This document shows, piece by piece, positions 1 through 64,000 of a DNA stretch of 64,000 nt. The DNA comes from Falsiroseomonas stagni DSM 19981 (GTDB lineage Bacteria > Pseudomonadota > Alphaproteobacteria > Acetobacterales > Acetobacteraceae), in NCBI RefSeq assembly GCF_900114315.1, contig NZ_FOSQ01000002.1, forward strand, positions 248,001 to 312,000, in the 5' to 3' direction. Both the position numbers and the translations under genes were made by a program. Below the pieces are notes generated by a model that saw only the letters and a list, made by a program, of their open reading frames with translations, made no database searches and was not told the DNA's origin. Position 1 is the stretch's first letter, and each line of letters opens with the position of its first letter.

Positions 1-133
1 CGACACCCGCGGTGCGTGTCTCCTCGAAGGCGAGTTCGGGATGCGCGTGCAGGTCGCGGCGGATGGCGACGAGGGAGGGCTCCATGGCCGAAACGGCTTC
101 CCGGATGCGTCGCCCGGGATCGTTGATGAGCAT
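1..133 (-). CDS. M20 family amidohydrolase, N-terminus only
   Basis: This is the 5' end of a minus-strand gene that leaves the window on the left; 44 codons are visible from the ATG at 131-133. The peptide contains RRDLHAHPELAFEE, the opening signature of M20 aminoacylase/hippurate-hydrolase-type zinc amidohydrolases, which cleave N-acyl or amide bonds of small substrates in the cytoplasm. A GGAG lies about 11 bases before the start. It is divergent from the Bug receptor at 258, and this pairing of an amidohydrolase with a tctCBA locus suggests the imported compound might be an acylated amino acid or amide. The family call rests on the N-terminal motif alone, as the metal ligands lie outside the window. 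Confidence 0.75.
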   Translation of the reverse strand, partial: MLINDPGRRIREAVSAMEPSLVAIRRDLHAHPELAFEETRTAGV

Positions 134-257
134 GGGCGTTGACTCCGCGCAATTTCCTGGCGCCATGGTAGGTGAAGAAGTGGTCATGGCAAGAAGCAGC
201 GGCTTGCGAGTGCCGGAAACTGCGTGCCATACGCCTGCCAACGTCCAAGGAGGCCGA

Positions 258-1238
258 ATGCCGGGGCTCATCCATCGCCGCGCGTTTTTCGCAGGAACCG
301 CTCTGGCGGTTTCCGCCCCGTCCCTCGTGCGCGCCCAGACATGGCCCTCGGGCTCCATCCGCCTCGTGGTGCCCTTCGCGCCCGGCGGAAGCACGGACCT
401 GGCGGCCCGGCTGGTGGCCGATGGGCTGGCGCAGCGCCTTGGCGTCCCGGTCGTTGTCGAGAACCGGCCCGGCGCCGGCGCGACGACGGGTAGCCAGGTG
501 GTCGCGGACGCGGCGCCAGACGGCCAGACGCTCGTGATGAGCAACATCGCGAGCCACGCGATCAGCCCCGCCCTCTACGGCAACCGGGTGCGCTACGACC
601 CGGTCCGGTCCTTCACCCATATCGCCATGGTGATCACCAATCCCTCCGTCTGGGTGGTGAACCCGCGAAGCGAGATCGGCAATCTCGCCGACCTCGTCCG
701 CATCGCGAAGACGCGCCGCGGCGGGCTCGACATGGCGTCCTCCGGCGCGGGTTCGTCCAATCACCTGCTGCTGGTGCGGTTCAGCGAGATGGCGGGTATC
801 GAGCATACCCACGTCCCCTTCCGCGGCGCCGGCCCGGCGATGACGGCGGTGATCGCGGGCCAGGTGCCGATGATGTCGGACAGCCTGCCCTCCGCCGCGG
901 GACATGTCCGCCAGGGCAGCGTGCGCGCCATCGCGATGAGCAGCGCGGAACGGCATCCGGCCTTCCCCGATGTCCCCACCTTCCGCGAGCAGGGCTTCGA
1001 CCTGGTCAGCACGTCCTGGTTCGCGCTCTCCGGACCCGCCGGTCTGCCGGCCCCGATCGTGGAGCGCCTGCACCGGGAGACGATGGCGCTAATCGCCACC
1101 CCCGAATCGCGGCAGCGCTTCGCCGAGCTTGGCGGTACGCCGGGCGACATGACGACGGCGCAATTCAGCGCCTTCGTCGCATCGGAAGTCGCGTCCTGGG
1201 CCCCGGTTGTGCGGAGCTCGGGAGCTACGGCAGACTAG
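258..1238 (+). CDS. Bug/TctC-type tripartite tricarboxylate transporter receptor
   Basis: A 326-residue periplasmic solute receptor of the Bug (TctC) family. The start at 258 is chosen because an AAGGAGG stands just upstream, and the protein then opens with a twin-arginine-like signal peptide (RRAFF...SLVRAQ, about residues 5-25). Family hallmarks are visible: IRLVVPFAPGGSTD near residue 35, VVVENRPGAG near residue 65, the HVPFRGAGPA segment near residue 190 and PDVPT near residue 240. Bug proteins bind carboxylates or other small acids and hand them to the TctA-TctB membrane pair. Here tctB and tctA follow 208 bases downstream on the same strand, so this is the receptor of a complete tctCBA set. 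The substrate cannot be read from the sequence. Confidence 0.93.
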   Translation: MPGLIHRRAFFAGTALAVSAPSLVRAQTWPSGSIRLVVPFAPGGSTDLAARLVADGLAQRLGVPVVVENRPGAGATTGSQVVADAAPDGQTLVMSNIASHAISPALYGNRVRYDPVRSFTHIAMVITNPSVWVVNPRSEIGNLADLVRIAKTRRGGLDMASSGAGSSNHLLLVRFSEMAGIEHTHVPFRGAGPAMTAVIAGQVPMMSDSLPSAAGHVRQGSVRAIAMSSAERHPAFPDVPTFREQGFDLVSTSWFALSGPAGLPAPIVERLHRETMALIATPESRQRFAELGGTPGDMTTAQFSAFVASEVASWAPVVRSSGATAD

Positions 1239-1260
1239 ACAAATTCACGACGTGGCGCAG

Positions 1261-1293
1261 GGTTCATGAACCTCTCGATTGCGTGATCGAGGG
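1261..1293. repeat. Palindrome and hairpin between the receptor and tctB
   Basis: GGTTCATGAACC at 1261-1272 is a perfect 12-base palindrome. It runs into a second hairpin formed by CTCGAT (1274-1279) and ATCGAG (1286-1291). No U-run follows, so this is not a clear intrinsic terminator. It sits just after the receptor stop in the 208-base spacer before tctB, where it could stabilise the receptor mRNA or bind a regulator. Confidence 0.4.
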
Positions 1294-1446
1294 AGCCCGG
1301 CCTAGGGTGACGACAGGGTGCAGGATGCGGCCATGGCCGTCTGCCAGCCTTGTTGGGGAGTTGCAGGAAAGGCGGTATCGCCGGCCTGCAAAGGTTGACG
1401 GGAACGGACTAGGCATCGGCGAAAGCCGGGCAGGAACGAGGTGCGG

Positions 1447-1893
1447 ATGAAAATCAATGCGAAGGACGTAGCGTCCGGGGCCCTGCTGATCGCGATCGCG
1501 GTCGCCGGGCTTTGGCTGAACCAGGATCATACGCTGGGCACTGCCCGGCGCATGGGGCCTGGCTACATGCCGATGATGACCTTCTGGCTCCAGATGGGGC
1601 TCGGCGCCATCGTGCTGGTCATGGGTCTGTTCAACGGACCGGACAAGCTGGATCGCTGGGCCTGGCGTGAGCTGACGCTCATCCTCGCCTCGCTCTGCGT
1701 CTTCGCGCTGCTGTTGGAACAGGGCGGCCTGTTCCTCGCCATCGCCGCGACGGTGGGCGTTGCCTCTCTGGGCGACCGCACACACAAGCCGCTCGGCGTG
1801 CTGGGGCTGATCATCTTCCTCATGGCGCTCTGCTGGTTCGTGTTCATCCGGGAATTGGACATCCGGGTGAATCTCTGGCCGTCCTTCTTCTGA
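1447..1893 (+). CDS. tctB: TctB small membrane subunit of tripartite tricarboxylate transporter
   Basis: A 148-residue protein with four hydrophobic segments (about residues 10-25, 45-60, 75-90 and 115-135), the expected topology and length for TctB, the poorly conserved small membrane subunit of tripartite tricarboxylate transporters. The motif RRMGPGYMP near residue 34 is typical of the family. An in-frame GTG lies two codons earlier at 1441, but the ATG at 1447 is preferred because GAGG lies 5 bases upstream of it. It lies between the Bug receptor and tctA (18-base gap), matching the classic receptor-TctB-TctA order. Confidence 0.9.
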   Translation: MKINAKDVASGALLIAIAVAGLWLNQDHTLGTARRMGPGYMPMMTFWLQMGLGAIVLVMGLFNGPDKLDRWAWRELTLILASLCVFALLLEQGGLFLAIAATVGVASLGDRTHKPLGVLGLIIFLMALCWFVFIRELDIRVNLWPSFF

Positions 1894-1911
1894 GCCCGGG
1901 GAAAAGGAACC

Positions 1912-3414
1912 ATGGATCTCTTCGCCAACCTTTATCTGGGCATGAGCGTCGCGCTCAGTCTCGATAACATCACCTTCGCGCTGCTCGGCGCCTTCATCGG
2001 CACGGCGATCGGCGTGCTGCCGGGCATCGGCCCGGTCGCCACCATCTCGCTGCTGCTGCCGATCACCTTCGGCATGTCGGCGACGACGGCCATCATCATG
2101 CTCGCCGGCATCTACTACGGCGCGCAGTATGGCGGCTCCACCACCTCGATCCTGCTGAACCTGCCGGGCGAAGTCTCCTCGGTGGTCACCACGCTCGAAG
2201 GCTACAAGATGGCCCGCAAGGGCCGCGCGGGCGCGGCGCTGACCATCGCGGCGCTCGGCTCCTTCTTCGCCGGCACCATCTCCACCATCCTGGTGGCGGC
2301 CTCCGGCCCGCTGCTGACCTCCGTCGCCCTGTCCTTCGGTCCGGCCGATTACTTCTCTCTGATGCTGCTCGGCCTCATCATCTCCGCGGTGCTGGCGCAG
2401 GGCTCCATCGTCAAGGCCATCGGCATGGTGGTGCTCGGCGTGGCGCTCGGCCTGGTGGGCACGGACGTGCAGACCGGCCAGCAGCGCTTCACCTTCGGCG
2501 TGCCTGAACTGTCCGACGGCATCGGCTTCGTCGCCGTCGCCATGGGCATGTTCGGCATCGCGGAAATCATCCTGAACCTCGAACGCCCGGAAAGCCGCTC
2601 CGTCCTCACCAACAAGGTGGACAGCCTGTGGCTGACGCGGGAAGAGGCGATGCGCTCCATCGCCCCCGTGCTGCGCGGCACCACCATCGGCTCGGTCCTC
2701 GGCATCCTGCCGGGTGGCGGCGCGTCGCTGGCGGCCTTCGGGTCCTACATGCTGGAAAGCAAGGTCTCGAAGTACCGGCATGAATTCGGCACCGGCGCGA
2801 TCGAGGGTGTGGCCGGCCCGGAGGCGGCGAACAACGCCGCCGCCCAGACCAGCTTCATCCCGCTGCTGACGCTCGGCATCCCGGCCAACGCCGTGATGGC
2901 GCTGATGGTCGGCGCGCTGATCATCCAGGGCATCCAGCCCGGCCCGCGCATGGTCGAAGCGCAGCCCGACCTGTTCTGGGGCCTCATCGCCTCCATGTGG
3001 GTCGGCAACCTGATGCTGCTGGTCATCAACCTGCCGCTGATCGGCATGTGGGTGAAGCTGCTGGAGGTTCCCTATCGCTACCTCTACCCCGCGATCCTGA
3101 TCTTCTGCGCCATCGGCGTGTACTCGCTGAACAACAACGTGTTCGACGTGTACCTGACCGTTGCGTTCGGCCTCTTCGGCTACCTCTGCTCCAAGCTGAA
3201 GCTGGAAGGCGCGCCCCTGCTGATCGGCTTCGTGCTCGGCCCGATGATGGAGGAACACCTCCGTCGCGCCATGCTGCTCAGCCGTGGCGATCCCATGGTG
3301 TTCCTGCAGCGGCCGATCTCCGCCACGCTGCTGGGCATCGCCGCCCTGGCGCTGCTGACCATGCTGCTCCCGGCGCTTCGCAAGAAGAAGGAAGCCGCGC
3401 TGGCCGAGGGCTGA
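1912..3414 (+). CDS. tctA: TctA large membrane subunit of tripartite tricarboxylate transporter
   Basis: A 500-residue polytopic membrane protein, the standard length for TctA, the ion-coupled permease subunit. It carries the family signature segments: GVLPGIGPVATISLLLP near residue 35, YGAQYGGSTTSILLNLPGE near residue 72, and the second-half counterpart GILPGGGASLAAF near residue 265 with GPEAANNAAAQ near residue 303. The internal duplication is characteristic. The gene follows tctB by 18 bases with an AAAAGGAACC ribosome site. A hairpin terminator at 3442-3471 ends the unit. It is the only TctA in the window and may also serve the orphan Bug receptors found elsewhere here; that sharing is inference. 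Confidence 0.96.
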   Translation: MDLFANLYLGMSVALSLDNITFALLGAFIGTAIGVLPGIGPVATISLLLPITFGMSATTAIIMLAGIYYGAQYGGSTTSILLNLPGEVSSVVTTLEGYKMARKGRAGAALTIAALGSFFAGTISTILVAASGPLLTSVALSFGPADYFSLMLLGLIISAVLAQGSIVKAIGMVVLGVALGLVGTDVQTGQQRFTFGVPELSDGIGFVAVAMGMFGIAEIILNLERPESRSVLTNKVDSLWLTREEAMRSIAPVLRGTTIGSVLGILPGGGASLAAFGSYMLESKVSKYRHEFGTGAIEGVAGPEAANNAAAQTSFIPLLTLGIPANAVMALMVGALIIQGIQPGPRMVEAQPDLFWGLIASMWVGNLMLLVINLPLIGMWVKLLEVPYRYLYPAILIFCAIGVYSLNNNVFDVYLTVAFGLFGYLCSKLKLEGAPLLIGFVLGPMMEEHLRRAMLLSRGDPMVFLQRPISATLLGIAALALLTMLLPALRKKKEAALAEG

Positions 3415-3441
3415 CACCCTCGTCCCACCGGACCCACCAGG

Positions 3442-3471
3442 AAGGGGCCGCTCCGCAAGGGGCGGCCCCTT
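3442..3471 (+). terminator. Intrinsic terminator after tctA
   Basis: A perfect 10-base stem (AAGGGGCCGC at 3442-3451 pairing with 3462-3471) with a 10-base loop, followed by a short T-containing stretch. It lies 27 bases after the tctA stop and ends the tctCBA unit before the SDR gene at 3526. Confidence 0.7.
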
Positions 3472-3525
3472 TCGCTTGCGCCCCGCCGGACGCACCCTGG
3501 CGCCCATTCACGGAGGAACCCTCGC

Positions 3526-4278
3526 ATGGACCTGCAACTCACGGGCAAGGTCGCCCTCGTCACCGGCGCATCCGCCGGTCTCGGCCGCACCATCGCGCGC
3601 CTGCTGGCCGAGGAAGGCTGCAAGCTCGCCATCCTCGCCCGCCGCCGCCACCTGCTGGACGAACTCGCCGCCACCCTGCCCGCCAGCGCGGAGCCGCTGG
3701 TGATCGTCGATGACTTCACGGACAAGGGCGCGGCGGAGCGGACGCGGGATGCGGTGCTCGGCCGATTCGGCCGCTGCGACATCCTGGTCAACAACGCCGG
3801 CGGCAGCCGCCCGCAGACGGATCTCGGCCCGGATGAGGTCTGGATGGAGGCCATGGAGATCAACTTCCATGCCGGCCGCCGCATGACCCACGCCTTAGTG
3901 CCCGCCATGCGCGCCCAGAAATACGGGCGAATCGTCAACCTGACGGGGTCCGACGAGCCGCACATCATCAACGCGGCCAACGCGCCCAACGGCGCGGTCC
4001 ATATCTGGGCCAAGGCGCTGTCCAGGCAACTCGGCCGGGATGGCATCACGGTGAATTCGGTGCCACCTGGCCGCATCCGGTCGGAGCAGATCGACGCCCG
4101 CATCCTGCCAACGGAGGAAGCCCGCCAGGCCTGGGCCGCAGCCGAGGTCCCGGTGGGCTTCATCGGAGAGCCGGAGGATCTGGGCGTGCTGGTGACCTTC
4201 CTCTGCTCGCCCCGCGCCCGCTACATCACCGGCCAGGTGATCCATGTGGATGGCGGGACGCTTCGCCACAGCCATTGA
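3526..4278 (+). CDS. SDR-family protein lacking the catalytic Tyr-Lys pair
   Basis: A 250-residue short-chain dehydrogenase/reductase fold. The nucleotide-binding TGASAGLG (13-20), NNAG (89-92) and the C-terminal GQVIHVDGG are intact, so NAD(P) binding is likely. The active site is not: aligned on the GITVN segment (173-177), the usual Tyr and Lys of YxxxK fall at about Ala151 and Asn155, and no YxxxK occurs between residues 140 and 165. The usual SS before it reads TGS. The start has GGAGGAACC upstream. The gene follows the tctCBA terminator on the same strand. It may be a binding or scaffold protein, or use other catalytic groups; a conventional oxidoreductase function should not be assumed. 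Confidence 0.85.
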   Translation: MDLQLTGKVALVTGASAGLGRTIARLLAEEGCKLAILARRRHLLDELAATLPASAEPLVIVDDFTDKGAAERTRDAVLGRFGRCDILVNNAGGSRPQTDLGPDEVWMEAMEINFHAGRRMTHALVPAMRAQKYGRIVNLTGSDEPHIINAANAPNGAVHIWAKALSRQLGRDGITVNSVPPGRIRSEQIDARILPTEEARQAWAAAEVPVGFIGEPEDLGVLVTFLCSPRARYITGQVIHVDGGTLRHSH

Positions 4279-4361
4279 TGCGCCGCAGCCATTGAAGGAG
4301 TGCGGGGCTGCGGTGTCGCCGCGGGTGTAGGCTGGGTCCGAAACGGGAAGGATCACCCCGG

Positions 4362-4850
4362 ATGACCCAGCCACACGCCCCCACCCATCTGCGCCGCACG
4401 ATCGCGCGCGCCAAGCAGCGGCGTGGCACCGCACCGCCGCCACCCACGCTCGGCGCGCGGCTGGCGGATGCCGTCGCCGCCACGGTCGGCTCCTGGCGCT
4501 TCATTGTCATCCAGTCCGCCCTGCTGGTGGCCTGGATCATCGCCAATGTCATGGCAGGCACCCATGCCTGGGACCCCTACCCCTTCATCCTGCTGAACCT
4601 GATGCTGTCCTTCCAGGCGGCCTACACCGCGCCCATCATCATGATGAGCCAGAACCGGCAGTCCGACGTGGACCGCGACCGCGCGCTGGCGGACTATCAG
4701 GTGAACCTGCGGGCCGAGGCCGACATCACCCTGCTGCACGAGAAGATCGACCTGCTGCGCGAACGCGAATTGCTGGAGATGATGCAACTGCTCCGCCGCG
4801 CGCTCGACCGGATCGAGGCGCTGGAACAGCGCCCGCCGAAGGAGGCCTGA
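4362..4850 (+). CDS. DUF1003 membrane protein
   Basis: A 162-residue protein matching the DUF1003 family. After a basic, proline-rich N-terminus come two hydrophobic helices (about residues 47-65 and 72-95) containing the family segment YPFILLNLMLSFQAAY and then APIIMMSQNRQ, followed by a charged, probably coiled-coil cytoplasmic tail (100-160). The function of DUF1003 proteins is unknown. The next gene, a 52-residue two-helix membrane protein, begins 3 bases after the stop, so the two are almost certainly cotranscribed and may form one membrane unit. Confidence 0.88.
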   Translation: MTQPHAPTHLRRTIARAKQRRGTAPPPPTLGARLADAVAATVGSWRFIVIQSALLVAWIIANVMAGTHAWDPYPFILLNLMLSFQAAYTAPIIMMSQNRQSDVDRDRALADYQVNLRAEADITLLHEKIDLLRERELLEMMQLLRRALDRIEALEQRPPKEA

Positions 4851-4853
4851 CCG

Positions 4854-5012
4854 ATGTCCTGGCTGCTGCGCATCCTGCTGGTCGCCGCCGGCGCCATCGC
4901 CGCGCTCTTCGTCGCGCGTGACGCGCCCAACTTCCCGGTGGTGGAGGGCATGGTGGCGGTCGCCCTCATCGCCGCCATCGTCCTGGTGCTGGCGCTGACG
5001 CGAAAGAAGTAG
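4854..5012 (+). CDS. Small two-helix membrane protein
   Basis: A 52-residue reading frame starting 3 bases after the DUF1003 gene, with GGAGG about 8 bases before its ATG. The peptide has two hydrophobic stretches (about 3-20 and 30-48) separated by a short polar loop (ARDAPNFP), and ends in RKK. The tight spacing, ribosome site and clean membrane profile support a real gene. No function is recognised; it is probably a partner or accessory of the DUF1003 protein. Confidence 0.65.
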   Translation: MSWLLRILLVAAGAIAALFVARDAPNFPVVEGMVAVALIAAIVLVLALTRKK

Positions 5013-5094
5013 GGCCCGGCCGGCGCCCGGCTCTGGCGCCCGGGGCAAGACTGGCGGTTGTCGCCGCCCCCCTGCCTTCCGCTATGGTTGCCGC

Positions 5095-6669
5095 ATGGAA
5101 ATCGTCGAGGCCGTGCTGGCCCTCATCGCGGTCTGCATCGGCTTCGCGCTGGTCGCCCGCCGCCTGAACATGCCCTATGCCGTCATCCTCGTGCTGGGGG
5201 GCATGGCGCTGGCCTTCGTGCCGGGGCTGCCCGCGGTCACGCTGGACCCGCAGATCGCACTCGCCTTCTTCCTGCCGCCGCTGCTCCAGGCCAGTGCCTG
5301 GCGAACGGATTGGCGGGCCTTCCGCGCCAATATCCGCCCCATCCTGCTGCTGGCCGTGGGCGCTGTCCTGTTCACCGCCGTGGTCATCGCGGTCGTCGCG
5401 AAGCTGCTGATCCCCGCCCTGCCCTGGGCCGCGGCCGTCGCACTCGGCGCCATCGTCGCGCCGCCGGATGCCGTGGCCGCCGCCGCCGTTCTGCAACGGC
5501 TGCGCATCCCCCGCCGCATCGTCACGGTGCTGGAAGGGGAGAGCCTGGTGAATGACGCGACGGCGCTGGTGCTCTACCGCTTCGCCATCGCGGCGGTCGC
5601 GGCGGGCGGCGTCGCCATCGAACAGGCGGCCTTCTCCTTCGTGCTGGTGGCCGCGGGCGGCATCGTCGTCGGCTATGGCGTCGCGCTGGCCGCGGCCTGG
5701 GTCTTTCCGCGCCTCAAGGACACGCTGCTGGTCGTCGCCGCCAGCTTCATCGCCTGCTTCGCCAGCTTCATGGCGGCGGAGGCTTTTCATCTGTCGGGCG
5801 TCATGGCGGTGGTGACCACGGGCTTGGTGCTGGGACAGAAGCAGCATGCCACGCTGTCCCCGCAAAGCCGCATCGCCGCCGTCACCGTCTGGCAGTTCGT
5901 CGAATTCGTCCTGACCAGCCTCGTCTTCATCCTCACCGGCCTGCAGCTGCGCGCGATCCTCGACCGCATCACGACCCATGGCGTGGGGGAGATGGTGCTG
6001 CTGGCCGTGGCGCTGTCCGTCGCGCTGATCGTGGCGCGCTTCGTCTGGGTGTTTCCCGCGCTCTATGCGTCGCGCCTCATCCCCTCGGTCCGCCGCAGCC
6101 AGCCACCGCCGCCGGTGGGCCATGCCGTCGTCATCTCCTGGGCCGGGATGCGCGGCGTGGTGTCGCTGGCCGCGGCGCTGGCCTTGCCGCTGGATTTCCC
6201 GGAACGCGACCTGCTCGTCTTCCTGGCCTTCTGCGCCATCCTGGCCACTCTGGTGGTGCAGGGCACCACGCTGGAATGGGTGATCCGCCGCTTCAAGGTG
6301 GAGGAACCTGGCGTCAACGGCATGGCGCCGGAGGAAGCGGCGGTGCGGCGCCATGTCGCCGGCGCCACCCTGGCGGAGATCCAGCGCCGGGCGGAGGACA
6401 TCCTGGAAGGGCCTGTCGCGCAGGACCTCCTCGCCGAGTACACCGACAAGGCCCGCGTCTTCCAGGGCGTCGCCAAGGGGCGCGGCCAGGCGGAGCTGGA
6501 GGCGCGGATGCGCATCCGCCTCGCCGCGCTACGCGCGGGCCGCCGGGCGCTGCTCGACCACCACCAGGACGGCAAGCTGGACGACGAATTGCTGACCGCG
6601 CTGGAACTGGAGCACGACCTGGAGGAGATCCGCATCCTCCGTCTTCTCGGCGCCGCACCGGCACACTAA
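5095..6669 (+). CDS. Na+/H+ antiporter, CPA1 family
   Basis: A 524-residue monovalent cation:proton antiporter. About twelve membrane helices occupy residues 1-405, with CPA1 signatures AFFLPPLLQASA near residue 60, GAIVAPPDAVAAAAVL near 120 (the paired acidic ion-binding region), EGESLVNDATALVLY near 148 and WAGMRGVVSLAAALALP near 348. Residues 410-524 form a charged cytoplasmic tail typical of bacterial NhaP/YjcE-like proteins. The role is pH and Na+/K+ homeostasis across the inner membrane. The helicase gene follows after only 10 bases, so they may share a transcript, though no functional link is known. Which cation it prefers cannot be read from the sequence. Confidence 0.93.
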   Translation: MEIVEAVLALIAVCIGFALVARRLNMPYAVILVLGGMALAFVPGLPAVTLDPQIALAFFLPPLLQASAWRTDWRAFRANIRPILLLAVGAVLFTAVVIAVVAKLLIPALPWAAAVALGAIVAPPDAVAAAAVLQRLRIPRRIVTVLEGESLVNDATALVLYRFAIAAVAAGGVAIEQAAFSFVLVAAGGIVVGYGVALAAAWVFPRLKDTLLVVAASFIACFASFMAAEAFHLSGVMAVVTTGLVLGQKQHATLSPQSRIAAVTVWQFVEFVLTSLVFILTGLQLRAILDRITTHGVGEMVLLAVALSVALIVARFVWVFPALYASRLIPSVRRSQPPPPVGHAVVISWAGMRGVVSLAAALALPLDFPERDLLVFLAFCAILATLVVQGTTLEWVIRRFKVEEPGVNGMAPEEAAVRRHVAGATLAEIQRRAEDILEGPVAQDLLAEYTDKARVFQGVAKGRGQAELEARMRIRLAALRAGRRALLDHHQDGKLDDELLTALELEHDLEEIRILRLLGAAPAH

Positions 6670-6679
6670 CTGCCGCGTC

Positions 6680-9600
6680 ATGGATGACGCCGCCCTCGCC
6701 GCCCGCCTGCAGGAAGCCCGACGCGGGCTGCTGGACCTGTCCACCCGCAACCGCCTGCTGGCCCTGCCGAAGCCGGGCCGGTCCCGCGGCGTCATCATCC
6801 TGGAGGATGAGGACGCCGATTTCGTGCTGGAGTCGCTGGGCGCCAACCGCGCCTTCGGCTTCGAGGCCGCGCCCGCCGACAGCGCCGCACCGCCCCCCGC
6901 GCCGGACGGCGAGACCCCCGCGCCGCGCCGCCGCCGCGCCACCCGCACGCGCCGGGCGGAGGGGATCGCCACCGCCGATGCCGCGCAGAGCGCGGAGGAT
7001 GCGCGCCGCGACACCAAGCTCCGCGTCCGCCTGTCCCCGGAGGACCTGTCCCGCCGCCTGCGCGACCTGATGCAGGATGCCCGCACGGCGCGGGAGGAGA
7101 CGGGCGTCGCCACCCTCTCCCTCGCCCTCGGCACCCTGGCGTGGCGCGACCCCGCGACGCCGGAAGCCGAACGCCTCGCCCCCCTCGCCTTGCTGCCCGT
7201 GACGCTGGAGCGCGAAGGCGTCGGCCAGACCTATCGCCTGCGCGCCGCGGGGCTGGAGGTGCAGGAGAACCTCAGCCTGCGGGAGAAGCTCGCCACCGAG
7301 TTCCGGCTCGACCTGCCGGCCTTCGACGCGGAAACCTATGATCCGACCGCCTGGGCCGATGCCGTCCGCACCGCGCTGGGTGGCCGCGAAGGCTGGGCCG
7401 TGGACCCGGACGGTCTCGCCATCGGCCTGTTCAGCTTCCAGAAGTTCCTGATGTGGCGGGACCTGGACCCGGCCGCGAACCCCGGGCTGCTGACCCACCC
7501 CATGGTGCGCGCCCTGGTCGGCGGGGAGACGCTGGCCAACCCGCCCCCCTTCCCCGACGACACCGATGTGGATGCGGAAATCCCGGTGGAGCGGCTGGAC
7601 CACGTCATGGATGTGGATGGCAGCCAGGCCCTGGCAGCGGAAGCCGTGCGCCGTGGCGGGCACACCGTCATCCAGGGCCCGCCCGGCACCGGCAAATCCC
7701 AGACCATCGCGAACATCATCGCGCAGGCCATCCTGGATGGCCGCCGCGTGCTCTTCGTGGCGGAGAAGCTGGCGGCGCTGGAGGTCGTGCAGCGGCGCCT
7801 GGGGTCCATCGGGCTGGGTGCCGCCTGCCTGGAACTGCACAGCGAAAAGCAGTCGAAGCGCGCGGTGCTGGACGAGCTTCGCGCCACCCTGGCCCTGCCC
7901 CCGCCGCGCCGGCCGGACCGGGATGCGCTGATCCGCCGCCTCGGGTCGCTGCGCGGCCGGCTCAACGGCCATGCCCGCGCCATGGCGGCGCCCGTTGGCG
8001 ACAGCGGCCGCCCGCTGCATGCCGTGGTCGGCCGCCTGGTCGGGCTCCGCGCCAGCGGCCAGGCCGCGCCGGACTTCATGCTACCGGCCGGCGACTGGAC
8101 CGCCGACCGGATCGCCGCCGCCGAGGCGGCCATCGAGGAACTGGCCGCCCGCGCCGCGGAAGGCGGCCCCGCCAGCGCCTGGCGCGGCATCGGCTCCGAC
8201 CTTGCCCCGATCGAGCAGGAACGCCTGCTGGCCCGCCTGCCGGCCCTGATCCGCGCGCTATCCGCCGGCGCCGCCGCGCTCGCCCCCGCCGCCCGCGCGC
8301 TGGGCCGCCCCGCCCCCGGCGCGGCGGGCGCGACGGCGTTGCTCGCCCTGTCCGGCGCCGTGGGCGCCGCCCCGGCGCATGACCGCGCCGCCCTGGCCCA
8401 CGCCGTCTGGGCCACGGACCCGGCGCCCCTGCGCGCCCTGGCCGATGCGCAGGCCGCGCTGGCCGCCGCGCAATCCGACCGCCGCCTGAAGCCGGGCGCC
8501 CTGGCCGAGGGCGGCATCGCGGAGGCTCGCCAGGCGCTGGCCGCGGGGGGCGGGTTGTTCGGCTTCCTCTCCACCACCCAGCGCAACGCCAAGGCCCTGG
8601 CCGCGCGCATCGCAGCCGATGCCACGGCCCCCCTCCCCGCCCTCGACGCCGCCCTGGCGGGGCAGGAGGCCGCCCGGACGGTCGCGGGCGGGGAGGCGCT
8701 GGGCCGCGCCGCCTTCGGCACGCTGTGGGGCGATGCCCCCGCCATGCAGGCGCTGCTGGCCTGGCGCGACACCCATGGCGCTGGGGCCGCGGCGGCCCTG
8801 GCCGCCGGCATGCCCCTGCTGGACCCGGCACCGGTGGAGGCCGCCCTTGCCGCCCATGCCGACCTGGTCGCCGAGACCGCGCTCGACCCGATCGCGGCCT
8901 TCGGCGTCGCCGACCCTCCCTTGGCCGACATCGCCGCCCGCCTCGGCGACTGGGCCGGCCAGCCGGAGACGCTGCCCCTCTGGCTCGGCTGGCGCCGCGC
9001 CGTGGCGGCGGCGGGCGAGGATCTCAGGCCGTTGGTCGATCGCCTGGCCGATGGTCGCCTGGCGCCGGAAGCCGCGCGTGCCGCCTTCGACTATGCGCTG
9101 GAGGAAGCGCTGCTGAAGGCCGCGATGCGCGCGCGCCCCGAACTCGCCGCCTTCGACGGCGCCGGCTTCGACCGCCTGGTGGAGGATTTCGCCGAGGCCG
9201 ACCGCGCCCGCATCGACCTGGCCCGCCGCGAATGCAGCGCCGCTCATGCCGCCCGCATCGCGGGGCTGCGGGACCTGCCCGGCTTCACCCTGCTGATGGG
9301 GGAGTTCGAGAAGAAGCGCGGCCACCTGCCCGTCCGCGAATTGCTGCTGCGCGCCGGCCCGGTGGTGCAGGCCGCGAAGCCCGTGCTGATGATGTCGCCG
9401 CTCTCCGTCGCGCAGTTCCTGGCGCCGCCGCATGGCCTTCGCCCCGGCCTGTCCTTCGACCTGCTGGTGATCGATGAGGCTTCGCAGGTGGAGCCTGTCG
9501 ATGCGCTCGGCGCCATCGCGCGCTGCGGGCAGGTCGTCGTCGTCGGCGACGACAAGCAGATGCCGCCCACGCGCTTCTTCCAGCGCATGACCTCGGAGGA

Positions 9601-11227
9601 TGACAAAGCCGTCGAGGCCGAGGATGGCGGAGAGGCCGTGGCGGCGCGGGAGGTGGAGAGCATCCTCGGCCTCGCCAATGCGCGCGGCGTGCCCAATGTC
9701 ATGCTGCGCTGGCATTACCGCAGCCGGCACGAAAGCCTGATCGCGACCTCCAACGCGGAATTCTACGGCAGCCGCCTGTTCGTGCTGCCCTCGCCCCGCG
9801 CGCGCTCCGCGACGCTCGGCCTGTCGCTGGTGCGCGTGGACGGCGCCTGGGAAGCCGGCGCCGGTGTGAACCGCGCGGAAGCCCGCGCGGTGGCAGAGGC
9901 CGTGCTGCGCCATGCGAAGGAGACGCCGGGGGACACGCTCGGCGTCGCCGCCTTCTCCCTCAAGCAGCGGGACGCGATCCTGGATGCGGTGGAGGCGCTG
10001 CGGCGCGAGAGCCCCGATACCGAGGCCTTTTTCACCGCCCACGAACACGAACCCTTCTTCGTGAAGAACCTGGAGAACGTGCAGGGCGACGAACGCGACT
10101 CCATCATGATCAGCGTCGGCTATGCGCGCGGGTCGGACGGCAGGCTCGCCATGCGCTTCGGCCCGCTTTCCGCCGATGGCGGCGAACGCCGCCTCAACGT
10201 TCTCATCACCCGTGCCAAGAAGCGGTGCATCGTCTTCAGCGGCATCGGCGCGGAGGACATCGACCTGGAGCGCGCCGCCGGCCGCGGCGTCGCCGCCCTG
10301 AAGACGTTTCTTCAGGCTGCCGCAGGCGGGTTGCGAAGCGGGGCGCCCGGGTCGGGCACGGTGCGCGCGGGGCTGGGGACGGTGATCGGGGCGGAGATCG
10401 AGGCGGCGGGCAAGGAAGCCGTCGGGCGCGTCGGCACGGCGGGGCTGTTCCTCGATGTCGCGGCGCGGGACGGCGCCGACTTCATCCTGGGCGTGGAGGC
10501 CGATGCCGGCGACTGGACCAGCATCCGCGCCGCGCGCGACCGCGAACGGGGTCGCGCCGCGGCACTCGGCCAAATGGGCTGGCGGCTGCACCGCGCCTGG
10601 TCCATCGCCTGGCTGCAACGGCCGGAGGCCGAACGCGCGCGGCTTCGCGCCGCCCTCGGCGCCGCGCCGGAGGTAGCGGACAGCGCGCCGATCGGCGGCC
10701 CGGACCCGGGCATCGCGACGCCCTATGTGGAAGCGGCGCCGACGGTGGACACCGCCATCGCCATCCCCGCCATGCCCTTCGCCGCACTGTCGGAGGCTCT
10801 GGCCGCCATCATCCGCGTGGAGCAACCCGTCCACACCGACGCGGTTCTCGAACGCATCCGCCTGCTCTGGGGCCGGGACAGGCTGGAGGCGGCGGACCGC
10901 GCCGCCTTGCAGCAGGCGCTCCGCCTGGCGGGGCAGTTACAGGGGGTTGCGGAGGCTGGCGGCTTCTGGACCGCCGAGGATGCGCCCCCCGTCGCGCCCC
11001 GGGATCGCCGCGCCACCGCGCCGCATCTCCGCCGCGCCGCCATGGTCGCGCCCGCGGAGATCGAGGCCGCCGCCCGCGCGCTGCTCGACGCCCTGCCGCA
11101 GACGACGGAAGCCGAGCTTGCACCCGGGATCGTCCGCCTTCTCAGCCTGGATGCCACCGCCGCCGCGGCCATCGCCGCGCGCGTCGCCGCCCTGGCCGGT
11201 GCCGGGAGGATCACGACCGCGGGGTAG
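6680..11227 (+). CDS. DUF4011/DUF3320 superfamily I helicase with nuclease-like domain
   Basis: A 1515-residue multidomain protein. The N-terminus (about 5-60, LLDLSTRNRLL) matches DUF4011. A superfamily I helicase core follows: Walker A GPPGTGKS near 333, Walker B VIDEASQ near 930, GDDKQMPPT near 956, NVQGDERDSI near 1133 and NVLITRAKKR near 1173. Residues about 1230-1345 resemble the restriction-endonuclease-like domain found in this family (FILGVEAD near 1269, then GWRLHRAWS). The C-terminal DUF3320-like region (about 1355-1515) contains EQPVHTDAVLERIR. No ribosome site is obvious; the gene lies 10 bases after the antiporter. Related large proteins are associated with DNA processing and sometimes phage defence; the role here is unproven. 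An insert of about 400 alanine-rich residues separates the first helicase motifs from Walker B. Confidence 0.9.
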   Translation: MDDAALAARLQEARRGLLDLSTRNRLLALPKPGRSRGVIILEDEDADFVLESLGANRAFGFEAAPADSAAPPPAPDGETPAPRRRRATRTRRAEGIATADAAQSAEDARRDTKLRVRLSPEDLSRRLRDLMQDARTAREETGVATLSLALGTLAWRDPATPEAERLAPLALLPVTLEREGVGQTYRLRAAGLEVQENLSLREKLATEFRLDLPAFDAETYDPTAWADAVRTALGGREGWAVDPDGLAIGLFSFQKFLMWRDLDPAANPGLLTHPMVRALVGGETLANPPPFPDDTDVDAEIPVERLDHVMDVDGSQALAAEAVRRGGHTVIQGPPGTGKSQTIANIIAQAILDGRRVLFVAEKLAALEVVQRRLGSIGLGAACLELHSEKQSKRAVLDELRATLALPPPRRPDRDALIRRLGSLRGRLNGHARAMAAPVGDSGRPLHAVVGRLVGLRASGQAAPDFMLPAGDWTADRIAAAEAAIEELAARAAEGGPASAWRGIGSDLAPIEQERLLARLPALIRALSAGAAALAPAARALGRPAPGAAGATALLALSGAVGAAPAHDRAALAHAVWATDPAPLRALADAQAALAAAQSDRRLKPGALAEGGIAEARQALAAGGGLFGFLSTTQRNAKALAARIAADATAPLPALDAALAGQEAARTVAGGEALGRAAFGTLWGDAPAMQALLAWRDTHGAGAAAALAAGMPLLDPAPVEAALAAHADLVAETALDPIAAFGVADPPLADIAARLGDWAGQPETLPLWLGWRRAVAAAGEDLRPLVDRLADGRLAPEAARAAFDYALEEALLKAAMRARPELAAFDGAGFDRLVEDFAEADRARIDLARRECSAAHAARIAGLRDLPGFTLLMGEFEKKRGHLPVRELLLRAGPVVQAAKPVLMMSPLSVAQFLAPPHGLRPGLSFDLLVIDEASQVEPVDALGAIARCGQVVVVGDDKQMPPTRFFQRMTSEDDKAVEAEDGGEAVAAREVESILGLANARGVPNVMLRWHYRSRHESLIATSNAEFYGSRLFVLPSPRARSATLGLSLVRVDGAWEAGAGVNRAEARAVAEAVLRHAKETPGDTLGVAAFSLKQRDAILDAVEALRRESPDTEAFFTAHEHEPFFVKNLENVQGDERDSIMISVGYARGSDGRLAMRFGPLSADGGERRLNVLITRAKKRCIVFSGIGAEDIDLERAAGRGVAALKTFLQAAAGGLRSGAPGSGTVRAGLGTVIGAEIEAAGKEAVGRVGTAGLFLDVAARDGADFILGVEADAGDWTSIRAARDRERGRAAALGQMGWRLHRAWSIAWLQRPEAERARLRAALGAAPEVADSAPIGGPDPGIATPYVEAAPTVDTAIAIPAMPFAALSEALAAIIRVEQPVHTDAVLERIRLLWGRDRLEAADRAALQQALRLAGQLQGVAEAGGFWTAEDAPPVAPRDRRATAPHLRRAAMVAPAEIEAAARALLDALPQTTEAELAPGIVRLLSLDATAAAAIAARVAALAGAGRITTAG

Positions 11228-11363
11228 CGCCGCTTCCCGTCCCGCCCGACGAACCCGGCCACGCAACCATCGCCATCCCCGTCGCGTTCACCGCCCGTCG
11301 GATGATCCGGACGCCGTCCGCCGCTTCCATGCGGGTGGTGCCGGAAGAACGAGGAGCGAAGCC

Positions 11364-12191
11364 ATGTATGCGAAGATCATGAGTGCCGCAGCCCTGGGCC
11401 TGCTGGTTGCCGCCTGCGGCACGGACCCGCAGGAACGCGTCCAGGGCGGTGCCGCCGCCGGCGCCGCGACGGGCGCCGGCATCGGGGCACTGGGCGGGCC
11501 TGTCGGTGCGCTGGCGGGCGCGGCGATCGGCGGCGGCGCCGGGGCGATCACCGGTGCCGCGACTGATTCGCGTGACGTGAACCTCGGCCGCCCGGTCTGG
11601 GAGAACCCCGAGACCCGCGTCCCGGGCGTGACCAGTACGGGCAGCCGCGCGGGTGCAGCGAGCGGGACCACGCGCCAGGCACAGCAGGCGCTTGCCTCGC
11701 GCGGCTTCAATCCTGGCCCGGCCGATGGCATCTGGGGCGAAAGGTCGCGCCAGGCGACCATGGACTTCCAGCGCGCGAACAACATCGAGCCCAGCGGGCG
11801 GCTCGACAGCCGGACGATGGCGGCGCTGAACGTGAGCGGCGCGCGCAGCAGCAGCGCCGATCGCGATCGCGCCTATATGGGCGGCGGCCAGGTCAGCCAG
11901 ACGCAGCCAGGCGCGCCGATGACCGGCCCGATGGGCGGCAACGATCCCCGTGGCATCAATACCCCCGCCAACCAGCCCGGCGGCCGCATGTCCGGCACGG
12001 CGAGCGGCAGCGTCGGCCCCTCGACGACGCCGGCGTCCCCGGGCGTCGCCCTGGGCCAGGGCAGCGTGCCGGGCGTGGCCGGCGGCCAGCAGGTCCCCGG
12101 CGCGGCGCGTGGCGCCACGCCGGGTGACGTCAACACGGGCGGCGGCAGCGGGGCCGGCTCCAGCGGCTCCGGCGGCGGCGCCGGCCGATAA
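11364..12191 (+). CDS. Peptidoglycan-binding lipoprotein with glycine zipper
   Basis: A 275-residue predicted lipoprotein. The ATG at 11364 follows GAGGAG by 7 bases and gives a lipobox LVAAC with Cys18 as the acylated residue. Residues about 28-66 form a glycine-zipper segment (repeated GAxxG), as in outer-membrane-associated lipoproteins. Residues about 103-155 form a PG_binding_1 domain (GFNPGPADGIWGERSRQA...LDSRTMAAL, shown in parts). The remaining tail to 275 is low-complexity Gly/Ser/Pro/Thr. It probably anchors the outer membrane to peptidoglycan. It stands alone between the helicase and a bidirectional terminator. Confidence 0.85.
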   Translation: MYAKIMSAAALGLLVAACGTDPQERVQGGAAAGAATGAGIGALGGPVGALAGAAIGGGAGAITGAATDSRDVNLGRPVWENPETRVPGVTSTGSRAGAASGTTRQAQQALASRGFNPGPADGIWGERSRQATMDFQRANNIEPSGRLDSRTMAALNVSGARSSSADRDRAYMGGGQVSQTQPGAPMTGPMGGNDPRGINTPANQPGGRMSGTASGSVGPSTTPASPGVALGQGSVPGVAGGQQVPGAARGATPGDVNTGGGSGAGSSGSGGGAGR

Positions 12192-12214
12192 GGCAAGGCG
12201 CCAGGCATGACGGT

Positions 12215-12239
12215 CGCGGGCAGGGAAACCCTGCCCGCG
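12215..12239. terminator. Bidirectional terminator between convergent genes
   Basis: An 11-base stem (12215-12225 with 12229-12239) closed by an AAA loop lies between the lipoprotein stop at 12191 and the end of the convergent TRAP permease gene at 12251. A short T-run follows on the plus strand. It can serve both directions. Confidence 0.75.
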
Positions 12240-12250
12240 CCTTTCGTCGC

Positions 12251-13555
12251 TCAGCGTGCCAGCAGCCACTCCGGCAGGCCGGTCACGAGCGTGACGGGAA
12301 ACAGCGTGATCAGCACCAGCGTCACCACCAGCATCATGAAGAAGGGCAGCGAGGCCATTGCGACCTCCCCCTGGTCCTTGCCCGTCATCGTCTGCATCAC
12401 GAAGAGGTTGAATCCGACCGGAGGCGTGATCTCCGCGATCTCCACCAGCAGGACGATGAAGATCCCGAACCAGACCAGGTCGAACCCTGCCTGCTGGATC
12501 ATCGGCACCACGATCGAGGTGGTGAGCACGATCATCGACACGCCATCCAGCGCCGTGCCCAGCACGATGTAGACGACCACAAGGATCGCGATGATCCCGT
12601 AGGGGCCGAGGTTCAGCGCGGCCACCCCCTCGGCCAGTGCGGCGGGGATGCCGGTCAATGCCATCGCCTTGGTCAGGAAGGCGGCGCCGGCCAGGATGAA
12701 CATGATCATGCAGGACAGCCGCGTGGCACCCAGCAGGCTGTCGCGGAAGCTCTCCCAGCTCAGCGTCCGCGTCACCGCCGCCAGCACCAGGCTGCCCAGC
12801 ACGCCGAAGGCCGCGGCCTCCGTCGCCGTTGCCCAGCCCACGAACATGCTGCCGATGACGACGACGATGAGAATCGCGCAGGGGATGAGCTGTGCCGATG
12901 CGCGCATCTTCTCCATGAAGGACAGGCGCGGTTCCATCGCCGGCTGCTTGGCCGGGTTCAGCAGCGCCCACACCACGATGTAGGCACTGAACAGCAGCAT
13001 CACGATCAGCCCGGGCAGGCACCCCGCGATGAAGACGCGGACGATCGAGACCTCCGCCGCCACGGCATAGACCACCATGATGATCGAGGGCGGGATCATG
13101 ATGCCGAGCGTGCCGGCGGTGGCCAGGCTGCCGATCGCGATCCGCTCGTCATAGCCGCGCTTCTTCAACTCCGGCAGTGCGATCTTGGAGACGGTCGCGC
13201 AGGTGGCGGCGGAGGAGCCGGAGACGGAGCCGAAGATGCCGCAGGCCAGGATGTTCACATGCAGCAGCCGCCCGGGGATACGCCGCACCCAGGGTGCCAG
13301 GCCGTTAAACAACTCCTCCGACAGCTTCGTGCGGAACAGGATCTCCCCCATCCAGACGAACATCGGCAGCGCGGCCAGGGTCCAGGATCCGGTCGATTCC
13401 CACATGGCGCCGGCCAGGAACAGGCCCGGTGTCGGCGATGTCGTGATCATTGCCAGGTAGCCCACGGCCGCGAGGCTCATGGATATCCACACCCCGGCGC
13501 CAAGCAGCATGCAGAGAACGACGAGGAGCAGCAGGGAAAGCGTCAGCAGGTCCAT
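12251..13555 (-). CDS. TRAP transporter large permease, DctM type
   Basis: A 434-residue polytopic membrane protein of the TRAP DctM family, the ion-coupled subunit that moves the substrate across the inner membrane. Family features include MWESTGSWTLAALPMFVWMGE near residue 53 (in part), SGSSAATCATVSKIALPE near residue 115 and TLGIMIPPSIIMVVY near residue 150, plus ITPPVGFNLFVM near the C-terminus. The ATG at 13553-13555 lies 4 bases after the DctQ stop, so translation is coupled. With DctQ and two DctP receptors upstream it completes one TRAP operon. Confidence 0.95.
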   Translation of the reverse strand: MDLLTLSLLLLVVLCMLLGAGVWISMSLAAVGYLAMITTSPTPGLFLAGAMWESTGSWTLAALPMFVWMGEILFRTKLSEELFNGLAPWVRRIPGRLLHVNILACGIFGSVSGSSAATCATVSKIALPELKKRGYDERIAIGSLATAGTLGIMIPPSIIMVVYAVAAEVSIVRVFIAGCLPGLIVMLLFSAYIVVWALLNPAKQPAMEPRLSFMEKMRASAQLIPCAILIVVVIGSMFVGWATATEAAAFGVLGSLVLAAVTRTLSWESFRDSLLGATRLSCMIMFILAGAAFLTKAMALTGIPAALAEGVAALNLGPYGIIAILVVVYIVLGTALDGVSMIVLTTSIVVPMIQQAGFDLVWFGIFIVLLVEIAEITPPVGFNLFVMQTMTGKDQGEVAMASLPFFMMLVVTLVLITLFPVTLVTGLPEWLLAR

Positions 13556-13559
13556 GGCG

Positions 13560-14111
13560 CTATACCTCCGCCGAGAAGTCGCCGCGTGCCGCACGATCTT
13601 CCGCGGCCACGACATAGGTCGGCTTGGCACCGCCCAGCACGATGACGAATTCGTCGATGATGGCCACCAGCAGCAAGCCGGCGCCGATCGGCATGGCGAG
13701 CTTCGGGATCCAGATGAGGAAGGGCACGGTGCCTTGCGCCACCTCCTCGATCTCCCAGCTGAACAACACGTCCTGCGCGGTCCACCAGGTGATGTAGGCG
13801 ACAACGGCGCCCGCGATCAGCAGCGCCAGGATCTCCGCCCCCCGCCGCACCGGCGGCGACAGCTTCTCGATCCCCATGCCGACGCGGATCAACTCACCCC
13901 GCTTGAAAGTGGCGGCCAGCGCGAAGAAAGTCGTGGCGACACAGAGATAGGCGCTGAGATCGTCGGAGCCCGGCACCTGCATGCCGACCTCCCGCAGGCC
14001 CATCTGCGCGATCATCACGCAGAAGATGCCGAGCAGCGACAGCGCCGCGACGCCGGCGGCGAGCGCGTAGGTGGCGTCAAGCAGCCGCCGAAGGAGACCG
14101 GGCGCGTTCAT
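13560..14111 (-). CDS. TRAP transporter small permease, DctQ type
   Basis: A 183-residue protein with four membrane helices (about 13-33, 45-70, 85-110 and 130-160), the DctQ topology. The Glu-rich loop GMGIEKLSPPVRR and the closing PKLAMPIGAGLLLVAII are typical. An alternative ATG at 14186 would add 25 residues without hydrophobic content or ribosome site, so 14111 is preferred, though its own ribosome site is weak. It is followed at once by DctM. A 186-base gap separates it from the upstream DctP gene. Confidence 0.88.
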   Translation of the reverse strand: MNAPGLLRRLLDATYALAAGVAALSLLGIFCVMIAQMGLREVGMQVPGSDDLSAYLCVATTFFALAATFKRGELIRVGMGIEKLSPPVRRGAEILALLIAGAVVAYITWWTAQDVLFSWEIEEVAQGTVPFLIWIPKLAMPIGAGLLLVAIIDEFVIVLGGAKPTYVVAAEDRAARGDFSAEV

Positions 14112-14221
14112 GCGGGGCTTCGCCGGGCAGCATGCCGTGCCGCCACCCCGTGGCGGTCGATGGTCATTGTCATGAAGCCCCCGCATTGCAGCCGAATACG
14201 GGGATCATCGGAGCCACCCGC

Positions 14222-14273
14222 CAGGGGCGCAAGTCCCGCCCGCACCGGCAGCGGCCCCGACTCCCCGCCCCTG
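14222..14273. repeat. Inverted repeat in the DctP-DctQ spacer
   Basis: CAGGGGCG (14222-14229) pairs with CGCCCCTG (14266-14273) across a 36-base spacer, inside the 186-base interval between the first DctP gene and DctQ. Such structures in TRAP operons often reduce read-through from the receptor into the permease genes. No U-run is present; apart from this the interval holds nothing I can identify. Confidence 0.35.
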
Positions 14274-14297
14274 CCCAGCTTCGCGGCGCCGGCTGCC

Positions 14298-15281
14298 TCA
14301 GCGAGAGGCGCGATAGGCTTCCAGCATGCGCCGGCCATCCTCGCCGGCGCGCGTCACCCATTCGTCGATCATCGTCGTCCCGGCCTGGCGGATCGCTGCC
14401 AGCAGCGCCGGCGACGCGTCCACGACCTGCACGCCGCGCGCGACCATCCGTGCCTCGGCTTCCGCCTGCGCCTCCTCCGCCAGGCGCCAGCCGCGCGCCT
14501 CCGCCTGCCGCGCAGCGGCCAGGACGGCGCTGCGCTGCGACTCCGTCAGCGCCTCCAGCGACCGGCGGCTGACGAAGACCGCATTCTTGCTGGTGGCGAT
14601 CGAGGCACGGATGAAGACGCGCGAATAATCCCAGACCGCAGTATCGGCGGCGACGGGGGCCGTGGTCAGCTGGGCCTGGATGATGCCGCTGGCGAAGGCC
14701 TGCGGGACTTCCGGCGCTGTCACCAGCACGCCCTGGGCGCCCAGCAGCGCGGCGAGCCGCGTGGAGATCGGGCTGTAGCTGCGCAGCCGCAGGCCCCGGA
14801 ATTGCGCGGGGTCGGTGATCGGCTGGTTGGCGGTGATCGCCACCTGCGGCCAGGGCGCCATGTAGAGCAGCGCCAAGCCCTGCCGCGCCAGCCGCACCTC
14901 GATGAACGGCGCCTGCACCGCGGCCAGGCGGCGCGCATCGTCAAGGTTCTGCACCAGGCCCGGCACCGCATCGGCGTCGAAGAACGGATCCTCGTTGCCA
15001 TAGGCGGTCAGCAGGATCTCCCCGAGCTGGATCTGGCCCGACTGGACGCTGCGCTTGATCTGCGGCTGGGGGACAAGGCTGCCATTGCTGTGCAGCTGGA
15101 TCTGCAAGGCCTCGCCGCTCGCCTGCGCGACATCGGCGATGAAGGCGCGCAGGTTGCGCGTATGGTAGTTGCCATCGGCAAAGCCCGTGGCCGCCTGCCA
15201 ACGCGTGGATTGCGCGGAGGCACCGCGCGCCAGGAGACCTGCGGCAGCGGCACCGAGTGCCGCGCGACGTCCGAACACCAT
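14298..15281 (-). CDS. TRAP periplasmic receptor, DctP type (copy 1)
   Basis: A 327-residue TRAP substrate-binding protein. The start at 15281 gives a signal peptide (residues 1-24, ending ARGASAQ). The mature part carries DctP features: GNYHTRNLRAF near 36, QLHSNGSLVPQPQIKRSVQ near 62, GEILLTAYGNEDPFFDAD near 86, and RLRSYSPISTRLAALLGA near 165 with the Arg that usually clamps a substrate carboxylate. It is a clear paralogue of the adjacent upstream DctP of identical length; both end in RAGEDGxR...AYRA. The two genes head a single DctQ-DctM pair. The substrate is unknown. Confidence 0.93.
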   Translation of the reverse strand: MVFGRRAALGAAAAGLLARGASAQSTRWQAATGFADGNYHTRNLRAFIADVAQASGEALQIQLHSNGSLVPQPQIKRSVQSGQIQLGEILLTAYGNEDPFFDADAVPGLVQNLDDARRLAAVQAPFIEVRLARQGLALLYMAPWPQVAITANQPITDPAQFRGLRLRSYSPISTRLAALLGAQGVLVTAPEVPQAFASGIIQAQLTTAPVAADTAVWDYSRVFIRASIATSKNAVFVSRRSLEALTESQRSAVLAAARQAEARGWRLAEEAQAEAEARMVARGVQVVDASPALLAAIRQAGTTMIDEWVTRAGEDGRRMLEAYRASR

Positions 15282-15305
15282 CGTTGTCGTTCCCCCCAAG
15301 GAAAA

Positions 15306-15329
15306 GCCCCGGCGCGCTGGCGCCGGGGC
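15306..15329 (-). terminator. Hairpin between the two DctP genes
   Basis: A perfect 10-base stem (GCCCCGGCGC 15306-15315 with 15320-15329) and a 4-base loop, followed in the minus direction by TTTT. It lies just after the stop of the upstream DctP gene and just before the ribosome site of the next one, so it can end or attenuate transcription between the two receptors. Confidence 0.65.
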
Positions 15330-15345
15330 CGCAGTCACGCCCTGC

Positions 15346-16329
15346 TCAGGCGCGGTAGGCGTCGATCAGCCGCTTGCCGTCCTCGCCGGCGCGGCCGATC
15401 CATTCCTCGGTCATCGTGGCGGAGATGCGGCGCAGCCCGGCCAGGAATTCCTCGGTCGGCGGCACGATCTGCATCCCACGCGCGCCGAGTGTCGCTTCCG
15501 TGCTGCGCTGCGCCTCGCTGCTGAGGTCATAGCCGCGGCGTTCCGCCGCCGCCGCCGCCGCGCGCACCACCTGCTGGTCGCTGGCGGAAAGCCCCTCCAT
15601 CGCGCGGCGGGACACCATCACGGCGTTCTTGGTCATGGAGAAGCCGAGCGGCGTGAACACCCGCGCATAGTCCCAGGCGGAGGTATCGACGCCCGTCTGG
15701 GCGGAGGTGATCTGCGCCTGCACGACTCCGGTGGCGAAGGCCTGGGCCAGTTCCGCCGCCTGCACCAGCGTGGGCTGCGCGCCGACCAGGGCGGCGAAGC
15801 GGTTGGTCGCCGGGCTGAAGGTGCGGAAGCGCAGGCCGCGCAGACCCTCGATCGTCGGGATCGGCGCCTGGGCGTAGAGGCCCGCCGGCGGCCAGGGCAC
15901 GGTGTAGAGCAGGCTGAGGCCCTGCCGCGCGAGCCGCGTCTCGATGAAGGGCTTCTGCAGGTCGGCCAGCTTCTTCGCCTCGGCGAAGTTCGTCACCAGC
16001 TGCGGGATGGCATCCGCGTCGAAGAAGACGTCCTCGTTCGAATAGGCGGTCAGCAGGATCTCGCCCATCTGCACCTGGCCCTGCTGCACGCCGCGCTTGA
16101 TCTGCGGCATGGGCAGCAGGCTGGCATTGGAGTGGAGCTGCACCTGCACGCGCCCGCTGGTGCCGGCCTGGATCTCCTCGATGAAGGTCCGGATGTTGCG
16201 GGTGTGGAAATTCCCGTCGGGATAGGGCGTCGCCATCTGCCAGCGCGTCTGCGCGCTGGCGGGGCCGGTCAGGGCGGGCGCGGCAAGCGCCGCGCCGGTG
16301 GTGGCGAGAAGGGTACGGCGGCTGAGCAT
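15346..16329 (-). CDS. TRAP periplasmic receptor, DctP type (copy 2)
   Basis: A 327-residue TRAP substrate-binding protein starting at 16329 with a signal peptide of about 25 residues (MLSRRTLLATTG...PASAQ). It repeats the segments of copy 1 in the same order: GNFHTRNIRTF, QLHSNASLLPMPQIKRGVQ, GEILLTAYSNEDVFFDAD, RFRTFSPATNRFAALVGA. Identity with copy 1 is high and length is equal, so the pair arose by tandem duplication; differences around the specificity segment (SPATNR against SPISTR) suggest diverged ligands. A hairpin follows the gene. Confidence 0.93.
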   Translation of the reverse strand: MLSRRTLLATTGAALAAPALTGPASAQTRWQMATPYPDGNFHTRNIRTFIEEIQAGTSGRVQVQLHSNASLLPMPQIKRGVQQGQVQMGEILLTAYSNEDVFFDADAIPQLVTNFAEAKKLADLQKPFIETRLARQGLSLLYTVPWPPAGLYAQAPIPTIEGLRGLRFRTFSPATNRFAALVGAQPTLVQAAELAQAFATGVVQAQITSAQTGVDTSAWDYARVFTPLGFSMTKNAVMVSRRAMEGLSASDQQVVRAAAAAAERRGYDLSSEAQRSTEATLGARGMQIVPPTEEFLAGLRRISATMTEEWIGRAGEDGKRLIDAYRA

Positions 16330-16408
16330 GGTTCGGGTCCCCCGGGGCTGAGGGGCGGGAGCATCGCCTCCAACCGCCGGATGAGGCAAGCCCCGGGGAA
16401 TCCGCGCC

Positions 16409-16675
16409 CTACAGCGGATAATCCCGCGCCGGGTCCACCCCCGCCGTCTCCAGGAACTTGCGCATCGCGCCGACTTCCTCCTTCGACAGGCTGTGGTGAC
16501 TGTCGTGGAAGCCCTGCACATGCCCGTTCAGCGTCACCTTCACCTGGCCATGGCCGCCATGGCTGACGTCAGCGCCCAGGGCCTCGAAGACCGAGGCGAC
16601 GTGCTTCGGGTCGATGTTGCTGCTGACGGGGTGGGAGAACAGGGCGTGCAGCGTCTTGCGATGATGATGGTTCAT
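16409..16675 (-). CDS. HicA-like small protein, no HicB neighbour
   Basis: An 88-residue protein read from the ATG at 16673-16675, which AGAGGA precedes by 9 bases. The pattern NHHHRKTLHALF, then ALGADVSHGGHGQVKVTLNG, HDSHH and MRKFLETAGVDP matches the chromosomal HicA-like family (dsRBD-type fold). HicA toxins cleave mRNA and are normally encoded next to a HicB antitoxin. Neither neighbour here is HicB, so this is an orphan and may not be a toxin. The histidine-rich start (three His in a row) is notable. The exact catalytic His cannot be assigned with confidence. Confidence 0.55.
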   Translation of the reverse strand: MNHHHRKTLHALFSHPVSSNIDPKHVASVFEALGADVSHGGHGQVKVTLNGHVQGFHDSHHSLSKEEVGAMRKFLETAGVDPARDYPL

Positions 16676-16756
16676 GGAATCCATTCCTCTGCCGTTGTTG
16701 GATGCCATGATGGGACGCAGGCCCGGTGCCGTCCTTGATGCGGATCAAGCCGGGGC

Positions 16757-18346
16757 TCAGGGGGCCGGGCGCGTCCCCATCGCCACCGTCCGCTCATCCA
16801 TCCGCGGCTGATGCACCAGGCCGCGGCGGGTCGCCCAGGAATTGGTGATGTTGAACAGAGGCACCACCGCGACATCGTCGCTGGCCAGCCGGATCGCCTC
16901 CCGCAGCACCGCGGCGCGATCCTCCAGCGCCAGCAGGGTCGCGGCGCGATCGGTCAGCGCATCCAGCGCTGGGTTGGAATAGCGCGCGGCATTGGCGGCG
17001 CCGCGCTGCGCCGCGCGGTCGAAGGTGCCGATGACGGAGATCAGGAAGCTCCCGGCCTCCCCCGTGCTGCTGCCCCAGCCCGCGAGGCGCGCCGGGAATT
17101 CCTGCCGGGCGGAGCGGGCGGAATAGCTGGTCCAGGGCAGCGCCTCCACCTGGGTCCGCACGCCGATCCGCGTCCACATCTGCGCCACGGCCTGGGCGGT
17201 GCGGGCATCGTTGGGGTAGCGGTCATTCGGCGTGAACAGCGTCATGCGGAAGCCCTGGGGATAGCCCGCTTCCGCCAGCAGGCGTCGCGCGCCCTCCACA
17301 TCGAAGGCAGGCACGGGCACTTCCGGCGCATGGGTGGTGGTGCCGGGCGGCATCCACTGCCCCGCCGGCGCGGCCGCACCCTCCATCACCCGTTCCACCA
17401 GTGCGTCGCGGTTGACCGCGATGTTGAGGGCGCGCCGCACGCGCACATCCATGAACGGGTTCACCGGCAGGGGCCGGCCCTCATGGTCGCTCACCTGCGG
17501 CAGGCTGCCGGTGCGCGAATGATCGAAGGCGATGAAGATCAGCCGCAGGCCCTGGATTTCCGCGATGCTGACGCGCGGGTCGCGCTTCAGTCGCGCCAGG
17601 TCGGTGGAGGGCACCTGGTCGATCAGGTCCACATCGCCGGACAGCAGCGCCGCCGTGCGGGCCGTGTCATTGGCGATGACGCGATAGGTGACGCGGCTCC
17701 AGGGCTCCCGCTGCCCGAACCAGCTGTCATTCCGCGCCAGTTCAAATCGGTCGCCGGGGATGGAGGAGGCAAGCCGATACGGCCCCGTCCCGATCGCCGC
17801 GCGGCCGCTATTGAAATCCTCCGTCGTCCGCCCCTCCGCCGCATGCTTCGCCACCATGGCGATGGAGCCTAGTTCGATGGGCAGCAGCGGATGCGGCAGC
17901 GCGGTGTGGAAGCGCACCGTCAGCGCGTCTACAACCTCCGTCCGCTGGATGGCGCGGACGAAGGGGCTGAAGCTGGCGGGGGAATTCGGCACCAACGGCG
18001 GCCGAGCCACGCTGAAGGCGACATCCTCGCTCGTGAAGGGGCGGCCATCATGCCAGGTGACGCCCGGCCGCAGCCGGAACTCCCACACCGTCGGTGCGAT
18101 GGCCTCCCATGACGCGGCGAGCCCAGGATAGGCCCGCACCTCCGCATCCCGCTCCACCAGCCGGTCGAAGATGTGCATGGAAAGCGCGAAGTTCGGCGCC
18201 GCGTTGTAGAAATGCGGATCGACCGAGGTCGGTGGCGCGCCCGTGGCCACCGTCAGGTTCTGCGCCGCCGCCGGGGCGGCGAGCAGCGCGAGGAGAAGCG
18301 CGCTAGCCCGCGCTTTCCACGTAGTGGCGGAGTTCCTCGGCTTCAT
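16757..18346 (-). CDS. ABC transporter substrate-binding protein, SBP_bac_5 (peptide/nickel) family
   Basis: A 529-residue periplasmic binding protein of the oligopeptide/dipeptide/nickel class. It has a signal peptide (1-28, ALLLALLAAPAAAQ), then SVDPHFYN, WEFRLRPGVTWHDGRPFTSEDV near residue 90 (in part), GTGPYRL near 187, and RRALNIAVNRDALV near 305, all family hallmarks. The ATG at 18344-18346 lies inside the end of the CBS-protein gene (44-base overlap) and is preceded by GAGGAAGCGG, so translation is probably coupled. No permease or ATPase genes are adjacent, so it must use components encoded elsewhere. Confidence 0.9.
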   Translation of the reverse strand: MKPRNSATTWKARASALLLALLAAPAAAQNLTVATGAPPTSVDPHFYNAAPNFALSMHIFDRLVERDAEVRAYPGLAASWEAIAPTVWEFRLRPGVTWHDGRPFTSEDVAFSVARPPLVPNSPASFSPFVRAIQRTEVVDALTVRFHTALPHPLLPIELGSIAMVAKHAAEGRTTEDFNSGRAAIGTGPYRLASSIPGDRFELARNDSWFGQREPWSRVTYRVIANDTARTAALLSGDVDLIDQVPSTDLARLKRDPRVSIAEIQGLRLIFIAFDHSRTGSLPQVSDHEGRPLPVNPFMDVRVRRALNIAVNRDALVERVMEGAAAPAGQWMPPGTTTHAPEVPVPAFDVEGARRLLAEAGYPQGFRMTLFTPNDRYPNDARTAQAVAQMWTRIGVRTQVEALPWTSYSARSARQEFPARLAGWGSSTGEAGSFLISVIGTFDRAAQRGAANAARYSNPALDALTDRAATLLALEDRAAVLREAIRLASDDVAVVPLFNITNSWATRRGLVHQPRMDERTVAMGTRPAP

Positions 18347-18740
18347 GCACCGCTTCCTCGATCCGCGCCTTCACCAGGTCCCCGATCGAGACCAGCCCGG
18401 CAAGGCTGCCATCATCCTCCATCACCGGCAAATGCCGGCAGCGCCGATCCGTCATCAGGGTCAGCGCCTCCCCGATGCGTGTCCGCGGCGTCACGGTGTG
18501 CAGCGCGCGTGTCATGAGCTGCGCGGCGGGCATGCCCACGGAATCGGCGCCGTGCAGCGCCATGGCACGGACAATGTCCCGTTCGCTGACGATGCCGAGC
18601 ACATCGCCCGCGCCGTCCCGCACGAGGGCCGCGCCGATGCGATGCCGGGCCAGCGTCTTCGCCACCTCTGCCACGCTGTCATGCGCCTGGATGGACACCA
18701 CCTCGTGTCCCTTGCGCTGCAGGATGATGGCAATCGTCAT
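18303..18740 (-). CDS. Tandem CBS-domain protein
   Basis: A 145-residue protein made of two CBS domains (about 10-65 and 75-135), with typical segments ALVRDGAGDVLGIVSERDIVR and HLPVMEDDGSLAGLVSIGDLV (both given in part of their context). CBS pairs bind adenosyl ligands such as AMP, ATP or NADH and act as energy sensors. No enzyme domain is attached. Its 3' end overlaps the start of the binding-protein gene by 44 bases. Its ribosome site is buried in a hairpin (see 18751-18767). Confidence 0.93.
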   Translation of the reverse strand: MTIAIILQRKGHEVVSIQAHDSVAEVAKTLARHRIGAALVRDGAGDVLGIVSERDIVRAMALHGADSVGMPAAQLMTRALHTVTPRTRIGEALTLMTDRRCRHLPVMEDDGSLAGLVSIGDLVKARIEEAVHEAEELRHYVESAG

Positions 18741-18750
18741 GGTCGTGTTT

Positions 18751-18767
18751 CCTCCCGTTGCGGGAGG
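18751..18767 (-). promoter_or_regulatory. Hairpin covering the ribosome-binding site of the CBS gene
   Basis: In the mRNA sense (minus strand) CCTCCCG pairs perfectly with CGGGAGG across a CAA loop. The 3' arm contains the GGGAGG Shine-Dalgarno element, which lies 10 bases before the ATG at 18740. The ribosome site is therefore closed when the stem forms, a possible translational switch. Confidence 0.55.
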
Positions 18768-18888
18768 GGGCGCGAGGGATCAGCCGGCGCCGCCTCCACC
18801 ATGCGGAGGATGGTGGCACCGCGTGGCATCGCGGTTCAAGGATTGCGTGCGTGCCACGCGCGATTGCGCGCGGGGGTTGAAAGCCCGG

Positions 18889-20658
18889 TCAGGCGGCCGG
18901 GACCGGCTCCGGCCCCGTCAGCTGTGTCTTCACCAGTTCGGCGAAGCGCCCACCCTGCGCGACCAGAGCCTCGAAACTGCCGCGTTCCGCCACCTTGCCA
19001 TGCTCGAAGACCAGGATCTCATCCGCATCGCGCACGGTGGACAGGCGGTGGGCGATGACGAAGGTGGTGCGGCCCGTCATCAGGGCCTTCAGCGCCCGCT
19101 GCACCCGCGCTTCCGTCGCCGCGTCCAGCGCGCTCGTCGCCTCGTCCAGGATCAGCACCGGCGGGTCTTTCAGCAGCGCGCGCGCGATCGCCAGGCGCTG
19201 GCGCTGGCCGCCGGACAGGGCGGCGCCGCGTTCCCCCACCATCGTGTCGTAGCCCTGCGGCTTGGCGGTGATGAAGTCATGCGCCTCCGCCATCCGGCAG
19301 GCACGCTCCAGATCCTCCTGGCTCGCATCCGGCCGGCCGATCAGCAAATTGTCGCGGATGGAGCGGTTGAACAGCAGGCTTTCCTGGAACACCACGCCAA
19401 CGTTGCGCCGCAGGCTGTCGAGCGTGAGGTCGCGAAGGTCATGCCCATCCAGCGTCACACGGCCTTCCACCGGGTCCCACAGCCGCTGCAGCAGCGCCAT
19501 GGCGGTGGATTTGCCCGCGCCGGTCTGGCCCACCAGCGCTATGGTGCGCCCGGGCGGGGCATCCATCGACACATCGGCCAGGATGCGCGGCCCGCCGGGA
19601 TAGGCGAAGGCCACATTCTCGAACCGCACGGCGCCAGTCACGCGCTGCAGGTCCTTCGCATCCGCCTTCTCCGCGACGGAGGACCGGGCATCCAGAACGG
19701 TGAAGAACTCCTCCAGCGACGGCATCTGGAACACGAGGCGGGACACGAAGCCGACGGCCCCTTCCAGCCGCCCGATCAGCAGGGTGGCGAAGCCCATGAA
19801 GGACACGATCTCACCGACCGTCGCCTGGCCACGCACATGCAGCATGGTGCCCAGCACGAAGACGGCGATGACGGTGATGGTGGAGGCGCCGCGCGTCAGC
19901 ACCGCGACCACCGCCCACCAGTTCAGCACCGGGAACTGGTGGTCCAGCACCTGCCGGACAATGTCGCCGAACAGCCTGGCCTCGCTGGCCAGGCGGGAGA
20001 AGGACTGCACGACGACGACATTGGACAGGGCGTCCTGCGCATTGCCGGCCAGCCGCGTGTGCAGCGTCTCCACCTTGCCCTGAGCGGCCTCGGTCTTCCG
20101 GATCACCCAGGCGGAGACGATGGCGAAGAGGATCACCAGCACGATGAGCAGCAGGCCGAGCCGCCAGTTCATCACCAGCGTCAGCGGCAGCAGCACCAGG
20201 CAGGCGATGAAGGTGGTCAGATGTTCGCGGAAGAAGGAAAGCCACAGGCCGAACAGATTGTCCGACCCCACCAGCATCACCTTCATCAGCCGGCCGGATT
20301 GCGTGTCCCCGTGGAAGGACAGGGGCAGCGACAGCACATGTTCGAAATACCGCGCCATGATGGTCAGGCGGTTGCGATGGGCCATGCGGTCCGACAGCAG
20401 CGCCACCGCGACATTGGCGCCGATGGCCGAAAGCCCGACCGCGGCCCAGAGGCCGAGCAGCGCGAAGGCTTCCGTCCAGAGCGCCGCGTCCGACATCCGG
20501 TCAGACCGCGACAGCAGGTCGATCACCCGCCCGAAGAGCACGGGCTCCAGGAAGGACAGTCCCGCCAGCGCGAGCGCCGCGAAGGTCAACCCATAGGCTA
20601 CCCAACGGTCCGGGCCCAGCAGCCGGAGCACCCGCAGGTAGAGCCTCATGAAACGCAT
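18889..20658 (-). CDS. NdvA/ChvA-type glucan ABC exporter (fused permease-ATPase)
   Basis: A 589-residue half-transporter with an N-terminal ABC membrane domain of six helices (about 20-310) and a C-terminal ATPase: Walker A GQTGAGKST (377-385), signature LSGGQ (481-485), Walker B VLILDE (501-506). Length and the opening RLYLRVLRLLG resemble NdvA/ChvA, the alphaproteobacterial exporter of cyclic beta-1,2-glucan. The ATG at 20658 has GGAGGGG 8 bases upstream; a second ATG lies three codons later. No cyclic-glucan synthase (NdvB) gene is present in the window, so the substrate remains inferred; lipid or other polysaccharide export is possible. Confidence 0.85.
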   Translation of the reverse strand: MRFMRLYLRVLRLLGPDRWVAYGLTFAALALAGLSFLEPVLFGRVIDLLSRSDRMSDAALWTEAFALLGLWAAVGLSAIGANVAVALLSDRMAHRNRLTIMARYFEHVLSLPLSFHGDTQSGRLMKVMLVGSDNLFGLWLSFFREHLTTFIACLVLLPLTLVMNWRLGLLLIVLVILFAIVSAWVIRKTEAAQGKVETLHTRLAGNAQDALSNVVVVQSFSRLASEARLFGDIVRQVLDHQFPVLNWWAVVAVLTRGASTITVIAVFVLGTMLHVRGQATVGEIVSFMGFATLLIGRLEGAVGFVSRLVFQMPSLEEFFTVLDARSSVAEKADAKDLQRVTGAVRFENVAFAYPGGPRILADVSMDAPPGRTIALVGQTGAGKSTAMALLQRLWDPVEGRVTLDGHDLRDLTLDSLRRNVGVVFQESLLFNRSIRDNLLIGRPDASQEDLERACRMAEAHDFITAKPQGYDTMVGERGAALSGGQRQRLAIARALLKDPPVLILDEATSALDAATEARVQRALKALMTGRTTFVIAHRLSTVRDADEILVFEHGKVAERGSFEALVAQGGRFAELVKTQLTGPEPVPAA

Positions 20659-20706
20659 GAACCGCGCCCCTCCATCCCGCCCCGCGCGTATCCCGAGTCC
20701 AGGCCG

Positions 20707-20754
20707 GCTGGCAAATGCGGTGTAGCACGCCCGCCCATGCCGCCGCTTGCCAGC
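20707..20754. repeat. Inverted repeat in divergent promoter region
   Basis: GCTGGCAA (20707-20714) is repeated in inverse orientation as TTGCCAGC (20747-20754), 32 bases apart, in the 204-base region between the divergent NdvA-type gene and the Bug gene. The spacing would suit a looped or dimeric regulator site, but no factor can be named. Confidence 0.35.
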
Positions 20755-20862
20755 AAAGCCTATCTTGCGGCAGGAACGGCGTGGAAGCGGTGGAGCGGGA
20801 CGGAAGTTCCCGCGCCCGCTGCGCGCGGCACCGCGCCGCGCGTCATCGAGGAGGACATCGTC

Positions 20863-21876
20863 ATGCGCATTACCCGCCGCGCCACCCTGGCCACTGCCCT
20901 GGCCCTTCCCTTCGCCGCCCCCGCTTTGGCCCAAGGCACGAGCGCCGGGACCTCCTGGGCCGCGGGCCGGCCCATCCGCCTGGTCGTCGGCTTCACCCCG
21001 GCCGGCACGACGGACATCGCCGCCCGCCTGCTGGCCGAACCGCTCGGCCGCCGCCTCGGCACGCAGGTCGTGGTGGAAAACCGCCCCGGCGCCGGCGGCA
21101 ACATCGGCAACCAGGTGGTCGCCCAGTCGGATCCCGATGGCCACACCCTGCTGATGCAGACGATCAGCGGCGGCGCCATCAACTACTCCCTCTACGGCGC
21201 CCGCATGCCGGTGAAGCCGGAGGATCTGGCGGCCGTCGCGCTGATGCTCCGCGTGCCGAACGCCATCTTCGTCAACCCGCAGCTGCCCGCGCGCACGCTG
21301 CAGGAACTGGTGGCACTGGCGAAGGCCCGCCCCGGATCCCTCAACATCGGCTCCTCCGGCGCCGGCACCTCGCTGCACATGACCGGCGAACTGCTCAAGC
21401 TGGAAGCGGGCATCGACATGGCCCATGTCCCCTTCCGCGGCGCCGGCCCGATGATGCAGGAGATCATTGCCGGCCGCGTGGAGGTGGGGGTGGACAATTT
21501 GCCCTCCGTCATCGGCCATCTCCGCGAAGGCCGCCTCCGCCCGCTGGCGGTCACGACGCGCGAACGCAGCCCCGCCATGCCCGATGTGCCGACCACCGCG
21601 GAAGCCGGCCTGCCGGGCGTGGAGGCGACCGCCTGGTTCGGCCTGCAGGCCCCCGCGCGCACCCCGGCTGCCATCATCCAGCGCATCTCGGACGAGGTGA
21701 ACGCCATCATCCGGGACCCCGACATGGCCCGCCGCCTCGCCGACCTCGGCGGCATGGCGCCCGGCCTGACGCCCGATGGCGGCACCAGCCCGCAGACCTT
21801 CGACGCCTTCATCAAGGCGGAGATCACGAAGTGGGGCGAGGTCGTCCGCCGCTCCGGCGCGACGGCCGACCAGTAG
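20863..21876 (+). CDS. Bug/TctC-type solute receptor
   Basis: A 337-residue Bug receptor with a twin-arginine-like signal peptide (MRITRRATLATALAL...PALAQ, 1-24). The core motifs are IRLVVGFTPAGTTDIAARL near 38, VVVENRPGAGGNIGNQVV near 68, HVPFRGAGPMMQEI near 187 and PDVPTTAEAGLPG near 240. GAGGAGG lies before the ATG. A TauD-like gene starts 11 bases after its stop, so the imported compound may be the substrate of that enzyme. No tctA/tctB neighbours are present. The C-terminal GTSPQTFDAFIKAEITKW is typical of the family. Confidence 0.93.
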   Translation: MRITRRATLATALALPFAAPALAQGTSAGTSWAAGRPIRLVVGFTPAGTTDIAARLLAEPLGRRLGTQVVVENRPGAGGNIGNQVVAQSDPDGHTLLMQTISGGAINYSLYGARMPVKPEDLAAVALMLRVPNAIFVNPQLPARTLQELVALAKARPGSLNIGSSGAGTSLHMTGELLKLEAGIDMAHVPFRGAGPMMQEIIAGRVEVGVDNLPSVIGHLREGRLRPLAVTTRERSPAMPDVPTTAEAGLPGVEATAWFGLQAPARTPAAIIQRISDEVNAIIRDPDMARRLADLGGMAPGLTPDGGTSPQTFDAFIKAEITKWGEVVRRSGATADQ

Positions 21877-21887
21877 GCGGAGCGGCG

Positions 21888-22922
21888 ATGCAGGACCTGT
21901 CACCGATCGGCGGCGCCGTGGCCTGGACGGGCGCGACGCTCGGCGACTGGTCCGTCACCCTATCGCCCGCGGAGATCGCGGAGATCGAGGCAGCGCTGCG
22001 CGGCCTCGGCGACCGCGACATCCCCCGCATCACCGCCGCGCACTTCCCGCTACCCCGCACGGCGCCCCGGCTGAAGGCCCTGGCGGCGGTGGCGGAAAGC
22101 GGCGCGGGTGTGGTTCGCCTCGGCGGCCTCGACCCCGGGCGGTATCCGGCGCGGGACCTGAAGCGCCTGTTCTGGGGGCTGATGTGCCATATCGGCACAC
22201 CCCTGCCCCAGAACACGACCGGGGAGGTGCTGGGCGAGGTGAAGGATGAGACCGGCACGGGGGAGGCCCGCGCCGAGGGCTCCGCCCGCAACCGCAGCCG
22301 CTCCACCGGCCCGCTACGCTTCCACACGGACAAGTGCGACCTGCTGGCGCTGCTCTGCGCCAGCAACGGCATCGCGGGCGGCGTCTCCCGCATCGTGTCC
22401 ACCATCGCGATCCATGACGCCCTGGCACAACGGCGGCCGGACCTGCTGGCCGTGCTCTACCAGGATTTCTGGCGCGCCCGCCCGGCGGATGAGGAGGGCG
22501 AGGGCATGGCAGCCCGCCCCTTCCCCATGCCGGTCTTCGCCCGCGGTCCCACAGGCGCCTTCACCTGCCAGTACAGCCGCACCTATGTCGAGATGGCGGA
22601 GCGCCAGCCCGGCGTACCGCCCCTGACGGCCCCGCAGGTGGAGGCGATGGACATGCTGGCCGCGCTGGCCGACGAACTCTGCGTGGAAGCGCCCTTCGAG
22701 GCCGGGCAGATCCAGATCATGAACCAGCACGTCACGCTGCATGGCCGCACCGCCTATGCGGATGACGCAGCCGCGGGCGCCAGGCGCAACCTGCTGCGCA
22801 TCTGGCTGTCCAGCCCGCTGTCCCGCGCGCTCCCGGCCGGCCATGCGGGGCAATGGGGCAGCACGGAGGCCGGCGCGCTGCGGGGCGGCGCCATGCCGGG
22901 GCGGAGCGCGATCGCGGCCTGA
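21888..22922 (+). CDS. TauD/TfdA-type Fe(II)/2-oxoglutarate dioxygenase
   Basis: A 344-residue non-haem iron oxygenase of the TauD/TfdA family. The metal triad is visible: His146 and Asp148 (FHTDKCD) and distal His285 (NQHVTLHGR), with Arg304 (RRNLLRIWLS) placed to bind 2-oxoglutarate. The segment GLMCHIGTPLPQN near 97 is typical of this subgroup, which is often annotated only as TauD-like. Such enzymes hydroxylate sulfonates, phenoxyacids or amino-acid derivatives. It lies 11 bases after one Bug gene and 56 bases before another, suggesting that one or both receptors supply its substrate. Confidence 0.88.
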   Translation: MQDLSPIGGAVAWTGATLGDWSVTLSPAEIAEIEAALRGLGDRDIPRITAAHFPLPRTAPRLKALAAVAESGAGVVRLGGLDPGRYPARDLKRLFWGLMCHIGTPLPQNTTGEVLGEVKDETGTGEARAEGSARNRSRSTGPLRFHTDKCDLLALLCASNGIAGGVSRIVSTIAIHDALAQRRPDLLAVLYQDFWRARPADEEGEGMAARPFPMPVFARGPTGAFTCQYSRTYVEMAERQPGVPPLTAPQVEAMDMLAALADELCVEAPFEAGQIQIMNQHVTLHGRTAYADDAAAGARRNLLRIWLSSPLSRALPAGHAGQWGSTEAGALRGGAMPGRSAIAA

Positions 22923-22978
22923 TATTGCGCTTCCTGGCCGGCTGTCGTTACTGGCGACCAACACGCAGGGAGACGACC

Positions 22979-23953
22979 ATGCAGACCCTTACCCGCCGCG
23001 CCGCGCTGGCCACGACCCTGGCCCTGCCGGCCTTGTCCGTCCGCGCGCAGACCCCCTGGGCGCCCAGCCGCCCCGTCCGCATCGTCGTCCCCTTCCAGGG
23101 CGGCGGCGCCACGGATTTGACCGCGCGTCTGCTGGCGGAACGCCTCGGCCCGATGCTCGGACAGCCCGTGGTGGTGGACAACCGCCCGGGTGCGGGCGGC
23201 AATGTCGGTGCCGACATGGTCGCGAAGTCCGACCCCGATGGCCACACGCTGCTGATGTGCACGATCGGCACCGCCAGCATCAACCAGTTCCTCTACAGCC
23301 GCATGCCCTTCCGGCCGGAGGATCTGGCCGCCGTCGCGCTGGTGAACCTGGTGGCGAACGGCGTGATCGTGAACCCCAGCGTGCCCGCCCGCAATTTCGC
23401 GGAGTTCCTGGCCTATGCGAAGGCCAATCCGGGGCGGCTGAACTACGGCACCCCCGGCAACGGCACCTCCGGCCATCTCTGCGGCGAATACCTCAAGGCG
23501 CGGGCGGGAATCGATCTCACCCACGTGCCCTATCGCGGGACCGGCGGCGTGGTGCCGGACCTCATCGGCGGCAACATCCAGGTCGCGATCGACAACATGC
23601 CGGCCTACCTGCCGCATGTCCGCGCCGGCACGCTGCGGCTGCTGGCCGTTACGACGAAGGATCGCTACTTCGCGGCGCCGGAGGTTCCGACCGTGGGCGA
23701 ATCCGGCGTGCCGGGGTTCGAGGCCGTGGCCTGGTTCGGCGTTCAGGCCCCCGCCCGCATGCCGGCCGTGATCCTGCAGCGCTACGCCGCGGCCATCGCG
23801 GAGATCTCCCGCGACCCCGCCGTCATCGCCCGGCAGCGCGAGATCGGCGCCGAGCCCAACTACCTCGGCCCCGTGGAGTTCGAGGCCTTCATCCGCGCCG
23901 AGAACGAGAAGTGGCGGGAAGTGGTGCGCCTGTCCGGCGCCAAGCTGGACTGA
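22979..23953 (+). CDS. Bug/TctC-type solute receptor
   Basis: A 324-residue Bug receptor beginning with TLTRRAALATTLALPALSVRAQ. Core motifs: VRIVVPFQGGGATDLTARL near 36, VVVDNRPGAGGNVGADMV near 65, DPDGHTLLMCTIGT near 85, HVPYRGTGGVVPDLIGG near 182 and PEVPTVGESGVPGFE near 235. A CAGGGAGA ribosome site stands about 6 bases before the ATG. It is downstream of, and co-oriented with, the TauD-like gene. Its stop lies 30 bases from the convergent GH5 gene, across a small hairpin. Confidence 0.93.
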   Translation: MQTLTRRAALATTLALPALSVRAQTPWAPSRPVRIVVPFQGGGATDLTARLLAERLGPMLGQPVVVDNRPGAGGNVGADMVAKSDPDGHTLLMCTIGTASINQFLYSRMPFRPEDLAAVALVNLVANGVIVNPSVPARNFAEFLAYAKANPGRLNYGTPGNGTSGHLCGEYLKARAGIDLTHVPYRGTGGVVPDLIGGNIQVAIDNMPAYLPHVRAGTLRLLAVTTKDRYFAAPEVPTVGESGVPGFEAVAWFGVQAPARMPAVILQRYAAAIAEISRDPAVIARQREIGAEPNYLGPVEFEAFIRAENEKWREVVRLSGAKLD

Positions 23954-23967
23954 CGCCGGGGCGTGGA

Positions 23968-23982
23968 GGCGGCGTCGCCGCC
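23968..23982. terminator. Short hairpin between convergent genes
   Basis: GGCGGC (23968-23973) pairs with GCCGCC (23977-23982) across a three-base loop in the 30-base gap between the Bug gene and the convergent GH5 gene. It is short and lacks a clear U-run, so this is a weak terminator candidate. Confidence 0.35.
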
Positions 23983-23983
23983 C

Positions 23984-26383
23984 TCACAGCACCCAGTCAT
24001 CATCCGCGATGCGCCCGATGCCGAGCGCATCGGCGATCGTCGCGCCGCTGGCGGAGAAGAGTTCCAGCCTGAACTCCTCCGCCCGCTCCGCGACCTCATC
24101 CGCGCGGATCTCGACCTCGATCACCTGCCGCGTCTGGCCGGGCTGGAAGGTGAGAACGCCGGAGGCGTGGACATAGTCCGTCGCATCGGCCGTGCCCGGC
24201 GCGGTGCGCCAGCCCACCGTCACGGGGCTGCTGACGGGATCGCTCAGCGTCACCGTGAAGCTCGCCTTGCGCACTGCCTCCGCGGGGTCTGGCAGGATCT
24301 CCTCGATCGCCGCGATCTTCTCCGTCAGCACCGTCTTCCAGTCATCGGCCAGGATGCCGCCCGTGTCGCCGGAATTGGGGTTCCAGGACCACCAGGCATA
24401 GGAAACACCCGGGCCGGCGATGTCCTTGTCCCCATCCGCATCCACGTCGCCCGACATGTAGTCGACGATCTTCTCGAGCCAGGCGCGATCCTTCGGATCC
24501 GTCATGCGGGTGCCGAATTCGCCGACGAAGATCGGCGCCGTCCCGCTCTCCCACAGATAGCCCCACATCCTGTCGAACAGGTCGGGCAGCTTGGCGGCGA
24601 AATCGGCGCCCTGGAAGAAGGGCTGCGCATAGACAGAGTTCGGATAGTCATGCGGCGAATAGACCAGCTTGTTGGCCACGTTCAGCTGCACCGGCCGTTC
24701 CGCGGCCCCCATCAGGTTGCCACCCCACCAGTAGTAGTTGTTCTGATGCTCGGCCACGCCCTCGACGAAGATCAGCCAGTCCGGGTTCTTCGCCAGGGCC
24801 GCATTGCCCGCGAGTTCCGCGGCACTCGCCCAGGCATTCCAGCTCGCGCCATGCGGTTCGTTGCTGAGGTCGGCGCCGATCACCGTGGGGTCGCCGGCGT
24901 AGCGGCTGGCCAGCATCTCCCACATCCCGACCCATTGCGCCTGGGTGTACCCGCCATCGAACCACAGGCCGTTGCCGTTCGGCCCATTGCCGGCGGCACT
25001 GCGATGGTGGTCGAGGATGATGCGAAGCCCGATATCGCCGGCATAGTCGACGATCCGGTCCATGATCTGCAGCGGCGTCAGCCCGGCCAGGTCCGGGTTG
25101 AGGTTGAAGTTGATGCCGTTCGGCGTGCCGCCCTTCAGCACCGATTCCGCGCTGAAGGGCAGGCGGATGGCGTTGAAGCCCGTCTCCGCCATCTGGTCCA
25201 TCATGTCCTTCCAGTTGCGGACATCGAGGCCATGCGGCGCGAAGGTCGTGCCCTCCATCCCGAACCAGTTCACCGCGGCGATCTTCACGGCCTGGCCGGT
25301 GGCGTCGACGATGTCGCGCCCCCTGGTGGACAGCACGCCCACCATGCCCGGCGCCCCCGGGTCGCCTTCCTGCACCGCCGCATCGGCGATGGCGATGCGC
25401 GGGCGGTCATTGTTGACGATGGTGCCGATGCCGGTGCCATCGGCGATCACGCCGCGTTGGGGTGACGACAGCGTCAGCACCACCGTCTCATCCATCTCCA
25501 CCAGGCGGTCGCCGATGACGGTGATGTTGACGGTCCTCTCGGTCTGGCCGGCGGCGAAGCTGACCTTGCCGCTGCGCGCGACGAAGTCCACGCCGGATTG
25601 CGCCGTGCCGCCGCTGGTCGCGAAGCTGACGGAGACGGTGCTGGTCATCGCCTCCGCCAGCGTCACCTTGAAGGCCAGGATCGTGTTGCCGCTGTTGCCT
25701 TCCACCACCGAGGCGTCGGAGACGGAGAACCGCGCCGCGTCATCGTCGCGGAGGGTGGCGACGCCGGTATTGTCCGCGATCGTCGCGCCCGTGGCGCCGC
25801 TCAGCCGCAGGCTGAAGCTCTCGGTGGCCTCGAAGACCCGGTCATTGGTCAGCGCGACGGAGACGCGCTTCACCGTCTCCCCCGCCGCGAAGGTCAGGCC
25901 GCCGCTCAGCGCCGAGAAGTCCAGGCCCGACCTGGCCGTGCCGCTCACCGTCGCGAATTGAACGGTGACGGGACCGGTCGCGGCGGCGGAGAGCTTCACC
26001 TCGAAGGTCGCGAAGCCCGCGCCTTCCAGCACCTCCACATCGCCGACGCTGAGGCTGGGCGGCGCGGGGGGCACGGGTGGCAGGCCGGCCGCGCCACCCA
26101 GGGTGAAGCCCGCCGGGTCCGCGATGGCGCCGGGGCCTGAAGCGCTGAAGCCGAAGCTGATCGTTCCCCCGGCCGGTGCCGTGCTGTTCCAGGATTGGCC
26201 GCGCACGAGGTAGCGGCCGGCGGAGACGCTGACGATCTCCGCCCCCCAGATGCTGTCGATCGCAAAGGCACCGTCGAAGGCCAGGGTCAAGCCATTCAGC
26301 GCGGCATCGGGCGTCAGCGTCACCTGGCCGACGAAGCCGGTGCTCCAACTGGCGGTGCGCTGGAACAGGATCTGAGCGGGCAT
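23984..26383 (-). CDS. CBM2 / Calx-beta / GH5 glycoside hydrolase (copy A)
   Basis: A 799-residue modular enzyme with no N-terminal signal peptide. Residues 1-97 form a CBM2-type carbohydrate-binding module (WSTGFVGQVTLTP, SIWGAEI, NSTAPAGG). Calx-beta domains occupy about 109-215 and 217-326. A third Calx-beta begins at 327 (RIAIADAAVQEGD), is interrupted by a complete GH5 cellulase-type domain (about 347-697), and resumes at about 703 (KASFTVTLSDP) to 796. GH5 residues are intact: DHHRS (458-462), acid/base Glu509 in NEP, nucleophile Glu622 in GEFG. The protein ends DDDWVL, resembling short C-terminal type I secretion signals. Likely secreted and acting on beta-glucan or cellulose. It is the downstream member of a tandem pair, and an AT-rich promoter-like region precedes it. 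Confidence 0.9.
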   Translation of the reverse strand: MPAQILFQRTASWSTGFVGQVTLTPDAALNGLTLAFDGAFAIDSIWGAEIVSVSAGRYLVRGQSWNSTAPAGGTISFGFSASGPGAIADPAGFTLGGAAGLPPVPPAPPSLSVGDVEVLEGAGFATFEVKLSAAATGPVTVQFATVSGTARSGLDFSALSGGLTFAAGETVKRVSVALTNDRVFEATESFSLRLSGATGATIADNTGVATLRDDDAARFSVSDASVVEGNSGNTILAFKVTLAEAMTSTVSVSFATSGGTAQSGVDFVARSGKVSFAAGQTERTVNITVIGDRLVEMDETVVLTLSSPQRGVIADGTGIGTIVNNDRPRIAIADAAVQEGDPGAPGMVGVLSTRGRDIVDATGQAVKIAAVNWFGMEGTTFAPHGLDVRNWKDMMDQMAETGFNAIRLPFSAESVLKGGTPNGINFNLNPDLAGLTPLQIMDRIVDYAGDIGLRIILDHHRSAAGNGPNGNGLWFDGGYTQAQWVGMWEMLASRYAGDPTVIGADLSNEPHGASWNAWASAAELAGNAALAKNPDWLIFVEGVAEHQNNYYWWGGNLMGAAERPVQLNVANKLVYSPHDYPNSVYAQPFFQGADFAAKLPDLFDRMWGYLWESGTAPIFVGEFGTRMTDPKDRAWLEKIVDYMSGDVDADGDKDIAGPGVSYAWWSWNPNSGDTGGILADDWKTVLTEKIAAIEEILPDPAEAVRKASFTVTLSDPVSSPVTVGWRTAPGTADATDYVHASGVLTFQPGQTRQVIEVEIRADEVAERAEEFRLELFSASGATIADALGIGRIADDDWVL

Positions 26384-26429
26384 CGGCAGGCCATCCAGGG
26401 GTGCAAGCTGAGGCTTGATCCCATGGCGG

Positions 26430-26508
26430 CCACCAATGGTAAAGTTTCATTTTACACTATTTGTCTCAATAATCGCGTTTTACGACAATTCTCGAATAAC
26501 GATACGCC
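26430..26508 (-). promoter_or_regulatory. AT-rich island with inverted repeat upstream of GH5 copy A
   Basis: This stretch is markedly AT-rich compared with its surroundings and lies in the 125-base gap between the two GH5 genes. It contains an inverted repeat GTAAA (26439-26443) and TTTAC (26451-26455) seven bases apart. I find no convincing -35/-10 pair at standard spacing. It probably holds the promoter and an operator for copy A, so that copy A is controlled separately from copy B. Confidence 0.5.
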
Positions 26509-28956
26509 CTAAAGGGCCCAGTCAGATGCCGCGAGCCGCGCCGCGGCCACCCCCGCATCATCGTCCAGGATTGTTGCCACGCCGATACCGTCCCCGATCG
26601 TCGCGCCGCGGGCCTGGGACAGTTCCAGTTCGAAGGTCTCCGTCCCTTCCCCCGCCTCATCCGGCCGCAACGCCACCGCGATGCGCTTCACCGTCTCACC
26701 CGGCGCGAAGGTCAGCACGCCAGTTGCCGCCACGAAGTCGCTCTCGGCGGCTGTGCCGGGCCGGGTCCGCCAGTTGACCGAAACCGGCGCCGCCGCTGCC
26801 TGGCTGAGGCTGACGAGGAAGACGGCCTCCGCCGGTGCCTCCGCGACGCCGGGCATGATCGGCGCCAGCCGGTCGGTCTTGGTGGTCAGCACCGTCTCCC
26901 AGTCATCCGCCAGGATGCCGCCCGTGTCGCCGGAATTCGGGTTCCAGGACCACCAGGCGAAGGATGCCGCGGGGCCGGCGATGTCCTTGTCCCCATCCGC
27001 ATCGACGTCGCCGGAGAGGTAGGCGATCAGCTTGTCCGCCCAGGCCTGGTCCTTGGGGTCCACCAGGCGGGACCCGAATTCGCCCATCAGCACCGGCGCC
27101 GTGCCTTCGCGCCACAGGTAGCCCCACATCTTGTCGAACAGGCCCGGCAGGTTGGCCGGGAAGTCCGGGCCCTGGAAGAAGGGCTGCGCATAGACCGAAT
27201 TCGGGTAGTCGTGCGGCGAATAGACCAGCTTGTTCGCGACGTTCAGCTGCACCGGCCGTTCCGCGGCCCCCATCAGGTTGCCGCCCCACCAGTAGTAGCT
27301 GCCATTGTGGTCGCCCACGCCCTCCACCAGCACCAGCCAGTCGGGGTTGGCCGCCAGCACGGCATTGCCCGCGCGTTCCGCCGCCCCGGCCCAGGCGTTC
27401 CAGGCCACGTTGTGCGGTTCATTGTGCAGGTCGGCGCCCACTACGGCGGACCCGCGGTAGCGCACCGCCAGATCCTCCCACATGTCGATACACCGCGCCT
27501 CGGTGAAGCGCCCATCGTACCAGAGGCCGTTGCCGTTGGCCCCGTTGCCGGCTGCACTGCGGTGGTGGTCGAGGATGATGCGCAGCCCGATCTCCCCGGC
27601 ATAATCGACGATCCGGTCCATGATCTGCAGTGGCGTCAGCCCGACCAGATCCGGGTTCAGGTTCCAGTTGATCCCGTTCGGCGTGCCCCCCTCCTGCACC
27701 GCCTGGGCGGAGAAGGGCAGCCGGATCGCGTTGAACCCCGTCTCCAGGATCTGGTCCATCATGTCCCGCCAGTTGCGGGTGCCGAGGCCGTGCGGCGAGA
27801 AGGTGCTCGTCTCCAGCCCGAACCAGTTCACGGCCGCCAGCTGCACGGCATTGCCCTGCGCATCGACGATGCTGCCGCCGCGGGTGGACAGCACCCCCTC
27901 GGGCGGCGCCAGGCCGGCGAAGGGATCGCCTTCCACCACGGCCGCCGCATCCGCCACCGTGATGCGCGGCAGGTCGTTGTTGATGATGGTGCCCGTTGCC
28001 TCCGCATCGCTGTAGGCGGCGCGGACCGGATTGGTCAGCCGCAGGAGGAAGCTCTCATCCGCCTCCACCTGCGTGTCGCCATTGATGGTGATGCGGATGG
28101 TCTTGCTCAGCTCGCCAGGCTGGAAGGACAGCGTACCGCTGCGGGCAACATAGTCGCTGCCGGCCAGGGCGGGGCCGTCCGCCGTCTGGAAACGGGTGGA
28201 GACCACGACATCCTGCGCCTTCGACAGCGACACGGCGAAGGTCATCACCCTTGTGCCGGCATTGCCTTCCGTGACGCTGGCATCGGCCACGCTGAAGCGG
28301 GCGATGTCGTCATCCTCGATGGTGGCGATGCCCTGGCCATCGGCGATGGTCGCGCCCGTGGCGCCGGTCAGGTTCAGCAGGAAGCGTTCCGCCTGCTCCC
28401 GCGTGGCATTGTCCACCAGGCCGACGGAGACGACCTTGCTGGTCTCCCCCGCCGCGAAGGTGATGCTGCCGGTCGCCGCGCGGTAGTCGCTGCGGGCCAG
28501 GGCCGTGTCGTTGGCGGTGGCGAAGGTCACGGTGACGGGCGTCGCGCTGGCCTTGGACAGCGTCAGCACGAAGCGCGCCGCGCCATCATGCTCCCACGCC
28601 AGCACATCGCCGACGGACACTGTCGGCAGCACAACGACAGGCGGCGGGGGCAGCGCCACCGCGCCCGGCGCTGCCAGCGTGAAGCGGGACGGATCGGGCT
28701 CGGGACCCGTCGTCGCCGCCTGGAAGCCGAAGCCGATCTCCCCGTTCCAGCCTGTCGCGTTCCAACTCGCGTTGCGGATCGTGTAGACGCCGTCGAGGAA
28801 GGAGACGATTTCCGCCCCCCAGATGTTCACGATGCTGAAGCCCGCATCGAAACGCAGGGTCCATCCGTTGAGGGTCGCCTCCGGCCGCATCGTCACCTGC
28901 GCGACGAAGCCCGTGCTCCATTCGCTGGACCTTGTGACGCTGAACTGCGTGGGCAT
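26509..28956 (-). CDS. CBM2 / Calx-beta / GH5 glycoside hydrolase (copy B)
   Basis: An 815-residue paralogue of copy A with the same order. CBM2 spans 1-95 (WSTGFVAQVTM, NIWGAEI, ATGWNGEIGFGF). Calx-beta domains span about 112-217 and 219-328. A third starts at 329 (PRITVADAAAVVEGD), is split by the GH5 domain (about 353-702), and resumes at about 711 to 800. Catalytic residues are Glu513 (NEP) and Glu626 (GEFG), with DHHRS at 463-467. It ends SDWAL, again an acidic residue followed by hydrophobic ones. There is no N-terminal signal peptide. GGGGGAG lies upstream of the ATG at 28956. The GH5 halves of A and B are far more alike than their CBM and Calx-beta parts. Confidence 0.9.
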   Translation of the reverse strand: MPTQFSVTRSSEWSTGFVAQVTMRPEATLNGWTLRFDAGFSIVNIWGAEIVSFLDGVYTIRNASWNATGWNGEIGFGFQAATTGPEPDPSRFTLAAPGAVALPPPPVVVLPTVSVGDVLAWEHDGAARFVLTLSKASATPVTVTFATANDTALARSDYRAATGSITFAAGETSKVVSVGLVDNATREQAERFLLNLTGATGATIADGQGIATIEDDDIARFSVADASVTEGNAGTRVMTFAVSLSKAQDVVVSTRFQTADGPALAGSDYVARSGTLSFQPGELSKTIRITINGDTQVEADESFLLRLTNPVRAAYSDAEATGTIINNDLPRITVADAAAVVEGDPFAGLAPPEGVLSTRGGSIVDAQGNAVQLAAVNWFGLETSTFSPHGLGTRNWRDMMDQILETGFNAIRLPFSAQAVQEGGTPNGINWNLNPDLVGLTPLQIMDRIVDYAGEIGLRIILDHHRSAAGNGANGNGLWYDGRFTEARCIDMWEDLAVRYRGSAVVGADLHNEPHNVAWNAWAGAAERAGNAVLAANPDWLVLVEGVGDHNGSYYWWGGNLMGAAERPVQLNVANKLVYSPHDYPNSVYAQPFFQGPDFPANLPGLFDKMWGYLWREGTAPVLMGEFGSRLVDPKDQAWADKLIAYLSGDVDADGDKDIAGPAASFAWWSWNPNSGDTGGILADDWETVLTTKTDRLAPIMPGVAEAPAEAVFLVSLSQAAAAPVSVNWRTRPGTAAESDFVAATGVLTFAPGETVKRIAVALRPDEAGEGTETFELELSQARGATIGDGIGVATILDDDAGVAAARLAASDWAL

Positions 28957-29050
28957 GGTGGCGCCGCTCCCCCTGGCATGGCGCCGGCCCTCCCCCCCCG
29001 GGCAGCCGGCCTCATCTTCCTAGCGGGGCGTGTCGTCAGGCAGGGTACCG

Positions 29051-29082
29051 TTGTGTCGTCTTGTGTCGCCGCCGCGGCGACA
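29051..29082. repeat. Tandem 8-mer and hairpin upstream of GH5 copy B
   Basis: TTGTGTCG occurs twice (29051-29058 and 29061-29068) with a 10-base period, and TGTCGCCG (29064-29071) pairs with CGGCGACA (29075-29082). The element lies in the 140-base gap between the mlrC-type gene and the GH5 gene, both on the minus strand. The hairpin may terminate the former; the in-phase repeats may bind a regulator of the latter. Confidence 0.4.
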
Positions 29083-29096
29083 ATCCGGATCGTGAC

Positions 29097-30545
29097 TCAA
29101 CGCCAGGATGCGGGGACGTGGCGGAAGGGCAGCGCCGCCAGGTCCAGCGCCGCGGGGCCGGGGCAGTCGCATTCCACGATGGCGCTGCATCGCGCCGCGA
29201 AGGCGGCGCGGAAGTGGTTCTTCGCCTTGTTCGCCAGCAGCCGTGTCGTCGCCAGGTCGATGCCGTGCAGCGCGAAGAAGGCCGGGTCCACCGCCGCCTC
29301 CTTCCGGCTGGTCACGATCACCCGCAGCAGGCCGGCCCTCAGCACCACGGTCGGGCCGAGATCGACCGGCGCGCCGCGCTCCATCGGCCCTTCATTCACG
29401 AAGCGTCCCGCGGTCAGTCGTTCCACTACGGCATCCATGGCCACGGGCGGCCCGAAGACATCGGTGGTGCGCCCGCCCAGCATGAACGCTGCCCGCGCGC
29501 CCTCCCCCATCGCCGCCGCCCGCGCCACCACGGCGGCATCGTGCAGGAAGGCGAAGACAGTCGGCACCGGCGGCCCGGCTTCCGCCAGCACGCGCAGCAT
29601 GTCGGGCGTATCGGCGACACCGCCGGAGAGCGGGTTGTCCGCGGGATCCAGCAGCGCCACCAGGCCCGGCGGGGCCGCGAGCGCCGTGGCCAGCGCATCC
29701 CGCGGCGCCGGCAGAGAAACCGCGAAGCGGGGCAGCCGCGCGACGATCGCATCCCGTACCGCCGCCGCCGCGCGGGCCGCGGCCTCCGGCGTCGTCGCCC
29801 AGGCCATGCCGCTCGGCCCCGCATAGGGCGCATCGCCCCAGGAGAAGCCGCCAAACGGGGCGGCCTCCACGACGCCGTCGCCTTCCAGCGCCGCCGCTTC
29901 CGCCCAGACCTCCGCCATGGGGCCGGCCTCGCTGCGCATGTGGAAGCTGTGCAGCACCCGGGGATGCTTCGCGATGGCGCCGAACAGGCGCTGCCCCGCC
30001 AGCCGCCGTTCCAGCATCGCCAGCGCCCGCAGCGCCACCGCATCCATGTCGAGATGCGGGTAGGTGCGATAGACACTCGCCCCATCCAGCAGCGTCGCCA
30101 GTTCCGGCGCCATGTTGCCGTGGAAGTCGAAGCTCGCCACCAGGGGCGTGGCGCCGATCGCCGCCCGCACGCGCCGCACCGTCGCGAGGTCCGCGGCCGG
30201 CTCATGTTCCGCCACGCAGGCGCCGTGGAGGGAGAGATAGACGCCATCCCAGGGCGCGCCCGCCGCCAGGCCGTCCATCACCTCCGCCAGCCAGCCCTCA
30301 TAGGCGTCCCGCGTCAGCGGCCCGCCGGGTTGCGCGGAGGTGCAGCGCAGCACCGTCGCCTGCCAGTCGGGCCGCGTGGCGAGGAAAGCCCCAAGGCCGC
30401 CAAGCTCCGTCGCCGTGCCGGCATAGCGGGCCAGCGCCGCCTCCCCCGCCACCCATTCGCGGGATCGCAGTTCGGCCGGGCCGGTCGGGACCGGGGTGAA
30501 GGAATTGCCCTCGAACCAGAGGCGGGCGACAGCGATGCGTGGCAT
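29097..30545 (-). CDS. M81 family metallopeptidase (MlrC-like)
   Basis: A 482-residue protein matching MlrC, the zinc peptidase first known from microcystin degradation, at full family length. The N-terminal domain carries RIAVARLWFEGNSFTP, YLSLHGACVAEHE near 103, ASFDFHGNM near 137 and RTYPHLDM near 159, which include the likely metal ligands. The C-terminal MlrC_C domain has LLDPADNPLSGGVADTPDML near 297 and GRTTDVFGPP near 350. In most soil bacteria these proteins cleave unknown small amides or peptides. It is a single gene on the minus strand; a hairpin follows it. Confidence 0.9.
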   Translation of the reverse strand: MPRIAVARLWFEGNSFTPVPTGPAELRSREWVAGEAALARYAGTATELGGLGAFLATRPDWQATVLRCTSAQPGGPLTRDAYEGWLAEVMDGLAAGAPWDGVYLSLHGACVAEHEPAADLATVRRVRAAIGATPLVASFDFHGNMAPELATLLDGASVYRTYPHLDMDAVALRALAMLERRLAGQRLFGAIAKHPRVLHSFHMRSEAGPMAEVWAEAAALEGDGVVEAAPFGGFSWGDAPYAGPSGMAWATTPEAAARAAAAVRDAIVARLPRFAVSLPAPRDALATALAAPPGLVALLDPADNPLSGGVADTPDMLRVLAEAGPPVPTVFAFLHDAAVVARAAAMGEGARAAFMLGGRTTDVFGPPVAMDAVVERLTAGRFVNEGPMERGAPVDLGPTVVLRAGLLRVIVTSRKEAAVDPAFFALHGIDLATTRLLANKAKNHFRAAFAARCSAIVECDCPGPAALDLAALPFRHVPASWR

Positions 30546-30588
30546 GGCGCGATCCTACCGTCACGCCGCGCCGCCTGCCCATCCCGCG

Positions 30589-31452
30589 TCAGGGGCGCGC
30601 CGGCCGGAAGGTGTCGCAGGCTTCCAGCTGGCCGGATTGCAGGCCGGTGCGGAACCACCGCACCCGCTGTTCGGAACTGCCATGGGTGAAGCTGTCCGGC
30701 TGCACGTGGCCGCGCGCCCGGCCCTGCAGCCTGTCGTCGCCGACGGCGGCGGCGGCGGCCAGACCTTCCTCGATGTCGCCATCCTCCAGGATCTGCCGGG
30801 CATCCTGCGCCCGGCGCGCCCACATCCCCGCCAGGCAATCCGCCTGGAGTTCGACGCGGACCTGGAGCGCATTACCCTCGGCCTCCGCCACCCGGCTGCG
30901 CAGTTCCTGCACGCGCCCCAGCACGCCGAGCTGGTTCTGCACGTGGTGCCCGACCTCATGCGCGATCACATAGGCCGCCGCGAAATCCCCGGGCGCGCCC
31001 AGTTGCAGCTGCATCTGCGCGAGGAAATCGAGGTCGATGTAAACCCGCTGGTCGCCCGGGCAGTAGAAGGGCCCGACCGCCGACTGCGCCATGCCGCAGG
31101 CGGACTGCACCGCGCCGGAGAAAAGCACCAGGCGCGGTTCCTGGTAGCGGCGGTTCATCTGCTGGAAGACCGGGTTCTACACATCCTCTGTCTCCGCCAG
31201 CACACGGCGCACGAAGCGGCTGCCTGCATCGTCCGCCGGCGGCGCCGCGCCACCACCCTGCGTTTCAGCCCGCTGCGGCGCGGGATCGCCGCCGGACAGG
31301 ATCACGCCGGGATCGACGCCGAGCAGCAGCGCCAGCACCACCAGCACCACGCTGCCGAGCCCGCCGCCGAGCGCGATGCCCCTTCCCCCGAGGCCGCCAC
31401 TGCCGCGCCGGTCCTCGACATTGCTGCTTTCGCGTCCATCGCCGAGTTGCAT
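30589..31452 (-). pseudogene. ypfJ: YpfJ-type neutral zinc metalloprotease interrupted by in-frame TAG
   Basis: Read through one stop, this is a 287-codon gene of the KPN_02809/YpfJ neutral zinc metallopeptidase family. It begins at 31452 (GGAGG upstream) with GRESSNVEDRRGSGG, a membrane helix (about 32-46), then FVRRVLAETEDV. Codon 92 (31177-31179) is TAG. The same frame resumes with NPVFQQMNRRYQEPRLVLFSG (in two parts), the zinc site HEVGH (165-169), and AVGPFYCPGDQ, all standard. Family members have Trp at this position (EDVW), so a single G-to-A change from TGG explains the break. A 189-residue piece from the ATG at 31158 could be translated separately but would lack the membrane anchor. 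Confidence 0.85.
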
Positions 31453-31555
31453 CGCGTCCCGTCCTCCGTGGCGGGCTGGCAACGTGCGGCGTCCTGAACG
31501 GTTGCGGCGCGGGCGCTTCGGCGCGAGCATCCGTCCACGCGCAAGGGAGACGACC

Positions 31556-31795
31556 ATGTCCACCGAACCGCTGATCCTCGACCTGGTCGAATGGGTGGCC
31601 GCCCACCCCCGCCCCTATGCGGAGGTCATCGACGCCTGGCGCACCAACTGCCCGCGGCTGACGGTGTGGGAGGATGCGTCGGAGCGTGGCCTGGTATCCT
31701 GCGCCACCGACCCGTCCGGCATCCTGATGGTCTCCGCCACCAAGACCGGGCGCCAGGCGCTGGCCGCGCGCCTCAGCCCAGCAGCGCCACCATGA
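31556..31795 (+). CDS. Conserved small protein, possible winged-helix
   Basis: A 79-residue protein with AAGGGAGA before its ATG. The segments LDLVEWVAAHPRPYAEVIDAW (in part), NCPRLTVWEDAS and ATKTGRQAL read like a compact winged-helix protein of a family seen in many proteobacteria without known function. It is divergent from the broken metalloprotease gene and its 3' end overlaps the convergent lactate-permease gene by 23 bases. Function unknown. Confidence 0.6.
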   Translation: MSTEPLILDLVEWVAAHPRPYAEVIDAWRTNCPRLTVWEDASERGLVSCATDPSGILMVSATKTGRQALAARLSPAAPP

Positions 31796-33170
31796 CCCAG
31801 CCGACCACGACGACGCCCAGCAGCGACGGCAGCAGCAGCCGCCAGACCTGGCCCGGCCGCGCACCATCCGCCAGCAGGCCGCAGACCATCGCCGTGACGG
31901 CGAAGGACATGCCCGCGCCGGCGGATCCCGCGAAGTTGTGGAGCGCGGGCGCCAGCCCCTCCGGCATCCCGGCTTCCCGCCCGAGCGCGAATTGCACCGG
32001 CATCAGCGCGGCGTTGGACCCCACATTGCTGCCGGTCACCATCCCCGACACCAGGCCCATCACCGGCACCGCATAGGGCGCCGCCGGGCCCAGCGCCTCC
32101 GCCGTCGCGCTCGCCAGGCTGGCCGCGATGCCGGACCCCGCCATCCACCGTGCCAGCACGACATAGAACAGCATGGCCATGGCGGGCTTCAGCGCGCGGC
32201 GAAAGGCGCCCGTGGCCACCACCGGCGCATCCGCCCGCATCGCCAGCAGCACGCCGGCCGCCAGCCACAGCACGACGGCCACATGGGTCAGCGGGAAGCC
32301 CGGCAGCTCGGGAAAGGGTGACCAGGACGGCGCACCGGCCCAGCTGCGCGCCAGCAGCAGCGCCGCCGTCAGGCCGAGATAGGGCGCCATCGCCCGCCCC
32401 GCCCGGCGCCAGCCCGCCGCGCCCGAGGGCGGGTCGAGCTTCCACAAGGCCAGCAGCAGCGGCAGGCCGGAGGCCAGCACGCCGATCACCTCGAAGGGCA
32501 GGACGGGATGCAGCAGTACCAGCATCGCCGCCATCGCCGCCAGGAAGCCCATCTGCGCCAGCTTTTCCGCCGGCGGCACCACCACGCCGGCGGCGGCGCA
32601 AAGCCGCCAGAGCACCGGCCCCATCAGCAGCAGCCAGGCGGCATTGGGCCAGGACGCCATGGTGGCGATCTGCTGCGCCGGCATGCCCACCAGCGCCGCC
32701 CCCAACGCCGTCCCCGGGCCGAGGCCGCCCCAGGGCACCAGCGTCAGCGACAGCAGCGCCATGGCGGCGGCCGGCGCGCCGCCGATGCCCATGCCCCGCA
32801 GGGCGGAGAGCGCGAAGACCGCGCCGACCGCGAAGCCGGTGACGCTTTCCATGAAGACGCCCATCAGCAGCGTGGCGACGAAGATGCGCCGCGGGTCGGG
32901 CGCGCCCTGCCCGGCCTCCGGCTTCGCCAGCGCCGCATGGAACAGCAACCCGCCCATCACCACGGCGATGGGCTTGGAGGCCAGGAAGGCGCCGCGCAGC
33001 GTCTCTGCGCCCAGGAAGGGCAGCGCGGACACGCCATCCGGCAGCGACAGCAGCACCGCCGGCAGCGCCACGACGAGGGCCGCCAGCACCGCCGGCACCG
33101 GCCCCGCGCGGCCGGAGACGAGAAGGCCCAGCAGCAGCAGCAGCGGCGCGGCCTGGAGGAACAGGATCAT
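31773..33170 (-). CDS. L-lactate permease family transporter
   Basis: A 465-residue polytopic membrane protein of the LctP (L-lactate permease) family, somewhat shorter than the usual 530-560 residues. Typical segments are FMESVTGFAVGAVFALSALR near residue 105 (in part), PWGGLGPGTALGAALVG near 145, and the C-terminal GMVTGSNVGSNAALMPVQ near 375 with HNFAGSAGAGMSFAVTAM near 410 (each in part). It would import L-lactate, D-lactate, glycolate or a related hydroxyacid by proton symport. The ATG at 33170 is divergent from the cyclotransferase gene, 47 bases away. Confidence 0.85.
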   Translation of the reverse strand: MILFLQAAPLLLLLGLLVSGRAGPVPAVLAALVVALPAVLLSLPDGVSALPFLGAETLRGAFLASKPIAVVMGGLLFHAALAKPEAGQGAPDPRRIFVATLLMGVFMESVTGFAVGAVFALSALRGMGIGGAPAAAMALLSLTLVPWGGLGPGTALGAALVGMPAQQIATMASWPNAAWLLLMGPVLWRLCAAAGVVVPPAEKLAQMGFLAAMAAMLVLLHPVLPFEVIGVLASGLPLLLALWKLDPPSGAAGWRRAGRAMAPYLGLTAALLLARSWAGAPSWSPFPELPGFPLTHVAVVLWLAAGVLLAMRADAPVVATGAFRRALKPAMAMLFYVVLARWMAGSGIAASLASATAEALGPAAPYAVPVMGLVSGMVTGSNVGSNAALMPVQFALGREAGMPEGLAPALHNFAGSAGAGMSFAVTAMVCGLLADGARPGQVWRLLLPSLLGVVVVGWVMVALLG

Positions 33171-33217
33171 CCCGGCATCCTTGCCACATCGCCGCGGCGG
33201 CGCCAGCCTGCCGCCCC

Positions 33218-33640
33218 ATGCTCTACGCCGCCTATGGCAGCAACCTGGACCACGCTCGCATGCTCGGCCGCTGCCCCGGTGCCACGCCGCTCGGCGCCGC
33301 GCTGCTGCCGGGATGGCGCCTGGCCGTGAACCGCTTCGCCACCATCGAGCGTGACGGCGCGGCCGCGGTGCCGATCGGCCTCTGGCGCATCACGGAACAG
33401 CACCGTCGCGCGCTGGACATCGCGGAGGGTGTGGCGCTGCGGATCTACCGCGCCGTGATGCTGGACATCGACGGCCACGGTCCCGCCCTGACCTATGTCG
33501 AGCAGCGCCTGCGCCCCGGCCCGCCATCCGACGCCTATGTCGCGCATCTCCGGCAGGGCTACGCCGATTTCGCGCTGGACGGCGCGGCGCTGGACGAAGC
33601 CCTGGCCCGCTGGAGCATCGCTTCCCGCCGCGTGATGTAG
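33218..33640 (+). CDS. Gamma-glutamylcyclotransferase-like protein
   Basis: A 140-residue protein of the gamma-glutamylcyclotransferase/AIG2 fold. It opens with the substrate-binding YGSNL (6-10) and has Glu70 in LDIAEGV at the place of the catalytic acid. Members convert gamma-glutamyl amino acids or glutathione-derived dipeptides to 5-oxoproline. The gene is divergent from the lactate permease and its last 82 bases overlap the convergent DMT exporter gene, an unusually long overlap that leaves the exact end of the exporter open to question. Confidence 0.85.
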   Translation: MLYAAYGSNLDHARMLGRCPGATPLGAALLPGWRLAVNRFATIERDGAAAVPIGLWRITEQHRRALDIAEGVALRIYRAVMLDIDGHGPALTYVEQRLRPGPPSDAYVAHLRQGYADFALDGAALDEALARWSIASRRVM

Positions 33641-34455
33641 AGCGTGGAGCCGATGATCAGCGCGCCGCCCGGCAGCAGCCACCATTCCGGCACTTCCCCG
33701 AACAGCGCCACGCCGAAAGCCACGGCGAACAGCAGCCGCACATAGGACAGCGGCGCGATGAAGCTGGCATCCGCCATGCGCAGCGCCATGATCCAGACCC
33801 ACATCGCCGCCGGCCCCAGCACCGCCGCCGCCAGCAGCAGCCCCGCATTCCACCAACCCGGCCAGGCCAGGCCCGGCAGCGCGACCGGCAGGCTGACGGC
33901 CAGCGCCACCACGCCGACATAGAACATGATCGTCACCGTGCGCTCCGTCCGCGCCAGTCGCTTGGTGGTGATCAGGATGCCCGCGCCGAAGACCGATGCC
34001 GCGATGGCCGCCAGCACCGGGATGCCGATCGGCACCATCCCCGGCCGCATGATGATCAGCACGCCCGCGAAGCCCGCCAGCGTCGCGGTCCAGCGCCGCC
34101 AGCCCACGCGTTCGCCCAGCAGCGGCGCCGCCATGGCGGTGACGAACAGCACGGTGGTGAAGGACAGCACCGTCGCGGTGGCCAGCGGCATGCCGGAGAA
34201 GGAGACGTAGTAGAGATACCAGGCGATGGCGGAGAGCAGGCCGCGGAAGATCTGCATCGGCAATTCGCCCGTGCGCACCAGCAGCACCGGGCTGCGGATC
34301 AGATCCGGCACCGTCCAGGCCAGTTGCCCGATGGCCCGCGCCAGCACCAGCGTCGCGATCGGCACGCCGACCAGCGCCTTCACCGCCAGCGTCTCCAGCG
34401 TGAAGAGCAGCGACGCGGCCAGCGCCAGCAGCGCCGCCTTCGTCGTCTGCGTCAC
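33559..34455 (-). CDS. DMT-family (EamA) transporter
   Basis: A 298-residue drug/metabolite transporter with ten membrane helices in two EamA repeats (about 8-135 and 150-280). It begins with GTG at 34453-34455, overlapping the stop of the upstream DMT gene by four bases (GTGA), so the two are translationally coupled. Typical points are LARAIGQLAW, FRGLLSAIAWYLYYVSF, GERVGWRRW and SYVRLLFAVAFGVALFGE. Such proteins export amino acids or other metabolites. Its C-terminal tail of Ala/Ser overlaps the gamma-glutamylcyclotransferase gene by 82 bases. Confidence 0.88.
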   Translation of the reverse strand: MTQTTKAALLALAASLLFTLETLAVKALVGVPIATLVLARAIGQLAWTVPDLIRSPVLLVRTGELPMQIFRGLLSAIAWYLYYVSFSGMPLATATVLSFTTVLFVTAMAAPLLGERVGWRRWTATLAGFAGVLIIMRPGMVPIGIPVLAAIAASVFGAGILITTKRLARTERTVTIMFYVGVVALAVSLPVALPGLAWPGWWNAGLLLAAAVLGPAAMWVWIMALRMADASFIAPLSYVRLLFAVAFGVALFGEVPEWWLLPGGALIIGSTLYITRREAMLQRARASSSAAPSSAKSA

Positions 34456-35315
34456 TTGCGGCGCGCTTCCGCGATGGTCACCACCATCGCCCCACCCAGG
34501 ATGATCGCCGCGCCGATCCAGCCGAAGAGGTCCGGCACCTCCCCGTACAATACCCATCCCGCCACCGCGACGACGACGATCCGCAGGTACTGGAAGGGCG
34601 CGATGGCCGAAGCCTCGCCCGCGCGCAGCGCCTCCGTCACCAGGAAGATGATGCCCGGGCAGATGATCGCCACCAGCAGCATCAGCGCCATGTCGCCCAG
34701 GTTGAGCGGCACCCAGGCATGGATCGCGAAGGGCAGCACGCCGGAGAAGGTGACAAGGCCCACCCAGGCCAGCACCGTCTTCGTCGTCTCCGTGGTGGTG
34801 AGCATCCGGCTGGTCACCGTGATGCCGCACCAGGCGATGGCGGCGCCGATCGCCGCCGCCGCGCCGATCCAGTCGATCTGCGCCCCCGGCCGCAGCATCA
34901 CCGCCACGCCGACCAGCCCCACGATGGTGCCCGTCCAGCGCCAGCGGTCCACCCGTTCCCCCAGCAGCACGCCGGCGAGCATGGTGGTGAACATCACGTT
35001 GGTGAAGGACAGGACCGTGCCCGTGGCCATGTCGAGCCTGGTGAAGGAATAGTAGTACAGCCCCCAGCAGATCAGCGACGACATGCCGCGGAACACATGC
35101 ATGGGAGCGCGCTTCGTGCGGAACACGCCGATGCCGCTCACCAGCATCGTCGGCATCACCCAGAGCAACTGCCCGAAGGCGCGGGACGCCAGCTGAACCT
35201 CCGTCGGGATGCCGCGCAGCGTCATCCAGCGGATGAACAGCACCTCCGTCGCGAAGAAGACGGCCGCCGCCGCCATCAGCGCGGCGCCCTTCAGGTTATT
35301 GGTCGGCGGGTTCAC
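34452..35315 (-). CDS. DMT-family (EamA) transporter, upstream partner
   Basis: A protein of about 287 residues with the same ten-helix EamA layout as its downstream neighbour (FRGMSSLICWGLYYYSF, GERVDRWRW, QYLRIVVVAVAGWVLYGE). The two are paralogues and may act as a heteromeric pair, as for other coupled small DMT genes, but EamA proteins usually work as homodimers. The start is uncertain: the GTG at 35315 is chosen because it precedes the first helix by a short basic segment; no strong ribosome site is seen. It is divergent from the PanE-like gene. Confidence 0.85.
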   Translation of the reverse strand: MNPPTNNLKGAALMAAAAVFFATEVLFIRWMTLRGIPTEVQLASRAFGQLLWVMPTMLVSGIGVFRTKRAPMHVFRGMSSLICWGLYYYSFTRLDMATGTVLSFTNVMFTTMLAGVLLGERVDRWRWTGTIVGLVGVAVMLRPGAQIDWIGAAAAIGAAIAWCGITVTSRMLTTTETTKTVLAWVGLVTFSGVLPFAIHAWVPLNLGDMALMLLVAIICPGIIFLVTEALRAGEASAIAPFQYLRIVVVAVAGWVLYGEVPDLFGWIGAAIILGGAMVVTIAEARRK

Positions 35316-35334
35316 CGCGCGTGAGACCGGTGCA

Positions 35335-35362
35335 TTGACCTCTGTTGTATCCCAGCTAGCGT
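35335..35362 (+). promoter_or_regulatory. Possible promoter for the PanE-SDR operon
   Basis: TTGACC (35335-35340) and TAGCGT (35357-35362) stand 16 bases apart in the divergent region, with the operon start codon about 85 bases further on. The -35 element is good, the -10 poor, so this is only a candidate. Confidence 0.2.
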
Positions 35363-35448
35363 GACACCCAGGGTGGGCCGCCCGTGCCGCGTCGCGCAAG
35401 CGCCGTGCCTGCATGGCGGCCCCCCGCTGGACAGAAGGGGAAGCGCGC

Positions 35449-36510
35449 GTGGCGAAGGAAGCCGAACAGGCGGCGGCGAGGCAGGCCGTGGATCACGGCC
35501 CCATCCTGGTCTGGGGCGCGGGTGCCATCGGCGGCACGATCGGCGCGCATCTGGTTAAGGCCCGCCACGCCGTCGTGTTCTGCGACGTGGTGGCGGACCA
35601 CGTCGCCGCCATCGCGGACCCGGCCCGCGGCCTGGTGATCGAGGGCCCGGTCACGCAGTTCAAGGTCGTCGCCCCCGCCGCGACGCCCGACCAGGTGAAG
35701 GGCGTCTTCCGCCGCATCATCCTGGCGGTGAAGACGCATGACACCGAAGCCGCCTGCCGCGCCCTGCTGCCGCACCTCGCCCCCGACGGCTACGTGCTCT
35801 CCGCCCAGAACGGCCTGTGCGAGCGCGTGATCGCCGAGGTCTGCGGCGCCCACCGCACCATGGGCGCCTTCGTCAATTTCGGCGCGGATTGGCTGGAACC
35901 CGGCCGCATCACCTATGGCAATCGCGGCGCCGTGGTCGTCGGCGAACTGGATGGCGAGAAGACTCCTCGCGCCATCGCCCTGCACGCTTTGCTGCAGCAG
36001 GTCTTCGAACCCGATGCGGTGCTGACCGACAACATCTGGGGCTATCTCTGGGGCAAGCTCGCCTATTCCTCCCTGCTCTACGCGCAGGGGCTCGCCGCGC
36101 ATGGCATCGCGGACATGATGGCGCGTCCCGAATTGCTGCCCATGGTCCGCGCGCTGTGCGGCGAAGTGATCACGGTCGCGCGGGCCGAGGGCGTGAAGCC
36201 CCTCTCCTTCAACGGCTTCGACGCCACCGCCTTCGGCCCCGGCGGGACGGAGGACGCGGCCCGCGCCTCCATGATCGCGATGGAGGCCTTCAACCGCCCT
36301 AACGGCAAGACCCATTCCGGCATCTGGCGCGACCTCTGGGTGCGCCATCGCGCCACACCCGCGGACGCCCAGATCGGCGCCGTGCCGCCCATCGGCCGCA
36401 CCCACGGCATCCCCTGCCCCACGCTCGAGAAGCTGATCGCCATGATCCATCAATGCGAGCGTGGCGAACGCCCCATGTCCGACGCCAACCTGCTGGAGCT
36501 GCTGCCATGA
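35449..36510 (+). CDS. ApbA/PanE-type ketopantoate reductase family protein
   Basis: A 353-residue NAD(P)-dependent reductase of the ApbA/PanE family. The Rossmann motif GAGAIGG lies near residue 23; the central VKTHDTEAAC, LSAQNGLCE and WGKLAYSS (with the catalytic-type Lys) and the C-terminal IWRDL follow. GTG at 35449 is taken as the start because AAGGGGAAG precedes it; an ATG 36 bases upstream has no ribosome site. The SDR gene overlaps its stop by four bases (ATGA). The pairing with an SDR and the extra C-terminal length suggest a catabolic hydroxyacid or ketoacid reductase rather than a pantothenate enzyme. Confidence 0.85.
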   Translation: MAKEAEQAAARQAVDHGPILVWGAGAIGGTIGAHLVKARHAVVFCDVVADHVAAIADPARGLVIEGPVTQFKVVAPAATPDQVKGVFRRIILAVKTHDTEAACRALLPHLAPDGYVLSAQNGLCERVIAEVCGAHRTMGAFVNFGADWLEPGRITYGNRGAVVVGELDGEKTPRAIALHALLQQVFEPDAVLTDNIWGYLWGKLAYSSLLYAQGLAAHGIADMMARPELLPMVRALCGEVITVARAEGVKPLSFNGFDATAFGPGGTEDAARASMIAMEAFNRPNGKTHSGIWRDLWVRHRATPADAQIGAVPPIGRTHGIPCPTLEKLIAMIHQCERGERPMSDANLLELLP

Positions 36511-37265
36511 ACATCCGATTCGACGGCCAGACCATCGCCGTCACCGGCGCCGGCCACGGCTATGGCCGCGCCATCGCCCGCAGCTTCGCAGCGATGGGCG
36601 GCAATGTCTTCGCCTGCGACCTCTCGGCCGGGGAACTGGCGGAAACCGCGCGCTGCGAGGGCAGCATCACCACCGCCGCCTTCGACCTGACGGCCAAGGG
36701 CGCGGCCTTCGACTGGATCAAGTCGATCGAGGCCGCGACAGGTGGCCCCATCGCCGTGCTGGTCTGCAATGCCGGCGGCGTGCGCGGCCAGGTGAACCGC
36801 CCGGTGGAGGATGTGCCGGAGGACGACTGGCACGCCATCTTCGACATCAACACCCATGCCGCCTTCAACATGGCCCGCGCCGTGGCGCCCGGCATGAAGG
36901 CCGCCAAGGCGGGGCGCATCGTCACCATCAGCAGCGGCGCCGGCCTCAAGGCCAGCAAGACGGGCATCCAGGCCTATTGCGCCGCCAAGCACGCCCTTGT
37001 CGGCCTGACGCGCCAGCTGTCCCGCGAACTCGGCCCGCATGGCATCACGGTGAACTCCGTCGCGCCGGGCTTCGCCCTTTCCAACCCCGCCACGGTCAAG
37101 CAGTTCGAGAGCTACGGGCCGGAAGGCCAGAAGGCGCTGGTGGAGGGCATCTCCATGCGACGCCTCGGCGATCCGCAGGACATCGCGAATGGCGTCCTCT
37201 TCTTCGCCTCCGCCTATTCCAGCTGGGTCACGGGGCAGGTGCTCTCGGTCGATGGCGGGGGCTGA
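36507..37265 (+). CDS. SDR-family NAD(P)-dependent oxidoreductase
   Basis: A 252-residue classical short-chain dehydrogenase with all catalytic parts: TGAGHGYG (13-20), CNAGG (88-92), Ser143 region (TISSGAG), Tyr157 and Lys161 in YCAAK, and GQVLSVDGGG at the C-terminus. Asp38 (ACDLS) after the second strand favours NAD(H). It starts within the stop of the PanE-like gene (ATGA) and its own end overlaps the next gene by 14 bases, making a tight three-gene operon. The substrate is an unknown alcohol or ketone. Confidence 0.93.
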   Translation: MNIRFDGQTIAVTGAGHGYGRAIARSFAAMGGNVFACDLSAGELAETARCEGSITTAAFDLTAKGAAFDWIKSIEAATGGPIAVLVCNAGGVRGQVNRPVEDVPEDDWHAIFDINTHAAFNMARAVAPGMKAAKAGRIVTISSGAGLKASKTGIQAYCAAKHALVGLTRQLSRELGPHGITVNSVAPGFALSNPATVKQFESYGPEGQKALVEGISMRRLGDPQDIANGVLFFASAYSSWVTGQVLSVDGGG

Positions 37266-37767
37266 GGAGCCACCGCCCGGCTTTGCGCCGGATTTCTTCG
37301 ACAGCGCGACGGGTGGCAGCGAATCACCCGCCGCGGCGCTGTACGGCTTCGCCCTCGACCTCGACGCCACCGCCCGCTACGCTCCCGACTGGGTGATCGA
37401 GACCGCCGGCAACCGTCCGCTGCGCATCACCCCGCTGCGCTGCGCGCCCGATGGTGGCAGCGTCGCCTTCGAAAGCCAGGGCGTCAGCGGCGTCATCAGC
37501 CTCTCCGCGCATCCATCGGGCTGGGTGCGCGTAACAGCCACGATCGACAGCAAGCTCGCCTTCAGCGCCTTCGCCGATCGCATCTGGGAGGAATACGAGG
37601 TCCATCCGCCCGCCAGCCCGCAGCGTCCCCGGGGGGTGGCGGAGGATGCGCCCGGCCGTCTCGCGCACCGGCGCAACCGCCTGTCGCTTTCGGCCCGCGC
37701 CTGGCCGCAGCTCCAGCCCTTCGCGAATGCCGAGGGCTGGGTGCTGCTGCACCAGGCAGACGACTGA
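37252..37767 (+). CDS. Hypothetical protein, third gene of the PanE-SDR operon
   Basis: A 171-residue protein of no recognised family, read from the ATG at 37252 that overlaps the SDR end by 14 bases. It is acidic at the N-terminus (AEEPPPGFAPDFFD) and rich in beta-like stretches (VAFESQGVSGVISLSAH, VRVTATIDS). It has no signal peptide or membrane helix. The overlap suggests cotranslation with the SDR and a role in the same pathway. Confidence 0.55.
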   Translation: MAGAEEPPPGFAPDFFDSATGGSESPAAALYGFALDLDATARYAPDWVIETAGNRPLRITPLRCAPDGGSVAFESQGVSGVISLSAHPSGWVRVTATIDSKLAFSAFADRIWEEYEVHPPASPQRPRGVAEDAPGRLAHRRNRLSLSARAWPQLQPFANAEGWVLLHQADD

Positions 37768-37792
37768 CGCGCGGCGCGACTGACGCGCGGAC

Positions 37793-38170
37793 CTACCGGC
37801 CCAGCCTGACCCCGTCCTGCGCTTCCACCGCGCGGCGCGTGGCCTCACGCTGTCGCCGCTGCGCCTCGTTCACCTGCGCCTCGTGCCGCAACTCGCTGGC
37901 GGAGGTGCGCCCACCCGCCGGCCCCGTCGCCGTGCGCGGATTGACGGTGCCGAGTGGCGATGTGTTGCGCGTCCGCGGGCGCGCCGCCGCCTGGCGCTGG
38001 GGCTGCGCCGGCGCCGTGCGCGGTGCCTGCCCCGCCGCGGGCGATGTCAGGCTCTGCCGCCCTGCCGGCGCCTGACCATGCACCGCCGCCGCATTCGGCC
38101 CGGTCAGCGGCGCGCTTTGCGCGAAGGCCAGCCCCGGCGCCAGCACCGCGGCCAGGATCAATGCGCGCAT
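37793..38170 (-). CDS. Small secreted, low-complexity protein
   Basis: A 125-residue protein beginning with a clear signal peptide (MRALILAAVLAPGLAFAQS). The mature part is Pro/Ala/Gln/Arg-rich, disordered, and ends in a charged helix (RHEAQVNEAQRRQREATRR). Its ATG lies 2 bases after the stop of the M20 peptidase gene, so they are cotranscribed. No family or function is recognised. Confidence 0.6.
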   Translation of the reverse strand: MRALILAAVLAPGLAFAQSAPLTGPNAAAVHGQAPAGRQSLTSPAAGQAPRTAPAQPQRQAAARPRTRNTSPLGTVNPRTATGPAGGRTSASELRHEAQVNEAQRRQREATRRAVEAQDGVRLGR

Positions 38171-38172
38171 CG

Positions 38173-39342
38173 TCACGCCCCCAGCCTGGTGAACAGCCCC
38201 GCCAGCAGCCGCGCCCGCGGCACCAGGGACGACACGACGATGTGTTCGTCGAGCGTATGCGCCCCCGCGCCCGCGACCCCCAGCCCATCCAGCGTCGGGA
38301 TGCCCATCGCCCCGGTGAAGTTGCCGTCCGACCCGCCGCCGGAGGATTGCGGCGGGATGTCGAACCCCATCCCCATCGCGATCGCCCGCGCCTCCGCATG
38401 CAGCGCCCGCACGCCCGCATCCGCCTCCCACACCGGCCGCGTCACGCCACGCTTCACCTCCAGCACCACATCGGGGTTGGAGGATTTGAGCGCCAGCATC
38501 CGCGCGACGCCGGCATCCAGGTCCTCCTGCCGCTTCGCCATGCTGAGCACTTCCGCGTCGCAATGCGTGGCCACGCAGTTCACCCACTGCCCCGCATGGA
38601 TGACGCCGACGGAGAAGGTGCAGCTCTCCGTCGTCATCGCCTCGATCGCCAGGATCTGCTTGCACATCTCCCGGATCGCGCTGCGCCCTTCCCCCAGCGT
38701 GGCGCCGGCGTGGGATGGCCGGCCGGTGGTGCGCAGGTTGAAGCGCGCGATGGCGTAGCGCCCGGTCACCACGCCGCCATCGGGCCGCGCCGGTTCGGGC
38801 ACCAGCACGAAGCGGGCGCGGGATGCCTCGGCCTCGATCAGGTCGCGCGTGGAGGGGCTTCCCACCTCCTCATCCGGCGTCAGCAGGAAGGTCACGGGCA
38901 GCCCCGTGGTGACGCCCGCGCGGACCAGTTGCCGCATCGCCTCCACCGCCAGGTAGGTGCCGCCCTTCATGTCGAAGATGCCCGGGCCGCGGCAGGTCGC
39001 GCCATCCCGCCGGAAGGGCAGTTTTTCCAGCGTCCCCACGGGATGCACGGTATCCAGATGGGCCACCACCAGGATGCCCGGCGCCGCATCGCCCGCGGGA
39101 TGCGGGAAGCGGGCGCGGATGCAGCCCGCGAAGCCCATGCGCCCGGCAATGTGTTCCACCCGCGCCCCGATCAGCGCCAGGTCGCGCGCGGCCAGCGCCA
39201 GCATCCGCTCCACCGCCGGTGCGTCGAAGGTCGGGCTTTCGCATTCCACCCAGCCGCGCAGCCCCTCCAGGATCTGCTCCGCGTCGAAGGGCAGGCCAAG
39301 CCAGGGCTGGCTGGCATCGAGGCTGCTGGCAGGCGCGTCCAT
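38173..39342 (-). CDS. M20 family metallopeptidase (carboxypeptidase G2-like)
   Basis: A 389-residue zinc peptidase of the M20 (CPG2/ArgE/DapE) group. Metal and catalytic residues appear in order: HLDTVHPVG near 96 (His ligand and Asp), DMKGG near 126 (bridging Asp), TPDEEVGS near 159 (catalytic Glu and ligand Glu), VPEP near 182, and the late SSGGGSDGNF and HTLDEH segments with the final His. There is no signal peptide, so it acts in the cytoplasm, cleaving a C-terminal glutamate or amino acid from a small peptide or folate-like conjugate. GGAG precedes the start by about 10 bases. Confidence 0.92.
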   Translation of the reverse strand: MDAPASSLDASQPWLGLPFDAEQILEGLRGWVECESPTFDAPAVERMLALAARDLALIGARVEHIAGRMGFAGCIRARFPHPAGDAAPGILVVAHLDTVHPVGTLEKLPFRRDGATCRGPGIFDMKGGTYLAVEAMRQLVRAGVTTGLPVTFLLTPDEEVGSPSTRDLIEAEASRARFVLVPEPARPDGGVVTGRYAIARFNLRTTGRPSHAGATLGEGRSAIREMCKQILAIEAMTTESCTFSVGVIHAGQWVNCVATHCDAEVLSMAKRQEDLDAGVARMLALKSSNPDVVLEVKRGVTRPVWEADAGVRALHAEARAIAMGMGFDIPPQSSGGGSDGNFTGAMGIPTLDGLGVAGAGAHTLDEHIVVSSLVPRARLLAGLFTRLGA

Positions 39343-39456
39343 CCGTGTCCGTCTCCGTATCCCGGCCGCCAGCCTGCTGCCTCGGGCCGATGCGGGCAAG
39401 CCGCCTGACGCAGCCCTCATGTGGCGGAGGTCGCGGCTTGATGTAGTCTCCCCCCA

Positions 39457-40434
39457 ATGAGTTCCACATCCCCCACTGCACCCGCCCGCCCCCGGCTGAT
39501 CCCCCAGGCCGGCCCTGCCGCCTGGCGTGCCGCCGATCTCCGCGCCTCCGACTGGATGATCCCGGTCGGCGCGGAGGATGCGGCGGAACTCGAATCCGCT
39601 CTCGCTTCGCTCGGCGGCCGGGCGCCGCAGGTGGCGGCCGAAGCGCCCCTGCCGAAATTCGGCGCCGTGCTGCGCAATGCCGCCGCGCGGCTCGATACCG
39701 GCAGGGGCCTCGCCGTGCTGCGCGGCCTGCCGCTGGATGAGGCGACGGCCGAGCCCCTGCTGCTGGCACTCGGCGCCCATCTCGGCCGCCCCGTCGCCAC
39801 GGGCGGGCAGGCGGCCGTGGTGCAGCGCGTCTCCAGCCCCTCCGGCGGCGCGCTGCGCTGGCGCTTCCACGCCGATGCCGCGGACATCGTCGCCATGCTC
39901 ATCCTCCGCCAGCCGCCGGAGGTCGATCCCGTCATGCTCGTCGCCGCGGCCACGGTGCATAACGAGATGATGAAGCGTGCCCGCCCGGCGCTGGAGGCGC
40001 TCTACCGCCCCCTGCCCCATGCCGCGCCTGGCGGCGGGGTGGTCGACCTGCCGGTCTTCAGCACCGCCTCCGGCGCCTTCGTCGGCCGCTACGCCCGCGA
40101 TGCGATCGAAGCGGCCCAGGCCATCCCCGAGACGCCCCGGCTGAGCGCGGCGCAGATGGAGGCGCTGGACCTGCTGGACACGCTGTGCGCGGAACCCGGC
40201 CTGGCGCTCCGCCTCGATGTCCGCCCCGGCGACGTGCTGCTGTTCAACCCGCTGCAGGTTTGGAAGCGGAATGCGGAGGCCCTGTCCCCGGCCGAACCCG
40301 ATGCGCCACCCACCATCACGCGCCTCGCGCTGCGCCTTCTGCTGTTGAGCGAGACGTCGCGAGCCCTGCCGGAGGGGCTCGTGGCGCTGGGCGGTGCGCC
40401 CAACACCACGGACACCGGCATGGTCGGAGGCTAG
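39457..40434 (+). CDS. TauD-fold protein with incomplete iron site
   Basis: A 325-residue protein related to the TauD/TfdA family. The HxD pair is present (His138, Asp140 in FHADAAD) but the distal metal His is absent: the matching segment reads LLFNPLQVWKRNA (262-273), placing Trp269 or Lys270 where NxxxLHGR is expected. The compact length and 2-oxoglutarate-type Arg (Arg293) are kept. It may bind iron differently, or serve as a non-catalytic partner. The racemase-like gene begins 4 bases after its stop, suggesting one transcript. It is divergent from the M20 peptidase gene (114-base gap). Confidence 0.7.
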   Translation: MSSTSPTAPARPRLIPQAGPAAWRAADLRASDWMIPVGAEDAAELESALASLGGRAPQVAAEAPLPKFGAVLRNAAARLDTGRGLAVLRGLPLDEATAEPLLLALGAHLGRPVATGGQAAVVQRVSSPSGGALRWRFHADAADIVAMLILRQPPEVDPVMLVAAATVHNEMMKRARPALEALYRPLPHAAPGGGVVDLPVFSTASGAFVGRYARDAIEAAQAIPETPRLSAAQMEALDLLDTLCAEPGLALRLDVRPGDVLLFNPLQVWKRNAEALSPAEPDAPPTITRLALRLLLLSETSRALPEGLVALGGAPNTTDTGMVGG

Positions 40435-40438
40435 ATCC

Positions 40439-41170
40439 ATGCGAATCCTCATCGCCAACGCCAACACCACCGCCGCCATCACCGATGCCTGCGCCACCGT
40501 GGCACGGCAGGCCGCCGCCCCCACCACCATCATCATCGCCGGCACGCCCACCTTCGGCCCGGCCGTAATCTCGACCCGTGTCGAGAACGCCATCGCCTCC
40601 CACGCCCTGCTTTCCATGCTGGCGGAACATGCGGGGCGGGTGGAGGCGGTGGTGCTGGCGGTCAGCCACGACACCGCGCTGGAAGCGGCGCGCCAGCTCA
40701 TGCCCTGCCCGGTGCTGGGCATGACGGAGGCGGGGTGCCTGACCGCCTGCATGGTCGGCGGCCGCTTCGGGATCCTCACGCTCGGCCAGGTCGCGGCCTA
40801 TGAGGATCTGGTCGCGCGCCACGGGCTGTCCGCGCGCTGCGCCACGGTACGCGGAGTGGCGGCAACGCCGCTGGATGCGCTGCGGGACCCCGATGGCGTC
40901 GCCGCGATGGTGCTCGCGGAAGCGCGCACCATGGCGGAACGCTGCGACGCCATCGTGCTGGCCGGCGCCGCCTTGGCCGGCATGGATCGGCACCTGCAGG
41001 ATGACTGCCCGGTGCCGCTGCTGGATGGCATCGCCTGCGCGGTGAAGATGCTGGAAGGGCTGGTCGGGCTTGGCCTGCCGAAGCCCCGTGCCGGCAGCTA
41101 CGCGGCTCCCTCGGGACGCGCGAGCATGGGCCTGTCCCCGGCGCTGGACGCGATGTTGCGCGGCGGCTGA
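40439..41170 (+). CDS. Asp/Glu/hydantoin racemase-fold protein lacking both catalytic cysteines
   Basis: A 243-residue member of the aspartate/glutamate/hydantoin racemase superfamily (opening RILIANANTTAAIT, then VVLAVSHDTALEAAR, PVLGMTEAG, VLAGAALAGM). Racemases of this fold use two cysteines, in ACF/S-type and GCAGL-type motifs. Here the first position is Val75 and the second Gly176, so the two-base proton-transfer mechanism is not possible. Cys90, Cys100 and Cys104 are nearby but do not match the motifs. It might be a decarboxylase- or isomerase-like relative (as in maleate isomerase/AMDase variants, which keep one Cys), or a binding protein. Confidence 0.75.
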   Translation: MRILIANANTTAAITDACATVARQAAAPTTIIIAGTPTFGPAVISTRVENAIASHALLSMLAEHAGRVEAVVLAVSHDTALEAARQLMPCPVLGMTEAGCLTACMVGGRFGILTLGQVAAYEDLVARHGLSARCATVRGVAATPLDALRDPDGVAAMVLAEARTMAERCDAIVLAGAALAGMDRHLQDDCPVPLLDGIACAVKMLEGLVGLGLPKPRAGSYAAPSGRASMGLSPALDAMLRGG

Positions 41171-41191
41171 ACGCCGCCGCATGAACGCGCC

Positions 41192-41216
41192 TTGCCGGCG
41201 CATGGGGCGCCGGCAA
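41192..41216 (+). terminator. Hairpin after the racemase-like gene
   Basis: A perfect 10-base stem, TTGCCGGCGC (41192-41201) with 41207-41216, and a 5-base loop, 22 bases past the stop codon. There is no U-run, so it may stabilise the 3' end rather than terminate efficiently. It begins the 279-base region before terC. Confidence 0.5.
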
Positions 41217-41330
41217 TGCAGCACGTTACGGAATCGTCAGCCGCGACCGGCTTGGCCTGATGGCCATTCAATCAACCGTGCGGCCGGGGTCCGCCGCATG
41301 GCGGCTTCGTCACTTCGGGCCTGAACACGA

Positions 41331-41380
41331 TGCCATGTTTCATCTGTCACCGATGACATGGCACGGAAACTTCGGCTTCC
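41331..41380 (+). promoter_or_regulatory. Structured leader upstream of terC-family gene
   Basis: Two hairpins follow one another 70-120 bases before the start codon. The first pairs TGCCATGT (41331-41338) with ACATGGCA (41356-41363), continued after a two-base bulge by CATC/GATG. The second is GGAA/TTCC (41365-41380, one A-C mismatch) capped by a C(UUCG)G tetraloop at 41370-41375. TerC/YkoY genes are often preceded by manganese riboswitches, but I do not find the conserved yybP-ykoY segments here. Confidence 0.45.
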
Positions 41381-41449
41381 TTCCCGCAGCTAGTAGCCTT
41401 GCCACAGGGGGGAAGCGGCTGCCTGATGCGCCGCCCCTGGAGATACGGA

Positions 41450-42082
41450 ATGGACTATCTGCTCGGGCAGGGCGCGCAGTTCCTGCAGATCCTTTGGCTG
41501 AACATCATCCTCTCCGGCGACAACGCCGTTGTCATCGGCCTGGCCGCTGCCGGCCTGCCGCCGGCGCTTCGCAGCAAGGCGGTGCTGTTCGGCATCGTCG
41601 CGGCCGCCGTGCTGCGCATCGTCTTCTCGATCTTCGCCACCTACCTCCTCGGCCTCTGGTGGATCGAGATCGTGGGCGGCGCCGCCCTTCTCTACATCGC
41701 CTGGGGCTTCTGGTCCGAGCTTCGCGGCAAGGACGAGAATGAAGGCGAGGAAGGCCATGAGGTGAAGGAGAAGACCCTCCGCCAGGCGCTGTGGCAGATC
41801 ATCGTCGCCGACGTGTCGATGAGCCTCGACAACGTCCTCGCCGTCGCCGCCATCGCCCGCAACAACCTGCCCATGCTGGTGATCGGCCTGCTGATCTCCA
41901 TCGTGCTGATGGGTGTCCTCGGCGGTGCGCTGGCCAAGCTGCTCGATCGCTACAAGATCATCGCCTATGTCGGCTTGGCGCTGATCGCCTATATCGGCGT
42001 GGAACTGCTGTGGGAGGGTCTGCAGGCCGCGAATGTCGCGCTCTCGCTCGGCCTGCCCATTCCGGCACCGCACGGGAATTGA
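41450..42082 (+). CDS. TerC/YkoY-family integral membrane protein
   Basis: A 210-residue protein with about seven membrane helices, the YjbE/YkoY branch of the TerC family. Two similar acidic segments, NIILSGDNAVVIGLA near residue 18 and VSMSLDNVLAVAAIA near 124, each with a conserved Asp-Asn in a helix, probably form the metal path. Recent work on relatives links them to Mn2+ export and to metalation of secreted enzymes. The ATG at 41450 has GGAGA 6 bases upstream. A charged loop (DENEGEEGHEVKEK) separates the two halves. It appears to be a single-gene unit with a structured leader. Confidence 0.9.
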   Translation: MDYLLGQGAQFLQILWLNIILSGDNAVVIGLAAAGLPPALRSKAVLFGIVAAAVLRIVFSIFATYLLGLWWIEIVGGAALLYIAWGFWSELRGKDENEGEEGHEVKEKTLRQALWQIIVADVSMSLDNVLAVAAIARNNLPMLVIGLLISIVLMGVLGGALAKLLDRYKIIAYVGLALIAYIGVELLWEGLQAANVALSLGLPIPAPHGN

Positions 42083-42105
42083 TCCGAACCCGCCGGTAGC
42101 CTCGC

Positions 42106-42124
42106 CCGGGACGCAGTCCCGGGA
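42106..42124 (+). terminator. Hairpin after terC-family gene
   Basis: CCCGGGAC (42106-42113) pairs with GTCCCGGG (42117-42124), nested inside a wider CCGCCGG (42091-42097) / CCGGCGG (42134-42140) pair. It lies between the terC stop and the DctP gene. A further small stem (CCAAGG/CCTTGG, 42176-42196) abuts the DctP ribosome site. Confidence 0.5.
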
Positions 42125-42208
42125 TTGATGCGCCGGCGGCACCTCTCCTATACGGGGCGGGCATGGGGGCCCCGCCAAGGGCGCCCCCGCCCTTGGGGAG
42201 ACGTTGCC

Positions 42209-43183
42209 ATGAGCCTGACCCGTCGCGTGGCGATTGCCGCCGCGCTTGCCGCCCCCCTGTCCTTCGCACAGGCCCAGGCGCAGACCACCATCACCGTCCA
42301 GCACCCGCTGCCGCTGGCCAGCCACTACGGCGCCGGCGCCACCGCCTTCAAGGAAGCGCTGGAACGCGCGACTGGCGGGCGCTACCGCGTCAACATCCAG
42401 CGCAACGACAATGAGCGCGAGGCGATCGAGAGCGTGCAGATCGGCACGATCGAATGCTCCCTCACCTCCACCGGCCCGGTCGGCAACTTCGTCCCGGAAG
42501 TCCGCAACTTCGACGTCCCCTTCCTGTTCCGCGACACCGCCCATGCCCGCGGCGTGCTGGATGGCGAGATCGGCCAGCAGATGCTGTCGCGCTTCACCGC
42601 CCGCGGCCTGGTCGGCGTGGTGTGGATGGAGAACGGCTTCCGCCACCTGACGAATTCGCGGCGTGAGGTGAATGCCCCCGCCGACATCCGCGGCCTGAAG
42701 GTCCGCACCATGGAAAACCAGGTGCATATGCGTGCCTTCACCCAGCTGGGCGCGCTGCCGACGCCGATGGCCTTCTCCGAACTCGTCCCCGCCCTGCAGC
42801 AGGGCACGGTCGATGGGCAGGAGAACCCGATCGCGGTGATCCTGGCCAACAACCTGAACCAGGTGCAGCGCTTCCTGACGCTGACGGGCCACGTCTATTC
42901 GCCGGCCATCCTGATCTGCAACCCTGCGCTGTTCGCCCGCATGAACGCCGCCGACCGCGCCGCCTTCAACGAGGCCGCGCGCGCCGGCGCCGCCGCGAAC
43001 CGCGCCAAGAATTCGGCCGATGAGGCCGCGGGCGTCGAGGAACTGCGCCGCCGCGGCATGACCGTCGTCACCCAGGTGGACAGCGCCGCCTTCCAGACGG
43101 CCCTGGCCCCCGGCGCGGCGCAGATCGAGCAGCAGTTGGACAGCGCGCTGCTCCGCCGCATCCGCGAATGGCGCGCGAACTGA
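42209..43183 (+). CDS. TRAP periplasmic receptor, DctP type
   Basis: A 324-residue DctP-family receptor. GGGGAG stands 8 bases before the ATG at 42209 and the first 25 residues are a signal peptide (RRVAIAAALAAPLSFAQAQAQ region). Conserved parts are HPLPLASHYGAGATAFKEAL near 36 (in part), FDVPFLFRD near 108, GLVGVVWMENGFRHLTNSRR near 143 (in part), GLKVRTMENQVHM near 172 and GTVDGQENPIAV near 204. It belongs to the larger dicarboxylate-receptor branch and is not closely similar to the two DctP proteins at 14298-16329. DctQ and DctM follow. Confidence 0.95.
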   Translation: MSLTRRVAIAAALAAPLSFAQAQAQTTITVQHPLPLASHYGAGATAFKEALERATGGRYRVNIQRNDNEREAIESVQIGTIECSLTSTGPVGNFVPEVRNFDVPFLFRDTAHARGVLDGEIGQQMLSRFTARGLVGVVWMENGFRHLTNSRREVNAPADIRGLKVRTMENQVHMRAFTQLGALPTPMAFSELVPALQQGTVDGQENPIAVILANNLNQVQRFLTLTGHVYSPAILICNPALFARMNAADRAAFNEAARAGAAANRAKNSADEAAGVEELRRRGMTVVTQVDSAAFQTALAPGAAQIEQQLDSALLRRIREWRAN

Positions 43184-43207
43184 CCTTCCATCGCCGGATC
43201 GACTGAC

Positions 43208-43233
43208 GGGGCGCGGGGACAACCCCGCGCCCC
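43208..43233 (+). terminator. Strong hairpin between DctP and DctQ
   Basis: A perfect 11-base GC stem, 43208-43218 with 43223-43233, and an ACAA loop, located 24 bases after the DctP stop and 25 bases before DctQ. No strong U-run follows. Its position matches the common pattern in which the receptor is expressed above the permease genes. Confidence 0.65.
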
Positions 43234-43257
43234 CGCTGTTTCAGGGGGCAAGCAGGC

Positions 43258-43854
43258 ATGAATGCGATGAACACGCTGCCGCTGCAGGTGACGGGGGTCC
43301 TCACCCTCCTCACCGTGGCGCTGGCGCTCTGGGTGGCGGAGGGTGACGGCGCCCGCGCCAGCATACGCCGGGCCGTGCTGGGCCTGGACCGGATCACGAC
43401 CGGCGCGGCATCCATCATCGCCTGCCTCGCCCTTTCCATCGCCGTCGGCGCCGGTCTCTGGCAGGTCATCGCCCGCTTCGCCACCGAATCGCCCGCCATC
43501 TGGTCAGAGGCGCTGGTCCGCACCGCCCTCATCTGGATGGCCTATCTCGGCCTGGCCGTCGCGCTGCGCGCCGGCGCGCTGGTCTCCATCGATGTCGCGC
43601 ATCGCTATTCCACCGGCCGCCTTCGCCGGTCGATCGAGGCCGCCTCGCTGGCCTGCTCGCTCTCCTTCATGGGGGTGATGTTCTGGTTCGGCTGGACCAT
43701 GGCCAACCGCGTGCAGTTCCAGGAAATGGCGGGGCTCGAGGTCTCGATGTCCTGGGGCTATGCCGCGATCCCGCTCGGCGCCCTCTTCGCGGTGGTTGGC
43801 GCCCTCGCCCATTTCCTCGACCGCCGCAGCGAAGAACTGGAGTCCGCGGTATGA
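43258..43854 (+). CDS. TRAP transporter small permease, DctQ type
   Basis: A 198-residue DctQ-type protein. Four helices are apparent (about 12-32, 48-70, 95-118 and 133-185 including the last). The core LVRTALIWMAYLGLAVALRAGA (in part) with the W and R residues is typical. It has an extended N-terminal helix, absent from the other DctQ in the window. AGGGGGCAAG precedes the ATG, and a second in-frame ATG follows three codons later. Its stop overlaps the start of DctM by four bases. Confidence 0.9.
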   Translation: MNAMNTLPLQVTGVLTLLTVALALWVAEGDGARASIRRAVLGLDRITTGAASIIACLALSIAVGAGLWQVIARFATESPAIWSEALVRTALIWMAYLGLAVALRAGALVSIDVAHRYSTGRLRRSIEAASLACSLSFMGVMFWFGWTMANRVQFQEMAGLEVSMSWGYAAIPLGALFAVVGALAHFLDRRSEELESAV

Positions 43855-45128
43855 GCGGCATGATGCTCACGGTCATGCTGGTGCTGTTCGCCGCCAGCAT
43901 TCCCGTCGCCATCGCGATCGGCCTGGCCGCCGTCGTCGGCATCCAGGGCTACACGAGCTTCCCGCTGATCGTCGCGGCGCAGCAGCTCTTCGTCGCGCTG
44001 GACAAGTTCCCGCTGGCCGCCATTCCGTTCTTCATTCTGGCCGGCAACCTGATGGATGTCGGCGGCATCAGCCGGCGCCTCGTCGAATTCGCGCGCTCCA
44101 TCGTCGGCGGCATCCAGGGCGGGCTGCCGGCCACCTGCGTCGTCACCTGCATGATCTTCGCCGCCATCAGCGGCAGCAGCGTCGCCACCACCTTCGCCGT
44201 CGGCGCCATCATGATCCCGGCGCTGGTCCGCGCGGGCTACCCCGTGGCCTTCGCGGCGGCGCTCCAGGCCACCGCGGCGGAACTCGGCGTTATCATCCCG
44301 CCCTCGATCCCGATGATCCTCTACGGCGTCACCACCCAGACCAGCATCCCGGAACTCTTCATCGCCGGCTTCGGCCCGGGTGCGCTGATCGGCGGTGCGC
44401 TGATCGCGACTGTGCTGGTGTGGTGCCGCATCAAGGGCTGGGGCAAGCAGGATGGCGAGGGTCGCCTGCCCTTCCTGGTCGCCGCGCGCCAGGCCGGCTT
44501 CGCGCTGCTCATGCCCGTCGTCATCCTCGGCGGCATCTATGGCGGCATCACCACGCCGACCGAGGCCTCCGTCATCGCCGTCGTCTACGCCATCATCGTC
44601 GGCATGTTCCTGCACCGCGAACTCGGCTGGCGGGACCTCTACCCGATCTTCCGCAAGTCGGTGATCAGCAGCGCGGTGATCATGTTCATCATCGCCTGCG
44701 CCGCGCTGTTCTCCTGGCTGCTCAACCGCCAGGGCGTGCCGGACCTGGCCGCGGCCTGGCTGGTGGAAACCTTCGACGGCCCGGGCCTGTATCTGCTCGG
44801 CGTCAACATCTTCCTGTTCATCGTCGGCATGTTCGTGGAGACCTCGGCCTCCATCATCGTGCTCGCGCCGATCCTGCAGGAAGCGGCGGAGCGCTTCGGC
44901 ATCGATGGCGTGCATTTCGGCACGATCATGGTGGTGAACCTGGCGATGGGCATGATCACGCCGCCCTTCGGCGTGAACCTCTTCGCCGCCGCGCAGGTGG
45001 CGAACACCAGCGTCGACCAGATGATGCGCTATTTGCCCATCTTCATCGGCGTCATCTTCGCCTGCCTGATGGTGATCACCTACGTGCCCTGGATCACCCT
45101 GTCGCTGCCGCATTTGGTGTTCCGATGA
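43851..45128 (+). CDS. TRAP transporter large permease, DctM type
   Basis: A 425-residue DctM subunit with about twelve membrane helices. Family segments: IPFFILAGNLMDVGGISRRL near 59 (in part), AAISGSSVATTFAVGAIMIP near 102 (in part), AELGVIIPPSIPMILYGV near 145, and GMITPPFGVNLFAAAQV near 365. It starts inside the DctQ stop (ATGA) and its own stop overlaps the AlkA start (ATGA), so all four genes from DctP on probably form one transcript with translational coupling of the last three. Confidence 0.96.
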   Translation: MSGMMLTVMLVLFAASIPVAIAIGLAAVVGIQGYTSFPLIVAAQQLFVALDKFPLAAIPFFILAGNLMDVGGISRRLVEFARSIVGGIQGGLPATCVVTCMIFAAISGSSVATTFAVGAIMIPALVRAGYPVAFAAALQATAAELGVIIPPSIPMILYGVTTQTSIPELFIAGFGPGALIGGALIATVLVWCRIKGWGKQDGEGRLPFLVAARQAGFALLMPVVILGGIYGGITTPTEASVIAVVYAIIVGMFLHRELGWRDLYPIFRKSVISSAVIMFIIACAALFSWLLNRQGVPDLAAAWLVETFDGPGLYLLGVNIFLFIVGMFVETSASIIVLAPILQEAAERFGIDGVHFGTIMVVNLAMGMITPPFGVNLFAAAQVANTSVDQMMRYLPIFIGVIFACLMVITYVPWITLSLPHLVFR

Positions 45129-45826
45129 CGCAAGGGGCCGGCGACCTGCCGGCGCTGGCGGCCCGCCGGGCGGCGGACCGTCCCGCGCGGCTGGTCGGCG
45201 GCCCCGCGGCGCTGACGCATCTCCGCCGCGATCCCGTGCTGCGGCGGGTGATCCGCCAGATCGGCCCCTGCACGCTTCGCCCTGCCCGGCGCGAACCCTA
45301 TGAGGCACTGGTCAGGGCGATCGCCCACCAGCAGGTGCATGGCCGGGCGGCGGAGGCGATCCTCGGCCGCTTCGTGGCCCTCTTCCCCGGCCATGACTTC
45401 CCCCCGGCAGCCCTGGTGCTGGAAGCCCCGGCCGAAACCCTGCGCGCCTGCGGCTTCTCCGGCGCCAAGGTCGCCGCCATCCGCGACATCGCGGAGAAGT
45501 CGGTCGCCGGCCTGGTACCCAGCCGCGCGGCCGCCGCGCGCCTCGGCGACGACACGCTGATCGAGCGCCTGGTGCAGATCCGGGGCGTCGGCCGCTGGAC
45601 GGTGGAGATGCTCCTCATCTTCACCCTCGGCCGGCGGGACATCCTGCCCATCGACGATTTCGGCGTGCGGGAGGGCTGGAAGGTCGCCGCCGGCCTCGAC
45701 GCCCAGCCGAAGCCCAGGGAACTGGCCGCCATCGGCGAAGCCTGGGCGCCCTGGCGCAGCATCGCCGCCTGGTACCTGTGGCGCGCGGCCGATGCCGCCA
45801 AGGCCAGCGGTTTCAAGCCGCAATAG
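45125..45826 (+). CDS. DNA-3-methyladenine glycosylase II (AlkA-like)
   Basis: A 233-residue HhH-GPD glycosylase that removes alkylated bases, chiefly 3-methyladenine, as the first step in base excision repair. The helix-hairpin-helix is LVQIRGVGRWTVEM (149-162) and the catalytic Asp is in LPIDDFG (Asp177/178). The N-terminal part resembles yeast MAG-type enzymes (YEALVRAIAHQQVHGRAA near 59), without the AlkA N-terminal ferredoxin-like domain, fitting the short length. The start overlaps the TRAP permease stop by four bases, an odd partnership of repair enzyme and nutrient transporter. Confidence 0.92.
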   Translation: MTQGAGDLPALAARRAADRPARLVGGPAALTHLRRDPVLRRVIRQIGPCTLRPARREPYEALVRAIAHQQVHGRAAEAILGRFVALFPGHDFPPAALVLEAPAETLRACGFSGAKVAAIRDIAEKSVAGLVPSRAAAARLGDDTLIERLVQIRGVGRWTVEMLLIFTLGRRDILPIDDFGVREGWKVAAGLDAQPKPRELAAIGEAWAPWRSIAAWYLWRAADAAKASGFKPQ

Positions 45827-45831
45827 CCGGT

Positions 45832-45873
45832 CTTCTTCGAAGCTCCGCGCTTCTTCGAATATCGGCGTTGACA
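45832..45873 (+). promoter_or_regulatory. Direct repeats and -35-like element upstream of ABC binding protein
   Basis: CTTCTTCGAA occurs at 45832-45841 and again at 45850-45859 (18-base period), each ending in the palindrome TTCGAA. A TTGACA follows at 45868-45873, ideally placed as a -35 box; the -10 position 17 bases on is poor (CGAGAC). This looks like a promoter with a tandem activator or repressor site for the gene at 45924. Confidence 0.45.
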
Positions 45874-45923
45874 CCCCTCGACCGGCCTCGCGAGACTGCC
45901 CGCAACAAGGGGGGATCACATCC

Positions 45924-46922
45924 ATGGCCTTCACGCTCCGCCGCCGCTCGGCGCTGGTCCTGCCGCTGATCGCCCCCACCCTCGCCCGCGCCCAGGCACC
46001 GCTCCGCCTCAGCGTCTTCCCCTCCGGCAGCAACTGGCCGATCTGGGTGGCGCAGGAGAAGGGTTTTTTCGACCGCCACGGCGTGGCGCTGGCCGTTACG
46101 CCGACGCCCAGTTCCGCCGCGCAATTCACCGCGCTGATGTCGGGGCAGGTGGATATCGCGAGCACCGCCATCGACAACGTCATCGCCTATGTCGAGGGCC
46201 AGGGGGAGGCCCCCGGCGCCGCGGCCAACCCGCCCGACATCATCGCCGTCGCCGGCATCAACAACGGCTTCCTCCGCCTGGTCACGGCGCCGGAGGTGCG
46301 CAGCTTCGCCGACCTCCGCGGCAAGGAATTGTCCGTCGATGCACTGACCACCGGCTTCGCCTTCGTCCTGCGCCGCCTGCTGGAACGCGGCGGCCTGGCG
46401 GAAGCCGAGGCCCGCCTGGTGCGCGTCGGCGGCACCACGCAGCGGATGGAAGCGCTCTTCGCCGGGCGCCAGGCCGGCACGCTGCTGACGGTGCCGCTGG
46501 ATGCCGTCGCCGCCCGGCGCGGCTTCAACATGCTGGCCGATCCCAGCGACATGCTGGGCGCCTACCAGGGCCTGACCTTCGCGCTGCGCCGCGACCGCGC
46601 GGCGGCGGACCGCCCGCGCCTCGTCGCCTTCCTCCGCGCCTATCTCGATGCGCTGGAATGGCTCTACGCGCCGACGAACCGGGCGGAGGCGGTCGCCATC
46701 ATGGGGCGCAACCTGGCGGAGGTGACGCCAGACCTGGCCGAGGCCTCCTACGATTCCATGCTGCATCCGCGCAGCGGCTTTCCCCGACGGGCAGAACTCG
46801 ACATGGCGGGGATCGCCACGGCGCTTTCGCTCCGCGCCGCCTATGGCCCGCAGGGACGCGCCCTTTCCGCGCCCGATCGCTATGTGGACGGGCGCTACCT
46901 CGCGGAAGCCCAAAGGGGCTGA
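45924..46922 (+). CDS. ABC transporter substrate-binding protein, NMT1/SsuA-like
   Basis: A 332-residue periplasmic protein of the nitrate/sulfonate/pyrimidine-precursor (NMT1/SsuA) type. It has an Arg-rich signal peptide (FTLRRRSALVLPLIAPTLARAQ, in part) followed by RLSVFPSGSNWPIWVAQEKGF (in part), the classic opening, ALMSGQVDIASTAIDN near 72 and LRGKELSVDALTTGFAF near 133. AAGGGGGG lies upstream of the ATG. No permease or ATPase genes are next to it. Its last 28 bases overlap the convergent photolyase-like gene. Confidence 0.88.
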   Translation: MAFTLRRRSALVLPLIAPTLARAQAPLRLSVFPSGSNWPIWVAQEKGFFDRHGVALAVTPTPSSAAQFTALMSGQVDIASTAIDNVIAYVEGQGEAPGAAANPPDIIAVAGINNGFLRLVTAPEVRSFADLRGKELSVDALTTGFAFVLRRLLERGGLAEAEARLVRVGGTTQRMEALFAGRQAGTLLTVPLDAVAARRGFNMLADPSDMLGAYQGLTFALRRDRAAADRPRLVAFLRAYLDALEWLYAPTNRAEAVAIMGRNLAEVTPDLAEASYDSMLHPRSGFPRRAELDMAGIATALSLRAAYGPQGRALSAPDRYVDGRYLAEAQRG

Positions 46923-48100
46923 CCGGCGGGCTGATCCGGCACCAGGCGTCCCAGCAGCGTCGGGATGCCCTCCCGGAACGGGAAGAAGCCCTTCGTCGCC
47001 AGCGGCCAGCAGGCGCTGTCCCAGTCCCGCCGGACGCGCCGCATCGGCACGCCGGCGCCCGCCAGCGCATCCGCCGTCCAGCCGACCGGCGCCCAGGGCG
47101 TCACCACCGGCAGCCCATGCGACGCCGCCCAGCCCGCCAGCTCCGGGACCCCGACCCGCACCGCCGGCACGCCCCAATGCGCCGAGGCCCGCGCCAGCCC
47201 ATCCGCCAGCGACGCGCCGACGCTGTCCGCCACCAGCGCCGAACAGCCGCCATCGGACCGCGCTTCCGGCACCGCCACCCCCGCGATGGCCGCCACCCGC
47301 GCGCCCGCGGGCAGCAGGCTCTCGGGATGCAGGTCATCCTCATGCAGCAGCAGGGCGAAGGCCCCGTCGGGCAGCCGGTCCGCCGCCGGCAAGGCGCCGG
47401 CGCGGGGCGGCGGCGGCGCGTCGATCGGACGCGGGTCTTCCTCAAGCTCCCCCGTCGGGTCGAAGCGGCCTTCCGTGTAGCGGGCGATGTTCTCCGCCCG
47501 GGCGACGTAATGCTTCCCCGGGGTCTGGATGCCCGCCACCCAGCGCCAGGACAGGGTGTTGGACGCCGCATCCCCATCCCGCAGGTGGCGCAGCATGAAA
47601 TCCGCCCCGAGCGTCCAGGGCAGTTTCAGGGTGAAGATCCAGATGCTGGCGAACCACATGCGCGCGTGGTTGTGCAGCCATCCCGTGGAGCGCAACTCAT
47701 CGACCCAGGCATCGAAGCAGCCGATCCCGGTCGTGCCCGCCTCCGCCCGCGCCAGGGCGTGGCCCCTGATGGCCGCGCGGTCGGCCGCCACCGCCGTCCG
47801 GTAGCCCGCCCACATCCCGGGGCGCAGTTCGAGAAAGCCCTTCCAGTAGCTGCGCCAGAAGACCTCCTGGATGAACTTCTCCGCGGCCCTCGGCCCCGGC
47901 CCGGCAACAGCCGCGCCCACCACCTCCGCCTCCGTCACCAGGCGGTGCCGGATGGCGGGGGACAGGCAGGAGACATCGCGCCGCCGGCCCGGCCCGGGAT
48001 CGGTGTTCCGTCCCTGCGCGTAGTCGCGCCCCATGCGCGGGGCGAAGTCGGCCAGGCGTTGCAGCGCGGCGGTGCGGTCAGTCGGGAAGGGGTCGCTCAT
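46895..48100 (-). CDS. Photolyase/cryptochrome-like FAD protein with domain order reversed
   Basis: A 401-residue protein whose N-terminal half is the FAD-binding helical domain of DNA photolyases: CLSPAIRHRLVTEAEV (45-60), EKFIQEVFWRSYWKGF (74-89), TGWLHNHARMWFASIW (139-154) and GDAASNTLSWRWVAGIQTPGK (176-196, in part). The usual N-terminal alpha/beta antenna domain is missing in front. Instead residues about 243-385 form an alpha/beta region (FALLLHEDDLHPESLL, RVAAIAG, LARASAHWGVPAVRVG, LPVVTPWAPVG) that looks like that domain moved to the C-terminus. It could repair UV dimers or act as a light sensor; the arrangement makes the function uncertain. Confidence 0.8.
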   Translation of the reverse strand: MSDPFPTDRTAALQRLADFAPRMGRDYAQGRNTDPGPGRRRDVSCLSPAIRHRLVTEAEVVGAAVAGPGPRAAEKFIQEVFWRSYWKGFLELRPGMWAGYRTAVAADRAAIRGHALARAEAGTTGIGCFDAWVDELRSTGWLHNHARMWFASIWIFTLKLPWTLGADFMLRHLRDGDAASNTLSWRWVAGIQTPGKHYVARAENIARYTEGRFDPTGELEEDPRPIDAPPPPRAGALPAADRLPDGAFALLLHEDDLHPESLLPAGARVAAIAGVAVPEARSDGGCSALVADSVGASLADGLARASAHWGVPAVRVGVPELAGWAASHGLPVVTPWAPVGWTADALAGAGVPMRRVRRDWDSACWPLATKGFFPFREGIPTLLGRLVPDQPAGQPLWASAR

Positions 48101-48141
48101 CCCTCGCCATCTGGGGCCGGTCCCTGGCCCGGCAACCCGGA

Positions 48142-49443
48142 TCAGTCCAGCGCCGGTTCCAGGGCGATGCGGAAGATCGCCCCCTCCGCGCCATTCTCCG
48201 CCTCGATCGTCCCGCCCATGGAGGTGACGAGCCCATGGCAGATCGAAAGGCCGAGCCCGGTGCCGCGATCGGGCCCCTTGGTCGTGACGAAGGGCTGGAA
48301 CAGCCGCGACATTACGGCATCGGGGATGCCGCCCGCATTGTCCGACACATCCAGCTCAACGCGCCCATCCTCGGCCTGCCGCGCCGCGATGCCGATGCAG
48401 GCCCCGCTGTCGCGGATGCCGAGCGCGTCCCGCGCATTGGCGAGCAGGTTGAGCAGGACCTGTTCCAGCGCCATGCTATCGCCCCGTACCGGCGGCAAGC
48501 CGGGCGGCAGGTGCAGCGCGACCTCGATGGAGGCTTCCCGCAGCGCCCCGCCAATCAGGGTCAGCGCGCCTTCCACCGCCGCCGGCAGTGCCGCCGTGGC
48601 ATTGGCGTCACCCCCCTCCCCGCCCCGGGCGAAGCGGCGCAGATGGTCGATCAGCACGCCACCCCGCGCGGCCTGGTCGGCGATGCGGCCCAGCCGCACC
48701 AGCACCGCCGAGGTATCGCCGCGTTCCGCCGCACGGCTCGCATTGGCCGCGGCCAGGGCAATGGCGGTCAGCGGCTGCTTCAATTCATGCGCCAGCCCGG
48801 CCGCCATCTCGCCCAGCGAGGTCAGCCGCCCCGCCGCCGCGGCGCGCGCCTCCGCGGCCCGTTCCGCCGTCACGTCCATGACGGTCACGATGCAGCCGCC
48901 ACTCGCCAGCCGCTGCGCCGCCACGTCGAGGCGCCGGCGGTCATCGGTGAAGATCTCCGCCCGCGCCGGCCCGTCCCGCCCATCCACCAGGGCGATGCGG
49001 GTCGCCAGCAATTCCTGCAGGTCGGCGCCGCGGTGCAGCCCCGACGCCTGCTCGATCGACAGCTGCTCCGCATGGCTGATGCCGGGCCGCAACGCCCCGC
49101 GCCCAAGGCCCAGGATCTCATGGTAGCGCCGGTTCACGACCACCAGCCGGTCCTGCCGGTCATAGAGGCAGAGGCCCTGCAGCATGTTGTCGAGCGCGGC
49201 CTCGAACCGCAGGTTCTGCACCCGCAGGTTCTCCACCAGCGCTTCAAGCCGCCGGTTGGCGCCCTCCAGCTCCTCCGCCATCAGCGTGATGGCGCGGTCG
49301 GTGCGTTCCCGGTCCCGCGCCGCATCCTCGTAGCAGGCGACGACGAGGTGCCGCAGCTGGTCCAGGTCCACGCTGCCATCGGGGCGCGTGGCGCGCAGCA
49401 CCTGGCGGCTGAAGAGCCGCTCGGCCGCCATTCCCGCGACCAT
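48142..49443 (-). CDS. Soluble PAS sensor histidine kinase, partner of the FIST protein
   Basis: A 433-residue kinase without membrane helices. A coiled coil (about 45-80) leads to a PAS domain (80-195, FEAALDNMLQGLCLYDRQDRL in part), then the dimerisation/phosphoacceptor helix with His219 (GLAHELKQPLTAI) and the ATPase domain: N-box NLLANARDAL (332-341), DNAGGIP (368-374) and GTGLGLSI (394-401). The start codon shares one base with the FIST stop (TGATG), so the two are translationally coupled. FIST (NosP) proteins are known to bind haem and NO and to control adjacent kinases, which is the likely arrangement here. No response regulator is adjacent. Confidence 0.92.
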   Translation of the reverse strand: MVAGMAAERLFSRQVLRATRPDGSVDLDQLRHLVVACYEDAARDRERTDRAITLMAEELEGANRRLEALVENLRVQNLRFEAALDNMLQGLCLYDRQDRLVVVNRRYHEILGLGRGALRPGISHAEQLSIEQASGLHRGADLQELLATRIALVDGRDGPARAEIFTDDRRRLDVAAQRLASGGCIVTVMDVTAERAAEARAAAAGRLTSLGEMAAGLAHELKQPLTAIALAAANASRAAERGDTSAVLVRLGRIADQAARGGVLIDHLRRFARGGEGGDANATAALPAAVEGALTLIGGALREASIEVALHLPPGLPPVRGDSMALEQVLLNLLANARDALGIRDSGACIGIAARQAEDGRVELDVSDNAGGIPDAVMSRLFQPFVTTKGPDRGTGLGLSICHGLVTSMGGTIEAENGAEGAIFRIALEPALD

Positions 49444-50588
49444 CACCGCGGCGCCTCGGTCAGGGTCAGCACGGTCATCGTCTGGTTGTGCAGTTCGCTG
49501 CGCCCCGTCATCGGGTGCGGCGCGATCTCGCCATACGAATAGAAACCCAGCACCCGCATGGAGGGTGGCAGGCATTCCCGCGCGGCCAGGACCTCCTCCT
49601 CCACCCGCTGCCCCATCATCAGGCGCCGCCCGACGCAGCTGACGATGAAGGCGGCGCTGTCGCCCGCCGCGGCGGCCAGGGCGCCCGCGCCCGCCGCCGC
49701 CGCCGCGCCATCGGCCAGGCCGCCGAAGCGGCCGCGCATCAGCTGCGCCCGCCAGCCCACCGGCAGGTCGGCGGCGAAGATCAGGCTTCGCGCGTCCCGG
49801 TCCACGCCCAGCAGGGTGCGCAGCACGTCATGCCTCGGTTCCTCGGCATCCCAGATCCGCAGCGGATAGAGCAGCCCGGTGCCGGGCAGGCCGGCCGCTT
49901 CCGGCCCGAGATAGCGTTCATACAGATCGAGCGCCGGCTCTCCGTCCAACTCTCGCAGCACCCGTCCCTCGGAGGCGGTGATGGAGCGCAAGGGCCCGAA
50001 GGCATCCCAGCCGGAGGCGCAGCCATGCCCGAAGCGGACGGCATGGCCGAAGAAGCCGATGGCAGCCACCATGCCAGGCATCGGCACCTCATCCCCCGCG
50101 CCCACCAGCGTGCGGCGGAAATGCGGGCCATCCCCGGCCAGCCCGCCCACGATCGGCACGCCGGCCCCGATACCCTCCTGCAGCCCGGCCACCAGGTCGC
50201 CGGCGTTCACCGCCAGCCCTTCGGAAATCAACAGCACCCCGGCCAGATCCGGCGCCGCCAGCGCCACCCCCAGGCGCCGGCCGCAATCGCGGGACTCACC
50301 CTCGGCTGCCAGGCGTTCCGTCACCAGGCGGAGCCGCGTGGCGTCGAAATCCAGCTTGAGGGCCTGCACCCCCTCATCCACCACATCCGATTCGTCGATC
50401 TGCCCGCCGGTGCTGCACCCCGCGACCATGGCACCGGGGAAGGCGTCCCTCAGTTCCCGGTGCCGCGCGCCGCTTTCCAGCGCCTCCCGCCCGGCGACAT
50501 AGAGGACGAGGCACGGGCCATCCGCCACCGAGGGGACGATTCCCCGCCAACCCTCCGCAGGCGACCATCGCAGGGTCAGTGCTCGCAT
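49443..50588 (-). CDS. FIST-domain sensory protein (NosP-like)
   Basis: A 381-residue protein with FIST_N (about 20-215) and FIST_C (about 220-360) domains: VLYVAGREALE, VAGCSTGGQI near 52, VPIVGGLAGDG near 143 and the C-terminal FYSYGEIAPHPMTGRSELHNQTM (in part). FIST proteins of the NosP type are haem-based nitric oxide sensors encoded next to histidine kinases or c-di-GMP enzymes. Here the kinase at 48142 is directly coupled. There is no signal peptide. AAGGGG precedes the start. Whether this member binds haem is not decided by the sequence, though His174 and neighbouring residues are candidates. Confidence 0.88.
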   Translation of the reverse strand: MRALTLRWSPAEGWRGIVPSVADGPCLVLYVAGREALESGARHRELRDAFPGAMVAGCSTGGQIDESDVVDEGVQALKLDFDATRLRLVTERLAAEGESRDCGRRLGVALAAPDLAGVLLISEGLAVNAGDLVAGLQEGIGAGVPIVGGLAGDGPHFRRTLVGAGDEVPMPGMVAAIGFFGHAVRFGHGCASGWDAFGPLRSITASEGRVLRELDGEPALDLYERYLGPEAAGLPGTGLLYPLRIWDAEEPRHDVLRTLLGVDRDARSLIFAADLPVGWRAQLMRGRFGGLADGAAAAAGAGALAAAAGDSAAFIVSCVGRRLMMGQRVEEEVLAARECLPPSMRVLGFYSYGEIAPHPMTGRSELHNQTMTVLTLTEAPR

Positions 50589-50776
50589 CCGACAACCCCT
50601 TCAGGCATGCCTCTCGGGGCATGTCCCCGGCTTGCTGGCCCATGATCGGTCCCATAGCAGCCACAGCCTTCCTGGCCGTTACCGCGGCATGGACGTTCAG
50701 GTGGGGGGAAGCGAGTCGGCCTTTGTCACGAAATGTCAGTCCTGAGACCATAGCTCAGAAACGACACACGTCACCG

Positions 50777-51544
50777 TCACGCCACGGAAAGAAATTCCTC
50801 CACCGCCGCCAGGAAGGCGCGCGGATTTTCCGCGTGCAGCCAGTGCCCCGCCGCCATGCTGGCGAAGCGCGCCGCTGGGAACAGCGCGCGGATCGCTGCA
50901 TGATGCTCCGGCTTCACATAGGCGGAGGCATCGCCGGACAGCACCAGCACCGGCCCGCCATAGCGCCCGGGCATGGCCGGCCAGCCGCCGATCTCCCCCA
51001 TCCCCGCGGCGATCGCCGCCAGGCCGATCCGCCAGCGCGGCGGCGATTCGGTGAAGATCAGGTTCTGCAGGAGGAAGGCGCGCAGCGGCGCCTCCGGCAC
51101 CGCTTCCGCCAGCGCGGCATCGGCATCGCGGCGCGTCAGCCCGTCCCGCAGCGGGATCGCCTGCATGGCGGCGACGTAGCGGGTGAAGACGGGCGTGGGG
51201 TAGGTGACGGGCGCGATGTCCGCCACCAGCAGCCGCTCCACCCCCGCCGGCTTCGCCAGCGCCAGCGCCATCGCCACCTTGCCGCCCATGGAATGGCCGA
51301 TCACCGCCGCGGGCCAGGCACCTTCCGCCACCAGCGTCTCCGCCACATCCTCGGCCATGGTGGCGTAACCCATGCCATCGGCATGCGGGGACTGGCCATG
51401 GTTGCGCAGATCGAGCGCCAGCACGCGGTGCCCCCTGGCCGCGATCGCCTTCTGGATCGCGCCGAAATTCTGCGCGGCGCCCAGCAGCCCGTGCAGCAGG
51501 ACCACCGGCGGGCCTTCGCCCATGGCGACGACGTTCAGCCTCAT
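50777..51544 (-). CDS. Alpha/beta hydrolase, YbfF-type esterase
   Basis: A 255-residue alpha/beta hydrolase resembling YbfF-type acyl esterases. Oxyanion region HGLLGAAQNF (18-27), nucleophile Ser85 in GHSMGG, acid in VLSGDASAYV, and catalytic His in AGHWLHAENP near the C-terminus form a full triad. The start overlaps the stop of the upstream DMT gene by four bases (ATGA), so the hydrolase and exporter are coupled. Substrates of this group are short-chain acyl esters or acyl-CoA. The 188 bases between its stop and the FIST gene hold only a weak CTGAG/CTCAG hairpin (50742-50758). Confidence 0.9.
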   Translation of the reverse strand: MRLNVVAMGEGPPVVLLHGLLGAAQNFGAIQKAIAARGHRVLALDLRNHGQSPHADGMGYATMAEDVAETLVAEGAWPAAVIGHSMGGKVAMALALAKPAGVERLLVADIAPVTYPTPVFTRYVAAMQAIPLRDGLTRRDADAALAEAVPEAPLRAFLLQNLIFTESPPRWRIGLAAIAAGMGEIGGWPAMPGRYGGPVLVLSGDASAYVKPEHHAAIRALFPAARFASMAAGHWLHAENPRAFLAAVEEFLSVA

Positions 51545-52404
51545 CCCAGTGCCGCCAGCACGACGGAGGCGACGATCAGAATCCCCCCCACGATCACGTC
51601 CCAGCCGATCGGCTCCCCGAGCCAGAGGGCGGAGACCGTCACCCCGAAGGCCGGCACCATGAGGAAGCCGACGGAGGCCACCGCGCCCGGCAGCTTCCGC
51701 CCGGCCTCGATCACGCACCAGGTGCCGATCGGCGCCGCGAAGAAGCCGATGTAGAGCAGGAAGGGCCAGGAGGAGAGGCCGACGCCCCCATCCGGCTCCA
51801 TGAACTGGGCCAGCGGCGCCAGCAGCAGCGCGCCGATGCCGAAGCACCAGGGCAGCAATTCGAACATCGGCGTCTTCGGCGGCCATTTCCGGCTGGCGAT
51901 GATGGCGATGGTCCAGAGCAGGCCCGCCAGCACCAGCATCAGGTGCCCGACCAGCGCATCATGCGACGACCAGTCCACCGCCCAGGGCCCGATCAGCACG
52001 CAGGCCCCCGCCAGGCCCAGCCCCGCCGCCGCCCAGCGCTGCGCCGACACCTTCTCCCCCAGCACCAGCACCGAGAGCGGGATCAGCCAGTAGGTGACGA
52101 CATTGGAAAGCACCGCCGTCCGCCCCGCCGGCACCAGCGCCACCGCCAGGTGGGTCAGCGCGAAGAAGGCGCCGAGCTGGAAGATGCCGAGGAACAGCAC
52201 CGCGATCCGGTCCTCCGCCTGCGGCAGCCGCAACCGCCCGAGGAAGGCCAGCAGGATCGCCGCCCCCAGCGCGGCCAGCGCGGACCGTCCGGTGCCGAAC
52301 CACAGCGGCGACGCATCCGCCAGCGCGGCCTTGGTGATGGGCCAGGCGCCACCGAACAGGATGACGGCCGCGAAAAGCAGCCGGAAGGCGGAGGCCATGG
52401 GCAT
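51541..52404 (-). CDS. DMT-family (EamA) transporter
   Basis: A 287-residue drug/metabolite transporter with ten helices in two EamA repeats (SAFRLLFAAVILFGGAWPIT at the start, in part; FLMVPAFGVTVSALWLGE near the end). It is not close to the coupled pair at 33559-35315. The second Met (52398) is an equally possible start. It ends in the ATGA overlap with the esterase gene. The role is export or import of an unknown metabolite, conceivably the esterase product. Confidence 0.88.
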   Translation of the reverse strand: MPMASAFRLLFAAVILFGGAWPITKAALADASPLWFGTGRSALAALGAAILLAFLGRLRLPQAEDRIAVLFLGIFQLGAFFALTHLAVALVPAGRTAVLSNVVTYWLIPLSVLVLGEKVSAQRWAAAGLGLAGACVLIGPWAVDWSSHDALVGHLMLVLAGLLWTIAIIASRKWPPKTPMFELLPWCFGIGALLLAPLAQFMEPDGGVGLSSWPFLLYIGFFAAPIGTWCVIEAGRKLPGAVASVGFLMVPAFGVTVSALWLGEPIGWDVIVGGILIVASVVLAALG

Positions 52405-52482
52405 TGGATACAGCCTAGCCGCGCGCCACGTATCGCGGATAGCCCGACGCGCGGCGAACGGCGTGACGCATTGCCGGCGGGC

Positions 52483-53826
52483 TCAAGCGCCTGCCAGGGC
52501 AGCGCGCATCGCGATCGCCTCCGCCGCCGCCCCGCCCGCGGCGCGCGGCATCAGGTCAGCCTCCGTCACCAGCGAACCCGCCGGCAGGTCCCGCGCCAGC
52601 GCCACGCCATGCGCCAGCCCGATCGGCACCGCCCCCGATTGCCGCGACCGCGCGGCGGGGATGCACTTGCCCCAGACCGTGGCGCCGCCTTCGCCGTCCA
52701 GCACCTCGCCCCGCCGCAGCGCCCGCTTCGCCACCGCGACGCAATCCGCCGACCAGCTCTCCGAACATCCCGTCGGTTCGCGTCGCAGCGCCGCGGAGGC
52801 GACGGAGACGCCGAGTTCCAGCCCGATGAAATGGTAGGGCCGCCACAGCGCGGCGTAGCGGCCGGAGGGATCGGTGGCGACGCCGTATTCGGCGAAGCAG
52901 CGCCGCGCGTACTCGGTCTCCCCCTCGAACACCACATAGACGCCCCAGCGGAGGTTGTCGGGAATCTCCCGCCCGTCCCGCGTCAGGGAGGAGATGACCT
53001 CCACCATGCCCTTGCGCGGCAGGATCCCGCCCTCATTGTGCGGCCGCAGCAGCGTCGGCAATTCACCGGTGCCGCAGGGCGGGAAGGCGAGGCCGTCCTC
53101 CGGCGGCGCCAGGCCAGTGGCATTGGCGATCGCCGCCATCTCGATCCCCGACTTGGTGCCATCGAGGAAGCTGTTGAACATGCGCGGGTTCATCCCGCCC
53201 GCCTGCGCCTGTTCCGCGCTCAGCCCGTAGAAATCCCAGACCGTCTCCGGCGTGGAGGCGTGGTAGTGTGGCAGGTATTTCGTGCCCTTGCCGGCGGCGA
53301 CGATGGTGAAGCCGCCGGCGCGGATGGTGTCCACCATCTCCGCCACCAGCGCGGGCTGGTCGCCATAGGCCATGGAATAGACCACGCCCGCCGCGGCCGC
53401 TTCCCGTGCCAGGACGGGTCCGGCCAGGACATCGGCCTCCACATTGACCATCACCACATGCTTGCCGTGCCGGATGGCATGGCGGGCGTGGCGCAGCCCG
53501 GCGGCGGGATCGCCGGTGGCTTCCACCACCACCTCGACCTCCGGGCTCGCGATCAGCGCCAGGCTGTCCTCGGTCAGCCAGGTGCAGCCCGTCTTCGCCG
53601 CGGTGGCGGCATCCGGCGCGGCGGAGGCTTCCTCGGCCCAGCCGATCCTGGCCAGCGCCGCCAGGGCGCGCGGCACGGACAGGTCGCCGATGCCCAGCAC
53701 ATGCAGCCCCGGCGTGCGCGGCGCCTGGTGGAGGAACATGGAGCCGAACTTGCCCGCGCCGATCACGGCAACCCGCACGGGCCGCCCGGCTTCCGCGCGC
53801 TTCCGCAGCAGGCGGTGCAGGTTCAT
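52483..53826 (-). CDS. SAF-domain NAD(P)-dependent dehydrogenase (homoserine dehydrogenase-like)
   Basis: A 447-residue protein with an N-terminal Rossmann domain (VRVAVIGAGKFGSMFL, 17-32; VVVEATGDP near 99; GKHVVMVNVEADV near 120), a central catalytic-type domain (GTKYLPHYHASTPETVWDF near 185, in part; NPRMFNSFLDGTKSGIEMA near 213, in part), and a C-terminal SAF domain (about 375-435). This architecture occurs in dehydrogenases next to sugar-acid and hydroxyacid pathways and is sometimes misannotated as flagellar FlgA because of the SAF part. The exact substrate is unknown. It is separated from neighbours by short gaps and could be in one unit with the genes upstream. Confidence 0.8.
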   Translation of the reverse strand: MNLHRLLRKRAEAGRPVRVAVIGAGKFGSMFLHQAPRTPGLHVLGIGDLSVPRALAALARIGWAEEASAAPDAATAAKTGCTWLTEDSLALIASPEVEVVVEATGDPAAGLRHARHAIRHGKHVVMVNVEADVLAGPVLAREAAAAGVVYSMAYGDQPALVAEMVDTIRAGGFTIVAAGKGTKYLPHYHASTPETVWDFYGLSAEQAQAGGMNPRMFNSFLDGTKSGIEMAAIANATGLAPPEDGLAFPPCGTGELPTLLRPHNEGGILPRKGMVEVISSLTRDGREIPDNLRWGVYVVFEGETEYARRCFAEYGVATDPSGRYAALWRPYHFIGLELGVSVASAALRREPTGCSESWSADCVAVAKRALRRGEVLDGEGGATVWGKCIPAARSRQSGAVPIGLAHGVALARDLPAGSLVTEADLMPRAAGGAAAEAIAMRAALAGA

Positions 53827-53848
53827 GGCGTCGCTTCCCTTCGGATGG

Positions 53849-54043
53849 TCACGGCTGGGTCCATTGCCGCGGGCCCCAGCCCGGCAGGTGGATGGCGCTG
53901 CCCGGGCGGCGGAAGGCCAGGATCACGCCGGTTGCCACCAGCAGCACCGCCAGCCCCTGGGCGCCGCCCCGCGCCGCGCGGCCCCGCAGCATGGCGCTGA
54001 ACGCCAGCATCGCCACGCCCACCACCAGCAGCGCCCAATGCAT
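53849..54043 (-). CDS. Small two-helix membrane protein coupled to quinone oxidoreductase
   Basis: A 64-residue protein with two hydrophobic segments (about 3-18 and 30-47) and a short aromatic tail (LPGWGPRQW). Its ATG shares one base with the stop of the quinone oxidoreductase (TGATG), which argues that it is really translated. No family is recognised. It might tether or assist the oxidoreductase at the membrane. Confidence 0.55.
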   Translation of the reverse strand: MHWALLVVGVAMLAFSAMLRGRAARGGAQGLAVLLVATGVILAFRRPGSAIHLPGWGPRQWTQP

Positions 54044-55047
54044 CAGCCGACCGTCAGCATGATCTTGCCGACATGCGTGCTGCTTTCCATCAGCGCATGC
54101 GCCTCCGCGGCACGCGCCAGCGGGAAGGTCGCATGGATGCGCGGCCCGGCCTGGCCGGCTTCCAGCAGCGGCCAGACCTTCGCCTCCAGCGCCTGCGCGA
54201 TCAGCCCCTTCTCCGCCGTCGTGCGCGGTCGCATCGTGCTGCCCGTCACCGTCAGGCGCTTCACCATGATGGGGCGCAGATCGGCATTCTCCGCGACATG
54301 CCCGTTGAGGAAGGCGATCATCACCAGCCTCCCATCCAGCTTCAGGCAGCGGATGTTCTTCGCGAAATAGGGCGCACCGACCATGTCGAGCACGACATCC
54401 ACGCCCTTGCCGCTGGTGGCCTGCTTCACCGCCTCGAAGAAATCCTCCGCCCGGTAGTCGATGGCATGGTCCGCGCCGAGTTCCCGGCACGCCGCGACCT
54501 TCGCCGCGCTGCCGGCCGTGGCGAAGACCGTCGCGCCGAAGGCTTTCGCAAGTTGGATCGCCGTCACGCCGATGCCGCTGGTGCCGCCATGGATCAGCAC
54601 GCTCTCACCCGCCTGCAGGCGGCCATGGCCGAACAGATTGGCCCAGACAGTGAAATAGGTCTCGGGCAGCGCGGCTGCGCGGAGCGCGTCGTAGCCCCGC
54701 GGCCAGGGCAGCGTCTGCGCCTCCGGCGCCGCGGCATATTCGGCATAGGCCCCGCCATTGGTCAGGGCGCAGACACGGTCGCCGAGCTTCCAGCGCGTGA
54801 CGGCGGCACCCACGGCCACGACCTCCCCGGCGCATTCCAGCCCGATCACGGGGCTGGCGCCCGGCGGCGGCGGGTAGCTGCCGCTGCGCTGCGCCACATC
54901 GGGGCGGTTCACGCCGACCGCCTGGGTGCGGATCAGCACTTCATCCGCGCGCGGCACCGGCACGGGCCCGCGCGCAGGCACCAGCACCTCCGGCCCGCCG
55001 CCAGCGCCATGGTCGATCAGCAGCATCTCCGCGGGCAGGTCGGGCAT
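54043..55047 (-). CDS. NAD(P)H:quinone oxidoreductase, PIG3-type
   Basis: A 334-residue medium-chain dehydrogenase/reductase without the zinc site, of the QOR/PIG3 kind. Signature parts are [20 protein letters not shown] near 48 (in part), [13 protein letters not shown] near 68, [11 protein letters not shown] near 129, [22 protein letters not shown] near 150 (in part) and [12 protein letters not shown] near 220. It reduces quinones by NADPH. The ATG at 55047 has AAGGAG 7 bases upstream. The small membrane protein follows with a one-base overlap. It is divergent from the LIV-type binding protein. Confidence 0.93.
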
Positions 55048-55255
55048 GCACGTCTCCTTCGTGATCCTGGGGCATCGTCCCCCAGGTTCGGCAGAATGAG
55101 GGACCATGCGGCACGGCGCAGCGTCAAGGCCCGCGGACATTGCACACGCGCGCGCATCGTCCCGTGAATTGGGACGATTTGAGCCTCCTGGCGCGGTCCT
55201 GGGCTTGCGCCCGCACGCCGCCCCATGGGAACCTACCAGCGGTGGACTTGGGGGC

Positions 55256-56506
55256 ATGAACAGCATGCAGGGTATCGGCCGCCGGGCCTTTGTCGGGCTG
55301 GCCGGTGCGGCATGGGCGGCCAGCCCCGGCCATGCGCAGGCACCGGCGCCGGATCTTCGCCTCGGCGCCATCTTCCCCCTCTCCGGCCCTTCCGGCCTGC
55401 TGGGCGACGAATGCTTCCGCGGCGTCGAACTGGCGGTGGAGGAGCGCAACGCCGCCGGCGGCATCGCGGGCCGCCCGGTCCGGCTGGTGCGCGCCGATGC
55501 GCCCGACGAAGCCGCCGCGACGCAGGAGGCGCGGCGCCTGTCCCAGGGCGCGGAACGGGTGGCGGCCTTCCTCGGCAGCTTTGCGACTCCCATTGCCCTG
55601 CCCGCCAGCCAGGTCGCCGAACTCGCCGGCATTCCCTATTTCGAACTGGGGGCCCTTGCCGATGCGGTGACGGAACGCGGCTTCCGCTGGATCTTCCGCC
55701 TGTCGCCCCGCGCCGCCGATTTCGCCGCGACCTCGATCGACGCCGTCGCCGGCATCGTCGCCCCCTCCCTCGGCGTCGCGCCCGATGCCCTCCGGCTCGC
55801 GATCCTGCATGAGGAAGCGGCCGGCGGGCAGAGCGTCGGCGCGGCGCAGGAAGCGCTGATCCGCGTGCGGTCGCTGACGCTGGTGGAGCGCGTGGCCTAT
55901 GCGCCCCGCCCCGCGGACCTGACCGCCGTGGTGAACCGCCTGCGGGGGCAGGCCGCCCAGGTCGTGCTGCATTGCGGGGCGCCGGGGGATGAGGTGTCGC
56001 TGTTCCGCGCGCTCCGCGATGCCGGCTGGCGCCCCAGCATGGTGATCGGCACGGCGGGCGGCTACGGCCTGACAGAAAGCGCGCGGAGCATCGGCGACGA
56101 CATGCTCGGCACGATGAGCGCGGACTGGACGCCCTTCGAGGTGAATGAGCGTGTCGCCCCCGGCGCCCGCGCCTTCCCCGACCTCTACCTCCGTCGCTAC
56201 GGCGCGGAGCCGCGCTCCGCCCACGGCCTGGCCGCCTATGCCGGCGCCCGCGTGGCGCTCGATGCCCTGCACCGCGCCGGATCGACGGAGCGCGACCGCA
56301 TCCGGGCCGCCGTGCAGGCGACCGACCTGGCGGAGGGCACGACCCCCACGGGTTGGGGCGTGCGCTTCGATGAGCGCGGCCAGAACCTCCGCGCCGCCCC
56401 CGTTCTCTGCCAATGGCAGGCGGCACCGACGGGCGGGCTCCGCCAGGTCGCCATCGGCCCCGCCGCGGCCGCCGTGGCGGATGCCCTGCCGAGGCTGGGC
56501 GGCTAG
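55256..56506 (+). CDS. ABC transporter substrate-binding protein, branched-chain amino acid type
   Basis: A 416-residue periplasmic binding protein of the Leu/Ile/Val (Peripla_BP_6) family. It has a signal peptide (about 1-28, [15 protein letters not shown]...GHAQ), [20 protein letters not shown] near 35 (in part), [19 protein letters not shown] near 61 (in part) and [18 protein letters not shown] near 120. A second in-frame ATG lies three codons on. No LivHMGF genes are adjacent. Its stop is 2 bases from the end of the convergent MDR gene. The ligand is not predictable; such orphans bind amino acids, aromatic acids or amides. Confidence 0.88.
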
Positions 56507-56508
56507 AT

Positions 56509-57489
56509 TTAACCCGGAACCGGATCGAGCGTCAGCACCAGCGCCCCACGCTTGCGCCCCGCATCGACATGGCGATGCGCCTGCACCACCGCCTCCAGCG
56601 GCAGCACGCGGTCGATGACCGGAAGCAGCCTCCCGGCCTCCGCCAGATCCCGCAGGAAGCGGAGATCGGCCGCCCCACCACCGGCGAAGCCGCACACCAC
56701 CCGCCTTCCCGGCCACAGCGCCGTCAGCAGCATCCAGGCGATGCCTGCCGCGCCGAAGGACAGCAGCACGTGCCGCCCGCGCGGCGCCAGAAGCCGCCGG
56801 AATCGCGCGGGATCGCCCGCACCGGCCGTGTCGAGGATCACGTCGTAGCGCCCCTCCTCCCGGCCCGGATCCCACACGGCGCGATCCTGCACGACCGTGG
56901 CGCCAAGCGACCGCACCAGATCGATATTGGCCGCGCTGCAGACGGCCGCGACCTCGGCGCCGAGGTGACGGCCAAGCTGGACCGCGCAGGCGCCAACGGC
57001 CCCCGCCGCGCCGATCACCAGCATCCGCTCGCCCGGCACGATCCGGGCGATGTCCCGCAGGAAGATCAGCGCCGATAGCCCGCCAAAGGGCAGCGCGGCG
57101 GCCTCGATGTCGGACAGCCCGGCGGGCGCCGGCGCCACGGCGGACTCCTCCGCCACCGTCAGCCATTCGGCATGGGCGCCCACCGACGCCAGGCCGAAGA
57201 CCCGGTCCCCCGGCCGGAACCGCGTGACCGCATCGCCCACCGCCTCCACCATCCCGGCGAATTCCATCCCGGTCACCGGCCGCCGCGGCCGCCACAGGCC
57301 GATCGCCAGCCGCAGCGGCAGCCAGAACAGGGCCGGGCAGCGAAAGCCCCGGATGCGCGCATCGCCGGAGGTCACGGTGGTCGCCACGACGCGCACCAGC
57401 AGGTCGCGCGCGCCGGGGACCGGGCGCGGCAGATCCTCGATCCGCAGGATTTCGGGCGGGCCGTATCGGCGGCAGGTCACGGCACGCAT
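56509..57489 (-). CDS. Zinc-free medium-chain alcohol dehydrogenase/reductase
   Basis: A 326-residue MDR-family NAD(P)-dependent oxidoreductase. The GroES-like part has RYGPPEILRIEDLPRPVPG near 8 (in part) and TGMEFAGMVEAVGDAVTRFRPGDRVFGL (in parts) near 73, where the zinc-enzyme GHE motif is replaced by GME. The Rossmann part has VIGAAGAVGACAVQLGRHLGAEV (in part) near 158. ATG at 57489 is preferred over 57501 since GGAGG precedes it by 5 bases. It is divergent from the LysR gene with a 90-base gap, the standard arrangement for a regulator and its target. Confidence 0.9.
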   Translation of the reverse strand: MRAVTCRRYGPPEILRIEDLPRPVPGARDLLVRVVATTVTSGDARIRGFRCPALFWLPLRLAIGLWRPRRPVTGMEFAGMVEAVGDAVTRFRPGDRVFGLASVGAHAEWLTVAEESAVAPAPAGLSDIEAAALPFGGLSALIFLRDIARIVPGERMLVIGAAGAVGACAVQLGRHLGAEVAAVCSAANIDLVRSLGATVVQDRAVWDPGREEGRYDVILDTAGAGDPARFRRLLAPRGRHVLLSFGAAGIAWMLLTALWPGRRVVCGFAGGGAADLRFLRDLAEAGRLLPVIDRVLPLEAVVQAHRHVDAGRKRGALVLTLDPVPG

Positions 57490-57538
57490 CGGCGCCTCCA
57501 TTGTCAGGGAAGCCCGGTCTATCCATGCGCGCAGTCAG

Positions 57539-57557
57539 CAGGAATTGGCGGGACCTG
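57539..57557. promoter_or_regulatory. Dyad in the LysR-MDR intergenic region
   Basis: CAGG (57539-57542) and CCTG (57554-57557) form an inverted pair 11 bases apart within the 90-base divergent spacer. Size and position are compatible with a LysR-type regulator site, although it is not the classical T-N11-A form. Confidence 0.35.
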
Positions 57558-57579
57558 CCTGGTTGCCATACAAGAGTGC

Positions 57580-58509
57580 ATGGATTGGCACGCCGCCCGC
57601 CTGGACTGGAACCACCTCCGCGCCTTCCTCGCCACGGCGGAGGCCGGATCGCTCTCCGCCGCCGCCCGCCAGCTCGGCCTCACCCAGCCCACGCTCGGCC
57701 GCCAGGTGACGGCGCTGGAGGGCGAACTCGGCGTCGTGCTGTTCGAACGTGCGGGCCGGGGCCTGGTGCTGACGCCGACGGGGCGGGACCTGCTGGACCA
57801 TGTCCGCCCGATGGCGGACGCCGCCGCGCGGCTCGCGCTGGTCGCCACCGGGCGGTCCCAGGCGATCGAGGGCGCCATCCGCATCACCGCGACCGAGGCC
57901 TGCGCCGCGCATATGCTGCCGCCATTGGTCACGCGGCTGCGCGCGGCGCATCCCGGCATCACGGTGGAGATGCTGGCCACCAACCGCACCGCGGATCTGC
58001 TGCGGCGGGAAGCGGACATCGCCATCCGCAACTTCGCGTCCCGCGACGGCGACCTTATCGTGCGGAAGGTAGGGGAGGATCGGGGTCGCCCCTACGCCAC
58101 CCCCGCCGTGATCGAGCGCCTGGGCCGGCCGGCCAGCCTGGCGGACCTCGCCGCCGCCGATTTCGTCGGCTTCGGCGACCCGGATGATTTCATCGACGGC
58201 CTGCGCGGCTTCGGCATCAACCTGTCGCGCCGCCAAATCCCGGTCGTGGTGGACAGCTACCTGGTCCATTGGGCGCTGGTCAGGCAGGGCGCCGGGATCG
58301 GCTTCATCACAGAAGCGGTGGGCGATGCCGAACCGGCGGTGCGGCGCGTGCTGCCCGATGCCGCGCCGATCGTCTTTCCCGTCTGGCTGGCGACGCACCG
58401 CGAATTGCACACCAGCCGGCGCATCCGCGTGGTCTTCGACCTGCTCGCGGAAGAACTGGGGGCGATGCTGGGCACCGCCCCCGGGGCCGGGGCCCTCAGT
58501 TCGCCGTGA
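57580..58509 (+). CDS. LysR-type transcriptional regulator
   Basis: A 309-residue LysR regulator: winged-helix DNA-binding domain at about 9-68 (NHLRAFLATAEAGSLSAAARQ in part, LTQPTLGRQVTALEGELGV in part, LFERAGRGLVLTPTG), linker helix, and an effector domain from about 98 on. It resembles the subgroup acting as local regulators of neighbouring genes. It is divergent from the MDR dehydrogenase, the probable target. Its final 14 bases overlap the end of the convergent Bug receptor gene. Confidence 0.94.
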   Translation: MDWHAARLDWNHLRAFLATAEAGSLSAAARQLGLTQPTLGRQVTALEGELGVVLFERAGRGLVLTPTGRDLLDHVRPMADAAARLALVATGRSQAIEGAIRITATEACAAHMLPPLVTRLRAAHPGITVEMLATNRTADLLRREADIAIRNFASRDGDLIVRKVGEDRGRPYATPAVIERLGRPASLADLAAADFVGFGDPDDFIDGLRGFGINLSRRQIPVVVDSYLVHWALVRQGAGIGFITEAVGDAEPAVRRVLPDAAPIVFPVWLATHRELHTSRRIRVVFDLLAEELGAMLGTAPGAGALSSP

Positions 58510-59494
58510 TGTTCGCCGCGCGCACCAGCGGCTCCCACACCGCGATCTCGCTGCGCAGATAGGCCGCGGCGGAAGCGGGGGTGCTTTCCGGCACAAGCTG
58601 CATGGCCAGTTCCGTCAGCCGTGTCTGCACCGCAGGCACCGCGACGGCCTGCGCCACCGCGCGGCTGATGGCATCCACCACCGGCGCCGGGGTGCCGCTG
58701 CGCACCATCACCATGTGCCAGGTATAGGCCTCATACCCCGCGACCCCCTGCTCGATGATCGTCGGGATGTTGGGCGCCAGCGGCGAACGCTGCCGCGTGC
58801 TGATGCCCAGCGCCCGCAACTCGCCGGACCGGGCATAGGGCAGCGCGGAGGCCGCGATGTCGAAGATCATCGGGATGCGGCCGGACAGCACATCCGGCAT
58901 GGCGGCGGAGGACCCGCGGAAGGGCACATGGTTCACCCGCAGCCCGCCGGCCGCGTGCATGAACAGTTCCGTCGCCAGATGCACCGCGCCGCCGTTGCCG
59001 GAGGAAGCGTAGTCATACTTCCCGGGATTGGCGCGGATCACCTCGATGAACTCACGCAGGTTGGTGGCGGGGAAGCTGTTGTGCACCAGCAGGATGACCG
59101 GCACCTGGCCCACCAGCGACACTGGCGTGAAATCCGCGATCGGGTCGAAGGGCAGGCGCGGGAACATGGCCCGCGTCACCGCATGGGCGACCGTGGTGTA
59201 GAGGATAGTGTGCCCGTCCTGCGGACCCTTGGCGACCGCGTCGGTCCCGACCACCACGCCGGACCCCGTGCGGTTTTCCACCACCACGCGCTGCGGCAAC
59301 TGCTTCGACATCTCCTCCGCCAGCAGGCGGGCGGGCACGTCGGTCGGCCCGCCGGCGGCGAAGGGCACCACCATGCGGATCGGCTGGTTCGGCCAGGCTG
59401 CGCCCTGCGCCCGCGCGCTGCCGGCGCCGATCGCCGGGGCGGCCAGCGCGGAAAGGGCAAGCAGATGGCGGCGGCGAATGGTCGCGATGGTCAT
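58496..59494 (-). CDS. Bug/TctC-type solute receptor
   Basis: A 332-residue Bug receptor with signal peptide (IRRRHLLALSALAAPAIGAG in part, to ARAQ near 30). Core: IRMVVPFAAGGPTDVPARLL near 39 (in part), VVVENRTGSGVVVGTDAV near 70, HVPFRGSSAAMPDVLSG near 190, IPTIIEQGVAGYEAYTWHM near 243 (in part). It shares GGPTD and PARLxAEEM/EI features with the next Bug gene upstream (59622), and the two are close paralogues in tandem. A 14-base-pair hairpin lies between them. Its end overlaps the LysR gene by 14 bases. Confidence 0.93.
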   Translation of the reverse strand: MTIATIRRRHLLALSALAAPAIGAGSARAQGAAWPNQPIRMVVPFAAGGPTDVPARLLAEEMSKQLPQRVVVENRTGSGVVVGTDAVAKGPQDGHTILYTTVAHAVTRAMFPRLPFDPIADFTPVSLVGQVPVILLVHNSFPATNLREFIEVIRANPGKYDYASSGNGGAVHLATELFMHAAGGLRVNHVPFRGSSAAMPDVLSGRIPMIFDIAASALPYARSGELRALGISTRQRSPLAPNIPTIIEQGVAGYEAYTWHMVMVRSGTPAPVVDAISRAVAQAVAVPAVQTRLTELAMQLVPESTPASAAAYLRSEIAVWEPLVRAANITAN

Positions 59495-59577
59495 CGACGA
59501 AGTCTCCCTTGGGCCTTGTGGTGGCCGTTTCAGTCCTGGACTGGACCAATGATGGGGAGACTTGGCGCGCGCGGCAA

Positions 59578-59610
59578 CCGCCGATGTCCCGTCGCGCGGG
59601 ACATCGGCGG
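59578..59610 (-). terminator. Long perfect hairpin between tandem Bug genes
   Basis: A perfect 14-base stem, 59578-59591 pairing with 59597-59610, and a TCGCG loop, placed 11 bases after the stop of the upstream Bug gene (minus strand). It is the longest perfect stem I found in the window. No U-run follows, so it may act as a terminator helped by Rho or as an mRNA stabiliser. Confidence 0.65.
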
Positions 59611-59621
59611 CGCGGCGCGGG

Positions 59622-60623
59622 TCAATCCACGCGGATATTCGCCTCCCGGATCAGGCCTTCCCACTTCACCGTCTCCCGCCGCAGCCAGTCGGCGGCGGAA
59701 GCGGGCGTGCTGTCGCTGACCAGCCGCATCGCCAGGTCCGACAGGCGCCGCTGCACCCCGGCATCGGCCGCCACGCGGTTGAAGGCCTGGTTGACCGCCG
59801 CGATCACCGGCTCCGGCGTGCCGGAGGGCGCCATGACCATGTGCCAGGTATAGGCCTCGAGCCCCGGGAACCCGGCCTCCGCCGTGGTCGGCACGTCGGG
59901 CAGCTGGGGCAGGCGCCGGCTGTCCATCACCGCCAGGCCGCGCGTCTCGCCCCGCTGGACATAGGGCACGGCGGAGGTCGCGACATCGACGATCAGCGGG
60001 ATGGTGCCGTTCAGCACATCGGGCATCGCGGCGGCGGTGCCGCGATAGGGGATGTGGTTCCCCCGCACGCCCATCTGCCGCAGCAGCAATTCCGTCGCCA
60101 GGTGCAGCGCGCCGCCATTGCCGGAGGAAGCGTAGTCGATCCCGCCGCGCTCCGCCCGGCCGCGCTGCTGCAATTCCTGCAGCGTCCGCGCCGGGAAATC
60201 CTTGCCCACGGTGACGATCATGGGGATCACGCCGACCAGCGCCACCGGCACCAGATCCGCCTGCGGGTCGAAGGGCAGGCGCGGGAAAAGCGCCCGCAGG
60301 GAGGCATGGGCGACGGTGGTGTAGAGCAGCGTCTGCCCGTCCTTCGGCGCCTTGGCGACCACGTCGGTGCCGACCACCACGCCCGCGCCGGTGCGGTTCT
60401 CGACGATCACGCGCTGCGGCAGCGCCTTGCTGATCTCCTCCGCGAAGAGGCGCGCGGGGATGTCGGTCGGCCCGCCGGCCGCGAAGGGCACCACCAGGCG
60501 GACAGGCTGGTTCGGCCAGGCGCCCTGCGCCAGGGCCGGGGAGGCCAAGGGGAAGGCCAGGGTGGAAGCGAGGGGGGCGGTCAGCGCGGCAGCGCCGGCG
60601 CCCAGCAGGTGGCGTCGAAGCAT
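59622..60623 (-). CDS. Bug/TctC-type solute receptor
   Basis: A 333-residue Bug receptor, paralogue of the one at 58496. Signal peptide about 1-33 (LRRHLLGAGAAALTAPLAS in part, ending ALAQ), then VRLVVPFAAGGPTDIPARLF near 41 (in part), VIVENRTGAGVVVGTDVV near 72, HIPYRGTAAAMPDVLNG near 192 and PDVPTTAEAGFPGLEAYTWHM near 243 (in part). The YTWHM and SSGNGGALHLATEL stretches are shared with its neighbour. It may form part of a unit with the diaminopropionate ammonia-lyase gene upstream (81-base gap), which would hint at an amino-acid-like ligand. Confidence 0.93.
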   Translation of the reverse strand: MLRRHLLGAGAAALTAPLASTLAFPLASPALAQGAWPNQPVRLVVPFAAGGPTDIPARLFAEEISKALPQRVIVENRTGAGVVVGTDVVAKAPKDGQTLLYTTVAHASLRALFPRLPFDPQADLVPVALVGVIPMIVTVGKDFPARTLQELQQRGRAERGGIDYASSGNGGALHLATELLLRQMGVRGNHIPYRGTAAAMPDVLNGTIPLIVDVATSAVPYVQRGETRGLAVMDSRRLPQLPDVPTTAEAGFPGLEAYTWHMVMAPSGTPEPVIAAVNQAFNRVAADAGVQRRLSDLAMRLVSDSTPASAADWLRRETVKWEGLIREANIRVD

Positions 60624-60704
60624 GGGACGATTCTCCAGGACTGGCCCCGCCAGCGCGTCAGCACCGCGCGGGTTCCGTGCCTCTGCCGTCCCGGACCTTC
60701 CGGG

Positions 60705-61874
60705 TCAATCATCCAGTCGGGTCAGGCTCTCGTAGAGTTCAGGGTCCGTCGCACCCTCCGTCCCGAACAGCAGCACCCGGCTCTGCGCGTCCAGGCCCAG
60801 GATGGCGCGGGACATCGGATCGGCCGCCGCCAGCAGCAGCGCCGCCAGCCCCGCCACGGCGCTTTCCCCGGCGACCACCCCGGGCGACCGGCGGGCCAGC
60901 AGCCTCATGCAATCGACCGCGCTTTCATCCGGCACGGCCATGAAGGCGAAGGCGCCGCGCTCCAGCTCCTGCCAGGCCAGCAGGCTCGGCTCCCCGCAGG
61001 CGAGCCCGGCCATCAGCGTGTCCAGGTCACCGGGCACGGAGACCGCCTCCCCCGCCTCCGCGCTCGCCAACAGGCAGGCGGCCTTCTCCGGCTCCGCCAC
61101 GATCACCCTCGGGCCCGCGCCGTAGCGGGCGCGGACCTGGATCGTTACCGCCGCCGCCAGCCCGCCGACGCCGCCCTGGATGAAGACATGGGTGGGCGCA
61201 TCGCCCGTCCACTGGTCCGCGGCTTCATCGGCCATGACGCGATAGCCCTGCATCACGTCCCGCGGCACCTCCGTATAGCCTTCGTAGGAGGTGTCGGAGA
61301 CGACGAACCAGGCCTCCCGCTCCGCGGTATGGGCGGCCGCGCGCACCGCGTCGTCATAGGTGCCGGGCACCACCCGGATATCCGCGCCATACCTGGCGAT
61401 GGCGTCGCGCCGGCCCTGGCTGACGGTCTCATGCACGAAGATCACGCAGCGGCAGCCGAAGCGCTGCGCGCCCCAGGCCACGGACCGGCCATGGTTGCCA
61501 TCCGTGGCGCAGGTCACGGTGATGCCCTGCGTCGCCTCCCGATGCGCACCGGCCGCCAGCTCGGCGGAGGTCGCGGCATTGGTCACGCCCCGCCGCGCCA
61601 GTTCCGTCACCAGCAGCCGCAGCACCGCATAGGCCCCGCCCAGCGCCTTGAAGCTGCCGAGCCCGAATCGCGGCCCCTCATCCTTCCACTGCACCGACGC
61701 CACCCGCGCCGCCTTCGCCACATCCTCCAGCGCCAGCAGCGGTGTCGCCGCATAGCCGTCCCAGGACGCGATTTCCGCGCGCGCCCGCCGGAAACCGCCG
61801 TCCGGCAACACGACGACACCCGGCGTGCCATGGCGGCGGTTGAGGAGGAGGCGGTAGGTGCGTTCTGGGATCAT
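60705..61874 (-). CDS. Diaminopropionate ammonia-lyase
   Basis: A 389-residue fold-type II PLP enzyme matching diaminopropionate ammonia-lyase, which converts 2,3-diaminopropionate to pyruvate and ammonia. The PLP lysine is Lys76 (GLGSFKALGGAYA). Other hallmarks are TDGNHGRSVAWGAQ near 122, SDTSYEGYTEVPRDVMQGY near 190 (in part), the phosphate-binding GGVGGLAAA near 230 and TEGATDPELY near the C-terminus. The start at 61874 is divergent from the epimerase gene. GGGGGCACC precedes the ATG. The two Bug genes downstream on the same strand may supply its substrate. Confidence 0.9.
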   Translation of the reverse strand: MIPERTYRLLLNRRHGTPGVVVLPDGGFRRARAEIASWDGYAATPLLALEDVAKAARVASVQWKDEGPRFGLGSFKALGGAYAVLRLLVTELARRGVTNAATSAELAAGAHREATQGITVTCATDGNHGRSVAWGAQRFGCRCVIFVHETVSQGRRDAIARYGADIRVVPGTYDDAVRAAAHTAEREAWFVVSDTSYEGYTEVPRDVMQGYRVMADEAADQWTGDAPTHVFIQGGVGGLAAAVTIQVRARYGAGPRVIVAEPEKAACLLASAEAGEAVSVPGDLDTLMAGLACGEPSLLAWQELERGAFAFMAVPDESAVDCMRLLARRSPGVVAGESAVAGLAALLLAAADPMSRAILGLDAQSRVLLFGTEGATDPELYESLTRLDD

Positions 61875-61943
61875 GGTGCCCCCACCTTGGCGCGGCGGCG
61901 CGGGGGCGGCAACGTGCGCCCGGCAATCAATGCGGGGGCGACA

Positions 61944-62930
61944 ATGCAGGTCACGATCCTGGGCGGCGGGGGGTTCCTCGGCCGGAAGCTGGCGGCGCGC
62001 TTTGCCGCCGATGGCGCCATCGGCGGCAAGCCCATTACCGGCCTGACGCTGTTCGACCTGAACCAGCCCGCGCCGCTGGACGCCCCCTTCCCCGTCCGCT
62101 GCCTGGCGGGCGACGTGGCCGACACCGCCACGCTGAAAGCCGCCATCCCCCCCGGCACCGCCATCGTCATCCACCTGGCGGCCGTGGTCAGCGCGGCGGC
62201 GGAGGCCGATTACGACCTCGGCATCCGCGTCAACATCACCGGCACCCAGGCCCTGATCGACGCCTGCCGCGCCCTGCCCGCGCCGCCCCGCGTGGTCTTC
62301 ACCTCCTCCGTCGCCTCCTTCGATGGCGGCCAGGATGCGATGGTGCCGGATGAGGGCCGCCAGCTTCCCACCAACAGCTACGGCGCCCAGAAGGCGATCG
62401 GGGAGCTGCTGCTGGCGGATGCCACGCGCCGCGGCTTCCTCGATGTGGTCTCGATCCGCCTGCCGACGGTCATGGTCCGCCCCGGCCGCCCCAATCGCGC
62501 GGCCAGTTCCTTCGTCTCCGCCGTGGTGCGCGAACCGCTCCTCGGCCTGCCCGCCCAGTTCCCGGTGCCGGAGGATTTCCGGGTCTGGGTCTGCTCCCCC
62601 CGCCGAGCGGTGGATTGGCTGGCCCACGCCGCGGGGATGGACACGGCGCCGCTCGGCCGCGACCGCGGCATCAACCCGCCCGGCATCTCCGCCACCATCG
62701 GCGAGATGCTGGACGCCCTGGCCGCCGTCGCCGGGCCCGAGGCGCGCGCGCTGGCGAAGCGCGTGCCGGATGCCGAAGTGGAGGCGATCGTCGCCGGCTG
62801 GCCCGCCGCCTTCGCGGCCACCCGCGCCCCCGGTCTGGGCTTCGTCCGATCAGAATCGCTGGAGGATCTGGTGCGCGCCTTCATCGCGGATGACCTGGAC
62901 GCCACCCGCCGCGACCGCGGGATGGCCTGA
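61944..62930 (+). CDS. NAD-dependent epimerase/dehydratase family, D-erythronate dehydrogenase-like
   Basis: A 328-residue extended SDR. NAD motif GGGGFLG (7-13), Asp38 at the end of the second strand (LFDLN, NAD-specific), TSSVASF (120-126) with the catalytic Ser, and Tyr146/Lys150 in YGAQK are all present. The segments VSIRLPTVMVRPGRPN and SPRRAVDWLAHAA resemble DenD, the D-erythronate/tetronate 2-dehydrogenase. It is divergent from the ammonia-lyase gene (69-base gap). The exact sugar-acid substrate is not certain. Its end overlaps the convergent gene at 62850 by 81 bases. Confidence 0.88.
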   Translation: MQVTILGGGGFLGRKLAARFAADGAIGGKPITGLTLFDLNQPAPLDAPFPVRCLAGDVADTATLKAAIPPGTAIVIHLAAVVSAAAEADYDLGIRVNITGTQALIDACRALPAPPRVVFTSSVASFDGGQDAMVPDEGRQLPTNSYGAQKAIGELLLADATRRGFLDVVSIRLPTVMVRPGRPNRAASSFVSAVVREPLLGLPAQFPVPEDFRVWVCSPRRAVDWLAHAAGMDTAPLGRDRGINPPGISATIGEMLDALAAVAGPEARALAKRVPDAEVEAIVAGWPAAFAATRAPGLGFVRSESLEDLVRAFIADDLDATRRDRGMA

Positions 62931-63362
62931 CAGCAACGGCGCCGCCTCCGCCTCCGCCTCCGCCGCCGGCACCGGCACCACGCAGAAGGGAACGCTGATC
63001 GCGGCGCGCAGGGCCGGCACGGCGGCAAGCGCCGCCTGGGCCTGCGTGGCGACCGCCGCGCCGGCGGGCACCAGCCGGGCCTCGCGCGGCGGGATCACCA
63101 CGGGCTCTGCCGCCGGCTCCTCCACCCCCGGCAGGGCGATGGCGGCCAGCACCGCCGCCGGCCAGGGATAGGGGTTCCGCACGCGCAGCCGGTATTCCAC
63201 CTGGCCGGCGCGGGCATCCACCCGCGCGTCGACGGCCTCCGCCACCAGGTGCCCCGCCTTCGCGAAAGGCCCGACCCGGCAGGGCAAGGGAGTCTGCGCC
63301 TGCGCGGGCGCGGCGGCGGCCAGCAGGGCCAGGCAGGCGATCCGGAAGGCGGGGCGGGGCAT
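62850..63362 (-). CDS. Hypothetical secreted protein
   Basis: A 170-residue protein with a signal peptide (MPRPAFRIACLALLAAAAP in part, then AQAQ) and two cysteines in the mature part (PLPCRVG and VPFCVVP). The rest is beta-rich and Ala/Val-rich (VEYRLRVRNPYPWPAAV), suggesting a small immunoglobulin-like or pilin-like periplasmic domain. The gene overlaps the convergent epimerase gene by 81 bases, so the C-terminal 27 residues are less certain. No family recognised. Confidence 0.6.
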   Translation of the reverse strand: MPRPAFRIACLALLAAAAPAQAQTPLPCRVGPFAKAGHLVAEAVDARVDARAGQVEYRLRVRNPYPWPAAVLAAIALPGVEEPAAEPVVIPPREARLVPAGAAVATQAQAALAAVPALRAAISVPFCVVPVPAAEAEAEAAPLLSGHPAVAAGGVQVIRDEGAHQILQRF

Positions 63363-63540
63363 GGCGTCACCTCGATGAACGCGCCCGGTATGCCGCAGCG
63401 CATCCCCGCCCGGCCAAGACGCGGTTCCTCTCGCCGCCATCGGCGATGCCTTTGGCTGGTGCTGGCCAGCCCGGTTCGCGCCCTTGCCGCACCCCCCGCC
63501 AGCCCGCCATGCTGGCCCCAAGACCCAGGGAGGAACCACC

Positions 63541-64000
63541 ATGACCACCCGCCGCGCCCTGCTGGGCGCCGCCACCGGCACTGCCGCGCTGCTCGCCGCG
63601 CCCCGCATCGCCCTTGCCGCCTGGCCCGCCGACCGGGCGATCGAGGTCATCGTCCCCTTCCCCCCCGGCGGCGGCGTGGACAACATGGTCCGCCCCATCA
63701 TCCACTTCGTGCAGCCCCGCCTGCCCGGCGCCCGCTTCGCCGTGGTGAACCGCGCCGGCGCCGCCGGGCAGCTGGGCTTCGAGGCCAATTTCAACGCCGC
63801 GCCCGATGGCTACACGCTGGGTGCCGTCACCAATACCGCGATGCACGCCATCGCCGTGGAACGCCGCCCCCGTTACCGGCCGGAGGATTTCACCTATATC
63901 GCCAATGTGGTGGACGACCCCGGCGGCTTCTGGGTGCGCGCCGACAGCCCCTGGCGGACCCTGGCCGATGTCCAGGCCGCCGCCCGCCGCAACCCGGAGG
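63541..64000 (+). CDS. Bug/TctC-type solute receptor, incomplete at window edge
   Basis: The first 153 codons of a Bug-family receptor that continues beyond the window. Signal peptide about 1-27 (TTRRALLGAATGTAALLAAP in part, to IALAA), then IEVIVPFPPGGGVDNMVRP near 31, VVNRAGAAGQLG near 67 and ADSPWRTLADVQ near 136. An AGGGAGGAACC ribosome site precedes the ATG. PPGGGVDNMVRP and VVNRAGAAG differ from the other five Bug proteins here (GG-TD and ENRPGAG types), so its ligand probably differs as well. Whether it heads a tctCBA operon cannot be seen. Confidence 0.9.
   Translation, partial: MTTRRALLGAATGTAALLAAPRIALAAWPADRAIEVIVPFPPGGGVDNMVRPIIHFVQPRLPGARFAVVNRAGAAGQLGFEANFNAAPDGYTLGAVTNTAMHAIAVERRPRYRPEDFTYIANVVDDPGGFWVRADSPWRTLADVQAAARRNPE

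Follow-up and report, generated by a model that had tools for sequence, protein, structure and literature searches.

The window analysed here, a stretch of 64,000 nucleotides from contig NZ_FOSQ01000002.1 of Falsiroseomonas stagni DSM 19981, carries two adjacent minus-strand genes, A and B, whose products are 61.6% identical over 802 columns and have the same domain order: CBM2, two Calx-beta domains, strands A/A' of a third Calx-beta, a complete GH5, and Calx-beta strands B-G (Table 1). In each protein, Pfam registers one CBM_2 (PF00553, cut-off 24 bits), three Calx-beta stretches and one GH5 that matches PF00150 over its full length. The enzyme is E1-like (A versus E1 1ece, 337.3 bits), and the E1 subfamily is presumably GH5_1; the glutamates of the NEP and GEFG motifs, located by motif search, are those we take to be the catalytic pair of GH5. 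Genes and motifs proved to be as the sequence-only reading had given them, with its quoted motifs at A330/A709 and B332/B713. Nine ORFs analysed around A and B mainly encode transporter parts, plus peptidases and a dioxygenase.

Table 1. Features of genes A and B, in positions of the window
Feature	Residues	Position	Strand	Basis and details
Gene A: CBM2, Calx-beta 1, Calx-beta 2, Calx-beta 3 split by GH5	799 aa	23984..26383	-	
A CBM2	4-99	26087..26374	-	Pfam CBM_2, 46.8 bits
A Calx-beta 1, complete	108-216	25736..26062	-	local profile 1-112, 136.6 bits
A Calx-beta 2, complete	218-326	25406..25732	-	local profile 3-111, 117.9 bits
A Calx-beta 3 N-piece	328-341	25361..25402	-	predicted strands 329-332, 335-338; conserved Glu339
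A GH5 catalytic domain	349-697	24293..25339	-	Pfam Cellulase, 162.6 bits, profile 1-272/272; Glu509 (NEP), Glu622 (GEFG)
A Calx-beta 3 C-piece	707-796	23996..24265	-	predicted strands B-G; Asp736, Asp762, Glu766, Glu769, closing DDD
A C-terminal WVL behind closing DDD		23987..23995	-	putative export signal
Gene B: architecture as A	815 aa	26509..28956	-	
B CBM2	9-95	28672..28932	-	Pfam CBM_2, 41 bits
B Calx-beta 1	110-218	28303..28629	-	local profile
B Calx-beta 2	221-328	27973..28296	-	local profile
B Calx-beta 3 N-piece	330-344	27925..27969	-	predicted strand 331-334; conserved Glu342
B GH5 catalytic domain	354-701	26854..27897	-	Pfam, 154.2 bits, profile 1-272/272; Glu513 (NEP), Glu626 (GEFG)
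B Calx-beta 3 C-piece	711-800	26557..26826	-	predicted strands B-G; closing DDD 798-800
B C-terminal SDWAL tail		26512..26526	-	putative export signal

The split third Calx-beta domain

At the level of sequence, the observation that GH5 is nested inside the third Calx-beta of both proteins is confirmed, backed by a local profile, by conservation and by predicted strands. The chain of this domain is not continuous but interrupted by ~350 GH5 residues, and its match consists of the piece behind GH5 (C-piece) alone, which scores 52.5 bits (A) and 51.7 bits (B) against PF03160 (cut-off 27). The first Calx-beta strand is absent from the C-piece and is found ahead of GH5 instead, in the N-piece. Since PF03160 alignments of proteins of this type begin at position 3 to 24, a local full-length profile was built from up to 24 ordinary full-length domains, excluding the tested protein's own locus. 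On a local profile the C-piece covers positions 14-111 (A) and 19-112 (B), beginning right behind GH5; the first two Calx-beta domains cover 1-112 and 3-111 or 4-111. Nesting, the sequence-only reading had proposed, could fix the orientation of the catalytic domain relative to the CBM2 and the other Calx-beta modules. Short tethers of 9+9 residues in A and 11+9 in B join GH5 to the two pieces; in other members the tethers reach 20+26 Gly-rich residues.

The sequence-only reading had expected the joined pieces to outscore the separate ones, and the outcome depends on the profile. With Pfam there is no gain, the joined domain scoring slightly lower than the C-piece (51.0 versus 52.5 bits in A, 49.4 versus 51.7 in B), and the N-piece by itself has no PF03160 match in either protein. 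Read literally, this Pfam result is one that the sequence-only reading had said would refute it. With the local profile, the joined domain outscores the C-piece in every one of the 21 proteins scored, by 3.0-16.0 bits, and does so in all 21 even when the C-piece keeps its natural upstream residues; piece boundaries in this set were taken from a motif search, with L014 and L017 cut by hand. Joining shifts the start of profile coverage from position 17-20 to 2-3, and the N-piece matches positions 2 to 15-21.

When random GH5 windows replaced the N-piece, the joined score was reached by none of 200 in 17 of the 21 proteins, the exceptions being L009 (1/200), B (3/200), L032 (12/200) and L031 (23/200). 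Shuffled N-pieces reached it 0 times in 200 in 14 proteins and 1 to 18 times in the remaining seven (1/200 for B), and the joined scores of L031 and L032 do not clearly beat the controls. The median joining gain is 9.6 bits for split and 21.8 bits (range 15.2-25.9) for ordinary domains, a comparison in which the cuts differ and the profile contains closer relatives of the ordinary domains.

In the AlphaFold2 model of A322-799 (pLDDT 88.7, pTM 0.77), the two predicted strands of the N-piece form a 4-2-4 pattern and are followed by six strands behind GH5. The same pattern appears in the intact Calx-beta domains of model B, at 112-115/118-121 and 220-223/226-229, although this model is weak (pLDDT 71.2, pTM 0.45). 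Local profile and predicted strands together place Calx-beta strand A on the far side of GH5, uncredited by Pfam. In a Foldseek search against the PDB, GH5 enzymes stood on top, and no Calx-beta chain was named among the 50 matches listed.

Relatives and history of the nesting

Homologues sharing the insertion point, which the sequence-only reading had proposed to look for, were found in 20 of 50 GH5 ORFs from 44 loci, in 9 of 39 new ORFs from 42 further loci, and in three of four plasmid loci. The nested arrangement is also present in Planctomycetota and in several families of Alphaproteobacteria, which bears out the claim that it is old. The claim that it is stable is not supported in that form: in other relatives the same GH5 stands behind a complete Calx-beta (tandem) or has no Calx-beta at all (free), and in the GH5 tree the nested label changes 12 times, with well-supported branches forcing at least eight changes. 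This tree has 86 rows; removed before its construction were five fragments (L050 twice, L051, L076 and L077) and five others that were exact duplicates. Its labels were assigned by eye, with four eroded members counted as nested. To ask whether the insertion was single or repeated, a tree was also made from 118 Calx-beta domains (93 columns); its resolution is poor, and its starred branches force only two changes.

The free GH5 genes L022, L024, L026 and L029 have no N-piece, so the N-piece is not part of GH5. In two Microvirga species, M. sesbaniae and M. zambiensis, a nested and a free gene on either side of a cellulose-synthase cluster share a GH5 cassette that alone is 97-100% identical. 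L024 (free) and L015 (nested) have 97.0% DNA identity, confined to the cassette.

A Calx-beta match at E <= 1e-6 occurs in five of 60 genomes of the order. Pfam placed no other enzyme inside a Calx-beta in five further Calx-beta proteins, four taken from two of these five genomes and the fifth being the one other long protein with Calx-beta in the source genome. Elsewhere along the chain, an endo/exonuclease-phosphatase domain is present in two of these proteins and an M23 peptidase in one.

Calcium, export and the proposed mechanism

Glu12 on the N side and Asp51, Asp77, Glu81 and Glu84 on the C side are invariant in 15 of 15 aligned split domains, rows picked by a motif that requires the Glu; 12 of them end in [DN]DD. 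Across split members from Planctomycetota to Alphaproteobacteria, the Glu ahead of the insert is retained in 34 of 39. In L084, L091-L093 and L108 the N-piece is eroded and the Glu lost while the C-piece is retained, L108 having an Asp in its place. The C side aligns with Calx-beta domains of Na/Ca exchangers, in alignments that begin behind the N-piece. We take these acidic residues to correspond to the Ca2+ ligands of the exchanger, Glu12 included, and their conservation suggests a single Ca2+ site spanning the insertion, with the Glu before it and four acidic residues after it.

Substrates of type I secretion have a C-terminal acidic-aromatic-hydrophobic tail and no N-terminal signal. A C-terminal [DE][WF][VIAL][LIVM] tail was found in 12 of 645 ORFs, all of them nested GH5 proteins; among 35 nested ORFs, 13 have the tail and 22 are without it. 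N-terminal signals were assessed by a crude hydrophobicity test. No type I exporter was found beside A and B; the one type I (PrtD) exporter above cut-off is encoded on another contig, and the ABC exporter gene closest to A matches a glucan exporter.

What is directly supported is the sequence arrangement and its conservation; beyond it, A and B are probably exported endo-beta-1,4-glucanases whose GH5 sits in the last Calx-beta, a split host closed by Ca2+. The complete GH5 (beta/alpha)8 barrel would fill the A'-B loop of this domain. In this fold the ends of the barrel lie close together, so it could fit the loop on two short tethers, A/A' and B-G closing as one sandwich. The first acidic Ca2+ ligand would come from ahead of the insert (Glu339 in A, Glu342 in B) and the remaining ones from behind it (in A, Asp736, Asp762, Glu766, Glu769 and DDD794-796). 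With ligands on both sides, Ca2+ may therefore clasp the halves together once the chain, presumably exported by a type I system, is outside the cell. The CBM2 would bind cellulose, with the remaining Calx-beta domains as a stalk, and the cellulose acted on is possibly the producer's own.

The nesting could be real and yet neutral: an old insertion that is tolerated since the two ends of the barrel lie near each other and that plays no part in Ca2+ binding or orientation. Free and tandem relatives manage without nesting, the label changes repeatedly in the GH5 tree, some members have long, Gly-rich linkers, and the Glu is gone from five relatives. However, acidic residues flanking the insert on both sides are kept across two phyla, and A and B have both kept the arrangement at 62% identity, which leaves this alternative unlikely, if a serious contender.

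Far less probable is a tandem order, with a Calx-beta of its own, N-terminally shortened, behind GH5 and no more than a linker or a relic of another Calx-beta ahead of it. Pfam's lack of gain on joining would fit such an order, as would the C-piece being kept where the N-piece is eroded, and real tandem relatives exist (12 rows in the GH5 tree, with a Calx-beta before GH5 and none after). But in the 21 proteins scored the C-piece begins at strand B, in none of them do its upstream residues match as strand A as well as the N-piece does, and the N-piece Glu is widely retained.

Returning to the Ca2+-closed split host, a bolder and quite tentative reading goes further. The Calx-beta A'-B loop may be a natural plug-in site for enzymes and the GH5 barrel a recombining cassette; the split host may act as a Ca2+ clasp that stays open inside the cell while the chain is exported and shuts outside, where Ca2+ would complete the sandwich across the insert and lock the barrel. 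In Microvirga, the nested gene and a free RTX-type gene, one at each end of the cellulose-synthase cluster, would have exchanged the cassette, so that trimming cellulose made by the cell itself may be what the device is for.

Known systems and significance

The nearest solved structure is CelE2 (8fc0), a metagenome-derived endoglucanase whose GH5 belongs to the group of A and B (Foldseek TMt 0.93-0.94, 52-54% identity; 442.7 bits by phmmer against A331-694). The first strand of its chain is this Calx-beta strand A, with the Glu; the solved chain, a crystallised 381-residue fragment, stops behind GH5, before any C-piece. The titles of two CelE2 papers (Pimentel 2017 and 2023) speak of an unconventional architecture and a Calx-beta domain, and, going by its N-side strand, CelE2 apparently shares the nested arrangement. 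That the crystallised fragment begins at this strand could also mean that the strand is an N-terminal cap belonging to the GH5 fold in this subgroup, but that is very improbable, as the close free relatives have no such strand before GH5, the L024-L015 identity covers the cassette only, and the N-piece matches the Calx-beta profile.

GH30, GH39 and GH51 enzymes build a beta-sandwich from both chain ends, so that, as proposed for A and B, strands flanking the barrel close into one sandwich. There, however, the sandwich is fixed in the enzyme family, whereas in A and B the host is a Calx-beta module in its own right, and this GH5 is found free of it as well.

The pairing of GH5 with Calx-beta is already published, for Azospirillum and CelE2, the accessible part of the Azospirillum report giving its cellulases in linear order as 'GH_5 - CalX-beta' (PMC3245306). 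Judging from plasmid names, our plasmid loci L105 and L106 are probably AZOLI_p10561 and AZL_a06890 of that report; they show the same split Calx-beta around GH5 but, unlike A and B, have no complete Calx-beta upstream. A literature search, covering texts other than the full CelE2 papers, found none describing GH5 nested in Calx-beta. GH10 xylanases that have CBM4 modules set into their barrel (Pm25; PMC7848910) are, like A and B, carbohydrate enzymes with nested rather than in-line modules, but as a mirror image: their barrel is the host, while in A and B the barrel is the guest.

In A and B, a small Ca2+-binding sandwich plays host to a catalytic barrel, an arrangement kept in two phyla of which profile libraries register only a GH5 beside a shortened Calx-beta. 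Constructs cut at Pfam borders, whether GH5-only or Calx-beta-only, part strand A from its domain. Should the clasp prove real, it would tie export and Ca2+ to enzyme assembly in a simple, testable way and give domain-insertion design a template from nature.

A GH5 domain inside a Calx-beta domain

Genes A and B are adjacent paralogues (61.6% identity over 802 columns) that share one domain order: CBM2, Calx-beta 1, Calx-beta 2, a short Calx-beta piece, GH5 and a longer Calx-beta piece. GH5 is complete in both (Pfam profile positions 1-272 of 272) and carries both catalytic motifs (Glu509 and Glu622 in A, Glu513 and Glu626 in B). On a local Calx-beta profile, domains 1 and 2 of the two proteins cover positions 1-112 and 3-111/4-111; the third matches only over positions 14-111 (A) and 19-112 (B).

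Genes in the window discussed here
Feature	Coordinates	Strand	Remark
ABC exporter gene	18889-21903	minus	separated from the end of A by about 2 kb
Gene A	23984-26383	minus	799 aa
Gene B	26509-28956	minus	815 aa

The sequence-only reading held that the third Calx-beta domain is interrupted by GH5 and that its joined halves should outscore the separate ones. With the Pfam Calx-beta model there was no such gain: the joined domain scored 51.0 (A) and 49.4 bits (B), the C-piece alone (strands B-G, after GH5) 52.5 and 51.7 bits, and the N-piece alone (strands A/A', before GH5) gave no match in either protein. We therefore built a local full-length profile from 24 ordinary Calx-beta domains, all complete, of the GH5 proteins in our set, with split domains masked; for each protein scored, domains of its own locus were removed and those of sister species retained. 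Twenty-one proteins were scored, the truncated L009 copy of gene B being left out and the pieces of the relatives L014 and L017 re-cut. On this profile the nested Calx-beta domain is borne out: the joined domain outscored the C-piece in 21/21 proteins, by 3.0 to 16.0 bits, the match start moving from profile position 17-20 to 2-3, and it also outscored the C-piece with its natural upstream residues in all 21. When GH5 windows replaced the N-piece, the joined score was reached in 0/200 trials in 17 of the 21 proteins, the exceptions being L009 (1 of 200), B (3), L032 (12) and L031 (23); shuffled N-pieces reached it in 0/200 in 14/21 proteins and in 1 to 18 of 200 in the remaining seven (1 in B, 5 each in L009 and L031, 18 in L032). 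For ordinary domains the gain from their own strand A is larger (a median of 21.8 and a range of 15.2-25.9 for n=24).

An AlphaFold2 model of A322-799 from 27 sequences (pLDDT 88.7, pTM 0.77) predicts two strands, A329-332 and A335-338, ahead of GH5 and a further six behind it, from A706 onward. The model of whole B from 13 sequences is weak (pLDDT 71.2, pTM 0.45); its intact Calx-beta domains have strands 112-115/118-121 and 220-223/226-229 before strand B, a 4-2-4 pattern that the N-piece of A matches. The split domain of this weak model has a strand at 331-334, then just two residues at 340-341. A strand call in a model requires a partner strand, which on the nested reading would lie in the C-piece.

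Spread and history of the nested arrangement

Among 50 GH5 ORFs from 44 loci of named genomes, 20 are split, including the L009 copy of gene B (L009:3749-6022, 757 aa), which ends inside the C-piece at an early stop that is either real decay or an assembly error; L051, at a contig end, is an additional N-piece case. Split members in the named genomes belong to Acetobacteraceae/Roseomonadaceae, Microvirga, Methylobacterium, Chelatococcus, Skermanella, Acuticoccus and Planctomycetota, so that homologues with the same insertion do exist, across alphaproteobacterial genera and in Planctomycetota. A further 42 loci added 39 new ORFs, with 9 split, 4 with an N-piece eroded to the loss of its Glu, and 2 N-piece-bearing fragments. 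A plasmid search matched 60 records, and the four examined comprise three split loci (Azospirillum lipoferum, Azospirillum B510 pAB510a and Roseibium) and one eroded (pAB510d). GH5 matches at E <= 1e-40, counted whether split or not, occur in 5/15 genomes of the genus, 28/200 of the family and 7/385 of the class.

The arrangement had been called old and stable. On a tree of 86 GH5 domains the nested label is clustered (0/500 shuffles gave as low a count), yet it is not a single clade and requires 12 changes, at least eight of these being forced by well-supported branches. The arrangement is therefore old, but with repeated loss or gain of the nesting its stability is not supported; the Calx-beta domain tree does not decide the number of insertions.

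In Microvirga zambiensis, one contig carries the nested gene L015 and L024, a free GH5-cadherin-RTX gene without Calx-beta, with 97.0% identity over 1060 bp, confined to the GH5 domain within the compared stretches. The M. sesbaniae pair L014/L029, also on one contig, is 100% identical over 1054 bp, possibly an assembly effect; L029 runs into the contig end, as if the assembly had broken at a repeat. In M. pudoricolor, L012 and L022 lie on different contigs and share 82.0% identity over 998 bp; the M. lupini pair L019/L026 shares 75.8% over 959 bp. On the GH5 tree the first three pairs are within-species sisters, and L019/L026 are not. Gene conversion or recent swapping would leave such identity, limited to the GH5 cassette.

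The nested and free genes of M. zambiensis (L015:6001-13164, L024:145-8466) flank a cellulose-synthase cluster, the order on one strand being nested GH5, RTX protein (a sub-cut-off EglC match), BcsA (870.6 bits, TIGR03030), BcsB, a GH8 protein (BcsZ-like, under the equivalog cut-off), a TPR protein and free GH5. The order at L014/L029 and L019 is similar, nested GH5 - RTX - BcsA - BcsB being common to M. sesbaniae and M. lupini. Within the local stretches of the window, L009-L052 and L105-L108 (L053-L104 left out), no other split-GH5 locus matched these Microvirga genes. The source genome has two BcsA-type synthases over cut-off, on contigs other than that of A and B.

Export

A C-terminal tail [DE][WF][VIAL][LIVM] ends 12/645 mechanically called ORFs of 150 aa or more from the window and L009-L032. 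Every one of the 12 is a nested GH5 protein, and A and B are among them; the tail is present in 13/35 nested rows, none planctomycetal. Such tails are known from type I secretion substrates, and an RTX protein has C-terminal ADFIL. The source genome's other long Calx-beta protein (L117:604-4599, contig C37, 1331 aa) consists of Calx-beta domains, with no other Pfam domain found in it, and ends in ADWVL, a terminus resembling those of A and B. A hydrophobic run of 9 in the first 50 residues occurs in 0/35 nested rows, five of them start-truncated, by a weak test that misses some obvious signal peptides among free relatives. One PrtD-type exporter exceeds its cut-off in the source genome, on contig C26, away from A and B. 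The ABC exporter gene near A is a glucan exporter match (NF010178, 801.2 bits, cut-off 733; TIGR01192, 593.2, cut-off 585.4) and scores far below the cut-offs of the type I models. With the tail present, but the PrtD-type exporter distant and the nearby ABC gene matching a glucan exporter, we infer that A and B are putative type I secretion substrates.

Known pairings and a putative Ca2+ site

The pairing of GH5 with Calx-beta is already known: PMC3245306 describes 'GH_5 - CalX-beta' as a unique Azospirillum architecture, and PMC6626019 lists Calx-beta among glycoside hydrolase-associated domains. PMC7848910 describes the mirror case, a CBM4 inside a GH10 barrel. PMC13114784 reports that 20% of multidomain proteins have insertions, TIM barrels being among the preferred hosts; in A and B the barrel is the guest. 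The nearest solved structure is CelE2 (PDB 8fc0), a metagenome-derived GH5 endoglucanase whose chain starts at the split domain's strand A. Two relatives (L119:2060-6361 and L120:2625-6533) encode long RTX proteins with complete Calx-beta and a Pfam endonuclease/exonuclease/phosphatase domain. A literature search without most subscription journals turned up no description of GH5 inside Calx-beta, and the nesting is, as far as searched, a new reading of the known pairing.

It was proposed that the graft could fix the orientation of GH5. In A the tethers on the N and C sides measure 9+9 residues, and in B 11+9; two such short tethers plausibly limit the movement of GH5 in these proteins. Across relatives they span 8 to 20 residues on the N side (31 of 35 measured) and 6 to 26 on the C side (34 of 35), with a high content of Gly, Ser, Thr, Pro, Asn and Asp (0.71 and 0.61, respectively); the longer ones speak against the arrangement serving in general to fix a pose.

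Of the 20 joined split domains prepared, 15 were aligned, the other five being close relatives of these. All 15 have Val10 and Glu12 ahead of the insert, and Asp51, Asp77, Glu81 and Glu84 behind it (Val337, Glu339, Asp736, Asp762, Glu766 and Glu769 in A). These rows were chosen with a motif requiring the Glu, so the fair count is that over all split members read, 34/39 (31/35 plus 3/4 plasmid loci). Val10 varies beyond the 15 rows: L014 has Leu, and one copy of L011 has Ala. Na/Ca exchanger domains align with the C side, in alignments that begin past the N-piece. We take the conserved acidic residues to be the exchanger's Ca2+ ligands, Glu12 presumably being the counterpart of its strand-A' ligand. 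If these roles hold, a single putative Ca2+ site would have ligands on either side of an insert of 350 residues. Five relatives (L084, L091, L092, L093 and L108) keep the C-piece with an eroded N-piece and no Glu; the site may be lost there though the nested order stays. The nested architecture is real and conserved, and a putative Ca2+ clasp is the mechanism that we favour as the likeliest.
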